Source: a virus. From it: a stretch of 37,686 nucleotides of DNA. Positions within the stretch are counted from its first letter, which is position 1. Every line of letters begins with the position of its first letter. The DNA lies in the IMG/VR virus record IMGVR_UViG_3300009537_000069, positions 1 through 37,686 of that record; one strand, written 5' to 3'. Position numbers and translations under genes: made by a program. Shown piece by piece: positions 1 to 37,686 of the stretch. The notes under the pieces are model-generated. The model saw only the letters and a program-made list of their open reading frames with translations, made no database searches and was not told the origin of the DNA.

Positions 1-237
1 TCTCTTAGGTTTCTTCCGACCATACTTGTCTGCTCCGTCGTACTCTATCTCGTCATCTTCCCCTATAACCTCTCTAACCCTATCTTTACTGATGTAGTTG
101 GCTTGTATGTGAGAGATGAGGGATTGTTTAATAGGTTCTGGCGTATAAAAAACCCTGTCGCTATTCGCTTCATAGACAATTGAGCCTTGTGCTAGTATCT
201 CATCTATCCACTCGTATTTACTGTCTGACTTACTCAT
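1..237 (-). CDS. Small hypothetical protein, N-terminal part (runs off left end)
   Basis: Starts at ATG 235-237 and is open through 79 codons to base 1. The N-terminus reads MSKSDSKYEWIDEIL. A later segment, LISHIQANYISKDRVREV, is nearly the same as one in the protein at 37205-37516, so the two are paralogues. The start overlaps the stop of the upstream gene (230-421) by 8 nt. The reading frame continues exactly into the C-terminal fragment at 37516-37686 if the sequence is circular, giving a 135-aa protein with a very charged C-terminal half. Function unknown. Family members with a WIDEI/WLDEI N-terminus also include 535-804. Confidence 0.75.
   Translation of the reverse strand, partial: MSKSDSKYEWIDEILAQGSIVYEANSDRVFYTPEPIKQSLISHIQANYISKDRVREVIGEDDEIEYDGADKYGRKKPKR
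68..126. repeat. 59-bp direct repeat, copy 1
   Basis: This matches 37323-37381 at 57 of 59 positions in the same orientation. It lies inside the coding region of the 1-237 gene and encodes the shared LISHIQ...ISKDRVREV segment. It is therefore a recent gene duplication, not a terminal redundancy. Confidence 0.85.
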
Positions 238-421
238 CAGTTATCACTCCAGTCAGTATTTCTTCTATGCACTCTAAACATAATTCGACAGCTTCATGCA
301 ACTCATCTTTGCTGGTGCTTTTTGTCAAACGCCCTCGCTCCAGTGATATGCTTGTGGCTCTTATGTGTTCCAGCATTTCATTCTTGTTCATTATATCCTT
401 TCGTCGAGTTGTCTCTACCAT
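230..421 (-). CDS. Hypothetical protein, 53-63 aa
   Basis: Unrecognised acidic helical protein; the sequence around LHEAVELCLECIEEIL looks amphipathic. Two starts are possible. ATG 419-421 has a perfect AAAAGGAGAT Shine-Dalgarno but overlaps the 378-542 gene by 44 nt. ATG 389-391 has AAGGA four bases upstream and gives 53 aa with a 14-nt overlap. The strong upstream SD lies in a copied segment, so the inner start cannot be excluded. The stop overlaps the start of the 1-237 gene. Confidence 0.6.
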   Translation of the reverse strand: MVETTRRKDIMNKNEMLEHIRATSISLERGRLTKSTSKDELHEAVELCLECIEEILTGVITDE

Positions 422-542
422 CTCTATCTCCTTTTAGTGACTCAAAATGTTTTGGCGAATCATTACACCAACACCACCAACCAGAGCCACCAGATTTAGG
501 GTAATGTATAGAATGTTTGGGTTGTACCCAGTGTCTACCCAT
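378..542 (-). CDS. Small hypothetical protein, 54 aa
   Basis: ATG 540-542 lies six bases after AGGAG and overlaps the stop of 535-804. The protein is Trp-, Gly- and His-rich in its first half (SGGSGWWCWCNDSP) and polar at the C-terminus. The internal ESLKGD repeats the C-terminal ESLKGDKNG of the preceding gene, and the encoding DNA is an exact 21-bp repeat (425-445 and 546-566). It may thus be a real small gene or partly a by-product of a duplication of the gene-end/SD module. No family recognised. Confidence 0.5.
   Translation of the reverse strand: MGRHWVQPKHSIHYPKSGGSGWWCWCNDSPKHFESLKGDRDGRDNSTKGYNEQE
425..445. repeat. 21-bp exact repeat (gene end plus ribosome binding site), copy 1
   Basis: Identical to 546-566. 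On the minus strand each copy encodes ESLKG(D) in the upstream frame and supplies the AAAAGGAG Shine-Dalgarno of the next gene. Confidence 0.85.
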
Positions 543-804
543 TCTTATCTCCTTTTAGTGACTCAATCTGTTTTCTAAGCTTTTTTTCTAACTCCTTAGC
601 ACCATCTTCTATGTGTCTATCTATGCTGATGACAAGCTGTATCGTTTTTTCTCTCTCATCTTCTCTAGCCTTTCTCACCTCTTTGTCTACCTCTTTGATG
701 ATAGCTTGTTTGGCTAGTTCTAGGTTTGCTTCTTCAAGTATGCTCAGATATGGTGGTTCTCTGTAGTCTTTTAATATCTCATCTAGCCATTTATAGTCAC
801 TCAT
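535..804 (-). CDS. Hypothetical coiled-coil protein, 89 aa
   Basis: Start chosen at ATG 802-804 (MSDYKWLDEILKDY), which overlaps the TGA of 801-1121 as ATGA. Longer versions of the frame run through the upstream gene and are not needed. The second half (about residues 30-85) is strongly charged with heptad-like spacing, consistent with a coiled coil. The N-terminal WLDEI resembles WIDEI in the 1-237 and 37205-37516 proteins, so these may be one family of early accessory proteins. Function unknown. Confidence 0.7.
   Translation of the reverse strand: MSDYKWLDEILKDYREPPYLSILEEANLELAKQAIIKEVDKEVRKAREDEREKTIQLVISIDRHIEDGAKELEKKLRKQIESLKGDKNG
546..566. repeat. 21-bp exact repeat, copy 2
   Basis: Second copy of 425-445. 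It carries the Shine-Dalgarno of the 378-542 gene and the last codons of 535-804. Confidence 0.85.
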
Positions 805-1121
805 CTTGATAACACCTCGCTCATCTTGATGGTTCTGACACTCTGTAGATATGACGTGTCGCCTAGCATCATACGTTTGATTTGCTTGATGCCACCGACA
901 GTTTCCCAATGGGTGATTATTTCACAGGGTTGCCAGCACATTTTGTCTCGTAGTTCAGGGTCATACACCCCTGACATGGGTTCGTATTGCATACCATTGA
1001 CGCACCAATTTTTAGGGTGATTGTGGTGCTTGTGTGCTTCTTGGATAAGCTCTCGTTGCTTGTCTCGCCAGTTCACGTTTGCCTCTCTGTTGCCTCGGAC
1101 GGCACATTGATTCCGAGCCAA
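801..1121 (-). CDS. Hypothetical protein, about 106 aa
   Basis: Probable TTG start at 1119-1121, two bases from the stop of the RHH gene, followed by ARNQCAVRGNREANVNWRDK. No in-frame ATG occurs early, so the alternative start is inferred from gene packing only. The protein contains several Cys, His and Trp residues (NWCVNGMQYEPM, CWQPCEIITHW) but no pattern I can assign. Its TGA overlaps the next ATG. Function unknown. Confidence 0.6.
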   Translation of the reverse strand: MARNQCAVRGNREANVNWRDKQRELIQEAHKHHNHPKNWCVNGMQYEPMSGVYDPELRDKMCWQPCEIITHWETVGGIKQIKRMMLGDTSYLQSVRTIKMSEVLSR

Positions 1122-1122
1122 T

Positions 1123-1272
1123 CTATTTCTTATCGTCTAATATAAGGTTCTCTACATAGTTCGCTATTGACCTGTGTTGCTTGCTACCTTTTGAACGAGC
1201 AATCTCTTTGACTGTACGCTTAATTCGTATCATCGTGTACTTACTTGGTGTCTTGGGTTTTTCATCTGTCAT
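1123..1272 (-). CDS. Ribbon-helix-helix (CopG/Arc-like) DNA-binding protein, 49 aa
   Basis: ATG 1270-1272 with GAGAGG upstream. The core YTMIRIKRTVKEIARSKG, followed by HRSIANYVENLILDD, fits the ribbon-helix-helix plan: a short beta strand (TMIRI), helix 1 (RTVKEIARSKG), then helix 2 (SIANYVENLIL). The length of 49 aa is normal for this fold. The gene has its own promoter overlapped by two 9-bp direct repeats (1293-1312), which are related to an operator found in front of other genes of this genome. I infer an autoregulated phage repressor; DNA binding itself is not shown. Confidence 0.65.
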   Translation of the reverse strand: MTDEKPKTPSKYTMIRIKRTVKEIARSKGSKQHRSIANYVENLILDDKK

Positions 1273-1292
1273 GGTGTTACCTCTCTATAGAT

Positions 1293-1324
1293 ATAATGAT
1301 AACATAATGATACCCACCTATCAA
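1293..1324 (-). promoter_or_regulatory. Promoter with repeated operator half-sites, for the RHH gene
   Basis: On the minus strand: TTGATA (1319-1324), 17 bp, TATCAT (1296-1301). The spacer and -10 contain two exact direct copies of ATAATGATA on the plus strand (1293-1301 and 1304-1312), related to the TGATAAC half-site seen at 3562, 5877, 9072, 10277 and 23867. The -35 overlaps the stop of the HNH gene. Confidence 0.6.
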
Positions 1325-1557
1325 GTCACCAACTGGTGACAACGCCTGCATAAAAACCTGACGTTATCGAGGTCGTATTTCAGTTCTGGGTGTCCACCAC
1401 GCTTTATGATGTGGTCAACGTCGTGCCACAGTTCTTCGCCTGTTTCCTCGTTGACTGGTGCTGGTGCTCTGCACCTAGAACATTGCCGACCATACTTTTC
1501 TTCAAGGTAGGGTCTGGCTACTTTATTTCGCCAGACCTCGTACTTCTTGTCTGTCAC
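1321..1557 (-). CDS. HNH endonuclease, 78 aa
   Basis: GTG start at 1555-1557 overlaps the upstream TGA. Two zinc-binding pairs frame the domain: CSRC (residues 26-29) and CRRCH (70-74). The catalytic HNH region is HDVDHI (45-50), with N65 in DLDN before the second pair. The length is typical for a minimal phage HNH protein. In phages such proteins may nick DNA in packaging or be free-standing homing-type nucleases. Here it sits among early genes, far from the terminase on the linear map, so its job is unclear. Domain call is strong; biological role is inference. Confidence 0.88.
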   Translation of the reverse strand: MTDKKYEVWRNKVARPYLEEKYGRQCSRCRAPAPVNEETGEELWHDVDHIIKRGGHPELKYDLDNVRFLCRRCHQLVT

Positions 1558-1772
1558 TGTAGCTCTATGTCTACTAAATCTCTCTGATGTTCCACAGTCA
1601 TTGACTGCTGCGGTGCTTCTGGTGTGCTTATAACAGTTGTCTCAACTGGTGCTCTCTCAGTAACGTCGATGTTATTGATTGAGTTCAGCACTGCAACCAT
1701 CAGTCCGATAGTGACGATGCCTGCTACCACTGTGAACAGTGATAATGCTATGACTTGCCATTCTTTAAGCAT
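1554..1772 (-). CDS. Single-pass membrane protein, 72 aa
   Basis: ATG at 1770-1772 after AAGGAG. One hydrophobic segment spans about residues 6-30 (VIALSLFTVVAGIVTIGLMV), followed by a polar tail rich in Thr, Glu and Pro. No cleavage site is obvious, so the tail is probably membrane-anchored. It overlaps both neighbours by a few bases. Unrecognised; early membrane proteins of this size are sometimes superinfection-exclusion factors, but nothing here proves that. Confidence 0.7.
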   Translation of the reverse strand: MLKEWQVIALSLFTVVAGIVTIGLMVAVLNSINNIDVTERAPVETTVISTPEAPQQSMTVEHQRDLVDIELQ

Positions 1773-1992
1773 TTGGTACTCCTTTTCTACGACTTATCTG
1801 ACCGCCTTTAGCTCCAGCTATTTCGGCTCTCTGTTGTCCAGTCAAGCCGTCCTTGCCCTTAAGTTTCGACCCAAAACCGCCTGTGTGGGACATTCTACCG
1901 CCCTTACTACCTATCTTGGCGTAAAAATCTTTACCATAGCGTTTCTTGTTAGTTGCAGCAGCCTTGATAGCCCCTGCTTGTGTCTGTGGCAT
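1765..1992 (-). CDS. KGG-motif small basic protein, 75 aa
   Basis: ATG 1990-1992 follows GGGGGG. The protein has KGG-type motifs: IGSKGGRMSHTGGFGS around residues 27-42 and IAGAKGGQISRRKG near the C-terminus, with NKKRYGKDFYAKIG before them. This arrangement is familiar from small basic stress-type/KGG proteins carried by phages and plasmids. It is rich in Lys, Gly and Arg and probably binds nucleic acid. Exact function unknown. Confidence 0.7.
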   Translation of the reverse strand: MPQTQAGAIKAAATNKKRYGKDFYAKIGSKGGRMSHTGGFGSKLKGKDGLTGQQRAEIAGAKGGQISRRKGVPNA

Positions 1993-2001
1993 GTTCCCCC
2001 C

Positions 2002-2418
2002 TTATGCTATGTTAAGTTTTCTCTTTAACGAGCTTACCATACCGTCATCTTCAGGCATTTCTTCTAAAAGCTCTCGTTCTACGTTTTGAAACTCTAGTGC
2101 TCTGTCTAGTTTCGCTTCGATGCGGTCTAGTTCCTCTAACACCATCTTAAAGCCAGCTTTCCAGGTGTTGTCTTCTATTCGAGGTGCTGGTGTTTCTGAC
2201 AGCACTGGTGTCATCTTTCTGTGTAGTTTTGCGTTTAGTTCTTGGTAGCCCTCAAAATCCTTAACTTTTCTGATTTTACTGGCTGTGTTGTTAGATATTC
2301 CTAGTGCATCATACACTGCACTCAAACCTTTTGAGTGCTTTGGTAGATTATCTATCACTACCTTTACTCTGTCGAACGTCTCTTGTGTTACTCTTTTCTG
2401 TCCTCTTTTTCCTGCCAT
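2002..2418 (-). CDS. Helix-turn-helix protein with coiled-coil tail, 138 aa
   Basis: ATG 2416-2418. A basic N-terminus (MAGKRGQKRVTQET) leads into a probable helix-turn-helix, GLSAVYDALGISNNTASKIRK (about residues 32-52), then a charged helical region (LEELDRIEAKLDRALEF) that could mediate oligomerisation. It lies in the middle of the early block and is a second candidate regulator besides the RHH protein. No known repressor family is recognised. Confidence 0.6.
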   Translation of the reverse strand: MAGKRGQKRVTQETFDRVKVVIDNLPKHSKGLSAVYDALGISNNTASKIRKVKDFEGYQELNAKLHRKMTPVLSETPAPRIEDNTWKAGFKMVLEELDRIEAKLDRALEFQNVERELLEEMPEDDGMVSSLKRKLNIA

Positions 2419-2424
2419 GATTCC

Positions 2425-2610
2425 TCATCTTTCTAATTCTAAATTACTTGTTTTTACTACTGTCAGCCTGCCTCTGTTGGGGCGATTCTGCTTTAGCCGT
2501 ACCAAGAATCGTCCTGGGCTGAACTCTCGAACGATGTCGACCTCTTGGGCTTCTATCCATACTTGCCTTACGCTATTTCTTGCTAGTATGTCGTTTTTTA
2601 TTCTGACCAC
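2425..2610 (-). CDS. Hypothetical basic protein, about 61 aa
   Basis: I prefer GTG at 2608-2610 (AAAGG eight bases upstream); the ATG at 2649 has no Shine-Dalgarno and would overlap the upstream gene by 77 nt. The protein (VRIKNDILARNSVRQVW ... FSPGRFLVRLKQN) is basic with beta-like segments, and 'GRFLVRLKQN' suggests a small barrel. Not recognised. Confidence 0.5.
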   Translation of the reverse strand: MVRIKNDILARNSVRQVWIEAQEVDIVREFSPGRFLVRLKQNRPNRGRLTVVKTSNLELER

Positions 2611-2779
2611 CCTTACCGCCTTTCTTTGATTTAGGTAACAGCTCCTCATAGTGAAGTACGAACGTATCTAACGCACCGCCCCACTTGTTGAGAACAACAA
2701 TTAAACTTTTAATCTCTCGGACTATAACCATTTGCATACGGAATATCAGACCGAGCATCAGTATTATTATTAAAATCAT
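2573..2779 (-). CDS. Small membrane protein with basic tail, 68 aa
   Basis: Start ATG overlaps the upstream stop as ATGA (2776-2779). The first 20 residues are strongly hydrophobic (MILIIILMLGLIFRMQMVIV), a membrane anchor. The C-terminus is very basic (KSKKGGKGGQNKKRHTSKK), which would favour the cytoplasmic side and might touch nucleic acid. Function unknown. Confidence 0.65.
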   Translation of the reverse strand: MILIIILMLGLIFRMQMVIVREIKSLIVVLNKWGGALDTFVLHYEELLPKSKKGGKGGQNKKRHTSKK

Positions 2780-3081
2780 AGCTCGTCTACTCTCTCTAGC
2801 ACTTCTAGGTCATTTATCGGCACGATGTACACGTTACGGACTGAATGAGGTTGTGTCTTGTACGTCCTGATTTTGTCGCTGCTCATATAGAACGGCTCAG
2901 GGTAGAATCTCTCACCATCGCTCTTTCTAGCAGCCGTAATGACTATCTCGTTGTGTATGTCCCCAATTTTCCAGTCTGCCAACAGCACTGTCGGACAGTT
3001 GTACTCAGGGTTGTATTTATCTTTCCATCGTGGTGCAAGTATCTCAAAATATGCACATACTGTATTTCTAAGTAATTTCAT
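2776..3081 (-). CDS. Hypothetical protein, 101 aa
   Basis: Start chosen at ATG 3079-3081 (MKLLRNTVCAYFEILAPRWKD) after AGGGGAATTGGCAAG; the longer frame begins inside the upstream gene. A mixed alpha/beta sequence with several aromatic residues and no recognised motif. It overlaps the neighbour upstream by 14 nt. Confidence 0.65.
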   Translation of the reverse strand: MKLLRNTVCAYFEILAPRWKDKYNPEYNCPTVLLADWKIGDIHNEIVITAARKSDGERFYPEPFYMSSDKIRTYKTQPHSVRNVYIVPINDLEVLERVDEL

Positions 3082-3313
3082 CTTGCCAATTCCCCTCATA
3101 ATAAGTTGATACTCCATCTTCATCTTCTTCTGCTAACCCCACGTCATAAGCACCGCACCTGCAGACCATACACATCATTGGGCGTGTATCGTCGTGAGAA
3201 ATAGAAATGTCTAGCACCTGTTCTTCTGCCCCAGCGTGGTCACACACGTCGTCTACTTTGACGGATATAATGTCTGCCCAGCCACTGTATTTGATTGCTA
3301 TTGATTTACTCAT
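3068..3313 (-). CDS. Hypothetical protein with CxxCxC cluster, 81 aa
   Basis: ATG 3311-3313 overlaps the upstream stop (ATGA). Contains MCMVCRCGAYDVG around residues 47-59 with an earlier CDHAG, a possible small metal site. The acidic C-terminus (EEDEDGVSTYYEG) is notable. No family recognised. Confidence 0.65.
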   Translation of the reverse strand: MSKSIAIKYSGWADIISVKVDDVCDHAGAEEQVLDISISHDDTRPMMCMVCRCGAYDVGLAEEDEDGVSTYYEGNWQDEIT

Positions 3314-3531
3314 TTGATTCTCACTGCATTGGCTTTAACTTCCTCTACATATACGTCACCCTTTTCGCCAGCTTCGCCGACGATAGGTGACACCACATCA
3401 CAGAACCACCTTGCGTAAGGCTTATCGTCATCTGATTGCCACTTCTTAAGCACATACCATGTCCATTGACCGTCTGGTGTTTGCCAGACCTCGTATGCGT
3501 TCTCTCGTGTTACTGTCTTGGTTTGACCCAT
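3310..3531 (-). CDS. Hypothetical protein, 73 aa, first gene of a repressed operon
   Basis: ATG 3529-3531 preceded by AAAGGCAAACGCA, a leader nearly the same as those of the 5022-5834 and 10022-10240 genes. Trp- and Lys-rich (YEVWQTPDGQWTWYVLKKW), predicted soluble. It is the first gene after the best operator of the genome, so it and the following genes are probably tightly repressed. Function unknown. Confidence 0.7.
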   Translation of the reverse strand: MGQTKTVTRENAYEVWQTPDGQWTWYVLKKWQSDDDKPYARWFCDVVSPIVGEAGEKGDVYVEEVKANAVRIK

Positions 3532-3561
3532 TGCGTTTGCCTTTCGTTTATGCTTACTTCT

Positions 3562-3590
3562 ATGTTATCAAAGTGATAACATGTTGTCAA
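3562..3590 (-). promoter_or_regulatory. Promoter with perfect 21-bp palindromic operator
   Basis: Minus-strand promoter: TTGACA (85-90 of the 3500s), 17 bp, TAACAT (3562-3567). A perfect dyad, ATGTTATCA-AAG-TGATAACAT (3562-3582), covers the -10 and most of the spacer, the classic position for a repressor that blocks RNA polymerase. Confidence 0.8.
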
Positions 3591-3617
3591 GTCTTTTTCT
3601 ATGATATTCTTTTAGTG

Positions 3618-3666
3618 GCTGCCAGTATCGTTTCTTTTGAAGCGTTTGCCCACTGGCAGCTTTTTT
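3618..3666 (+). terminator. Plus-strand intrinsic terminator with long bipartite stem
   Basis: GCTGCCAGT (3618-3626) pairs with ACTGGCAGC (3652-3660). Inside, CGTTTC (3629-3634) pairs with GAAGCG (3639-3644) over a TTTT loop. TTTTTT follows at 3661-3666, so termination works only on the plus strand, where no gene is present. It may end a short RNA starting near the divergent operator at 3562. Confidence 0.6.
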
Positions 3667-3673
3667 ATACCCT

Positions 3674-4078
3674 TTAATCCTCTATCTTATGTATTGTGGA
3701 TTCTTCTATCTTATGTACTTCTGTCAGGATTCTGTGCTTAAATGCTTGCTGTTTCTCTCTGTAAAAGCGATTCCAAGCGTCTTTGTCCTTAGAGTTGTAG
3801 CCAAGTGCTCGATAAAGCACCCAGAGAGCGTCACGAACCTGTACTGACTGTGATTTCTCGGTATCTACCTCTATATCTTCAGTGGGTATTTCCTCGTCCT
3901 TAAACTCGTTCTCACGAAATGCTAACCAGCCTGTATTTTGGAAATATGTGTCCATGATTCCAAGCTCGTCGGTGGTTATCTCTCGGACTGTGTTAAACCG
4001 TAGGTTTATCGACTTGTCTTTTAGACGTGTCACACCCTCTAGTGTTGCTGGTACTGAGATTATTCTAACTTTGCCCAT
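3674..4078 (-). CDS. Recombination-cassette hypothetical protein, 134 aa
   Basis: ATG 4076-4078. The N-terminal half (VRIISVPATLEGVTRLKDKSINLRF ... NTGWLAFRENEF) resembles, from memory, a protein often found beside RecT and YqaJ-type nucleases in phages, of undefined function. The C-terminal half is helical (VRDALWVLYRALGYNSKDKDAWNRFYREK). Operon context (after recT and exonuclease, overlapping small gene) points to DNA recombination or replication. The assignment rests mainly on gene order. Confidence 0.55.
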   Translation of the reverse strand: MGKVRIISVPATLEGVTRLKDKSINLRFNTVREITTDELGIMDTYFQNTGWLAFRENEFKDEEIPTEDIEVDTEKSQSVQVRDALWVLYRALGYNSKDKDAWNRFYREKQQAFKHRILTEVHKIEESTIHKIED

Positions 4079-4271
4079 CTTTAACCTCTTTCCTAAGCTC
4101 TATTTCGTCTAGTATATGTCTCTCAACTGTTTCATAGGCTCTGGCATAAATCTGGGCTTCACGTCTTTGTCGTCTATCCCTGGCAGAGACTATGTGTCTT
4201 ATCCAAGACTGCTTCATGTGTCTGACGAAAGCCAGTATTTCTTGTTCGATTGGTTTTTCCCAGCTAAACAT
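4065..4271 (-). CDS. Small helical protein, 68 aa
   Basis: The start overlaps the exonuclease stop as TAATG. Highly charged and helical (SARDRRQRREAQIYARAYETVERHILDE in parts), likely a small nucleic-acid or partner-binding protein within the recombination operon. Not recognised. Confidence 0.65.
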   Translation of the reverse strand: MFSWEKPIEQEILAFVRHMKQSWIRHIVSARDRRQRREAQIYARAYETVERHILDEIELRKEVKDGQS

Positions 4272-5041
4272 TAGAACGTCAACCTCTCTACCATTTTCTC
4301 AACACCCTCAAGCAACATTTGCTCGTAGATGCGGTACTTGGTAATGAATTTCTGTATGTCTTCTCTCTTAATCGTGATGATGAAGTGTCGGCACTCGTAG
4401 GCTTCTGGGATTCTGTCATCGTAGAATATGAAGTCTAGTGTCTTTAGGTTCTCGTTGACCACAAAGTATTGAGTTCGCTGTGCCCAATATTCTTTAGGTA
4501 TTTCTTGCTCGTCATAGACCTTTAGGTGCATGGCTGTGCTCAAACACTTGACCTCTTGCTCAATTGGGTAGATTTTACCCACTTTGGTAGCACCGTCAGG
4601 TGACTGACCTATCTGGTCGCTGAACTTAGACAGGAATATACCGACTCGCTCTACTTCGTTGCCAGTCTTCTTTGTATATATGTCTAAAGCCTCTTGCTCT
4701 AGCCTGTGTCCTCTGTCCATTCTGTCTTCTTCATTGGCTGGTACTGAGATTCTGTCTGCTACTAGCTTGTAAAAGCCTAGTTTCTTTTCACCATCAAGCA
4801 TCATCTTGACTGCTTCGGTTTCTGGTAGCAATCGCTCGAACTCGCCAACCTTAGTTTTGGTGTCTGGGTTACCTTTAGAGTTCTTAGGATAGTCAATGCC
4901 TAGCTTATCGAGCACTGCTATAATCTGTTCTTTAGTGCCAGCACGAGAGGTTACAACCTCTAGCAAGCTAGACCCCATGATTTTGCCCTTACGAGCCTCT
5001 AACCATTCAGGTGTGTTCTGTTTAACTTTCAGATGACGCAT
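4271..5041 (-). CDS. YqaJ-type (lambda-exonuclease fold) recombinase nuclease, 256 aa
   Basis: Begins MRHLKVKQNTPEWLEARKGK, the usual YqaJ opening (Q-N/G-T-P-E-W...R-x-G-x-I-x-G-S-S). RGHRLEQEAL carries the conserved helix Glu, IGQSPDG the metal-binding Asp, and EVKC the E-x-K of the PD-(D/E)xK active site, all in the expected order. The length is normal. It would resect dsDNA ends 5'-3' to give 3' single strands for RecT. It overlaps the RecT gene by 20 nt. Together they form a Red-like two-component recombination system. Confidence 0.88.
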   Translation of the reverse strand: MRHLKVKQNTPEWLEARKGKIMGSSLLEVVTSRAGTKEQIIAVLDKLGIDYPKNSKGNPDTKTKVGEFERLLPETEAVKMMLDGEKKLGFYKLVADRISVPANEEDRMDRGHRLEQEALDIYTKKTGNEVERVGIFLSKFSDQIGQSPDGATKVGKIYPIEQEVKCLSTAMHLKVYDEQEIPKEYWAQRTQYFVVNENLKTLDFIFYDDRIPEAYECRHFIITIKREDIQKFITKYRIYEQMLLEGVEKMVERLTF

Positions 5042-5834
5042 TTTTTGCTCCTAGTTCTGCCTTACGAGCGTTCTTGGCTGCAATAACATCGCTGTCATTT
5101 ATTAGCCCACTGCTCATAAATACTTTACGCAGCTCGTCTTCGTCGGCTGCCTCGTTAATCTGCTTGATAGCTGTAGCAACTTCTTCTGGGTCAGATACTG
5201 CCTGTGGCTTGTCGGTCTGCCCAAAGTCGTCGTTGTCCACTTCATCAATTTCTTTGACTTCATTATAGAAGTGTCTCTTACAAGCACGTTTGGTGACTGA
5301 TTTTAGCCAGAACTCTGAGTCCCATGTAGTCCATAGCTGTTTCATCTTAGAGCCGTCTTTCATTGACTCGAAGTCTTTTTGGTTTAGTGCTTCAAAATAC
5401 TGAGCATCATCAATCGTGATGATACAGTAAGCACCTTTAATTTCATCATCGCCAAAAGGATTGGCAATCTCGTGGCTGTAAGTTAGCTTGCCATTTTCTT
5501 TACTGATGATGAATTTATCGTCGCCACGAACCAGCTGTATATCAAATATAGCTGTTGGGTAGCTGGTAAGTACCTTATTCTTATAGCCATGAAATGTCAC
5601 CATTGCCATAGCTTTGCCTGTGATAACGATGTTGACACCATCAATCACAAGACCGAGTGCATGGAATTTCATAAACAAAGTGTAGAGTATGTCAGTGCTG
5701 TTGCTGGTGACAGGCTTCTTGTCTTTGTTGCGTTCCTTATGCAACTCACCCTGCACATAGGCTAAGAATTTCTTAACGTCGCCGTCAGGGATTTTCTGCT
5801 CGATTAGTTTTGCTTTCAGTTCTTTTAAGTCCAT
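5022..5834 (-). CDS. recT: RecT-family single-strand annealing protein, 270 aa
   Basis: First gene after promoter 5865-5893, ATG 5832-5834 with GAGG. RecT hallmarks include NPFGDDEIKGAYCIITIDD in the middle and SEFWLKSVTKRACKRHFYNE near residue 185, where the family has a conserved K-x-x-K-R/F core. The C-terminal 60 residues are acidic and helical, probably for partner binding. It anneals ssDNA made by the neighbouring exonuclease. This pair is the only DNA-metabolism machinery recognised in the genome. Confidence 0.88.
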   Translation of the reverse strand: MDLKELKAKLIEQKIPDGDVKKFLAYVQGELHKERNKDKKPVTSNSTDILYTLFMKFHALGLVIDGVNIVITGKAMAMVTFHGYKNKVLTSYPTAIFDIQLVRGDDKFIISKENGKLTYSHEIANPFGDDEIKGAYCIITIDDAQYFEALNQKDFESMKDGSKMKQLWTTWDSEFWLKSVTKRACKRHFYNEVKEIDEVDNDDFGQTDKPQAVSDPEEVATAIKQINEAADEDELRKVFMSSGLINDSDVIAAKNARKAELGAKNASSES

Positions 5835-5864
5835 TGCGTTTGCCTCGTTTAGCTTATGTATACT

Positions 5865-5893
5865 AGTATAGTCGTTATGTTATCACTATGCAA
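5865..5893 (-). promoter_or_regulatory. Promoter of the recT operon with operator half-site
   Basis: TTGCAT (5888-5893), 17 bp, TATACT (5865-5870) on the minus strand. ATGTTATCA (5877-5885) lies in the spacer; its second half-site (TGCAAGCAC) is degenerate. The repressor may therefore bind here more weakly than at 3562. Confidence 0.7.
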
Positions 5894-6076
5894 GCACTTT
5901 TTTCAAAAATCTTTTCACAGTAGTCTAGTGCCTGTCCCCTGTGCCACACACTATATGTGCCGTCTTTACAAGCACTGTGGCGATGGGTTATGATGGTAGT
6001 CCAGCAAGCGAATGTCTGGCGACAATCCTTGCTGAAACAACGACATGTCCTAACAACAATTTAACGGCAACGAGGG
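5894..6076. other. Divergent intergenic region with hairpin and GCAAGC-like motifs
   Basis: This is the bulk of the 330-bp gap between recT (minus) and the chaperone operon (plus). CAGCAAG (6002-6008) pairs with CTTGCTG (6028-6034), with an inner TGTC-TGGC-GACA hairpin (6013-6024). GCAAGC or ACAAGC occurs near 5890, 5969, 6004, 6108 and 6147. I see no gene. It could be an origin, a regulatory region or a small RNA. Confidence 0.4.
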
Positions 6077-6104
6077 TTGACTGCTGGTTACTGTTTGCTA
6101 TAAT
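6077..6104 (+). promoter_or_regulatory. Promoter of the plus-strand chaperone operon
   Basis: TTGACT (6077-6082), 16 bp, TATAAT (6099-6104), with TGC directly before the -10 (extended -10). It is the best promoter on the plus strand and is followed at once by an intrinsic-terminator hairpin. Confidence 0.8.
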
Positions 6105-6134
6105 TAAAGCAAGCCAGACAATCGCAAAAAACTT

Positions 6135-6162
6135 AAAGCCCTCGAAGCAAGCGAGGGTTTTT
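6135..6162 (+). terminator. Leader terminator/attenuator whose 3' arm holds the ribosome binding site
   Basis: CCCTCG (6139-6144) pairs with CGAGGG (6152-6157), extended by AAAG to the T-run, and TTTTT follows (6158-6162). The 3' arm CGAGGG is also the only Shine-Dalgarno for the ATG at 6165, seven bases on. The same fold would both stop transcription and hide the ribosome site. Confidence 0.7.
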
Positions 6163-6164
6163 AG

Positions 6165-6473
6165 ATGCAATCAATCTCACATACATTAAATAAAAAACAA
6201 TTGATACCAACTGGTATAAATATAAATTCTAAACCAATTGGTACAACTGATAGTCCTAAGAAGACTGAAAAGCTATACGACAACGACCATCTTTACGAGC
6301 AACTAGGTGATTTGGTCAACGCAAAGTTCCGTAGCTGGTACATGAAAATGTTTTACGCCCTGGGCAAACAACACGTCCTGCAACTAGCCTCGGCTGCCAG
6401 AGCCGACGGTGCTGACCCAAGACGACTATTCAGTGCCATGCTTAACAAGGCATATCTTGCAAAAGTATCATAG
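6165..6473 (+). CDS. Hypothetical protein, 102 aa, first gene of the chaperone operon
   Basis: ATG 6165. The N-terminal 35 residues are polar and low in structure (SHTLNKKQLIPTGININSKP); the rest looks alpha-helical (YEQLGDLVNAKFRSWYMKMF, then ALGKQHVLQLASAARADG). No domain recognised. Its translation depends on a ribosome site inside a terminator hairpin. It precedes groES by about 40 nt and may be co-expressed with the chaperonins. Confidence 0.7.
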   Translation: MQSISHTLNKKQLIPTGININSKPIGTTDSPKKTEKLYDNDHLYEQLGDLVNAKFRSWYMKMFYALGKQHVLQLASAARADGADPRRLFSAMLNKAYLAKVS

Positions 6474-6485
6474 TGACGCTACAAT
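6457..6485 (+). promoter_or_regulatory. Possible second promoter ahead of groES
   Basis: TTGCAA (6457-6462), 17 bp, TACAAT (6480-6485), overlapping the end of the preceding gene. Weaker than 6077-6104. It would give chaperonins independently of the attenuated leader. Confidence 0.45.
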
Positions 6486-6515
6486 GATGACATTAACTAA
6501 GCGAGGGGTAAACGC

Positions 6516-6767
6516 ATGATTCAACCCATAAAAGAGCACGTCCTGGTGGCAATAAAACAAACCACACTGATTCAAGAAGAAGCTGGCGTTGGCACACACC
6601 AAGAGGGCGAAGTTGTTGCTGTCGGCGACGAGGTGACCTACGTTTCTGTAGGTGACAAAGTTATCTGGCAACAGTATTCAGAATCGAACATATTTGAGCG
6701 TGACAGCAAGAAGCTCACACTCATAGCTGAAGAAAACATAATGGCGAAAGAGGTGGACAATGGGTAA
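6516..6767 (+). CDS. groES: Minimal GroES-like co-chaperonin, 83 aa
   Basis: ATG 6516 after GAGGGG. Family signatures: MIQPIKEHVLVAIKQ for the first strand, HQEGEVVAVGDEVTYVSVGDKVIW for the G-E-V-x-A-V-G and V-G-D-x-V core, and KLTLIAEENIMAKE for the final strand. At 83 aa it is shorter than the usual 95-100. The mobile loop that normally carries the hydrophobic I-V-L contact is shortened (about AGVGTHQ), and the roof loop between AVG and VGD is nearly absent. This would fit a cognate interface with the divergent phage GroEL next door. The fold call is good; activity is inferred. Confidence 0.82.
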   Translation: MIQPIKEHVLVAIKQTTLIQEEAGVGTHQEGEVVAVGDEVTYVSVGDKVIWQQYSESNIFERDSKKLTLIAEENIMAKEVDNG

Positions 6768-6951
6768 GACGATTGATGATGAAATTCGGGAAATCAAAGA
6801 GAGCATAGACCAGAGTGCCACCGCAGCTGCTATAGGTCTGGGTAGTAGTATCAACTCTGACCAGATTGAGACACTAATAGAACTTAAAATACAGGAAGCT
6901 GCACAAGCAGAGGAAGTCGAGGTAACAGATGCCACCCAAAACCCCAACTAG
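6760..6951 (+). CDS. Small acidic protein between groES and groEL, 63 aa
   Basis: ATG 6760 overlaps the end of groES; its own end overlaps the groEL start by 23 nt. Acidic, helical sequence (DDEIREIKESIDQSA, then LIELKIQEAAQAEEVEV). The tight packing inside the chaperonin pair suggests a partner or substrate adaptor, but no family is recognised. Confidence 0.7.
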   Translation: MGKTIDDEIREIKESIDQSATAAAIGLGSSINSDQIETLIELKIQEAAQAEEVEVTDATQNPN

Positions 6952-8539
6952 AACAGTAACATTTGGCGATGAAGCCAGAGAGAAAATACTAAAGGGTGCT
7001 GAGACTGTATATCAAGCAACCAAATCAACATACAGCCCACTTTCAGGTAATGTAGCAATCGAGAATCAATTTAACCAACGAACAACTGTGTCCCACGACG
7101 GCGTGACTGTCGCTCGTTCGATAACACTTGAAGACCCTATCGAAAACATAGGTGCTCGAATGTTGGTTGACGCAAGCATGAAAACTAACGACATGGCTGG
7201 TGACGGCACAACCGCCACTGTTATATTGGCTTATCACATTTTAGAATTAGCCAAGAAGCGTATAGCTGCTGGTTACAACCCTATGCTCATGCGAAAGGGT
7301 ATTGAAAAAGCAGCACTGGCAGCCAAAGAGCACATAGACAAAGTATCTCTCAAAGTAAATGAGAGTCAGCTTGAAGATGTAGCCACCGTTTCATCTGGCG
7401 ACTCAGAACTAGGCAAACTAATTGCCAGCACTATCGTTGACGTAGGTGTTAATGGTGGTGTGACCGTTGAGGACTATCAAGGTATTGGTATCGAATCTGA
7501 AATTGTTGAGGGTTTCTACTTCAGCAAGGGATATGCTTCACCATACTTTATGACTGACCCAGACGAAACAGCCAACCTTGAGAACTGCCAGGTCTTAATA
7601 GTAGAAGACAAAATCACAGCTATGGCTCAGATTGGTGAGCTGTTAGAGACAGTAGCAAACTCTGACAACCGCAAGCTGCTGATTATCGGCAATGTGTCTG
7701 GTCAAGCACTAGGACAACTGGTTATGAACAAGATGAAAGGTCTGATAGAAGTAGTTACTGTACCGCCTGCCACATTTGGTAGCCAAACACAAAACCACCT
7801 AGAAGACCTGGCTATTTTGACGGACGCTGAAGTTGTCTTAGCTGGCACACCAGCAAGCGAGATAAATACAGAGTTTCTGGGCATCGCAAATAATGTGGTT
7901 GTCACCAGGAATAGCACTACAATACTGGTAGACAAACAGCCAGAAGTACAAGAACGAATCAAAAAACTAAAGACTGGCATCAAAAAAGAGTCAGACCAAT
8001 TCAATAAAGACCACCTGAAAAATCGTCTGGCTATGCTAGAGGGTAAGATTGGTATTATCCGAGTCGGTGGTGAAAACGAAACCATAGCTCGTGAGAAAAA
8101 GATGCGAGTTGACGATGCTGTACATGCCACCCAAGCTGCTAGAGATTCTGGCATTGTACCTGGCGGTGCAACTGCCTTTGTCCATACAGCACAAGAGTTG
8201 ACTAAATCTACCCCTGTTGGCGACAGGGACTTCCAAGAGGGCTACAACATTGTCCTTGAATCGCTTAACGAACCATTCCTACAACTGATGGCTAACGCTG
8301 GTATGAAAGGTGAGTTTAACCTTGCAGCAGTCCAAGCAGCTGAGCCTGGCTATGGCTTCAACGTCCTAGCTAAGTCTGCCGAGGTAGTCAACCTGATGTC
8401 AGAGGGTGTAGTTGACCCAACGCTAGTAGTAAAACAAGTAATCGAGAATGGCTGTGCAGCAGCTGGTCTAGCTTTGACCAACAATGCCACCATTACATTC
8501 AACGATGACGGCGATACTGGTAGTCTTACTAACGCTTAA
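6929..8539 (+). CDS. groEL: Divergent GroEL-like chaperonin, 536 aa
   Basis: ATG 6929 after GAGG. Full-length group I chaperonin. The equatorial domain keeps HDGVTVAR (Asp52 equivalent), MAGDGTTAT (Asp87), MRVDDAVHATQAA (Asp398) and VVDPTLV (Asp495), plus GIVPGGAT. The apical domain keeps VEGFYFSKGYASPYF. The usual nucleotide loop T-L-G-P-K-G-R is replaced by TYSPLSGN, and Lys51 is His. The Gly-Gly-Met tail is missing. The protein probably folds phage structural proteins together with the neighbouring mini GroES. ATP chemistry may be altered but the catalytic aspartates are present. Confidence 0.95.
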   Translation: MPPKTPTRTVTFGDEAREKILKGAETVYQATKSTYSPLSGNVAIENQFNQRTTVSHDGVTVARSITLEDPIENIGARMLVDASMKTNDMAGDGTTATVILAYHILELAKKRIAAGYNPMLMRKGIEKAALAAKEHIDKVSLKVNESQLEDVATVSSGDSELGKLIASTIVDVGVNGGVTVEDYQGIGIESEIVEGFYFSKGYASPYFMTDPDETANLENCQVLIVEDKITAMAQIGELLETVANSDNRKLLIIGNVSGQALGQLVMNKMKGLIEVVTVPPATFGSQTQNHLEDLAILTDAEVVLAGTPASEINTEFLGIANNVVVTRNSTTILVDKQPEVQERIKKLKTGIKKESDQFNKDHLKNRLAMLEGKIGIIRVGGENETIAREKKMRVDDAVHATQAARDSGIVPGGATAFVHTAQELTKSTPVGDRDFQEGYNIVLESLNEPFLQLMANAGMKGEFNLAAVQAAEPGYGFNVLAKSAEVVNLMSEGVVDPTLVVKQVIENGCAAAGLALTNNATITFNDDGDTGSLTNA

Positions 8540-8756
8540 CCTCGGCATTGCTCTAGGCTGGTATGGCAAAGAGCTACTTAAGGCTGTGCAAGAATCAAGA
8601 CGCAAACCTGTGGTGACTGGCGTGGTCACACCCAATTCACCGCCAACAACTGAACCGAAGCCTAGAAATGTACAGCCAGGAATAATCAAACCTCGTAGTC
8701 CGAAACAAGTGGCAGCTGAAAATGCCATAGCGTTTAACGACGAACACCAGGTATGA
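8505..8756 (+). CDS. Single-pass membrane protein, 83 aa
   Basis: Start chosen at ATG 8505 (MTAILVVLLTLNLGIALGW), which begins directly with a hydrophobic segment; the frame could also start at ATG 8484. Neither has a clear Shine-Dalgarno, so translation may be coupled to groEL, whose last codons it overlaps. After the membrane segment comes a Pro-, Lys- and Arg-rich stretch (SPPTTEPKPRNVQPGIIKP). Its stop overlaps the next ATG. Function unknown. Confidence 0.65.
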   Translation: MTAILVVLLTLNLGIALGWYGKELLKAVQESRRKPVVTGVVTPNSPPTTEPKPRNVQPGIIKPRSPKQVAAENAIAFNDEHQV

Positions 8757-8836
8757 AATTCGTAGAGCTGTGGTTCATTATGAACATAGGTCTGTTTATC
8801 TATATGTTCTGGGTAGGTGGAAATAGAAGAAGATGA
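8753..8836 (+). CDS. 27-aa membrane micropeptide
   Basis: ATG AAA TTC ... TGA, joined to both neighbours by ATGA overlaps (8753-8756 and 8833-8836). Reads MKFVELWFIMNIGLFIYMFW followed by VGGNRRR: one membrane helix and an Arg-rich cytoplasmic end. The double overlap with its neighbours argues that it is really translated. Function unknown. Confidence 0.6.
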   Translation: MKFVELWFIMNIGLFIYMFWVGGNRRR

Positions 8837-9072
8837 GTAAAAGATACGCCATCATCGACGGCAAATTTGTAGAGAATCCGACTGAAGAACAGCTGTCTGA
8901 TAACACCAGACACCCTGATAATGCCAACTTCCATCGTGAAGCTGACAGAGATGACGGCTACAAAGATATGATTCAGCCCTGGATAGGCAACAAGCCCAAC
9001 CCTGAGTTTATTGAGGCTTACCCAGATAGAGCCAAAGAGATATTTAGCGAAGATGAACTAAAAGGATTTTAA
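8833..9072 (+). CDS. Hypothetical protein, 79 aa
   Basis: ATG 8833 within the ATGA overlap. Acidic, soluble (YAIIDGKFVENPTEEQLSD, later NKPNPEFIEAYPDRAKEIF). I recall no family. Co-transcribed with the chaperonins; its stop abuts an operator-like site. Confidence 0.65.
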   Translation: MSKRYAIIDGKFVENPTEEQLSDNTRHPDNANFHREADRDDGYKDMIQPWIGNKPNPEFIEAYPDRAKEIFSEDELKGF

Positions 9073-9090
9073 TGTTATCATTATGATATT
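9072..9090 (+). promoter_or_regulatory. Operator-like site before the 9106 gene
   Basis: ATGTTATCA-TTA-TGATATT, a near copy of the dyad at 3562. A -10-like TATGAT is included (9082-9087), but no good -35 is visible. It could repress a weak internal promoter. Confidence 0.5.
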
Positions 9091-9105
9091 AAAGAAAGGG
9101 TAAAC

Positions 9106-9450
9106 ATGAGTAAGCGAACAGAATCTAAGCGTAGAGCAGCACGAAAACGACCAAGTTTCGGTAAGAAGAAAGCCGAGCCGACAGAGATGAAGCTAGAGCC
9201 AGGTGACTTGGCTGTACTGAGAGATTTTCAACTCAGCATACAACATCTGAACGAGTCGATGGGTCGTTATCTAGGCTACATTGGCGTAGCAAAGCATGGA
9301 CTAACCGAGGGCAATGCCTATCAGTTTAACCCCAATTGGGAAGCTGGTGTTGTCGCAATCAAAGCGTTGCCTAAACCACCAGCAGGTCAACCACCTGTAC
9401 CAGAAGCCCAGCCAGCACCAGTACCAGCCGAACCCACGCTAGAGAAGTAA
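9106..9450 (+). CDS. Hypothetical protein with Pro-rich tail, 114 aa
   Basis: ATG 9106 after AAAGGG. Three parts: a very basic N-terminus (KRTESKRRAARKRPSFGKKK), a central helical region (about residues 28-85, LRDFQLSIQHLNESMGRYLGY), and a Pro/Ala-rich tail (PPVPEAQPAPVPAEP). Last gene of the plus-strand block; it converges with the 9453-9953 gene, with two bases between the stops and no terminator hairpin. Function unknown. Confidence 0.65.
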   Translation: MSKRTESKRRAARKRPSFGKKKAEPTEMKLEPGDLAVLRDFQLSIQHLNESMGRYLGYIGVAKHGLTEGNAYQFNPNWEAGVVAIKALPKPPAGQPPVPEAQPAPVPAEPTLEK

Positions 9451-9452
9451 GT

Positions 9453-9953
9453 TTATTTACAAGCCCACTCACCTGCGTAGCCATTAGCAAATGCCCATGC
9501 TGTTACTCGTGATTGATGTTCGTAGTTCCAAATGTCGCCGACACCATAGGGTGAGCGACTGCCAATTCTATTCCATGTTTCAGGTAAATACTGAAAAAGC
9601 CCTGTAGGGTGTCCACCGCCTGCATAATAGTTGTAGTTCACAGCAGATGGTCTGAACGTGCTCTCACAGTTAGCAATCCTCAACATTCTGGTAGAACTAA
9701 GACCGTAATGGTCAGCCCACTTGATAATTGAAGCCTTAATTTGTTGAGTAGAGCCTGTCTGTACGACTGGCTCAGGCTTTGGGGCTGGTTCTGGCTTGCT
9801 CTCGGCTGGTTTTAGAGGTTTTTCTTCATCTTTAGTAGTTATAGTAGTTTCACTCGGCATCGGCTCTGTCTGAGGCTCTATCTGCACAGCTGTCACTGCG
9901 ACAGTAAAAGCAATCGTCAGAGATATTGCCAAAGTGAGTAAAAATCTAGTCAT
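9453..9953 (-). CDS. Secreted transglycosylase-like (SLT/lysozyme-fold) protein, 166 aa
   Basis: N-terminal signal/anchor (about residues 4-22), a Pro/Glu/Lys-rich linker (25-65), then a lysozyme-like domain: KWADHYGLSSTRMLRIANCESTF with the likely catalytic Glu97 in CES, HPTGLFQYLPETW, and AWAFANGYAGEWACK. The two Cys residues (96 and 165) could form a disulphide outside the cell. It would cut glycan strands of peptidoglycan. It has its own promoter, apart from the CHAP/holin group, so it may act in a different stage (cell-wall remodelling or a second lysin). Domain call is strong; timing is inference. Confidence 0.8.
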   Translation of the reverse strand: MTRFLLTLAISLTIAFTVAVTAVQIEPQTEPMPSETTITTKDEEKPLKPAESKPEPAPKPEPVVQTGSTQQIKASIIKWADHYGLSSTRMLRIANCESTFRPSAVNYNYYAGGGHPTGLFQYLPETWNRIGSRSPYGVGDIWNYEHQSRVTAWAFANGYAGEWACK

Positions 9954-9978
9954 ATTTGCCCATACAAGTTTCTGTGAA

Positions 9979-10016
9979 GTGGGCTAGTACCTTATGTTAA
10001 GTACCCACCCATTATA
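9979..10016 (-). promoter_or_regulatory. Extended -10 promoter with 5' hairpin for the transglycosylase gene
   Basis: On the minus strand TGG-TATAAT (10011-10016 is the -10), then almost at once a hairpin: GTGGG (minus strand of 10004-10008) with CCCAC (9979-9983) and inner TAC/GTA pairs. No T-run follows, so this is a structured 5' end rather than a terminator. Confidence 0.6.
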
Positions 10017-10021
10017 CCACG

Positions 10022-10240
10022 TTATTTTGTAGATTCGTAAATCGCTAGTGCTGATGGTTTGACAATAAAGTTGTAGAACCAAAGTGCTACTTCTGTGCCA
10101 AGCCAAATGAAACCGAAACTGAGCACGAATATCTCTACAGTGCTTGCAGTGTCTGTGATGGCTAGTGCCATGTAGTAGGCTGCGATACCTTGAGCAACCT
10201 TTGTAGTTGCCTGGTGTACAGCGTTTTTATATTTGTCCAT
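10022..10240 (-). CDS. Two-TM membrane protein, 72 aa
   Basis: Start chosen at ATG 10238-10240 (MDKYKNAVHQATTKV) because the leader AAAGGCAGACGCAAA matches the leaders at 3531 and 5834. Two hydrophobic stretches (about residues 18-32 and 38-62, EIFVLSFGFIWLGTEVALWF). It could be holin-like, but its promoter is of the repressed early type, unlike the lysis genes, so an early membrane role such as exclusion is equally likely. Confidence 0.65.
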   Translation of the reverse strand: MDKYKNAVHQATTKVAQGIAAYYMALAITDTASTVEIFVLSFGFIWLGTEVALWFYNFIVKPSALAIYESTK

Positions 10241-10276
10241 TTTGCGTCTGCCTTTCATCGTTATTGATGTGACTCT

Positions 10277-10305
10277 ATGTTATCATTATGCTAACGCTTT
10301 GTCAA
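10277..10305 (-). promoter_or_regulatory. Repressed early-type promoter with operator
   Basis: TTGACA (10300-10305), 17 bp, TAACAT (10277-10282) on the minus strand. ATGTTATCA-TTA-TGCTAACGC (10277-10297) is an imperfect copy of the 3562 dyad at the same position relative to -35 and -10. Confidence 0.75.
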
Positions 10306-10329
10306 CACATTTTATACCCTGGCAAGACA

Positions 10330-10378
10330 TGCTATAATTAGATTGTTAGGAAGTCACCGTTTAGGCGGTGGCTTTTTT
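10330..10378 (+). ncRNA. Candidate ~40-nt small RNA: extended -10 promoter and terminator
   Basis: TGC-TATAAT (10330-10338) is followed after 12 bases by a hairpin: AAGTCACCG (10351-10359) with CGGTGGCTT (10366-10374), then TTTTTT (10373-10378). No gene lies downstream on the plus strand; the terminator abuts the stop of the opposing 54-aa gene. A transcript from about 10345 to 10378 would be almost all hairpin. Confidence 0.5.
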
Positions 10379-10541
10379 ATTGGCAGACTATTGTTATCTT
10401 CAGGACTTTGGCTCGGCTGCCCTTAAACCTTTTCTGCCATTGCTTAACGGCTCTGCTTACGCCGACTGACCAAGTGCTGCCCTCGGATTTGAATGTCAGC
10501 GGATATTTGTCACCAATAATGGTGGCTTGATATTGTTTCAT
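10377..10541 (-). CDS. Small hypothetical protein, 54 aa
   Basis: ATG 10539-10541 with GTGAGAG upstream; reads MKQYQATIIGDKYPLTFKSE, then GSTWSVGVSRAVKQWQKRFKG and a beta-like end (KVLKITIVC). Basic with regular beta/alpha pattern, likely real. It has its own extended -10 promoter at 10599. No family recognised. Confidence 0.55.
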   Translation of the reverse strand: MKQYQATIIGDKYPLTFKSEGSTWSVGVSRAVKQWQKRFKGSRAKVLKITIVCQ

Positions 10542-10722
10542 AAGCTCTCACTTTCCATAGCATGTCTTGTCAAAGTACAGTGGTTTCCCACTACCTATAT
10601 TATACCACGACACCTTTTTAGCTATTTCGTCAAGGGGTGAAAATGATTTGGTCTAAGGGGTTAAACACCTGTGGACAAGCTGTCAAGTCGAGCCAACAGG
10701 GGTCAGAAAAGATTTTTAACTT
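10542..10722. other. Gene-free leader of the 54-aa gene
   Basis: This is most of a 259-bp gap (10542-10800). It holds the promoter/hairpin 10579-10604 and an upstream stretch with no gene on either strand that I would trust. TTGACA-like and TTGACG-like hexamers occur on the minus strand near 10680 and 10640 but are not correctly spaced to the -10. Confidence 0.4.
10579..10604 (-). promoter_or_regulatory. Extended -10 promoter with GAAA-loop 5' hairpin
   Basis: TGG-TATAAT on the minus strand (-10 at 10599-10604). The RNA would begin with AGTGG-GAAA-CCACT (10579-10592), a five-pair stem closed by a GNRA tetraloop, a common stable 5' cap-like hairpin. Confidence 0.6.
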
Positions 10723-10749
10723 AAAAAAGCCCCAGAATTGAGGCTTTTT
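10723..10749 (-). terminator. Bidirectional intrinsic terminator after the lysis genes
   Basis: AAAAAGCCTC and GGGGCTTTTT pair on the minus strand with a six-base loop and a T-run after it; the plus strand also ends in TTTTT. It closes the late transcript that ends with 10801-10989. Confidence 0.85.
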
Positions 10750-10800
10750 GGATTGGTTAGACAGTAACCTGCCTGAACTCAATCTCACGTTTATATTTTA

Positions 10801-10989
10801 TCACGCTGCTGGCGGTATGTCATCTTCAATTACTTCGACTTTTCCCCACTCTGTGTAGTAAATCACCAGACAGCCTATGTCTCGCTTGGTAAATGGTGGC
10901 TGTTCGCCCATATCTAAGTAAGACTCATAGCCCTCATCTTCTGTGGGCGGTGAGACAGTATCTGGGTGAGGACAACCGCCACGCTCCAT
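10801..10989 (-). CDS. Hypothetical protein, 62 aa, last late gene
   Basis: Start chosen at ATG 10987-10989, one base after the holin stop, with AAGAAAG upstream; a longer frame would overlap the holin in another frame. Acidic, Pro-rich, ending EWGKVEVIEDDIPPAA. No family recognised. Last gene before the strong terminator of the lysis block. Confidence 0.6.
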   Translation of the reverse strand: MERGGCPHPDTVSPPTEDEGYESYLDMGEQPPFTKRDIGCLVIYYTEWGKVEVIEDDIPPAA

Positions 10990-10990
10990 G

Positions 10991-11176
10991 CTACTTTCTT
11001 GACTTCCACCAAGTAACGGCAAATGTCTTAAGGGCTGATAGCCCAAAGCCTGCTGCACCAACGATAGCTTCTCTAGTAAATGGTTGGTCTGTGAATAACC
11101 AGACAGAACCAAATGCTTGTGCAAATGTCCAGGCTGCTCGTTCAAACAAATCTTTCCAATTTATCTTGCTAAACAT
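10991..11176 (-). CDS. Holin, r1t-like, 61 aa
   Basis: ATG 11174-11176 after AAAGGAAATAAAG. MFSKINWKDLFERAAWTFAQ matches the start of r1t-type holins (W-x-x-D-L-x-E-R-A-x-x-T-F-x-Q). Hydrophobic stretches AFGSVWLFTD and EAIVGAAGFGLSALKTFAV follow, then a basic end (WWKSRK). It would permeabilise the membrane for the endolysin encoded just upstream, whose stop it overlaps. Family call is based on motif and position. Confidence 0.72.
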   Translation of the reverse strand: MFSKINWKDLFERAAWTFAQAFGSVWLFTDQPFTREAIVGAAGFGLSALKTFAVTWWKSRK

Positions 11177-11834
11177 CTTTATTTCCTTTCCCTGGCTTAA
11201 ACCAGCTTATAAAAGTTCTCAAAAAAGATGGTACGTTTTCTACATACCAGCTCGGTAGTTTTTCAACTGTAACAATCTTTTCTACAATCTTCTCTACTTC
11301 TTTAATCACTTCTACAGGCGGTTTGTTCTTTGCTTTCTTGAGAGCCACCTGAAGCTCGCCTATCTTTTTAAGTCGCCAAGCTGCCTTGTCGTGATGATAT
11401 TTAGCTGTGTGTCCTTTATACACTTCTATCCCCTCTAGGTTAGGTCTTATAAAGCCTAACACATCTTTAGTTTTATGATTGACCCAAGCAGCCTTGCTAC
11501 CTGTTTCTATGTCGAAGTTCACCCAATTTTGGTCGAGAGACAGAAATCCCCCTGGTGTCAGAGATTCTACCACTGAAACGTGTCCGTACCTACCGCCACC
11601 AAAAATAGCTAAATCACCACGTCTGGGTGTCTTGGCTTTGGTAAAGTCTTTTGACCACCTACTAGACCACATCTCTTTAGCACCGCCCACAGGTGGGTGT
11701 TGAGGGTAGCCCAGATAGTTAGTGTAGTGTCTGGCTAGGTCTACACATTGAGCACCGTAATAATTATCCCAATCTAACCACTTACCTTTCTTGGATTTCA
11801 ACCAATCTCGTACTTGTGTCGATGTTCTAGCCAT
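11169..11834 (-). CDS. CHAP-domain endolysin, 221 aa
   Basis: ATG 11832-11834 after GGGGG. CHAP cysteine peptidase/amidase: YYGAQCVDLARHY holds Cys30, RYGHVSVVE holds His85, and LDQNW supplies the third polar residue. The usual GDLAIF segment lies between them. After about residue 135 comes a linker and a Val/Glu/Lys repeat (PPVEVIKEVEKIVEKIV), probably coiled coil, and a basic hydrophobic end that may bind the wall or membrane. It cuts peptidoglycan peptide bonds at lysis. No signal peptide, so it needs the holin. Confidence 0.9.
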   Translation of the reverse strand: MARTSTQVRDWLKSKKGKWLDWDNYYGAQCVDLARHYTNYLGYPQHPPVGGAKEMWSSRWSKDFTKAKTPRRGDLAIFGGGRYGHVSVVESLTPGGFLSLDQNWVNFDIETGSKAAWVNHKTKDVLGFIRPNLEGIEVYKGHTAKYHHDKAAWRLKKIGELQVALKKAKNKPPVEVIKEVEKIVEKIVTVEKLPSWYVENVPSFLRTFISWFKPGKGNKDV

Positions 11835-11842
11835 CTAGCCCC

Positions 11843-12283
11843 CTATTTTATTACTTGAAATGGTTGAGAGTGATACTGAAGATTCATTGTTCGCAAGGGA
11901 TTGACCTTAAACTCAGTATTAACAAATAGGGTGTATTCGCCTGGTGGTAAAGTCTCTGGTATGTGAGTTGCAAGGTTTAGCATATTACACGAGGGTTTTT
12001 CAGATAGTGGCTTGCCTGGCACTTCAGCTACAGGTAGTGTCCATACTATACCGTCACGAAGTTGGGCAGTAACAGTTCTCGGCAGACCAGTCCAACTACA
12101 GAAGTCTGCTGTAGCTATGAAGTTGTCACCAGTTTTAACAGTATTGGTAACATTTGTATAGCTATTCATTTCTACTGTTTTGTAGGGAAATGTCAGCCAG
12201 AAGATTACTAGAGCCATAGAAGCTAGAGCTAGACCTAAAACAACATAGCTTGCCACGTTGAAATATTTTGAGTGTTTACTCAT
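11843..12283 (-). CDS. Membrane-anchored extracytoplasmic protein, 146 aa
   Basis: Start overlaps the preceding TGA (ATGA). One membrane segment at about residues 12-33 (VVLGLALASMALVIFWLTF), followed by a beta-rich ectodomain with two Cys and a PPGEYTLFVNTEF stretch typical of Ig-like or binding domains. It sits within the lysis cluster, so a lysis-regulating or surface-modifying role is possible. Family unknown. Confidence 0.65.
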   Translation of the reverse strand: MSKHSKYFNVASYVVLGLALASMALVIFWLTFPYKTVEMNSYTNVTNTVKTGDNFIATADFCSWTGLPRTVTAQLRDGIVWTLPVAEVPGKPLSEKPSCNMLNLATHIPETLPPGEYTLFVNTEFKVNPLRTMNLQYHSQPFQVIK

Positions 12284-12504
12284 ACTGGCTGCCTCAGCAC
12301 TAGAGATATAACAGCCACAACCACCCCTGAGAGAATAAGCGTGACCATTCCGTACACTAGTTTTTTAATAGGCTCAAACTCTGTTCTTGACACATAATCT
12401 GCCTTAATATCTTTCTCGATTGAATCAACTTTGGCTTTGATGTAGCCAACGTCTTTAGCCATCTCTGCTATCTGAACTGCTTGGGTAGGTTTTCTATTGG
12501 TCAT
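12280..12504 (-). CDS. XhlA-like holin-associated membrane protein, 74 aa
   Basis: Start overlaps the upstream stop (ATGA). Amphipathic helical first half (AEMAKDVGYIKAKVDSIEKD, 'RTEFEPIKKLVYG') and a C-terminal membrane helix (MVTLILSGVVVAVISLVL). This layout is that of haemolysin XhlA proteins, which work with holin and endolysin. Its place at the head of the lysis cluster agrees. Confidence 0.65.
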   Translation of the reverse strand: MTNRKPTQAVQIAEMAKDVGYIKAKVDSIEKDIKADYVSRTEFEPIKKLVYGMVTLILSGVVVAVISLVLRQPV

Positions 12505-14798
12505 TGTGCAAATCCCCCAAGCGACTGTTCTAGTGGCATAAAGTTACTTGTTGGGGCAGATTGTGTGCCACCGTAAGTCAGTATGGACTGCTTAATTTGC
12601 CCGAATTGGGATTTGAGGTTGTCTAGTTTAGAACGAGCAGTATCGAGTGAGTCGCCAGGCGCTGGTAGTGTTGCGATTGCTGCATCTTGTTCTGCCTGAG
12701 ATAAGTTACCAACTTCACCCATAGCTCGAATGATAGTGATACCCTTGCTTCTTAACTGGTCAATGTAGGCTTTCTTTTCGGTGCTGAAGTGCTTACCTAT
12801 ATTTCTGTCAAATAATCCACCGAGTGAGGCTAGTGGTGTTTGTCCACCCTCTGGGAACATTCCACTCTCTACGATTGCGTCTAGTTGATTAAGTATAACC
12901 TCGGCATTACCCATCTTGGTAAGACCTTTCTTCTGGTCTGCCGATAACTCCTGTCCTGCGCCAGAGTTCAGCGCATCATAGTTAGCAAACTCAAAGAACT
13001 TAATTAGTTTGTCCATGTTCTCACCGCCTGTAGCTTGTAGGTCTGCCATCATAGCGTTGACCATAGCCTCACGAGGTATGGTGTAGTTGTTGCCACCGAA
13101 AGTACCTGCTGGCTGTGGTGAGCCATGCGGTGACGGCTGTGCGCCAGAGATTCCGTTGGGTAGTCCTGGTGTTTGATTTGGAAATACCTCTGCTGCACTC
13201 TGCGGTAGTTGTCCACTAGCAACCATGCTGTTTGTAATCATATTGTCTGGGCTAAATCCACCCATAGTCTGAGCCATTGGGTCTTGCTGACCACCGAATA
13301 AAATACTTGGGTCGATACCAGCTTCTTGAGCTGCCTCTGTTATTTGTTGCATAGTGAGTCCGATGCCTAATGGGTCATCAACTGCACCAGCTTCGCCCAT
13401 TCCACTCTTACCAGCGTAACCCTGAAGTCTTGGTAGTTGACTGGCTACCTTGCCTGTTTTGCTAAGTCCTTTGAATCCACCAGTCATTAGGTCGTCAACA
13501 AAGTTTGCTGGCTTGCCGTTGGCAAAGTTCATGCCTGCGTTAGCAATCTTGCTTGATACCTTGCTCTTGAGTCCAGTGTTAGGTAGTCGGAATCCAGCAG
13601 CACTCGTGCCTGAGCCTACACCCTTGCCCTGTGAGGTAAGTTTGAGTAGGTCGTTAGATTTAGACCAAGCACCCTTGAGTTCTTTATAGACATCATCAAC
13701 GTCAGCACCATGTGTAACAAAATCATCAATCGACGAACGAACAAGTCTAGCCTGTGTAGCAGCCTTACTCTTGCCTGCTTTAGCTAAGTCCCAGCCGATG
13801 CTGTCTGCTTCTTTTCGTAGTATTTCAAGACCCTTAATATCATCAACTTTATCGAGTTGCCTGATAAGTTCATCAAGCTGGTCTGTTTTACCAAAGATAG
13901 CACCACTCTTGTCAACTTTACCTCTGATAGCTTTGATAATGCCAGTCTTTTCAGTCTTGGTGATAGCTCTGTTCACGTCATCTACTTTAGCTGCTAGTTT
14001 GCCAGACACTGCCTCGTAAAGTTTCTGAGCATCGTCTGCCTGAGCAGCTGGTGTGCCAGCTCTAACGCCAGGCTTGTACCATTTTTTGCTACCATGACGA
14101 CCCCATGCGTATAGTTCTTTGGAACGCTTGGGAGTGAGTATCTTACCACCGCCAATTGCTTGACCTGGTTTAAGTCCACTCATTCGCATATCGGCTCGTC
14201 TTGCTGTAGTTCTTAGTTTGCCAGTTCCCTCGAATATATCACCGCCAGCGTTTGTTACGCTATGTCCTATTGCATCTACAGCCCTCTTGACATCATCAGT
14301 TCTGCCAGTCAGTGCAGCCATTTTTGCACCTCTTGGTGCTTGTTTCAGTAATTTGGCTGACTTGAATACACCTGGAATCGTACCAAATGCACCCTCTAGG
14401 GCTGATTCTCTGGCTAGTTTGCCCCAATCAATTTTCTTGTCTCTTGTTAGTTGTTCTACGCCAGAACCAACCCCACCACCGAGTAATCCACCAAGACCGC
14501 CACCAATCAGTGTTCCTAGTCCTGGCAATATAGCTGTGCCGATGCCCATACCGACACCAGCACCACCCATACCAGTTAGCTCAGAAATCCATGCTGTAGG
14601 GTCATGTCCGAATAGCCAACCACCTTTCTTTTCTTCTTGCTGTGGCTGAGCCTGTCGTTGGAGTATCTTAGCGAACATGTCCATCTGCCTCTCTCTGTCT
14701 ATGTCTTCTGGTTTCCAGCCTTGCTGCCTTGCTTTCAACATACGCTGCTTAGTCTCATAGGGTATGCCAGTCTGGGATATGTCAATTCGAGGATTCAT
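12501..14798 (-). CDS. Internal virion/ejection protein candidate, 765 aa
   Basis: ATG 14796-14798. Residues about 68-118 form a long Gly-rich hydrophobic stretch (GMGGAGVGMGIGTAILPGLG and following glycine-zipper repeats) that could insert into a membrane. The middle is helical and Lys/Asp rich, like structural rods; the region around 470-580 is Pro/Gly/Met rich. No enzyme motif. The position between fibres/tail protein and lysis genes, the length and the glycine zipper fit an ejection (pilot) protein of a short-tailed phage that forms the DNA channel. It pairs with 14800-15684. Confidence 0.6.
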   Translation of the reverse strand: MNPRIDISQTGIPYETKQRMLKARQQGWKPEDIDRERQMDMFAKILQRQAQPQQEEKKGGWLFGHDPTAWISELTGMGGAGVGMGIGTAILPGLGTLIGGGLGGLLGGGVGSGVEQLTRDKKIDWGKLARESALEGAFGTIPGVFKSAKLLKQAPRGAKMAALTGRTDDVKRAVDAIGHSVTNAGGDIFEGTGKLRTTARRADMRMSGLKPGQAIGGGKILTPKRSKELYAWGRHGSKKWYKPGVRAGTPAAQADDAQKLYEAVSGKLAAKVDDVNRAITKTEKTGIIKAIRGKVDKSGAIFGKTDQLDELIRQLDKVDDIKGLEILRKEADSIGWDLAKAGKSKAATQARLVRSSIDDFVTHGADVDDVYKELKGAWSKSNDLLKLTSQGKGVGSGTSAAGFRLPNTGLKSKVSSKIANAGMNFANGKPANFVDDLMTGGFKGLSKTGKVASQLPRLQGYAGKSGMGEAGAVDDPLGIGLTMQQITEAAQEAGIDPSILFGGQQDPMAQTMGGFSPDNMITNSMVASGQLPQSAAEVFPNQTPGLPNGISGAQPSPHGSPQPAGTFGGNNYTIPREAMVNAMMADLQATGGENMDKLIKFFEFANYDALNSGAGQELSADQKKGLTKMGNAEVILNQLDAIVESGMFPEGGQTPLASLGGLFDRNIGKHFSTEKKAYIDQLRSKGITIIRAMGEVGNLSQAEQDAAIATLPAPGDSLDTARSKLDNLKSQFGQIKQSILTYGGTQSAPTSNFMPLEQSLGGFAQ

Positions 14799-14799
14799 T

Positions 14800-15684
14800 T
14801 TAGTACACCACCCTCAGTTGCCCTTTAGGTCTTTTAGGCTCAACCACCCTCACTGTTCCACCAGATGGCTTATCGCTAACCTTTAATGTACCGCCATATC
14901 CTGTTGATGGTGAAACAGACAGTTTTCCAGTGCTTTTTGTAAGTTTACCGCTAGTTTTCTGCGGATTGTAGGTTTTCGGCGAATAATTACCAGTAGGCTG
15001 TACGTTGTAGGTGCTTTGAGGATTGTAGGTGTTGCCCTGTTGACCAGTGTTACTAGTCACCCTAAGTGGACTGTTAAGTGCTGCCCAACCTGCATCATAA
15101 ATATCACCAGCCCTATCAGCATCAGCGTTAGCCTCGTCTATCAGCGAGTCAAAGCCTGCCTGTATGTTCTTCATCAATGCCTCTATCCAAGCGTTCTGGG
15201 CATTGGCTGCATTTGCCTGCCGTTGCTGTTCTTCCTGATAACGTGCGTAATCAAGTCGTTGCATCAATGCTGCCATCGTGTCTGTCTGACCCTGATAACC
15301 CAGCTGTCCCTGCATTGAAGCCTGACCCATAAGGTCTGACAAATTGGCACTAGACGTGCCGTAGATGCCACCGAGCTTGCCTAGACTACCTAGTAGTGGT
15401 GTCTTCTCTTTAGTCACCAGACCCTGACGCTGTGCTTCGGTTACGAGTGAGCCAGATGTCCGACCAGTTACTGATGGGTCTACTGCATCAATTAGAGTCT
15501 GAGTGTCATCGATGGCTTTTCTGTCGGCAGCTACACCAGCCCTAACGTCTGGAATACCAAGACTCTCAACCGCTGAATTATAATAATCAATAGGGCTGTT
15601 CTTGTTCTTGTAGTAATTAGTCAAGTCAGCCTGAGCTATCTTAGCTGTTGGATTGTTGACTAATTTGCTTAGGTCGTAGTCCAT
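14800..15684 (-). CDS. Internal virion protein candidate with C-terminal repeats, 294 aa
   Basis: Start chosen at ATG 15682-15684 (MDYDLSKLVNNPTAKIAQ) with AGGA upstream; the longer frame runs into the promoter-hairpin leader. Central helices rich in Gln/Ala (YARYQEEQQRQANAANAQNA). The C-terminus has TYNPQ repeats and then about five short units of the form G-(K/T/Q)-(L/V)-x-V (GKLSVS, GGTLKVS, GGTVRVV, KGQLRVV). Directly follows a late promoter and hairpin. Likely an ejection or tail-interior protein by position. Confidence 0.55.
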   Translation of the reverse strand: MDYDLSKLVNNPTAKIAQADLTNYYKNKNSPIDYYNSAVESLGIPDVRAGVAADRKAIDDTQTLIDAVDPSVTGRTSGSLVTEAQRQGLVTKEKTPLLGSLGKLGGIYGTSSANLSDLMGQASMQGQLGYQGQTDTMAALMQRLDYARYQEEQQRQANAANAQNAWIEALMKNIQAGFDSLIDEANADADRAGDIYDAGWAALNSPLRVTSNTGQQGNTYNPQSTYNVQPTGNYSPKTYNPQKTSGKLTKSTGKLSVSPSTGYGGTLKVSDKPSGGTVRVVEPKRPKGQLRVVY

Positions 15685-15701
15685 TATTTGTCCTATTAAA
15701 T

Positions 15702-15773
15702 AAAAAATACCCATCAACTGTGAGCTGATGAGCTTCTGTCAGAAATTGTACTCTATTTGGCTGCAAAATGCAA
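15702..15773 (-). promoter_or_regulatory. Late promoter-hairpin module 1
   Basis: TTGCAT (15768-15773), 17 bp, TACAAT (15745-15750). The RNA then starts with AGAAGCTCATCA-loop-TGATGGG (about 15709-15735) and a T-run (15702-15707), an intrinsic-terminator shape just upstream of the 14800-15684 gene. Shares the GAAGCTC and AGCTCA cores with modules 2, 3 and 5. Confidence 0.7.
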
Positions 15774-15838
15774 TCTACCTAAAACGAGTTTGTTGCCACC
15801 TCTGTTGAAGTTTATTTTACGTTGCAAACATTACTACG

Positions 15839-16276
15839 TTAAGCACCATCTTCGACGAATAACATGTACTTAAAGTTCCACTCTGTGCCGTTCAGATTAC
15901 CCATTCCACCGCCTGCTCGTTTGAACTTTACATAAAAGTTAGTAGCGTCGGTGTAGCTGTAGAACAAGTCCTCAGCACCAAGCCCATCAAACAAGTAGAG
16001 TGGGCAAAACGCCCAAATGGTCGGAACTGCCGACTGGTTGTACATAGACCACTGCGACGGAGTGTAAGTATAACCATGTGCTTTCGTGACTAGTGTGATT
16101 GTGCCGTTGACAGGATTGCTGGCAAAGGTGTAGGTTTCTACATCGACGTGGGCTGGGCTTTGGTTTATCTGCACCTTTGGATTGGCATATTGCGAAGTCA
16201 CGCTACCAGCATCAAGAGTAAAAGAAAGAACGTCTTGTCCCTCAACGCTAGATTTTAGTCCATAATTCTTACTCAT
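15839..16276 (-). CDS. Small tail-fibre/needle-like virion protein, 145 aa
   Basis: Begins MSKNYGLKSSVEGQDVLSFT, the same module opening as the two in the neighbouring 16279-17043 protein. Beta-rich with a hydrophobic CPLYLFDG stretch, ending in WNFKYMLFVED. Probably a receptor-binding or tail-tip component duplicated from its neighbour. No enzymatic motif. Confidence 0.6.
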   Translation of the reverse strand: MSKNYGLKSSVEGQDVLSFTLDAGSVTSQYANPKVQINQSPAHVDVETYTFASNPVNGTITLVTKAHGYTYTPSQWSMYNQSAVPTIWAFCPLYLFDGLGAEDLFYSYTDATNFYVKFKRAGGGMGNLNGTEWNFKYMLFVEDGA

Positions 16277-16278
16277 AG

Positions 16279-17043
16279 CTAACTCACAGTCAATGGGTCT
16301 TTGAAAATTACTACTGAGTAGCTGTCAGACCCACCACCACTACTTACGTTGAAAGTTAGAGCAGTCGTGCTGACCGTCACGCCAGAGTCAGAGGCTGCCG
16401 TTAATAATACCCACTCAGTATGGGTATTGAACTTGTAATAGACCATGTGGAATGGCAGGTAGCCCAAATTGTGAGTAATTGTGCCACTGTTACCAGTGCC
16501 AGGTGTCACGCTGTGTATCATTGGCGACCTAGTACCACTGTGTATTGCAAAGTCTCTTAAATCAGTGCTATTAACGTCCTTGCCGTCTTTAGAAACTTTA
16601 ATACCGTAGAGATTAGAGTCAGATGTGGTGTCGTCATCAGTACCACTCTCTTTAATTGGTGCTGTAAAGGCGGTTTCTATGTCTACGCCATACACATAAA
16701 AGTAGCCGTTCGTATTGGCAGGAGCAGATGCACCTGGTGCGTCCATATATCTCAGATTCGTGCCGTCCATACGAAAGAACTTAGAACTATTACCAGAAAG
16801 AGCATGGGCTTCACTGGCACTTCCAGTTGCAAAAAAGTTCTGGTCGTCGTGATGAACCCAGAACATCGGTACAAAATCCAGACCATGTGTACTCAAGACC
16901 GTTTCATCGTTGGCATTGGCAAACGCCCCACTATCGACTATCGGTAACATGGGAAAAGCAGACGAATACTCTAGCTTGTAGTCCTTAGCATCTCGGACAT
17001 CGTAATCACGCTGTGATACCTTTACTCCAAACGATTTTGTCAT
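16279..17043 (-). CDS. Two-module fibre-like virion protein, 254 aa
   Basis: Two copies of one module: FGVKVSQRDYDVRDAKDY at residue 4 and YGIKVSKDGKDVNSTDLRDF near residue 145. Each continues into beta strands with a pattern like 'HGLDFVPMFWVHHDD' or 'HNLGYLPFHMVYYKF' and a final VYGVDIE or VVIFKDP. Together with 15839-16276 this makes three copies in tandem, typical of expanding tail adhesins. Function inferred from context. Confidence 0.65.
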   Translation of the reverse strand: MTKSFGVKVSQRDYDVRDAKDYKLEYSSAFPMLPIVDSGAFANANDETVLSTHGLDFVPMFWVHHDDQNFFATGSASEAHALSGNSSKFFRMDGTNLRYMDAPGASAPANTNGYFYVYGVDIETAFTAPIKESGTDDDTTSDSNLYGIKVSKDGKDVNSTDLRDFAIHSGTRSPMIHSVTPGTGNSGTITHNLGYLPFHMVYYKFNTHTEWVLLTAASDSGVTVSTTALTFNVSSGGGSDSYSVVIFKDPLTVS

Positions 17044-17045
17044 AA

Positions 17046-17300
17046 TTAAAACCCATCTTCATCATAGCCTATCAGCACTCTTGCGTCACCGTCTTCATCA
17101 TAGATGAGAATACGTCTGTTACTTGAATCTATCCGAACATTGCCGTCGCTTAGGCTCTGTTCACCCCTCATCACACCACTAGAAAGATGTCTGGCGTAAA
17201 CACGCTGATTCGTCGAGCCATCACCAACAGTGCCACGAATAAACGCCTTAGCTAGTGGTACATCTTCAATACTGTTGTAGGTTGCTTCTTTTATTGCCAT
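17046..17300 (-). CDS. Small virion-type protein, 84 aa
   Basis: Start overlaps the upstream stop (TAATG). Beta-rich (AFIRGTVGDGSTNQRVYARH, then RRILIYDEDGDARVLIGYDE). Sits between tail protein and fibre-like proteins; probably a small tail component. No family recognised. Confidence 0.6.
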   Translation of the reverse strand: MAIKEATYNSIEDVPLAKAFIRGTVGDGSTNQRVYARHLSSGVMRGEQSLSDGNVRIDSSNRRILIYDEDGDARVLIGYDEDGF

Positions 17301-19240
17301 TAAATTGCCTCACTTGCTAAGTCATCGAACAATAGTGAGTCCGATATTACTGTTGGGGTATTCGTAGCAGAGCCTACTAAGTCGTACCCTGTTTCTATCT
17401 CTTTGAATTTTCTATTTATGTGTAGGCTTGCTTCTGTTGCACCAGTCGTGCTGACAGTTGTGCCGTTTGTCCACGATGACGCTCTATCTAGTTTATATTT
17501 TGGTGTTACGGAACAACTCGCTGGTAGGCTCTCAAAAGTCATGCGATATTCAACGGACTCTTTGTCTTTCCAGGGTCTAGCATGGTCGAATATCAAATTT
17601 TCCATGCTTCCAGTAGCATAATAACCATTAGATTCTCTAACAACGTCAACGCCATAGCTTGTGGTAGCACCAGAGTCGGCACTATCACGCCAGGCAATAA
17701 ATAGGTTTGCACCGAATGATTTGACCATCGTGATACCGCTGATTGGTGCAGGTGGTGTGCCACTATCAGCTACAACTAAGCCAGTTCTGGTATGTGACGG
17801 AACGTGGTCATAGCCAAATGTTTCAGAGTAGTTCTTATCATGTGAACCCCAAGAAAATACACCATGCTTAATGTTCTCGTTGACTGTTTTATAAGGGAAG
17901 CCGAGCTGCATGACACCCTCGCTGATGTCGATGCCGTTGTAAGGTGCTTGTAGGTAAACATCTGCATCGTGGTCTGACGAGGTGAAGTCGTCAACACCTG
18001 GAAACGCTCTGACCAACACTGGTTGTCCACCAGCCCAAGCATAGGCTCGTCCGTTAGCAATGTAGTAGAGCACGTTCTTGGACGACGTTAGTGATTCTGG
18101 TGCACCCTCTGGGATAATAACGTACCAGTTATAGGTGGTTGAGATGCCGTCCCAGAAGAATATGATGCCCTCGGTAGCATCTTGTCCGAATTCACCGCCA
18201 TAGTCACTAGACTTTTTCTTATAGGCTGATATAGCCAGGTATTCGTCATAAACAGCCAGTCCATTAACCTCATAATTACTAGGGAACGTCAATCTGTGTG
18301 ATTCCCATTCAGATTTCAGTGGGTCATCAGACAATGCTTCCCAGACTGTCAAATATCTTTCATTACCAATACAAACGTACTGTAGAAATTCCTCGATTGG
18401 GTGATAATCGGCTGGTACTAACCGCTGTGCATAGGTTTCAACATTGGCATCTGAAAAGTCAGTCGTACAGTCCACTTTACCGTCAGCCACCGTTGAGTGG
18501 ATATGAAAGTGATAAGTTCGAGCATTAGGTTTGACCAACATTCTGATAGCAGTAGCAAATGTAAAGCTAACTAGTCCAGTGGACATATTGCCATTAGTTA
18601 TAGTCACTGTTCCAAGTGTATTATTAGCGTCATCGTGCATGGTAAGCGTCCAGTCGCCAGTGCCCACTGTGTCAACGTCTAGTTTGACGGTTATAAGTGG
18701 CTCAATGGTTGGCACATAACTGAGAACATGGGTCGCACCCTCATTTACGGCTGTTGTCAGGGTGTAGTCGGCGGTGGCAGTGACACCTGTGCTCTGGTCT
18801 AATATTGCACCAAATTTACTATTCTCAAACGTCGGCGTACCAGACATGTCTTTAATCTGGTGGACTACTAAGTTATCAACCGCTAGGATTGCATCTCTGT
18901 CGTGTTTATAAAGTAGAGACTTGGTTTTTACTATATCGGCGTGAGTGCTAAAGACAGACCAAGTGCCAGTGCCACCCTTAGCCTCTGGTGTTCGTTTATA
19001 AATCTCAGTCAGACCAGCTGCATAAATGTCGCCATTGTTGGGTTCACGAACAGCATCTGTTATCTCAGATGTGACGACACTAGCTGACTCTTTGACGGTC
19101 TTGTGTTTCAGCGTAACTTGGCTGGGTTTCTTGCGAAACTCGATTGATTGACCATAGGCAAAGCTGTTTTCTACGCCATGCTTCTTGTCGAAAGAATAGC
19201 CCCCAACTCGACTGGCGTTGCTTAATGCTCGTTTGCCCAT
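17300..19240 (-). CDS. Tail protein (hub/nozzle-like), 646 aa
   Basis: ATG 19238-19240. Long beta-rich protein without coiled coil or enzyme motif. Early KHDRDAILAVDNLVVHQIKD and later repeated Trp/Gly strands (ATEGIIFFWDGISTTYNWYV, YYIANGRAYAWAGG) suggest a propeller-like body. Its place right after the head-tail adaptor corresponds to the nozzle/tubular protein of short-tailed phages. Family not recognised with certainty. Confidence 0.6.
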   Translation of the reverse strand: MGKRALSNASRVGGYSFDKKHGVENSFAYGQSIEFRKKPSQVTLKHKTVKESASVVTSEITDAVREPNNGDIYAAGLTEIYKRTPEAKGGTGTWSVFSTHADIVKTKSLLYKHDRDAILAVDNLVVHQIKDMSGTPTFENSKFGAILDQSTGVTATADYTLTTAVNEGATHVLSYVPTIEPLITVKLDVDTVGTGDWTLTMHDDANNTLGTVTITNGNMSTGLVSFTFATAIRMLVKPNARTYHFHIHSTVADGKVDCTTDFSDANVETYAQRLVPADYHPIEEFLQYVCIGNERYLTVWEALSDDPLKSEWESHRLTFPSNYEVNGLAVYDEYLAISAYKKKSSDYGGEFGQDATEGIIFFWDGISTTYNWYVIIPEGAPESLTSSKNVLYYIANGRAYAWAGGQPVLVRAFPGVDDFTSSDHDADVYLQAPYNGIDISEGVMQLGFPYKTVNENIKHGVFSWGSHDKNYSETFGYDHVPSHTRTGLVVADSGTPPAPISGITMVKSFGANLFIAWRDSADSGATTSYGVDVVRESNGYYATGSMENLIFDHARPWKDKESVEYRMTFESLPASCSVTPKYKLDRASSWTNGTTVSTTGATEASLHINRKFKEIETGYDLVGSATNTPTVISDSLLFDDLASEAI

Positions 19241-20139
19241 TAGGTTACCTGATTCGGCTCTCTTGTGAATAGATTATTTTGTAGTCGTCGTCTGTTGCCT
19301 GGTATGTAGCCAGATACTGTCTTAGAGCTGTATTCTCTCTTGGCTCGTTCCAGTCCTAGCTTAAACTCGTTCATAAAGTCGGCTGCAATCTCTTTGTCTC
19401 TGCGACGCATGTAGTAGCGGTACAGCCCATAATCAGCTAGGTTGAGGTGAAAGTCCTCTGGTATGTTGGGTATCTCACCGATGGTATAGGCGAGGCTCGA
19501 ACCAGTTACGCCACCAAAGACGTTTTCAAGTTCAAGAGCAGTGGTGCTGGTGAAAGTATCAATCTTGTACCACAAAGCGTTCTGGTCAGCAGTGGTGGGT
19601 CTGAGATGTCGCCCAACCATGCCAGCCACAAACGTAGTTCCGTTGCCAGTGACTGTAGCATCACCATTGGTTAGGGTTATATCACCTGTTGTATAGTCAG
19701 CGACAGTGAGGTTGGGCACTCTTGCCTGATAAATCAATTCGCCAGCACCTGAGAGCGTACTAGCTGGTATTGGGTAGATGCCATACTCATCTTGACCCCT
19801 GATATAGAAGAACTCAGGGATAGTTGACGTTACTGTGTTTCTAGCATTAAGTTGATACCAGTCGTCGTCGTCAATGACCTGTTTAAGTGGATAGTCAATA
19901 CTGCCCACTGTCACAATAATCTTGTCGACTCGAATAGCATCTTCTGGCATCTGATAATACTGTTGGTCTGCTGTCGGACTAAATGTTTTACGCTCTAAAG
20001 AGAACTCACGCTTAAGAGCCGAGCGAAACCGATGTAGCCCCTGGTTGATACCTTTGTTAAACAGCGTGGTAGATGCAGTGCTAGTGTCACCGCCTGCCTG
20101 CTCTTGGCACTCTGCTAGTATTTCTGAGTATGTTAGCAT
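19240..20139 (-). CDS. Head-tail adaptor protein, 299 aa
   Basis: ATG 20137-20139 with AAAGGA. Helical start (MLTYSEILAECQEQAGG), LFNKGINQGLHRFRSALKRE, then YYQMPEDAIRVDKIIVTVG and an insert with ITLTNGDATVTGNG. The final part YGLYRYYMRRRDKEIAADF is typical of adaptor proteins that dock under the portal (P22 gp4/T7 gp11-like). Shares the one-base overlap with the tail protein. Confidence 0.72.
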   Translation of the reverse strand: MLTYSEILAECQEQAGGDTSTASTTLFNKGINQGLHRFRSALKREFSLERKTFSPTADQQYYQMPEDAIRVDKIIVTVGSIDYPLKQVIDDDDWYQLNARNTVTSTIPEFFYIRGQDEYGIYPIPASTLSGAGELIYQARVPNLTVADYTTGDITLTNGDATVTGNGTTFVAGMVGRHLRPTTADQNALWYKIDTFTSTTALELENVFGGVTGSSLAYTIGEIPNIPEDFHLNLADYGLYRYYMRRRDKEIAADFMNEFKLGLERAKREYSSKTVSGYIPGNRRRLQNNLFTREPNQVT

Positions 20140-20152
20140 TTTAATCCTTTAC

Positions 20153-20225
20153 AAAAAATAAGCCCACCAGCAATGAGCTGTTGAGCTTCTAACTTCATTT
20201 TATCATTTTGTAGATGGTTTGTCAT
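20153..20225 (-). promoter_or_regulatory. Late promoter-hairpin module 2
   Basis: ATGACA (20220-20225), 17 bp, TGA-TAAAAT (-10 20197-20202). A 12-bp hairpin with a TCATT loop follows (20160-20188, one mismatch), then six T's on the minus strand (20153-20158). It overlaps the end of the fibre gene region and precedes the adaptor gene. Confidence 0.75.
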
Positions 20226-20226
20226 T

Positions 20227-22989
20227 CTAGTAATATTCATAAACAATCACTATTCCGTCTGCCCCAGCACCGCCTGCTCTAGCCGACTGTGAGTTAGAGT
20301 TGTGTGCACCGCCACCACCACCGCCGTACGCTAGACCTGCACTACCTGCACCACCACCAGCACCACTAGTATTTGATTTTCCTTTGCCCCCACCACCCAT
20401 CGCACTGTCACCACCATCACCGCCAAAGCCCCTGGCATTTGAGCCTATTTCTTGACCATGTCCGCCAACACCACCAGCTGCGTTAACATCACCGCCAGAC
20501 CCGACTGTACCCTCAACAGAAGCAGCGAACAGACCACCTGCACCCTCGGCAGCAGCAGCCCTGATGCCACCTTCTGTCCCACCAGAAGCAGTTAAATGAG
20601 CACCAAAAGTCGAAGTTTCGCCAGCAGAGCCTGCTGCACCGCTATTGCCTGAACCACCGACACCTACCTGCACAGTCTCAGTTGCACCGAGGTCACCAGC
20701 TGCTATTTTTTTCATACCATAGCCACCACCAGAACCACCAGCACCGCAAGAGAATTGAGAAGAAGTAGTTGCAGCAGCTCCACCGCCACCGCCACCGCCA
20801 CCAATGGCGTGAACCACAACAAATTTAAGTCCAGCATCTTTTGTCCAAGTGCCGTCAGCAGTAAGGACGACTATATCTTTAAGTAAACCGTCTGTAGACG
20901 GTAATGCTCCACCATCTAGTGTACCCCCACCAGCTGCATCTTCGTGGTCATGGGTAGCATTAGTGAAATCACCGATTGTAGGTGTAGTAAAAGTTTTATT
21001 AGTCAAAGTCTGAGTATGTGCTTCAAATACGAAAGTATCATTGCCAGTCAAAAGAGGCAACGTAACTGTTCTATCTGCTATCAGTTCACTCGCAGCAAAA
21101 ATGTACTGGTGGTCTGAGCTTGTGTCATTTATTTGAGGCGTTGTTAACACTGGTGATGTAAGCGTCTTGTTGGTCAATGTTTGAGTTGCAGTCAAGCCAA
21201 CAAGTTGCTCGGCGACAGTCCCTGGGTCGTATGTAGAAGCCAACATATCACCACCGCCAGGTATGCTATCCCACGTTGGGTTTGCACCTGCACCCAAAGT
21301 CTTTAAGAACTGACCGCTTGTACCAACACCTAACGCTACCCAATCGCTACCATCAAAGTAAATAACTTCGCCCTGTGCTGGGCTAATGGCTGCTAAATCA
21401 TCAAGATGAGCGTCCCATGCCTGAACGTCAGTGCCTATCTCTAGGTTTACTGTTGCTTTGAATGTTGCCTCATCAGCATCATCTAGTATTGAACGTCCAA
21501 ATGAAGTAATGGCAGTCTCTGCCCATGTATCTATGCCTGTTGTGTAGAGCATCTTGTCGGCTGCTGTACCTGCTGCTGCGATTGAGAGCAGTGTAGCATC
21601 ATAAGCCTGAACATCTGTACCTATTACGAGTCCAAGAGTTGTTCGAGCGTTAGAAGCTGCTGCATCGTCAACTAATGTCGCACCAAAGGCTGAAATGGTC
21701 GTATTAGCAGGTAGTGCAAATGTTTTAAGGTCAGCATCAACCTCTGAGTCCATCAGTGCACCAGCTGCGGTTACGTTGGTAGTGTCGGTAACGTCAGCCC
21801 CTGTTTCAATGCCATCTAGTTTTGAACCGTCAGTAGCCAAGTCACGTCCATCGACTGTGCCAGCTACATCAACATTAACTGTGCCAGTAGGAATACTTAT
21901 AACTGTAGCGTCAGCATCGTTTTTAATCGTTACGTCAGTGGCACTACCCTGACCTGTGAGAACTAGCCCCTCGGTGGCGGTATAGCCCATAGCTGCGTTA
22001 TCACCAGCCGAGGTATCTGTAGTAGCTTCAACTGTTCCAGCTGTCATCACCCCTGTTGTAGTGATGGCTGATGCCCCATTATCTATAGAACCAAAGCCTG
22101 ATGTGATTGAGCCTGCATTAAGAGCACCCACCGTTACTAGGTTTGCAGCACTTGTGATATTTGGTTGAGTTGCCTGAGTTGTTGCCGTATCTGGTGCAAG
22201 ACCTGCGATAGTTGAGACTGCACCAGCAGTCAACCCTGCTGCTGTGCCAGTTATATTAGTTCCAACTAAAGCCGACGGTGTACCCAGAGCTGGGGTAACT
22301 AAGGTTGGCGAACTAGCAAAGACTAACGAACCAGTACCTGTTTCGTCAGTGACAGCCGAAGCCATTTGTGCCGAGGTTGCTACTAAAGTGTTGTCAGTTA
22401 AATCCAATGTTTTATTAGTCAGTACCTGAGCATCAGTTGTACCAACCACGACACCAGCAGGTACGACTTTGGCGTGTTCTAGGGCAGTACCAGCAGCATC
22501 TATTGAAACAAATCTATCAGCAGTCTTGGTGGCTGGGGTGTCGGTGAGATTAGTGTAAGTGGTTGGCGTATAGCTGGCAGCATCAACCTTTTTGAGTGTG
22601 CCAGCACTGCCGTCGTATATAAGAACAAAGTCACCTGAGACAAATGTTGATTTTTCAGTCTGGTCAGTTATAAGAGTCGCTGTAACTTCTGAGAAGTTGA
22701 TATTAGTAATGGTGTTCTGGTCACCATCTATTATCTTGTTTGTCAATGCTTGAGTATCGCTAGTACCAACAACTTCACCAGTAGGCACAGCTTTGCTGAA
22801 CGAACTGATACCAACACCAGTACCGACAAAGAATCTGTTGGCTATCGGCGTGCTAGCACCCTTGCCGAGTTTAGCCTGCACTGCTTCCATAGCATCGTTA
22901 ATAAGAATGTGCTGGGCAGCGTGACCAGGCAGGTTGTCGGTTGCAGCTGGGTTGTCTAGTGCGTCAAAATCTGTTGGGAAGTCAGTCAT
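20227..22989 (-). CDS. Tail fibre/adhesin, 920 aa, with Gly-rich C-terminal domain
   Basis: Start overlaps the upstream stop (ATGA). N-terminus MTDFPTDFDALDNPAATDNL and repeated (T/A)LTNKT(L/F) units through the shaft (for example TQTLTNKTLTSPVLTTP), common in phage fibres. The last about 200 residues are glycine-rich (GGGGGGGGAAATTSSQ, later GGDGGDSAMGGGGKGK) and end in GADGIVIVYEYY, resembling polyglycine-sandwich adhesin tips. It is the largest surface protein and the likely host-receptor binder. Confidence 0.82.
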   Translation of the reverse strand: MTDFPTDFDALDNPAATDNLPGHAAQHILINDAMEAVQAKLGKGASTPIANRFFVGTGVGISSFSKAVPTGEVVGTSDTQALTNKIIDGDQNTITNINFSEVTATLITDQTEKSTFVSGDFVLIYDGSAGTLKKVDAASYTPTTYTNLTDTPATKTADRFVSIDAAGTALEHAKVVPAGVVVGTTDAQVLTNKTLDLTDNTLVATSAQMASAVTDETGTGSLVFASSPTLVTPALGTPSALVGTNITGTAAGLTAGAVSTIAGLAPDTATTQATQPNITSAANLVTVGALNAGSITSGFGSIDNGASAITTTGVMTAGTVEATTDTSAGDNAAMGYTATEGLVLTGQGSATDVTIKNDADATVISIPTGTVNVDVAGTVDGRDLATDGSKLDGIETGADVTDTTNVTAAGALMDSEVDADLKTFALPANTTISAFGATLVDDAAASNARTTLGLVIGTDVQAYDATLLSIAAAGTAADKMLYTTGIDTWAETAITSFGRSILDDADEATFKATVNLEIGTDVQAWDAHLDDLAAISPAQGEVIYFDGSDWVALGVGTSGQFLKTLGAGANPTWDSIPGGGDMLASTYDPGTVAEQLVGLTATQTLTNKTLTSPVLTTPQINDTSSDHQYIFAASELIADRTVTLPLLTGNDTFVFEAHTQTLTNKTFTTPTIGDFTNATHDHEDAAGGGTLDGGALPSTDGLLKDIVVLTADGTWTKDAGLKFVVVHAIGGGGGGGGAAATTSSQFSCGAGGSGGGYGMKKIAAGDLGATETVQVGVGGSGNSGAAGSAGETSTFGAHLTASGGTEGGIRAAAAEGAGGLFAASVEGTVGSGGDVNAAGGVGGHGQEIGSNARGFGGDGGDSAMGGGGKGKSNTSGAGGGAGSAGLAYGGGGGGAHNSNSQSARAGGAGADGIVIVYEYY

Positions 22990-23246
22990 GCGTAACTCGT
23001 TTCGTTCTTAGCTATTTTGGCGTAGGCATCTTTGTGCTTGGTCATCTTAGTCACGCCGTCATAGAGCAATAGAATCATGTCATAGGTCGCTGTAGGCTCG
23101 TCGTAGATGATATTACCGCTAAATGGGTCAACATAGGGTGTTTCTGACTTAGAAACATCAGCATGGGCAGTTTCAACCTTAGTAATACCACCATGTGCAG
23201 TCTCTGGCTTGGTCGTCTTAGTGTATGCGGTTTCGTTTTTAGCCAT
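22986..23246 (-). CDS. Small protein with decapeptide repeats, 86 aa
   Basis: Start ATG 23244-23246 after AAGGG; the longer frame runs into the leader hairpin. Units of the form K-x-E-T-(A/P)-(Y/H)-x-x-x-x repeat four times from residue 3 (KNETAYTKTT, KPETAHGGIT, KVETAHADVS, KSETPYVDPF), and a last KNETSYA ends the protein. Between lies a hydrophobic segment (TYDMILLLYDGVTK). Likely a virion or fibre-associated piece. No family recognised. Confidence 0.6.
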   Translation of the reverse strand: MAKNETAYTKTTKPETAHGGITKVETAHADVSKSETPYVDPFSGNIIYDEPTATYDMILLLYDGVTKMTKHKDAYAKIAKNETSYA

Positions 23247-23258
23247 TTTTCCCTTAAT

Positions 23259-23310
23259 TAAAAAACAACCCACAAAATGTGAGCTGCATTAGCTTCTAGC
23301 CCCTATTATA
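23259..23310 (-). promoter_or_regulatory. Late promoter-hairpin module 3
   Basis: Extended -10 TGG-TATAAT (23305-23310) with no good -35. Then GAAGCTAATG, a nine-pair hairpin (23266-23274 with 23278-23286) and a T-run (23259-23265), ahead of the 22986-23246 gene. Contains AGCTCACA. Confidence 0.7.
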
Positions 23311-23330
23311 CCAAGTTGTCTAGTTATTCG

Positions 23331-23849
23331 CTACTTTTTGGCTGGCTTGGGTGCTGACTTTTTGGTGACCTCTGGAAATTCTGCCTCAGTGGTTGGTTCT
23401 TCTGGCACTTCGACTGCTGGTTTAGCTGGTGCTGAGTCACTGGCTGCTGCCTGTTTCTTGTTCTCGGTCTGTTTCGCTTCTTTAGTTGGCTCTTTGTCTT
23501 CTTCTTGTACTTCTGGGACATCACTTGCCTTAGCAGACTTGAGTAGAGATGCCAAAGTCTTTTCATCTAGTTCTTGGTCATCACCTATCACGCTTTTGAC
23601 AAATGTTGTAGCTAGTTCTATTTCTGCGTCGGCGTTGTGAAGATTAGCTATCTGATTATTCTGTATGTGCCAAGCATCACACATCTTTTTGACATACAGT
23701 CGAGCTGCTGAGCCATGTAGGAGCTTCATCTGCCCTGCTTTGACCTCGTACTCACGTTCGCCACCCACCATGAAACGAAAGTCCGTCTTGGTAGGGTTGT
23801 GCACTATCACCTGGTCAGTGGTGTTAAATAAATTGAAGTGTTCTTTCAT
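23331..23849 (-). CDS. Virion-associated protein with Lys/Ala/Pro tail, 172 aa
   Basis: Start chosen at ATG 23847-23849 (MKEHFNLFNTTDQVIVHNPTK) after GGGGACATAG. N-terminal part is a small beta domain (FRFMVGGEREYEVKAGQMKL), then helices, and a low-complexity charged tail (residues about 115-172) rich in Ala, Lys, Glu and Pro. Has its own operator-bearing leader. Probably a head or tail completion factor by position; no family recognised. Confidence 0.6.
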   Translation of the reverse strand: MKEHFNLFNTTDQVIVHNPTKTDFRFMVGGEREYEVKAGQMKLLHGSAARLYVKKMCDAWHIQNNQIANLHNADAEIELATTFVKSVIGDDQELDEKTLASLLKSAKASDVPEVQEEDKEPTKEAKQTENKKQAAASDSAPAKPAVEVPEEPTTEAEFPEVTKKSAPKPAKK

Positions 23850-23866
23850 TGCACTATGTCCCCTTA

Positions 23867-23887
23867 TTGTTATCACTATAGTAACAC
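23867..23887 (-). promoter_or_regulatory. Operator-like dyad ahead of the 23331-23849 gene
   Basis: TTGTTATCA-CTA-TAGTAACAC, an imperfect copy of the early operator. A TATAGT is embedded, but no good -35. It lies right after a strong terminator, so it may hold an early-type repressed promoter inside the late block. Confidence 0.5.
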
Positions 23888-23920
23888 AAAAAGGGGCGTA
23901 AGCGTCAAGCCTAAGCCCCT
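23888..23920 (-). terminator. Intrinsic terminator after the capsid gene cluster
   Basis: On the minus strand AGGGGC...GCCCCT with an inner TAGGC/GCTTA stem and TTGA loop (23892-23920), then five T's (23888-23892). It ends the transcript from the MCP promoter downstream of 23952-24410. Confidence 0.85.
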
Positions 23921-23951
23921 ATGTGTAGTGTGAGGTGTTAAGTCTTACCTA

Positions 23952-24410
23952 CTAGGCAGGTGTGGCAACTGAGATGGTTGAATCAGTGTCTAGTGGTCGG
24001 TACAACAAGTAAATGTTGATATGACCAGCCGTTATAGCGGTAACGCCGACAGTCAATATGATGTCTGCACCATCATTGACCAAGAACGCACCAGGCAACG
24101 CTGATAGCCCCACTTCTGGGGTTGCGTCTATCCAGTTATCACCATCGTCTAGGTCAGTTGCGTCAGCAATCTGAGCAATTAGCCCAGCTGTATTGCCTGC
24201 AACACCCAGCTCGATTGTCCCTGCACCAGCTAGATTGGTGTCACATGTAGCAAATGCTGTAACCACATTGTCGCCAGTTACAGTAAATACTGTGTGTGCA
24301 CCAGTCGCACCAGTCGTTGCCGTTGCAAACGTCCAGGGTGCGACTAGCTTAAATGCTTCGTTACTAGATATGACTTGAAAATTGTCATCTCTATCCTGTC
24401 TTTGCACCAT
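23952..24410 (-). CDS. Virion structural protein, 152 aa
   Basis: Starts MVQRQDRDDNFQVISSNEAF. Ala/Thr/Gly-rich beta sequence (WTFATATTGATGAHTVFTVT) ending in NIYLLYRPLDTD. It resembles small head-decoration or head-completion proteins in composition. Follows 24420-25010 with a short gap; last gene before the terminator. Confidence 0.6.
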   Translation of the reverse strand: MVQRQDRDDNFQVISSNEAFKLVAPWTFATATTGATGAHTVFTVTGDNVVTAFATCDTNLAGAGTIELGVAGNTAGLIAQIADATDLDDGDNWIDATPEVGLSALPGAFLVNDGADIILTVGVTAITAGHINIYLLYRPLDTDSTISVATPA

Positions 24411-24419
24411 ATTCTGCCC

Positions 24420-25010
24420 CTAAGCCTGGTCGCTAAATGCTGGTGCGGTTGTACTAAATACCCTACCCCAGATGAACCAGTTAGTTGCGTCACAGTACAT
24501 GTTTACGACTGTGCTGACACTTGGTAGGTTGACTTGCAATATAGAATTGCTGTCACCGTCAGGTGCTGATAGTAAGTCTATTCCATCAGCTGCATCTGAA
24601 TCGTTAAATATCAGACCGCCTTTGAAGAAGTTAGTATCTGAACCTGTGTCAATTATCCAGTCGTGCCCATCAGCTGCTTCCATCGTCGAGATGAATGAGA
24701 ACTGTAGACCTGCTGCTGCCGTTGGCAGTGTCAGCGTAGCGTCCTGAGCCTGATTCAAAACTAGATGTAGTTTGCCTGAGTTAGCTGCAAGAACTGTGTA
24801 TGCAGCACCGTCAGGTACTTGGATTGCAGGCGTGGTTGTGCCTGCTGTGAATACTGGTGCTGCCGTAAAGGTAGCAACGCCAGTAACTGCTAGTGTGCTT
24901 TGCAGTGTGACAGCACCCTGAACATTCAAGGTGCTATCAAAATCTGCTGCTTTGTCTGTATTCAGACCACTGTACTTAACACTAGGTTCTGTTTCTTCAA
25001 TGTTTACCAT
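24420..25010 (-). CDS. Virion structural protein with fibre-like N-terminus, 196 aa
   Basis: ATG 25008-25010. DFDSTLNVQGAVTLQSTLAV and VTGVATFTAAPVFTAGTTTP are the short beta repeats of phage fibre shafts; the second half is a compact beta domain (LHLVLNQAQDATLTLPTAA). It may be a head fibre or capsid decoration, since it sits between capsid genes rather than near the tail. Confidence 0.6.
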   Translation of the reverse strand: MVNIEETEPSVKYSGLNTDKAADFDSTLNVQGAVTLQSTLAVTGVATFTAAPVFTAGTTTPAIQVPDGAAYTVLAANSGKLHLVLNQAQDATLTLPTAAAGLQFSFISTMEAADGHDWIIDTGSDTNFFKGGLIFNDSDAADGIDLLSAPDGDSNSILQVNLPSVSTVVNMYCDATNWFIWGRVFSTTAPAFSDQA

Positions 25011-25042
25011 GAAAAAACCCCTTTCTAGGCGTTAGCCTATCG

Positions 25043-25747
25043 TTAAGTTAGTGTCAACCAGATTGGTCGATATTCGGTATCTACCAAATCTTCGATGGTT
25101 ACACCGACTTGAACTTCGCCAGCACCATCTTTACCCTCAACTGCACCTGCAACAGAGCTACCAGTAGTAACTGCAAGTCCCTGTACAACAGCTTCGTCAG
25201 CCCATACTGCACAGAACCCTTTGGTTTGTGCCCAGAAGTAATATTCTGCGGTTACAGGTATGTTCGGTACACCGACAGGCATATCAGCCTGGTCAGCAGC
25301 CGAGATAATTACAGCCTCGAATGGGTTGTGTAATGATACCTGACTAGTTGTGTCTAGTGCTGTGATGATTGGTGTCTCTAAGAAGATGTCACCAGTCCCA
25401 GATGATGCAATAGCTGCGTGTCCACGCACTGGATAGGCAATGCCCTCACCAGTTACGTCGATAACAGTTGCCCAACCGTCCTCGTATTGGTCGGCTGTTG
25501 CTGCTGTAGCACCTAGTGTCAAGTTAATGACATTAGAGCCTGCTGCACCTGTTACTACTGCTAGGTTTTGGTGGTTTGCCACCTCATCTGCACAAGCAAC
25601 CAGTTTACCTGGGTCTAGTGCAGCTGCACCTGCTTTGACATAACGATATTCTCGTCCGTCAAAAGTTGATGCTACTGTCCCTAACCGTTCCTGCTTAGTC
25701 TCGGATTCAGTTCGAGTGTCTTGTACTGTTATTTCTCTTACGCTCAT
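25043..25747 (-). CDS. Capsid decoration/associated protein, 234 aa
   Basis: Encoded right after the major capsid protein. Beta-rich, with FDGREYRYVKAGAAALDPGK and a region like AEYYFWAQTKGFCAVWADEA that I associate with head-decoration proteins of environmental phages. No enzyme motif. The role as capsid stabiliser is inferred from order and composition. Confidence 0.6.
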   Translation of the reverse strand: MSVREITVQDTRTESETKQERLGTVASTFDGREYRYVKAGAAALDPGKLVACADEVANHQNLAVVTGAAGSNVINLTLGATAATADQYEDGWATVIDVTGEGIAYPVRGHAAIASSGTGDIFLETPIITALDTTSQVSLHNPFEAVIISAADQADMPVGVPNIPVTAEYYFWAQTKGFCAVWADEAVVQGLAVTTGSSVAGAVEGKDGAGEVQVGVTIEDLVDTEYRPIWLTLT

Positions 25748-25761
25748 AATTGATTCCTTTC

Positions 25762-26826
25762 TTAAGCGGTTGTGATACCAGTTAGTTTACCTTGTCGACG
25801 AGGTTGGCTTGATGTGAAGTTTCCAAGCATGATGAGCTGAGCTACCTCTGCGTATTGAGCAGTAGGCATCTGGAACTCTTTAAGTTGGATTGGTTGAGAC
25901 TTTTTGCCCTCGGCATAAACACCATCAATGATGCTAACTGCTGGAACACTCTTTAAGTCTGCGTCTTTCAAGCTGTGCCAGTTTAGGTAGTTCTCGTTTA
26001 AGAACCACAGTGTCTGTGCATCTGCTTTCTCGTCTGCGACGATTGGTCGACCACGATATGACAAAGCGTTGAAGCCTTGCATACCTTTTAATGCGTCCTC
26101 GCCTCGCATCATCGCACCTGGCTTACTGTAACTAGTTACCATTGGGTAACCGTTGGCAGTGTAATTCGCCTGTACGGTTGGAGTAAGTAGAGACTCATAC
26201 AAGTCCCATACAGTTTCGTTAGATAGCCCCATTGTGAACGCTTGCTTGCTTGAAGAAGCAGCAGATACGCCACGAGCTAATCCAGCCATTAGAGCTAGAG
26301 TCAATGTACCACCAGAAGCAGTCACAGTAGCATTAAGAACACTATAAGTGGTTCTTGACAGCGTACCGTAGGTGCTTGTATCGGTTGTATCATCAACGAT
26401 ATTGCCTAGACCCTCAAAGTCGTCGCCAGTCCCTAGTCCGTAGAATAGAGTACCAACGCCATCGCACATTGAGTTCTTTGCAATCTCAAGGCTAGTTTTA
26501 ACGAGACTTAGTACCTGAGCAGAAGTCTTGTTGACCGCTTTCTCGATACCAGGAATGACTACCGATTGGTAATATCCCTTTGGTTCAAATGATAGTCTGC
26601 GTGTGTTGTTCTGAGCAGTGGTGTCGAATGTATCTACACCGCTGAATGAACCACCAGACGTACTCTTTGACACCTGTATAGGCTGTCGTAGAGTTTCACC
26701 TGACCAGCGTTTAGCACCTGCACCCAACATTCTTGCCATAAAAACATTGCTGTCCAAAATTTGGTCAACAATGGTAGGCACGAACTGGTCTTGCGTGATG
26801 CTTGTCACTCGTTCGTTAAAAATCAT
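25762..26826 (-). CDS. Major capsid protein, 354 aa
   Basis: ATG 26824-26826 with AAAGGA. Opens MIFNERVTSITQDQFVPTIVDQIL and has the beta/alpha pattern of HK97-fold capsid proteins: GETLRQPIQVSKSTSGGSF for the E-loop side, RRLSFEPKGYYQSVVIPGIE, the long helix DVGTLFYG region, and TLWFLNENYLNWHSLKD near the end. Follows the scaffold gene after a long non-coding stretch. Its own promoter-hairpin module (26865-26938) would allow high expression. Confidence 0.85.
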   Translation of the reverse strand: MIFNERVTSITQDQFVPTIVDQILDSNVFMARMLGAGAKRWSGETLRQPIQVSKSTSGGSFSGVDTFDTTAQNNTRRLSFEPKGYYQSVVIPGIEKAVNKTSAQVLSLVKTSLEIAKNSMCDGVGTLFYGLGTGDDFEGLGNIVDDTTDTSTYGTLSRTTYSVLNATVTASGGTLTLALMAGLARGVSAASSSKQAFTMGLSNETVWDLYESLLTPTVQANYTANGYPMVTSYSKPGAMMRGEDALKGMQGFNALSYRGRPIVADEKADAQTLWFLNENYLNWHSLKDADLKSVPAVSIIDGVYAEGKKSQPIQLKEFQMPTAQYAEVAQLIMLGNFTSSQPRRQGKLTGITTA

Positions 26827-26864
26827 ACGTTTTGTCCTTTCGTGTGATTTTATTACTTTATATT

Positions 26865-26938
26865 AAAAAAGACCGCCAACTCGTTTGAGTCGTCGGACTT
26901 CTAAAATCTAATATAGCACACTGTACTCACTTTGTAAA
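26865..26938 (-). promoter_or_regulatory. Late promoter-hairpin module 4 (major capsid)
   Basis: TTTACA (26933-26938), 17 bp, TGC-TATATT (-10 26910-26915). Then AGAAGTCCGACGACTC-AAAC-GAGTTGGCGGTCTT (26869-26900), a strong hairpin with two mismatches, followed by T's (26865-26870). It is also the 3' boundary of the upstream structured stretch. Confidence 0.8.
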
Positions 26939-26940
26939 TA

Positions 26941-27408
26941 ACAGCCTGGACGTAACAGGCAAGGATTTCCCTTTGTCACCTTGCAGAGTCGTCACCAGTG
27001 TCCTGTGTTCTTAAGAGACACAGCACCCCATTGGGGGGTTCAGAATCACCACTTGCGGTTACTTTCGCCGTCACACATGTCCACCAGGGCTAGTGTGGGG
27101 CAGGACTTTTTCGCCACTGCTACGTTCAGCCTACTATTTGTTAATGAGCTAGTAGTAGGAAGCGTGCGTTTCAGTCTCACTTAGCGACGTTGCTTCACTG
27201 AGTTATCCGACAAGGTATTGGTCAGTCCCATACCCTCAGACTAAGCTAATTAACGACCTAGTTTGCTCAATGTATGATGCTCCCTACTATCAGCCCACTA
27301 TTTATCAAAGTGCGAGGCTCAAGGTGAATGTTGTGTTCGACCTAATAATATACAGAGCCTCGCTATCCCAAATAGGTACACAAATCTGTTATATACCCTA
27401 TCTAAGTA
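26941..27408 (-). ncRNA. Candidate large structured RNA between scaffold and capsid genes
   Basis: About 470 bases with no credible gene on the transcribed (minus) strand, in a genome otherwise packed with overlapping genes. Many self-contained helices can be read: GCGAGGCTC/GAGCCTCGC (27312-27320 with 27355-27363) with an inner AGGT-GAA/TTC-ACCT stem; 27212-27221 with 27227-27236; CCTACTA/TAGTAGG (27130-27136 with 27153-27159); CACAC/GTGTG (27072-27076 with 27093-27097); ACCCC/GGGGT (27025-27039); CTGTGT/ACACAG (27003-27023); GCAAGG/CCTTGC (26959-26984); GCCTG/CAGGC (26944-26960). Read-through from the scaffold gene would make it and the hairpin at 26869 would end it. Not tmRNA, RNase P or tRNA by motif. 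Known large phage-borne RNAs such as GOLLD and ROOL are a precedent; identity is unproven. Confidence 0.55.
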
Positions 27409-27410
27409 TA

Positions 27411-28229
27411 CTACTCGTCAAACTCTTGTTCAATGATGTCGTCCATGCTCATGCCTTTGATGACTCGTGGTCTGCTGTCGCCATCGCCACCACCCTCAGC
27501 ACCAGAGGCTGCACTAGCCCTAGCTTTGCGACGACCTTTAATCTCTTTTTTGCGTTCTTCAGTGATAGAACCAGCACCCTTGAGCTTGAAAGCAGTCTCG
27601 AATGACCATATCTGCTTATTAGGATTGTCGGCATACTTCTCGTTGTTCTTAGCCATAAATTCAAAGACTTCTTTGGTAGCAGTCTCAAGTTCTTTCTCGT
27701 CTTTAGGTAGGTCACCAGACTTCTGTAGTTCACCAATCTCGTTCTGCCAGCCCTGGTCGACACTAGCTACTTCTCGCTTAAATTCTTCTTGGCTTTCGGT
27801 CAGAGCTAGGTTCTCTTTGTTGACTTCGCCACGAATAACGTCGACAACATCTTGTACCATGCCTTTCCAAGATGTAGGCTTGTAATCATCAGGTATAGCG
27901 TCCATTCCCACCTCTGTTAGCTTGGTCTTATCGAGTGGTTCAGGTTCTTCTTCCTCGTCCTCTACTTCTTCGTCTTCATCTTCATCGGATTCACCGTCTT
28001 CGTCGGATTCTTCACCCTCTGCGTCAGCATCTGCATCATCATCTTTGTCCGAGACGGAGTCGTCAGATTTGTCGTCTTTATCGTCTTCATCGTCGCCTCT
28101 TTCCTCGGCTTCTTCAACTTCAGCCTCTTTATCTATTATATCGTCCATTGTTTCTGGCTCTTTAGTGTCTTTTTCGTCAGCATCGTCTGCTGCACCATCG
28201 GTATTAGTTGCGTCAATGTCATCTGCCAT
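27411..28229 (-). CDS. Capsid scaffolding protein, 272 aa
   Basis: ATG 28227-28229 after GAGGGG. The first about 100 residues are almost wholly Asp/Glu/Ser (long acidic runs with DEDGESDEDEDEEVEDEEEE), then a helical region (KEELE...VFEFMAKNNEKY), a Lys/Arg-rich segment (ERKKEIKGRRKARASAA) and an acidic end (DDIIEQEFDE). Acidic, helical, directly before the capsid gene: the standard picture of a scaffold. The basic C-terminal patch would bind the coat protein. Confidence 0.85.
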   Translation of the reverse strand: MADDIDATNTDGAADDADEKDTKEPETMDDIIDKEAEVEEAEERGDDEDDKDDKSDDSVSDKDDDADADAEGEESDEDGESDEDEDEEVEDEEEEPEPLDKTKLTEVGMDAIPDDYKPTSWKGMVQDVVDVIRGEVNKENLALTESQEEFKREVASVDQGWQNEIGELQKSGDLPKDEKELETATKEVFEFMAKNNEKYADNPNKQIWSFETAFKLKGAGSITEERKKEIKGRRKARASAASGAEGGGDGDSRPRVIKGMSMDDIIEQEFDE

Positions 28230-28231
28230 GA

Positions 28232-28264
28232 TAGACCCCTCTTAATGTCTACATAAGTATAGCA
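28232..28264 (-). promoter_or_regulatory. Possible promoter and ribosome-site hairpin before the scaffold gene
   Basis: Extended -10 TGC-TATACT (28256-28261) with a weak -35. Downstream, TAGAC/GTCTA (28247-28251 with 28232-28236) puts the AAGAGGGG ribosome site in the loop of a small hairpin, leaving it accessible. Confidence 0.45.
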
Positions 28265-28277
28265 TAGTGATTATGAA

Positions 28278-31200
28278 CTAGAAAGTCGGCACTTTTAGCT
28301 TGTCATTGAGGTGGATTCTGAACCAGCTGTTGCCGTAGCCGTCATCTTTTATGTACTCAGTCCTCAAGTTAGCTGATTTTTCTAGCTTCTTAATCTCTTG
28401 CTGGAACTCGTAGTAGTTGCGGAGTACACCAAAGCTACCATGACCAGCACTTAAGAGCTTCTTACCGTTTTCAGGCTTAAAGTCTACGTCTTGCTGTGTT
28501 AGGTCTACTGCTTGGCTCTTTGAGTTGTATTCGCTTGGCACATAGAGTGATGTGGTTTCACCCTCGACAGCGTACATGGTGTCGCCTGTACGAACGATGG
28601 TGTGCTCTGGGTAGTAATCGTCCACGTCAAAGTCACTATTTTCGACTATCTCTTGCTCTAGGTCTTCTCGTATCTCATCTATATTATCGTTGTTCACAGT
28701 TTCCGTACCGTCAGCTATCCTTGTAAGGATTTGCTCAGCCTCATAACCAAAGTTGCCACCGTCTTGTAATTCTCCTGCCTGGGCTGGGGTAATACCAGCC
28801 TCAAGCTCATCTTTCAACTCGTAAACTGCCTCGTCCATTCTGTATCTGGCTTCTTCCCACTGTATATCACTGATTTTCTCATCTGTTATTTCTTCAACCA
28901 TGTTTGTCGGTGCAACAGTAATCTGATAGCCGTCTTCTTCAAGCACCTCATAATGTTCACCCTCGTAAGTGATGATGTCACCCTCATCAACCCTGTCATC
29001 TTGTGGGTCAAACTCTGACCCATCTTGTTGTTCGTATGGTATTGGGTTGTCACCACCCTCGTTAGCCCTATCTACAGTGATGCCCCACTCATGTCTCGCT
29101 ACTGTGGTCGGTGTGGCTAGGTTAAGGACGGTGTAGCCCTCATTAAAGTATCTAACTAGAGTCTCGTTAATCATTCTGCGTCGATATTTGCTGTCGAACT
29201 GTCGTCTGCCAGTCGAGCTTGTGCTTTCTTCACCTTGCATCTCTCTTAGCTGGGCGTAGATTCGTTCTTCGTCTTTAGTGACCTCTGCCTTTAGCTTTTT
29301 AAGCTCAGCTTTCACGTTCTTAAGTTCTTCTTGGTAGTTTTTAATCCTCTCTTTGTGAGCAAAAATTTCGTTACTGTAACTGTCGGCTCGTTTTTGCACC
29401 TCACCAAACTGTTCTTTTATCTGTCTAGCCATCGGCAACCTATTCTGCATTGCTACCATATTTGGATTGCGTGGAATTTGCCTATCACCCAGGTTGCCCA
29501 CTTGCACCGTAGCACCCTCTTTTTTGAGTGTGTCCATCATGTTCTTGGAAAACTTCAGTTGTTCTTCTAGCTCTAGTTGATTTCGCTCGTATTCTTTTAT
29601 GCTGTCTCGTTTGCGGTTAATCTCGTCTTGCAACACTTTTGTCCGCCTCTGTGCATCTTCAATCTCTGTGTTGCTCATGTCTTTGAATGAGCCTTGCTGG
29701 AAAGCATCTGACTGTATCTCTATGACATAGACCTCTTTACCTTTATCTTTTTTGGTAGCTTTCTTTTTAACCTCGTCTATTATGTCCTGATGCTCTTTTA
29801 TTTTCGCTTCGTGCTCATCAACTATTTTCTGAACACTAGCTCTACGTTTTGTTATCAGTTCATCTCTTTCTGACTCTGACATAAGGTCGACTCGTGCCTC
29901 GCTATAGTCTAGGTGGGGTTTAGCCAGCATCTCTTTGTAGTATCTTACGTCTTCTTTGATGGCTTTGATGCGTCTTTTGGGTACATCTATCTCATCAGCC
30001 AGAGTGGGTGCGTCGAAAGCTCTTGACCAGAAGAATGAGGTCTTTGGGTGTGCACCGCCACGTTCTCGCTTCTCTAAGCCCTTGATGTTGTGTACTACGG
30101 TTAGGGATTCGCCACGAGGTACACCGAGGTTGTCCATGCCTGTACTTCTGTTGCTGTCTGAATAGGCTGGCTCGGTCTTAACATAGCTCTGTCTAAGTCT
30201 GGCTTTGAATTGCCCTATGTTAATCTGACCTTTTTTCATGCCCTTTAACAGAGGTTGTTTAGCAAATTCAATTTCATCAAGTATCTCTAATGCTTGGTCT
30301 TTTTCTATCTGTCTCATGGTGTTGCTAGACATGTTGCCGACTGGAATAGAATCAATCAGTGACGTTAGCTCGGCTTTGGTCACATATTTCTTAGTCGGCA
30401 GTTTATTAAGCAGGGTAGACGTTAGCTTTGGTTGCTCGGCTAGTTGCTGAGCTTCGGCTTCCGTACTGTTGTCGCTTTGTGCCTGTTCAAACGAGTATGG
30501 GGCGAGGTTTTCTTTTCCGATATGCCTAATTTTCGCATAGCCTGTCTGAAACTTGTCGAGGAGTCCTTGACTTTTGAGTGCCCTGGCTGCGTTGATGGCG
30601 TTTTGTGTGAAGTTGTCATGGTTAGGATTATAATGCCTCAAGTTAATAAGTTCAACTGTCTTACCGTCCTCAGTCATCATGTACTCATCAATTTGATGCC
30701 TCTCTAGTATCTTTTCCACTTCTTCTGATGCGTCTTTTAGGTACAAAGTGTGTAGTGGCTCAATAGATTCGCCCTTAGCTTGGTCTGTCCAGCCAGGAGT
30801 GACGTTTTTGGGACTGACGTACTCAAAATCATAGATTGAATCCATGCCTAGCTCTTGTGCCTTAGCAGTGATGGTCTTGTAATAAGTGCCTATTTCTTTA
30901 GGTGGCACTGTGGTATCAAGTAGTGCCATTGGTGTGCCACGACTGATGATATTGCCCTGTGGCTTGGTGACAAACCCTTTCTTGTGTCGAATCGCATCAT
31001 CACTGTAGCCTGAGTCAGTTTCTAGTATTCCTTTTTGTATGCCTGTGCTGCTCTTTAGTGGCTGATTTTGCTCACGAACAGTGCCCCAACCAATTTCAGA
31101 CTGGACTTTGATAGGTGAGTTCTTAAACATCGACTCACCCTCTCGCTGAGAGTAGTCTGTGATTTTCTTCAACGGTTCAGCTGCTTCATAACGTGCTCTT

Positions 31201-32201
31201 GAGAGTGTTGTAACACCTTTTTGTGACTTCTTAGCACCGACGTTGGTAAGACCGAAGCGATGCCTGTTTTCCTTGATTCTGGTCTTCTGAGCCTCTGCTA
31301 TGTGTGGTATCAGTGATGATTGTGGTCTTTCAGCTAGTTCGCTTTTGGGTTTGTTCTTGGCATAGCCACCCTGATTAGCGTCAAGTTGCTGGACTGCCTT
31401 TTGTACAGCCAGCGGTGTGCGAGTAGATACGTCACCGATTCCACCGACTAGTGCACCATAGCCAGCTTCTGTACCTGCCTGTTTGATAGCCTCGGCAATA
31501 TCAACTTTGTCATAAGATGCTCGAACAGCCGACTGAGCCAGTGACTGTGCACCCTCTTGTGCACCCTCGGTTGCCATACGCTGTAGAATTTGAGGCATAC
31601 CAGCATATCTCTTAACACCTAAGCTCTCTAGTCCACCCTCAGCACCACCAGCAACGACCCCTGTTAATAGAGCTTGTAGTGCTGATTTCTTGGCATCAAT
31701 TGCAGCCTGAGCTTGTTCACCACCAGCTGACAGACCAAATGCTGTACCTGGAATCGCTGAAGCTGCACCTCGGCTGAGTCCAGCAGCTCGTCCAGCACCA
31801 TACATACCCATTGAACCAGCCAATGAGCCAACACCGCTGGATAGGTTAGTTATAAAGCTGTTTTCACCTGGTCGAGCTTGAGTGCCAAAGCGACTTTCTT
31901 CAATCTTCCTGGCTATTGCCTCTCTAAAAGCAGTACCAGTGTTGCGTAGACCTTGACCTGCACTGTTCCAGGGTGTCAGTGCTTCGATTGCAGTACCACC
32001 GAGTTGTCCTAGACCACCGACAGCACCTGCAAAGGTATTACCAATAGAACCAACAATAGGTGCGGTTATCTGCTCGAATGTTGACCGAGCATCACGTTGT
32101 TCTATCTGTTTCTGGGCTTGTTTTTCTTGCAACCTCTGAACAATGGCTGCTATCTGTGCTTGTTTAACTCGTTGAGCTACTGAGTTTTGTAATGGGTTCA
32201 T
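28278..32201 (-). CDS. Very large multidomain internal virion (polyvalent-type) protein, 1307 aa
   Basis: Start overlaps the portal stop (ATGA). Residues about 45-190 carry Gly/Ala-rich hydrophobic stretches (NTFAGAVGGLGQLGG, GSLAGSMGMYGAGRAAG, LLTGVVAGGAEGGLES), as in ejected proteins. The centre (about 690-1040) has long charged coiled-coil regions, VYVIEIQSDAFQQG near residue 830 and RRRMINETLVRYFNEGYTVL near 1010. These two motifs resemble the E-I-Q-S-D and 'll+r...a.e.GyD' parts of domains seen in large phage polyvalent proteins. The C-terminus is acidic and beta-rich. Placed between portal and scaffold, it is probably packaged and injected with DNA. Enzymatic activity is only a suggestion. 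Confidence 0.6.
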   Translation of the reverse strand: MNPLQNSVAQRVKQAQIAAIVQRLQEKQAQKQIEQRDARSTFEQITAPIVGSIGNTFAGAVGGLGQLGGTAIEALTPWNSAGQGLRNTGTAFREAIARKIEESRFGTQARPGENSFITNLSSGVGSLAGSMGMYGAGRAAGLSRGAASAIPGTAFGLSAGGEQAQAAIDAKKSALQALLTGVVAGGAEGGLESLGVKRYAGMPQILQRMATEGAQEGAQSLAQSAVRASYDKVDIAEAIKQAGTEAGYGALVGGIGDVSTRTPLAVQKAVQQLDANQGGYAKNKPKSELAERPQSSLIPHIAEAQKTRIKENRHRFGLTNVGAKKSQKGVTTLSRARYEAAEPLKKITDYSQREGESMFKNSPIKVQSEIGWGTVREQNQPLKSSTGIQKGILETDSGYSDDAIRHKKGFVTKPQGNIISRGTPMALLDTTVPPKEIGTYYKTITAKAQELGMDSIYDFEYVSPKNVTPGWTDQAKGESIEPLHTLYLKDASEEVEKILERHQIDEYMMTEDGKTVELINLRHYNPNHDNFTQNAINAARALKSQGLLDKFQTGYAKIRHIGKENLAPYSFEQAQSDNSTEAEAQQLAEQPKLTSTLLNKLPTKKYVTKAELTSLIDSIPVGNMSSNTMRQIEKDQALEILDEIEFAKQPLLKGMKKGQINIGQFKARLRQSYVKTEPAYSDSNRSTGMDNLGVPRGESLTVVHNIKGLEKRERGGAHPKTSFFWSRAFDAPTLADEIDVPKRRIKAIKEDVRYYKEMLAKPHLDYSEARVDLMSESERDELITKRRASVQKIVDEHEAKIKEHQDIIDEVKKKATKKDKGKEVYVIEIQSDAFQQGSFKDMSNTEIEDAQRRTKVLQDEINRKRDSIKEYERNQLELEEQLKFSKNMMDTLKKEGATVQVGNLGDRQIPRNPNMVAMQNRLPMARQIKEQFGEVQKRADSYSNEIFAHKERIKNYQEELKNVKAELKKLKAEVTKDEERIYAQLREMQGEESTSSTGRRQFDSKYRRRMINETLVRYFNEGYTVLNLATPTTVARHEWGITVDRANEGGDNPIPYEQQDGSEFDPQDDRVDEGDIITYEGEHYEVLEEDGYQITVAPTNMVEEITDEKISDIQWEEARYRMDEAVYELKDELEAGITPAQAGELQDGGNFGYEAEQILTRIADGTETVNNDNIDEIREDLEQEIVENSDFDVDDYYPEHTIVRTGDTMYAVEGETTSLYVPSEYNSKSQAVDLTQQDVDFKPENGKKLLSAGHGSFGVLRNYYEFQQEIKKLEKSANLRTEYIKDDGYGNSWFRIHLNDKLKVPTF

Positions 32202-34231
32202 ACAACATTTTGGTCAGGCTCTCTTTGACGCTGCAGCAATGCTTGTGCTGGTGCTTGTTGCCCACCGCCACCTTGTGCTGCTTGTGTCATAGCTGCCATC
32301 TCAACCTCTTTTTGATTAGCTGCGTCCTGCTCATCTTCTGTGGGCATCTGGGTTGACCTTAGTTCAGTGAGCTTGGTAAGTAAGTCCATCACCTCTTTTA
32401 CATGAGCGAGGTGAGCTTGCTGTATTTCCTGCGGTTGACGCTGGAACTCAGCAGTCATCATGTACTTACGGTAGTAGTTGAGATACTCGGCTGTAGGCTC
32501 TTTAATTTCCTGAGCTTCCATGCCGTTGTTGATAATTTGTATGTTAGCAAATGCGTCACGTTCGTAATCTTCTTCTTTGAAGTCTTTAACAAACGCACCT
32601 GGGTCGCTCTTGTATTTAATGAGTCTCTCAACCATCTTCTGTGGCTCTGGGAATCCAAGTGTTTCATACATGGTGAGTGGGTCAATAAGCCCAGCTGTTG
32701 ATAGCTCGGCTGTTGCTCGTCTTAGTGCTGTCTTGTCCATAGGTAGAGTAGAGCCAGACTTAACTTTGATGTCTATGCCGTCCTCAATCTTGTCGTTCTT
32801 CAACATGATGAAGTTGAACTTGCCATTGTCACCAGACATTCTAAACATGTGTTCCTCGGTGTAGTGAACTTTCATCATCTGGACTACATACTTGTATAGA
32901 CGTGATGCCATGAACTCAACTGAGCGAATCAGGTCATCATGTCTGGTCATATCTTGGTTCTGTTGTATTACGTCCTGTCCAAGCGTCTTAGACTTGCTGT
33001 CCTCACCTCTGGTAGTCTTATGCACTGCGAATACGTTATCAATTTCAGACCTATGGTCATATTTGTCCTCTAGTACATAGTTTGGTAGCTGTGCTGGTGC
33101 AAGCCTGGCTGCTGCTGCTCGAACATCACCGTCAACCATGATTTTCTCTTGAGGGTCACCAGTTAGCTTGGCTGCATCGGTGCTGTCAATCATACCTGCG
33201 TTAATAACCATGCCACCAGATGCGTCATCAGCGTTCTGGGCAAGCTGTCGTCCACGTTTCTCAAGTATTCTCTGTAATGATGCTGCTTGCTCAACCAGTG
33301 AAGTCTCATCAATCCAGTGCTTGCCTAGATTCAGGTGGTTAATAGCGAAAAATGGCTTCTCAGGGTACTTAAGTATGTTGGCATCACCGTCGCCTAGCTT
33401 CTCATCTTCGTGAATCCAGTGAGGGTGGCGAATCTTGGCAATAACTTTGTCTTTTAATATGTGAGCGACTGACTCTTGAGGCTTACCTTTTTTGTCGTAC
33501 CAAGTGAACCAAGTCTCGTACATCACTTCTTTCTTGGCTCGTTGTGACTGTACGCCTCGCTTAATTTCTAATGCTTTATAAATCTTCTCTTTAGCGTGAG
33601 GGAACATAGACACCCACTCATCAACGGTCTTGGACTGTCGGTGGGCTATAAAGCGTGGGTTCTCACCCTTTTTGGCATCTTTATCAACAATTATGTCGCC
33701 TACGTCTACTAGTATGGGTCTAATGTCGCCATCTTCACCCATGTTTTCATCAAATATCAGCTTGATGATACCCACTCGTTCAAGCATGTTGGTTCTGATA
33801 GCACTGCGAATTATATCAAGTAGCTGGTATTCCTGTGCCCAGGCATTAACACCATCTTGTGTATCTTTAGCTAGTACATAGCTGGTCGAGCTGTCGCTGG
33901 CTGGCATAACTTCTGGCATTGGTATTCGTCCAGCTGTGATTGAGATAACTGTCTCAACCGACAAGAAGATTCGTGGGTCAATGTAGGCATTTTCTTCTTC
34001 GTGTTCATAAAGCTCTACACTATCGAGGTGCTTGGGTAGCCAGAGATTCACATTTTTCTTGCGAACTTCTTTGAGGTTAAAGCCGTCTTTGCTGTTCCAC
34101 CACGACTCAGATTTATCAATAGCTTTCTTCAGTGCTTCAACTAACTCATCATCAGGCAGCGAGTCATCAAAGAATATGCTGTCTTCTTCTGTTGCTTGTT
34201 CTGATAAGTTTGTGTCTCTACTTGTTGGCAT
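32198..34231 (-). CDS. Portal protein, 677 aa
   Basis: ATG 34229-34231 after AAGGA. Length and layout fit podovirus-type portals: N-terminal wing (EDSIFFDDSLPDDELVEALK), NVNLWLPKHLDSVELYEHEE, a beta clip region (GDIIVDKDAKKGENPRFIAH), the long crown-side helices (QAASLQRILEKRGRQLAQNA) and a Gln/Ala-rich tail (QAAQGGGGQQAPAQALLQR). It would form the dodecameric ring at one vertex and dock terminase and adaptor. First gene of a late promoter-hairpin transcript. Confidence 0.82.
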   Translation of the reverse strand: MPTSRDTNLSEQATEEDSIFFDDSLPDDELVEALKKAIDKSESWWNSKDGFNLKEVRKKNVNLWLPKHLDSVELYEHEEENAYIDPRIFLSVETVISITAGRIPMPEVMPASDSSTSYVLAKDTQDGVNAWAQEYQLLDIIRSAIRTNMLERVGIIKLIFDENMGEDGDIRPILVDVGDIIVDKDAKKGENPRFIAHRQSKTVDEWVSMFPHAKEKIYKALEIKRGVQSQRAKKEVMYETWFTWYDKKGKPQESVAHILKDKVIAKIRHPHWIHEDEKLGDGDANILKYPEKPFFAINHLNLGKHWIDETSLVEQAASLQRILEKRGRQLAQNADDASGGMVINAGMIDSTDAAKLTGDPQEKIMVDGDVRAAAARLAPAQLPNYVLEDKYDHRSEIDNVFAVHKTTRGEDSKSKTLGQDVIQQNQDMTRHDDLIRSVEFMASRLYKYVVQMMKVHYTEEHMFRMSGDNGKFNFIMLKNDKIEDGIDIKVKSGSTLPMDKTALRRATAELSTAGLIDPLTMYETLGFPEPQKMVERLIKYKSDPGAFVKDFKEEDYERDAFANIQIINNGMEAQEIKEPTAEYLNYYRKYMMTAEFQRQPQEIQQAHLAHVKEVMDLLTKLTELRSTQMPTEDEQDAANQKEVEMAAMTQAAQGGGGQQAPAQALLQRQREPDQNVV

Positions 34232-34252
34232 GTAGCGTCCTTAATTAAAAAT

Positions 34253-34319
34253 AACTCGACAACTGTGAGCTGACGAGCTTCTGGTCTTAATTATACTGCT
34301 AAAGCACCTGAAATTGCAA
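34253..34319 (-). promoter_or_regulatory. Late promoter-hairpin module 5 (portal)
   Basis: TTGCAA (34314-34319), 18 bp, TATAAT (34290-34295), then AGAAGCTCGTCAGC-TCACA-GTTGTCGAG (hairpin 34255-34277, one mismatch) and T's (34246-34252). Shares the AGAAGCTC and AGCTCACAG cores with module 1. Confidence 0.75.
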
Positions 34320-34328
34320 GCGTATCTG

Positions 34329-34589
34329 TTAATTTTCACTATATTTCTCATTTATCACCAGCAAATATCGCTGTTTGCACCGTTTACAGTGCGTTAATAG
34401 TGCCACTTTTGCGTTCTGCGGTATAGCATCGTTGTCCACAACCGCCAGCACTCTATTCCTCGTTTCTATTACTATGTGTCCACAAAAACCACAACGCCAT
34501 GCCTCGAATCGTCTGCCTATCAACGAGTCCATGTAAATACTGATTATTAACTTGCTTCCTAATCTAGTAACTGCGTTTTCGTTTGACAC
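34329..34589 (-). CDS. Zinc-ribbon protein, 86 aa
   Basis: GTG start at 34587-34589 overlaps the terminase end; an ATG at 34532 is the alternative. CGFCGH and CKRCKQRY form two zinc knuckles about 35 residues apart. Such small zinc-ribbon proteins (Com-like) sit beside terminase genes in some phages and may bind RNA or DNA. Role here unknown. Confidence 0.6.
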   Translation of the reverse strand: MSNENAVTRLGSKLIISIYMDSLIGRRFEAWRCGFCGHIVIETRNRVLAVVDNDAIPQNAKVALLTHCKRCKQRYLLVINEKYSEN

Positions 34590-36207
34590 GACCCTTACCC
34601 TCAGCCTTTCTTACAGTTTCTGCTATGTCATACTTCTCGGTGTAAGCAGGCATAGACGGATTTACCAATATGCCCTTTGGTCTGCCACCAACTATACCAC
34701 TGTCGCTGTATGAAGCCAATTTGCTAACGCCTACACGCCAATACGCTATGCAATGTAACCAGTGGTCAGGCTTGTTTGGCTTGGTCAACCAGACACCTTT
34801 CTGTATGCCTTTGGTGTTGGATTCGATAGCTCGGTACATGTTTTCTGCGTGATAGATAAGACCCTCAAGCTCACGTTCACCGATGAAGATGGACATTTCG
34901 TGGTTGTTTATCTCACCAGCCACTAGGTCTAGTAGTTTGGTACGGTCACTGTACACCACACCTCTGCGGTCACCATCGCCCCACTGTGTGATGCCTAAGT
35001 TCTTGGTGTCCTGTTTGTAGTAATGAATGAACACTTTGCCCTTGTATCTCTCAGCCAGCTTCTTGGGTATGTCAGGGTATGGGTTAGCATCAATGATGGT
35101 AATGGGGTCATACCGCTGTATCATTTTCTCAATTTCTTCCCACGACTCGGTGACACCGTAGCTGATAATGCCGTTGACGTTACCAAGCACCCAATGCTTC
35201 TCAACGCCGTTGTCAACAGCCAACACTAGGTTCTTCATCTTTGGTTTGTCTGGTGTAGAGATTCCGATGACTGACTCACGATTGATAACATACTCAGCTG
35301 CCAAGTAGGGTAGACCCAGCACGAAGTTATAGAAGAACTGTGTATCAGACTCTCGGTACTGTGACATGATTTTCTTGGCACTCACCCAGGGCATGAACAG
35401 CTGTGAGATGTGGTAGCCACGTCGTTCTCTGCCTGGGAACTTAGCTATCCAACGTCCAGCACGTCGGTCATCATCATCTATCTCGTTGTGACACTTACCA
35501 CAGGCATAAATCTCACGCTCTCTGTCAACGTAGTGTGGTCGCTTGCTTTCCTCGGCTTCATCGTCTTTATCAAACTCCATTAGCCACTCGTGTTTACAGT
35601 GGTGACAGGTCACAAACCAGTGCTTCTGGTCTGAGTTGACAAATAGCTCATGCACACCGAAGCCAGGGATAGATGGGTTAGAAAACTTCCAATAATAGCC
35701 ATGCTTAGAGGCTTGTAGACGTGATTGATAGGTGATAAGCACGTTCTGGTCGCTTCTGTCGAACTCATCAGCTACAACAAGGTCTGCTGAGATGCTGATA
35801 GCCTCTACATCACTAAACGCACCCCTATAATAGATAAATCTGTCATCAATCTGCTTCAGGTTGACACTATCAACTGTCACAGAGTCTCTAATCACCTTGT
35901 TCTTGAAGATGATGGGGTTGACCTTTGGTGTCACAAAGTCTTTCACCACGTTCCGAGTCGGCAGCACATAAATAATGTTGAAACCTTTTTTGGCTGCGTA
36001 CCATAGAGCTTTGATGATAGCCAAGACCGACCAGCCAATTTGGGCTGACTTCATAATCACCTGGTCTGGCGTGTCGTCCATGTATGGCTCAACTAGAAAC
36101 CGATGGTCTTCAAACTCCAACGGCATGTCGTTCTCGTTCACCATGTTGTTGAGCAAGACCCAGGCTAGTACGTCGCTATCTTCAAGTTCCTTTGGGTTTA
36201 GTTCCAT
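34564..36207 (-). CDS. terL: Terminase large subunit, GpA-type, 547 aa
   Basis: Start chosen at ATG 36205-36207 (MELNPKELEDSDVLAWVLL) because the longer frame lies inside terS. ATPase: Walker A variant MKSAQIGWS (about residues 52-60) and Walker B VVADEFDR (144-151). A zinc-finger insert has CHHC (201-204) and CGKC (236-239). The nuclease half shows LAVDNGVEKHW and TIIDANPYPD, and KPDHWLHCIAYWRVG near the end. This order is that of the lambda GpA family (somewhat short). It pumps and cuts DNA at the portal. Confidence 0.92.
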   Translation of the reverse strand: MELNPKELEDSDVLAWVLLNNMVNENDMPLEFEDHRFLVEPYMDDTPDQVIMKSAQIGWSVLAIIKALWYAAKKGFNIIYVLPTRNVVKDFVTPKVNPIIFKNKVIRDSVTVDSVNLKQIDDRFIYYRGAFSDVEAISISADLVVADEFDRSDQNVLITYQSRLQASKHGYYWKFSNPSIPGFGVHELFVNSDQKHWFVTCHHCKHEWLMEFDKDDEAEESKRPHYVDREREIYACGKCHNEIDDDDRRAGRWIAKFPGRERRGYHISQLFMPWVSAKKIMSQYRESDTQFFYNFVLGLPYLAAEYVINRESVIGISTPDKPKMKNLVLAVDNGVEKHWVLGNVNGIISYGVTESWEEIEKMIQRYDPITIIDANPYPDIPKKLAERYKGKVFIHYYKQDTKNLGITQWGDGDRRGVVYSDRTKLLDLVAGEINNHEMSIFIGERELEGLIYHAENMYRAIESNTKGIQKGVWLTKPNKPDHWLHCIAYWRVGVSKLASYSDSGIVGGRPKGILVNPSMPAYTEKYDIAETVRKAEGKGRVKRKRSY

Positions 36208-36733
36208 CAGCAGCTTTCTTCTTGGGCTTGGCTTTTGGCTTAGGTTTTGGTTTGAATTTCTCTGGCAATGTGGTCTGTAGCATGTACTCTCTGAAGCTAT
36301 CAAGCACCACGTTGCTGACTGGCAGTGTAGGTTGAAGTGGCTCGTCACCAGAGGTAATATCAACAGACTGGCGTGATTTGCCATAGGTTCTATCAAGCAC
36401 TGAGTCGAGTGCTTTGTTGTCAGGTGGTTTGGTTGCTAGGTAATAATACTCATTGTCTTTGTCTTTGAGGTTGCCACTAAGGTATTCTTTCACCGTTTCG
36501 ATGTCATCAATTAGTGTGGTGATAGTCTTGTTGCCACGTTTGGTTTTCTTAAATAAGTTTATCTCGCCGAGAGCCAGAGCCAGCTGAGCATTTAACAGTT
36601 GGTCTGTCATACCTGCTACACGCCTCTTGTACTCTTTCTCAGCATCACGTCGCTTCTTGGTGTCCTCGTCCATCACACCTGGTGGTCTACCAGCACCCTC
36701 TCTCTTGCCCCCTCTGCCATCACCTTTTGCCAC
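36182..36733 (-). CDS. terS: Terminase small subunit, 183 aa
   Basis: Start chosen at GTG 36731-36733 with GAGG five bases upstream (protein MAKGDGRGGKREGAGRPPG after initiation). The G-K-R-E-G-A-G-R-P opening is the usual N-terminus of phage terminase small subunits. Helical middle (DAEKEYKRRVAGMTDQLLN) and a Lys/Pro-rich tail (KFKPKPKPKAKPKKK). Overlaps terL by 26 nt. It recognises the packaging site. Confidence 0.85.
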   Translation of the reverse strand: MAKGDGRGGKREGAGRPPGVMDEDTKKRRDAEKEYKRRVAGMTDQLLNAQLALALGEINLFKKTKRGNKTITTLIDDIETVKEYLSGNLKDKDNEYYYLATKPPDNKALDSVLDRTYGKSRQSVDITSGDEPLQPTLPVSNVVLDSFREYMLQTTLPEKFKPKPKPKAKPKKKAADGTKPKGT

Positions 36734-36780
36734 TGTAGCCTCACAATTTGAATTAAGAATCAAAGAATCATTGTGGTTAC

Positions 36781-36810
36781 ACTATAGCATCACAGTCTAG
36801 CCAATGTCTA
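36781..36810 (-). promoter_or_regulatory. Promoter of the terminase/late transcript
   Basis: TAGACA (36805-36810), 18 bp, TGC-TATAGT (-10 36781-36786). Unlike the other late promoters, no terminator hairpin follows, though a GATTCTTTGATTCTT direct repeat lies in the leader. Confidence 0.7.
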
Positions 36811-37201
36811 CATCTCTAGCTCTTATCGAAGCGAGACAATCTTCTAACATCGTTGCTATCAAATCTGGTGTCAAATCTGTATTGCTTGAAGTTCCTCTGC
36901 CCAAATACTTATACCAATTTATTATCACATCACGCCACTTGAAGTTTGGTGGGCAACTCTCTTTATGTTCCTCACCATCACACCAGCAGTAGGCGTTCAT
37001 CTCAAACTTGTCTGTCTTGTAGTGTCCACCGTTGTTGCTGGTGGGTGCTTCGTATATCTTCTGTGTTCTATTCCACTCTACTCTCTCTATTTCGTCAGCA
37101 ATAGCTTTTAGTGTAGCTAAGGCAAGTTCTGGGACTTCGTGTTGTTGCCACTCAGTATTACTAAACGCCATCTGTCCTAGTTCTGGCTCGAAGTCACTCA
37201 T
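36797..37201 (-). CDS. Hypothetical protein with Cys cluster, 134 aa
   Basis: ATG 37199-37201. The centre (YCWCDGEEHKESCPPNFKWRD) looks like a metal-binding loop followed by the helix VIINWYKYLGRG. I believe similar stretches occur in other phage hypothetical proteins, without known function. Last gene of the early block if the map is circular; its end overlaps the terminase promoter. Confidence 0.65.
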   Translation of the reverse strand: MSDFEPELGQMAFSNTEWQQHEVPELALATLKAIADEIERVEWNRTQKIYEAPTSNNGGHYKTDKFEMNAYCWCDGEEHKESCPPNFKWRDVIINWYKYLGRGTSSNTDLTPDLIATMLEDCLASIRARDVDIG

Positions 37202-37204
37202 AAA

Positions 37205-37516
37205 TCATTCTTCTTCTCCTAGAAGTTCTGATTTTAGTTCTGCTTCTGCTTCTTCGTAATCAAACCTGTCCCCATCTTCTGTAGCGTGCATAAATCTTTC
37301 ACCATCAAACACACTATCTACCACCTCTCTAACCCTATCTTTACTGATGTAGTGGGATTGTATGTGAGAGATGAGGGATTGCGTGAATCGATAGTGGGCT
37401 TCGTCTATCTGTTCGTTTCTTGCGTTTTTATTGTGTACAAACTGAGCCTTATCTAGGCTGTCCACAAATTCGTTCCTAGCCTCATCAATCCAACCAAACT
37501 CGTCTAAGTTACCCAT
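37205..37516 (-). CDS. Hypothetical protein, 103 aa, paralogue of the gene at 1-237
   Basis: Start overlaps the upstream stop (TAATG at 37514-37518). GWIDEARNEF, LISHIQSHYISKDRVREVV and an acidic end (EAEAELKSELLGEEE). The shared segment with the 1-237 protein is 57/59 identical in DNA, so the two arose by duplication and would be adjacent on a circular map. Function unknown. Confidence 0.7.
   Translation of the reverse strand: MGNLDEFGWIDEARNEFVDSLDKAQFVHNKNARNEQIDEAHYRFTQSLISHIQSHYISKDRVREVVDSVFDGERFMHATEDGDRFDYEEAEAELKSELLGEEE
37323..37381. repeat. 59-bp direct repeat, copy 2
   Basis: Second copy of 68-126 with two differences, in the gene 37205-37516. Confidence 0.85.
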
Positions 37517-37686
37517 TATCTTCCTCGGTTTCTTTGGTCATCTCGATATTCTCGGTCTGTTTCTCGCTCATCTTTTCTATATTCTGCATCTTCCTCGGTT
37601 TCTTTGGTTAGTTGGGTTCGTTGTTTTTCGGCAAGTTTTAGCCACTGCTCTAGTCTGTCTTTGTATGTTTCTGTCCTGTGAGGCTC
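37516..37686 (-). CDS. C-terminal part of the gene starting at 237 (runs off right end)
   Basis: Open from base 37686 through 56 codons to TAA 37516-37518. Very charged: TYKDRLEQWLKLAEKQRTQL, then many Glu/Asp/Arg residues to RGR. The frame joins the 1-237 fragment exactly across the end. A 21-bp segment (TCTTCCTCGGTTTCTTTGGT core) is repeated at 37520 and 37590 within it. Confidence 0.7.
   Translation of the reverse strand, partial: EPHRTETYKDRLEQWLKLAEKQRTQLTKETEEDAEYRKDERETDREYRDDQRNRGR

Follow-up and report, generated by a model that had tools for sequence, protein, structure and literature searches.

What lies between the genes for the scaffold-like protein and the major capsid protein of this virus? 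The window analyzed here is the whole virus record of 37,686 bases, in which the late genes lie on the minus strand. These include the genes for the terminase large subunit, the portal, a 1307-amino acid protein, the scaffold-like protein and the major capsid protein. The last two are separated by 584 bases (26827-27410, minus strand).

27411-28229, minus strand: scaffold-like gene, encoding an acidic protein of 272 amino acids; assigned from the open reading frame and its position ahead of the capsid gene
25762-26826, minus strand: major capsid protein gene (phrog_9953, E = 4e-54)

The scaffold-capsid gap carries no convincing gene

A preliminary description of this DNA placed about 470 bases without a gene on the transcribed strand at this site and proposed that they encode a large structured RNA. 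We observed that the longest open reading frame on the transcribed strand of the gap is 44 amino acids, in agreement with that description. A translated small gene would have spoken against an RNA. Searching the gap by tblastn with 458 queries (proteins and small open reading frames of relatives) returned nothing convincing (best E = 0.002, over 27 amino acids). Open reading frames of 67 and 111 amino acids on the plus strand were judged to be antisense artefacts. The scaffold-like protein itself had no PHROG or Pfam match.

We delimited a candidate transcript by two sequence features, a promoter-like site at the upstream end and the U-run of the capsid leader at the downstream end.

27405-27433, minus strand: promoter-like site TTGAAC-17-TATACT, weak, within the end of the scaffold-like gene
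26864-27398, minus strand: putative noncoding RNA of about 530-535 nt, starting at the promoter-like site and ending at the capsid-leader U-run

From this promoter-like site, transcription of the RNA could begin at about 27398. The site has 9 of 12 consensus matches, and matches of such quality are common.

The gap is predicted to fold into a two-arm RNA

The minus strand of the gap had a minimum free energy of −185.7 kcal/mol (z = −4.3; 0 of 100 shuffles as good), to be read beside the z of −4 to −6 reached by 470-nt windows in neighboring structural genes on the same strand. Fold energy alone is therefore weak evidence in this genome. The plus strand of the gap had a fold z of −2.6. The main predicted elements were as follows.

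27398-27389/27383-27374, minus strand: P1, a 10-bp hairpin at the 5' end (mean pair probability 0.96)
27363-27355/27320-27312, minus strand: P2, a 9-bp hairpin formed by GCGAGGCUC and GAGCCUCGC, with inner AGGU/ACCU (mean pair probability 0.97)
26929-27311, minus strand: two-arm domain, with the closing helix ACUUUG/CAAAGU at 27311-27306/26934-26929 (mean pair probability 0.78)
27142-27300, minus strand: arm A, with the helix 27300-27279/27163-27142 (pair probability 0.96-1.00)
26936-27139, minus strand: arm B, with the helix 27139-27118/26957-26936 (pair probability 0.87-0.98)

Read from 5' to 3', the order is P1, P2 and the closing helix around arms A and B, followed by the capsid promoter and leader; several smaller helices accompany these elements. 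The arm A helix is paired at 21 of its 22 positions, the exception being an A.C mismatch at 27290/27152. Its score of 40 was above the maximum of 37 in 60 shuffles and above the 32.5 reached by the top-scoring window among 78 others from this genome. The proposal of a structured stretch was thus upheld by the fold (z = −4.3) and by an arm A helix that neither the 60 shuffles nor the 78 other windows equalled. These data make it plausible that the gap encodes a large structured RNA.

The two arms look duplicated

An ungapped 33-nt repeat, offset by 164 and equalled by 1 of 300 shuffles, is common to arms A and B; a repeat copy lies at the base of each arm.

27284-27303, minus strand: repeat copy 1, AAATAGTGGGCTGATAGTAG, at the base of arm A
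27120-27139, minus strand: repeat copy 2, AAATAGTAGGCTGAACGTAG, at the base of arm B

Across 19 aligned positions of the two arms, 17 were paired in both, and at 4 of these both bases had changed. The arm B helix has an A.C mismatch at 27126/26949 that matches the one in arm A. Because a common repeat, an identical mismatch and compensating changes coincide, arms A and B look like duplicated RNA arms with compensating differences. A pattern derived from the repeat copies (AAATAGTNGGCTGANNGTAG) was present exactly at both sites and was absent elsewhere in the window even at three mismatches.

No homologue was found in the collections searched

GOLLD and ROOL had been cited as precedents for the putative RNA, with a new member or a new class in mind. 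Rfam gave no gathering-score match in the window. At E ≤ 10 with permissive filters, the region 26700-27600 returned nothing credible or above chance for ROOL, GOLLD, OLE, HEARO or introns. Membership in GOLLD, ROOL, OLE or HEARO was therefore not borne out at either threshold. No tRNA genes were found within the 37.7-kb window.

Searches by sequence gave a similar picture. The stretch had short chance matches only in a blastn search against phages and plasmids, and matches of 14-37 nt only in about 80 related virus records, searched whole, and 380 Patescibacteria-type genomes, all from the phylum to which G031 belongs. Scanning IMG/VR with AAATAGTNGGCTGANNGTAG gave one match (L027), which lies within a coding region and was judged a chance match. 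A two-copy gapped pattern matched a minisatellite (L128) and was rejected, and a scan with two distal motifs had zero matches. The predicted RNA is an orphan within the searched phages, plasmids, virus records and genomes, from which near relatives may be missing. With no homologue found, compensation is seen only between the two internal arms.

We compared the site in relatives defined by the capsid protein, which is 41-54% identical over A1. In these, scaffold and capsid are separated by a short gap or by small genes. Loss from close relatives had been named as an argument against the RNA. Indeed, none of the relatives examined has the stretch at this site, but at no more than 54% identity in the capsid protein these are not close. 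In L036, the nearest relative found, the portal is 75% identical; this 4-kb fragment does not extend to the scaffold-capsid region. Small lysine-rich proteins of 45-58 amino acids are encoded in some relatives (L001, 5782-5919; L005, 4610-4786) at the site where the window has the putative RNA.

Relative G006 carries a 772-nt noncoding stretch on the late strand (L135, 8844-9615, minus strand) with a z of −8.9 and several long helices; it belongs to no Rfam family. The sequences are unrelated, and it was rejected as a homologue of the window RNA. Its presence makes large structured RNAs in this phage group more believable. In two further records, an identical 21-nt segment containing AGGTTTTCCCCTCCTTGCCT lies in hairpins with different flanking stems (L130, 13623-13643, and L131, 5946-5966, plus strand); this hairpin is absent from the window. 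The sole cellular relative of the capsid protein is on a contig of 3.9 kb from a Candidatus Berkelbacteria MAG (L121), which could be a binning error. This contig weakly hints at a Patescibacteria-type host.

These comparisons bear on whether the stretch could be a non-functional insertion or a decayed gene, that is, a remnant with fortuitous structure. The small open reading frames that relatives carry at the scaffold-capsid site would suit a decayed gene, as would the equally low fold energies in coding DNA of this genome. However, the small proteins of the relatives have no convincing tblastn similarity to the stretch, and neither a 22-position helix above all shuffles nor duplicated arms that compensate each other would be expected of a remnant. 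We regard decay as unlikely, though worth keeping in view.

A promoter-terminator leader is conserved ahead of the capsid gene

The capsid gene is preceded by its own promoter and by a short leader.

26910-26938, minus strand: capsid promoter TTTACA-17-TATATT with TG ahead of the -10; 10 of 12 matches; same place in relatives
26864-26909, minus strand: capsid leader, in which an AGUC-CGAC-GACU hairpin at about 26899-26888 overlaps the terminator at 26901-26868 and its U-run; −16.0 kcal/mol

The preliminary description had the structured stretch ending exactly at a promoter-terminator module. Both the promoter (26938-26910) and the terminator (26901-26868) are present, but the module is separate from the RNA and is conserved where the RNA is absent.

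Of 69 distinct regions upstream of the capsid genes in L001-L116, at least 46 have a sigma-70-type promoter followed by an intrinsic terminator immediately ahead of the gene; shuffles give an expectation of 0.1. The terminator mostly lies 15-22 nt past the -10. Several of the remaining regions have the same layout by eye, with a weaker match.

Between the start site and the terminator, the relatives have a hairpin of 3-5 bp, the 3' strand of which is the first part of the terminator 5' strand. Its pairs include GGC/GCC, GGT/ACC, GTC/GAC, GAC/GTC, GGAT/ATCC, GCTT/AAGC, CGC/GCG and others. The two strands covary: each phage's own pairing scored 8.37, compared to 6.00 after stems were swapped between phages (0 of 1000 swaps as good), a comparison in which related phages are not independent yet many different pair types occur. 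The covariation held without the common GGC/GCC group. The terminator is the stronger structure by about 10 kcal/mol, so that an antiterminator role for the mini-hairpin would require a partner. We infer from these sequence patterns that the promoter-hairpin-terminator module is an attenuator of late genes. This putative attenuator is a better-supported discovery than the large RNA.

The leader module recurs ahead of other late genes

The motif AGAAGCT-N-AGCTC has four exact occurrences in the window, compared to 0.02 expected. Each lies between a promoter-like site and a terminator, ahead of a late gene.

34253-34319, minus strand: paralogous module with an AGCU/AGCU hairpin; promoter and terminator ahead of the portal gene (start 34231)
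23266-23334, minus strand: paralogous module ahead of a gene starting near 23246
20160-20225, minus strand: paralogous module ahead of the gene 19240-20139
15705-15773, minus strand: paralogous module TTGCAT-17-TACAAT, AGAAGCTCATCAGCTC and terminator, ahead of a gene starting near 15683

The capsid leader is a fifth unit, where AGTC/GACT replaces AGCT/AGCT. In the leaders of the window, the first AGCU can also join the terminator stem, and the two structures are less cleanly separate than in relatives. More than one such unit was also present in each of the relatives G002, G008 and G024. By its sequence layout, the set of five units looks like a late-gene attenuation regulon.

A similar arrangement occurs on the plus strand.

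10311-10374, plus strand: similar promoter-terminator unit, with TGCTATAATTAGATTGTTAGGAAGTCACC; no gene is evident downstream of it on the same strand

An RNA made from this unit would be about 40 nt long. Another promoter-terminator pair (6077-6161) lies ahead of a gene for a GroEL-type chaperonin (phrog_5725; 6929-8539, plus strand).

A long capsid leader is an unlikely alternative

Two hairpins at the 3' side of the stretch, 26944-26960 and 26959-26984, had been thought to overlap and possibly to switch. They have only two bases in common, and the competition lies elsewhere. Hairpin 26960-26944 competes with arm B (27125-27118/26957-26950). Arm B is favored in this competition, and the hairpin is terminator-like yet lacks a real U-run (TGTTATTT).

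This competition is central to a reading in which the stretch acts in cis, as an extended 5' leader of the capsid gene, with arm B and hairpin 26960-26944 together tuning read-through from scaffold to capsid. In its favor, the stretch directly adjoins the capsid leader, and the terminator-like hairpin competes with arm B. Forcing that hairpin costs 4.7 kcal/mol, however, and relatives regulate the capsid gene by the short leader alone. The capsid gene's own promoter also lies downstream of the stretch, so that the gene does not depend on the RNA. A cis-acting leader of this length is improbable.

Proposed origin and release of the RNA

A remnant or divergent mobile ribozyme between genes (group I or II intron, or HEARO-type RNA) would suit an ornate fold found sporadically, at one site in one lineage, but it is highly improbable given that the permissive Rfam search had no credible intron or HEARO match and that the stretch interrupts no gene and carries no open reading frame.

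Our preferred reading, which we hold with roughly even confidence, is that this phage lineage acquired, between the scaffold and capsid genes, a noncoding structured RNA of about 530 nt that is expressed late. Its transcription would start at the weak promoter (27433-27405) or continue out of the scaffold gene by read-through. The RNA would then fold into the P1 and P2 hairpins and a closed domain that holds the two long, duplicated arms. With the leader switch off, the terminator at 26901-26868 would release a free RNA of about 530 nt; with the switch on, through antitermination, the same RNA would form the 5' part of the capsid mRNA. The chances that the RNA is made, stable and functional appear balanced.

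The most likely role, suggested tentatively, is that of a stand-alone structural RNA, one that would work like ROOL or GOLLD while being neither. For a role in capsid assembly or packaging, the position of the RNA is the only pointer. More speculatively, the RNA could represent a new class of large RNA (two duplicated arms, late, released at the capsid-leader terminator) coupled to a family-wide attenuation by promoter, mini-antiterminator and terminator; we offer this combined proposal tentatively and think it doubtful.

Few large RNAs have been described in phages, and what they do is open; an orphan in a late operon with duplicated arms would enlarge the set. The leader module matters more than the RNA. 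If promoter, covarying mini-hairpin and terminator stand at the head of the late operons of this family, one antitermination factor could activate the whole virion programme.

Comparison with known systems

ROOL RNAs are ornate, occur in phages and prophages and have no known protein partner; ROOL env-120 is 659 nt long (PMC12286853). ROOL often lies near tRNA islands, which are also the usual setting of GOLLD, and GOLLD increases during lysis (PMC12286853). The window RNA, known here from sequence and predicted fold, is likewise large, ornate and phage-borne. It differs from ROOL in having neither a covariance-model match nor a tRNA gene in the 37.7-kb window. With GOLLD it would have in common that it is a large phage-borne RNA, and the window stretch sits among late genes. 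Unlike GOLLD, however, it has no model match and no tRNA island, and it falls below the 800+ nt of many GOLLDs.

The leader module has two counterparts. In the late control of phage lambda (pR'-tR'), a promoter is closely followed by a terminator ahead of the late genes, which implies control by antitermination. The module of the window likewise has a promoter and then a terminator ahead of late genes. It differs in that the phage's own unit is repeated ahead of several late genes and has a covarying mini-hairpin that overlaps the terminator stem. RAT antiterminators of the BglG/LicT type are small hairpins of about 30 nt that use the 5' part of a terminator stem. The module hairpin draws on the corresponding part of its terminator stem and, like RAT, is too weak to win unaided, but it has 3-5 bp, compared to about 30 nt for RAT, and it sits ahead of phage late genes.
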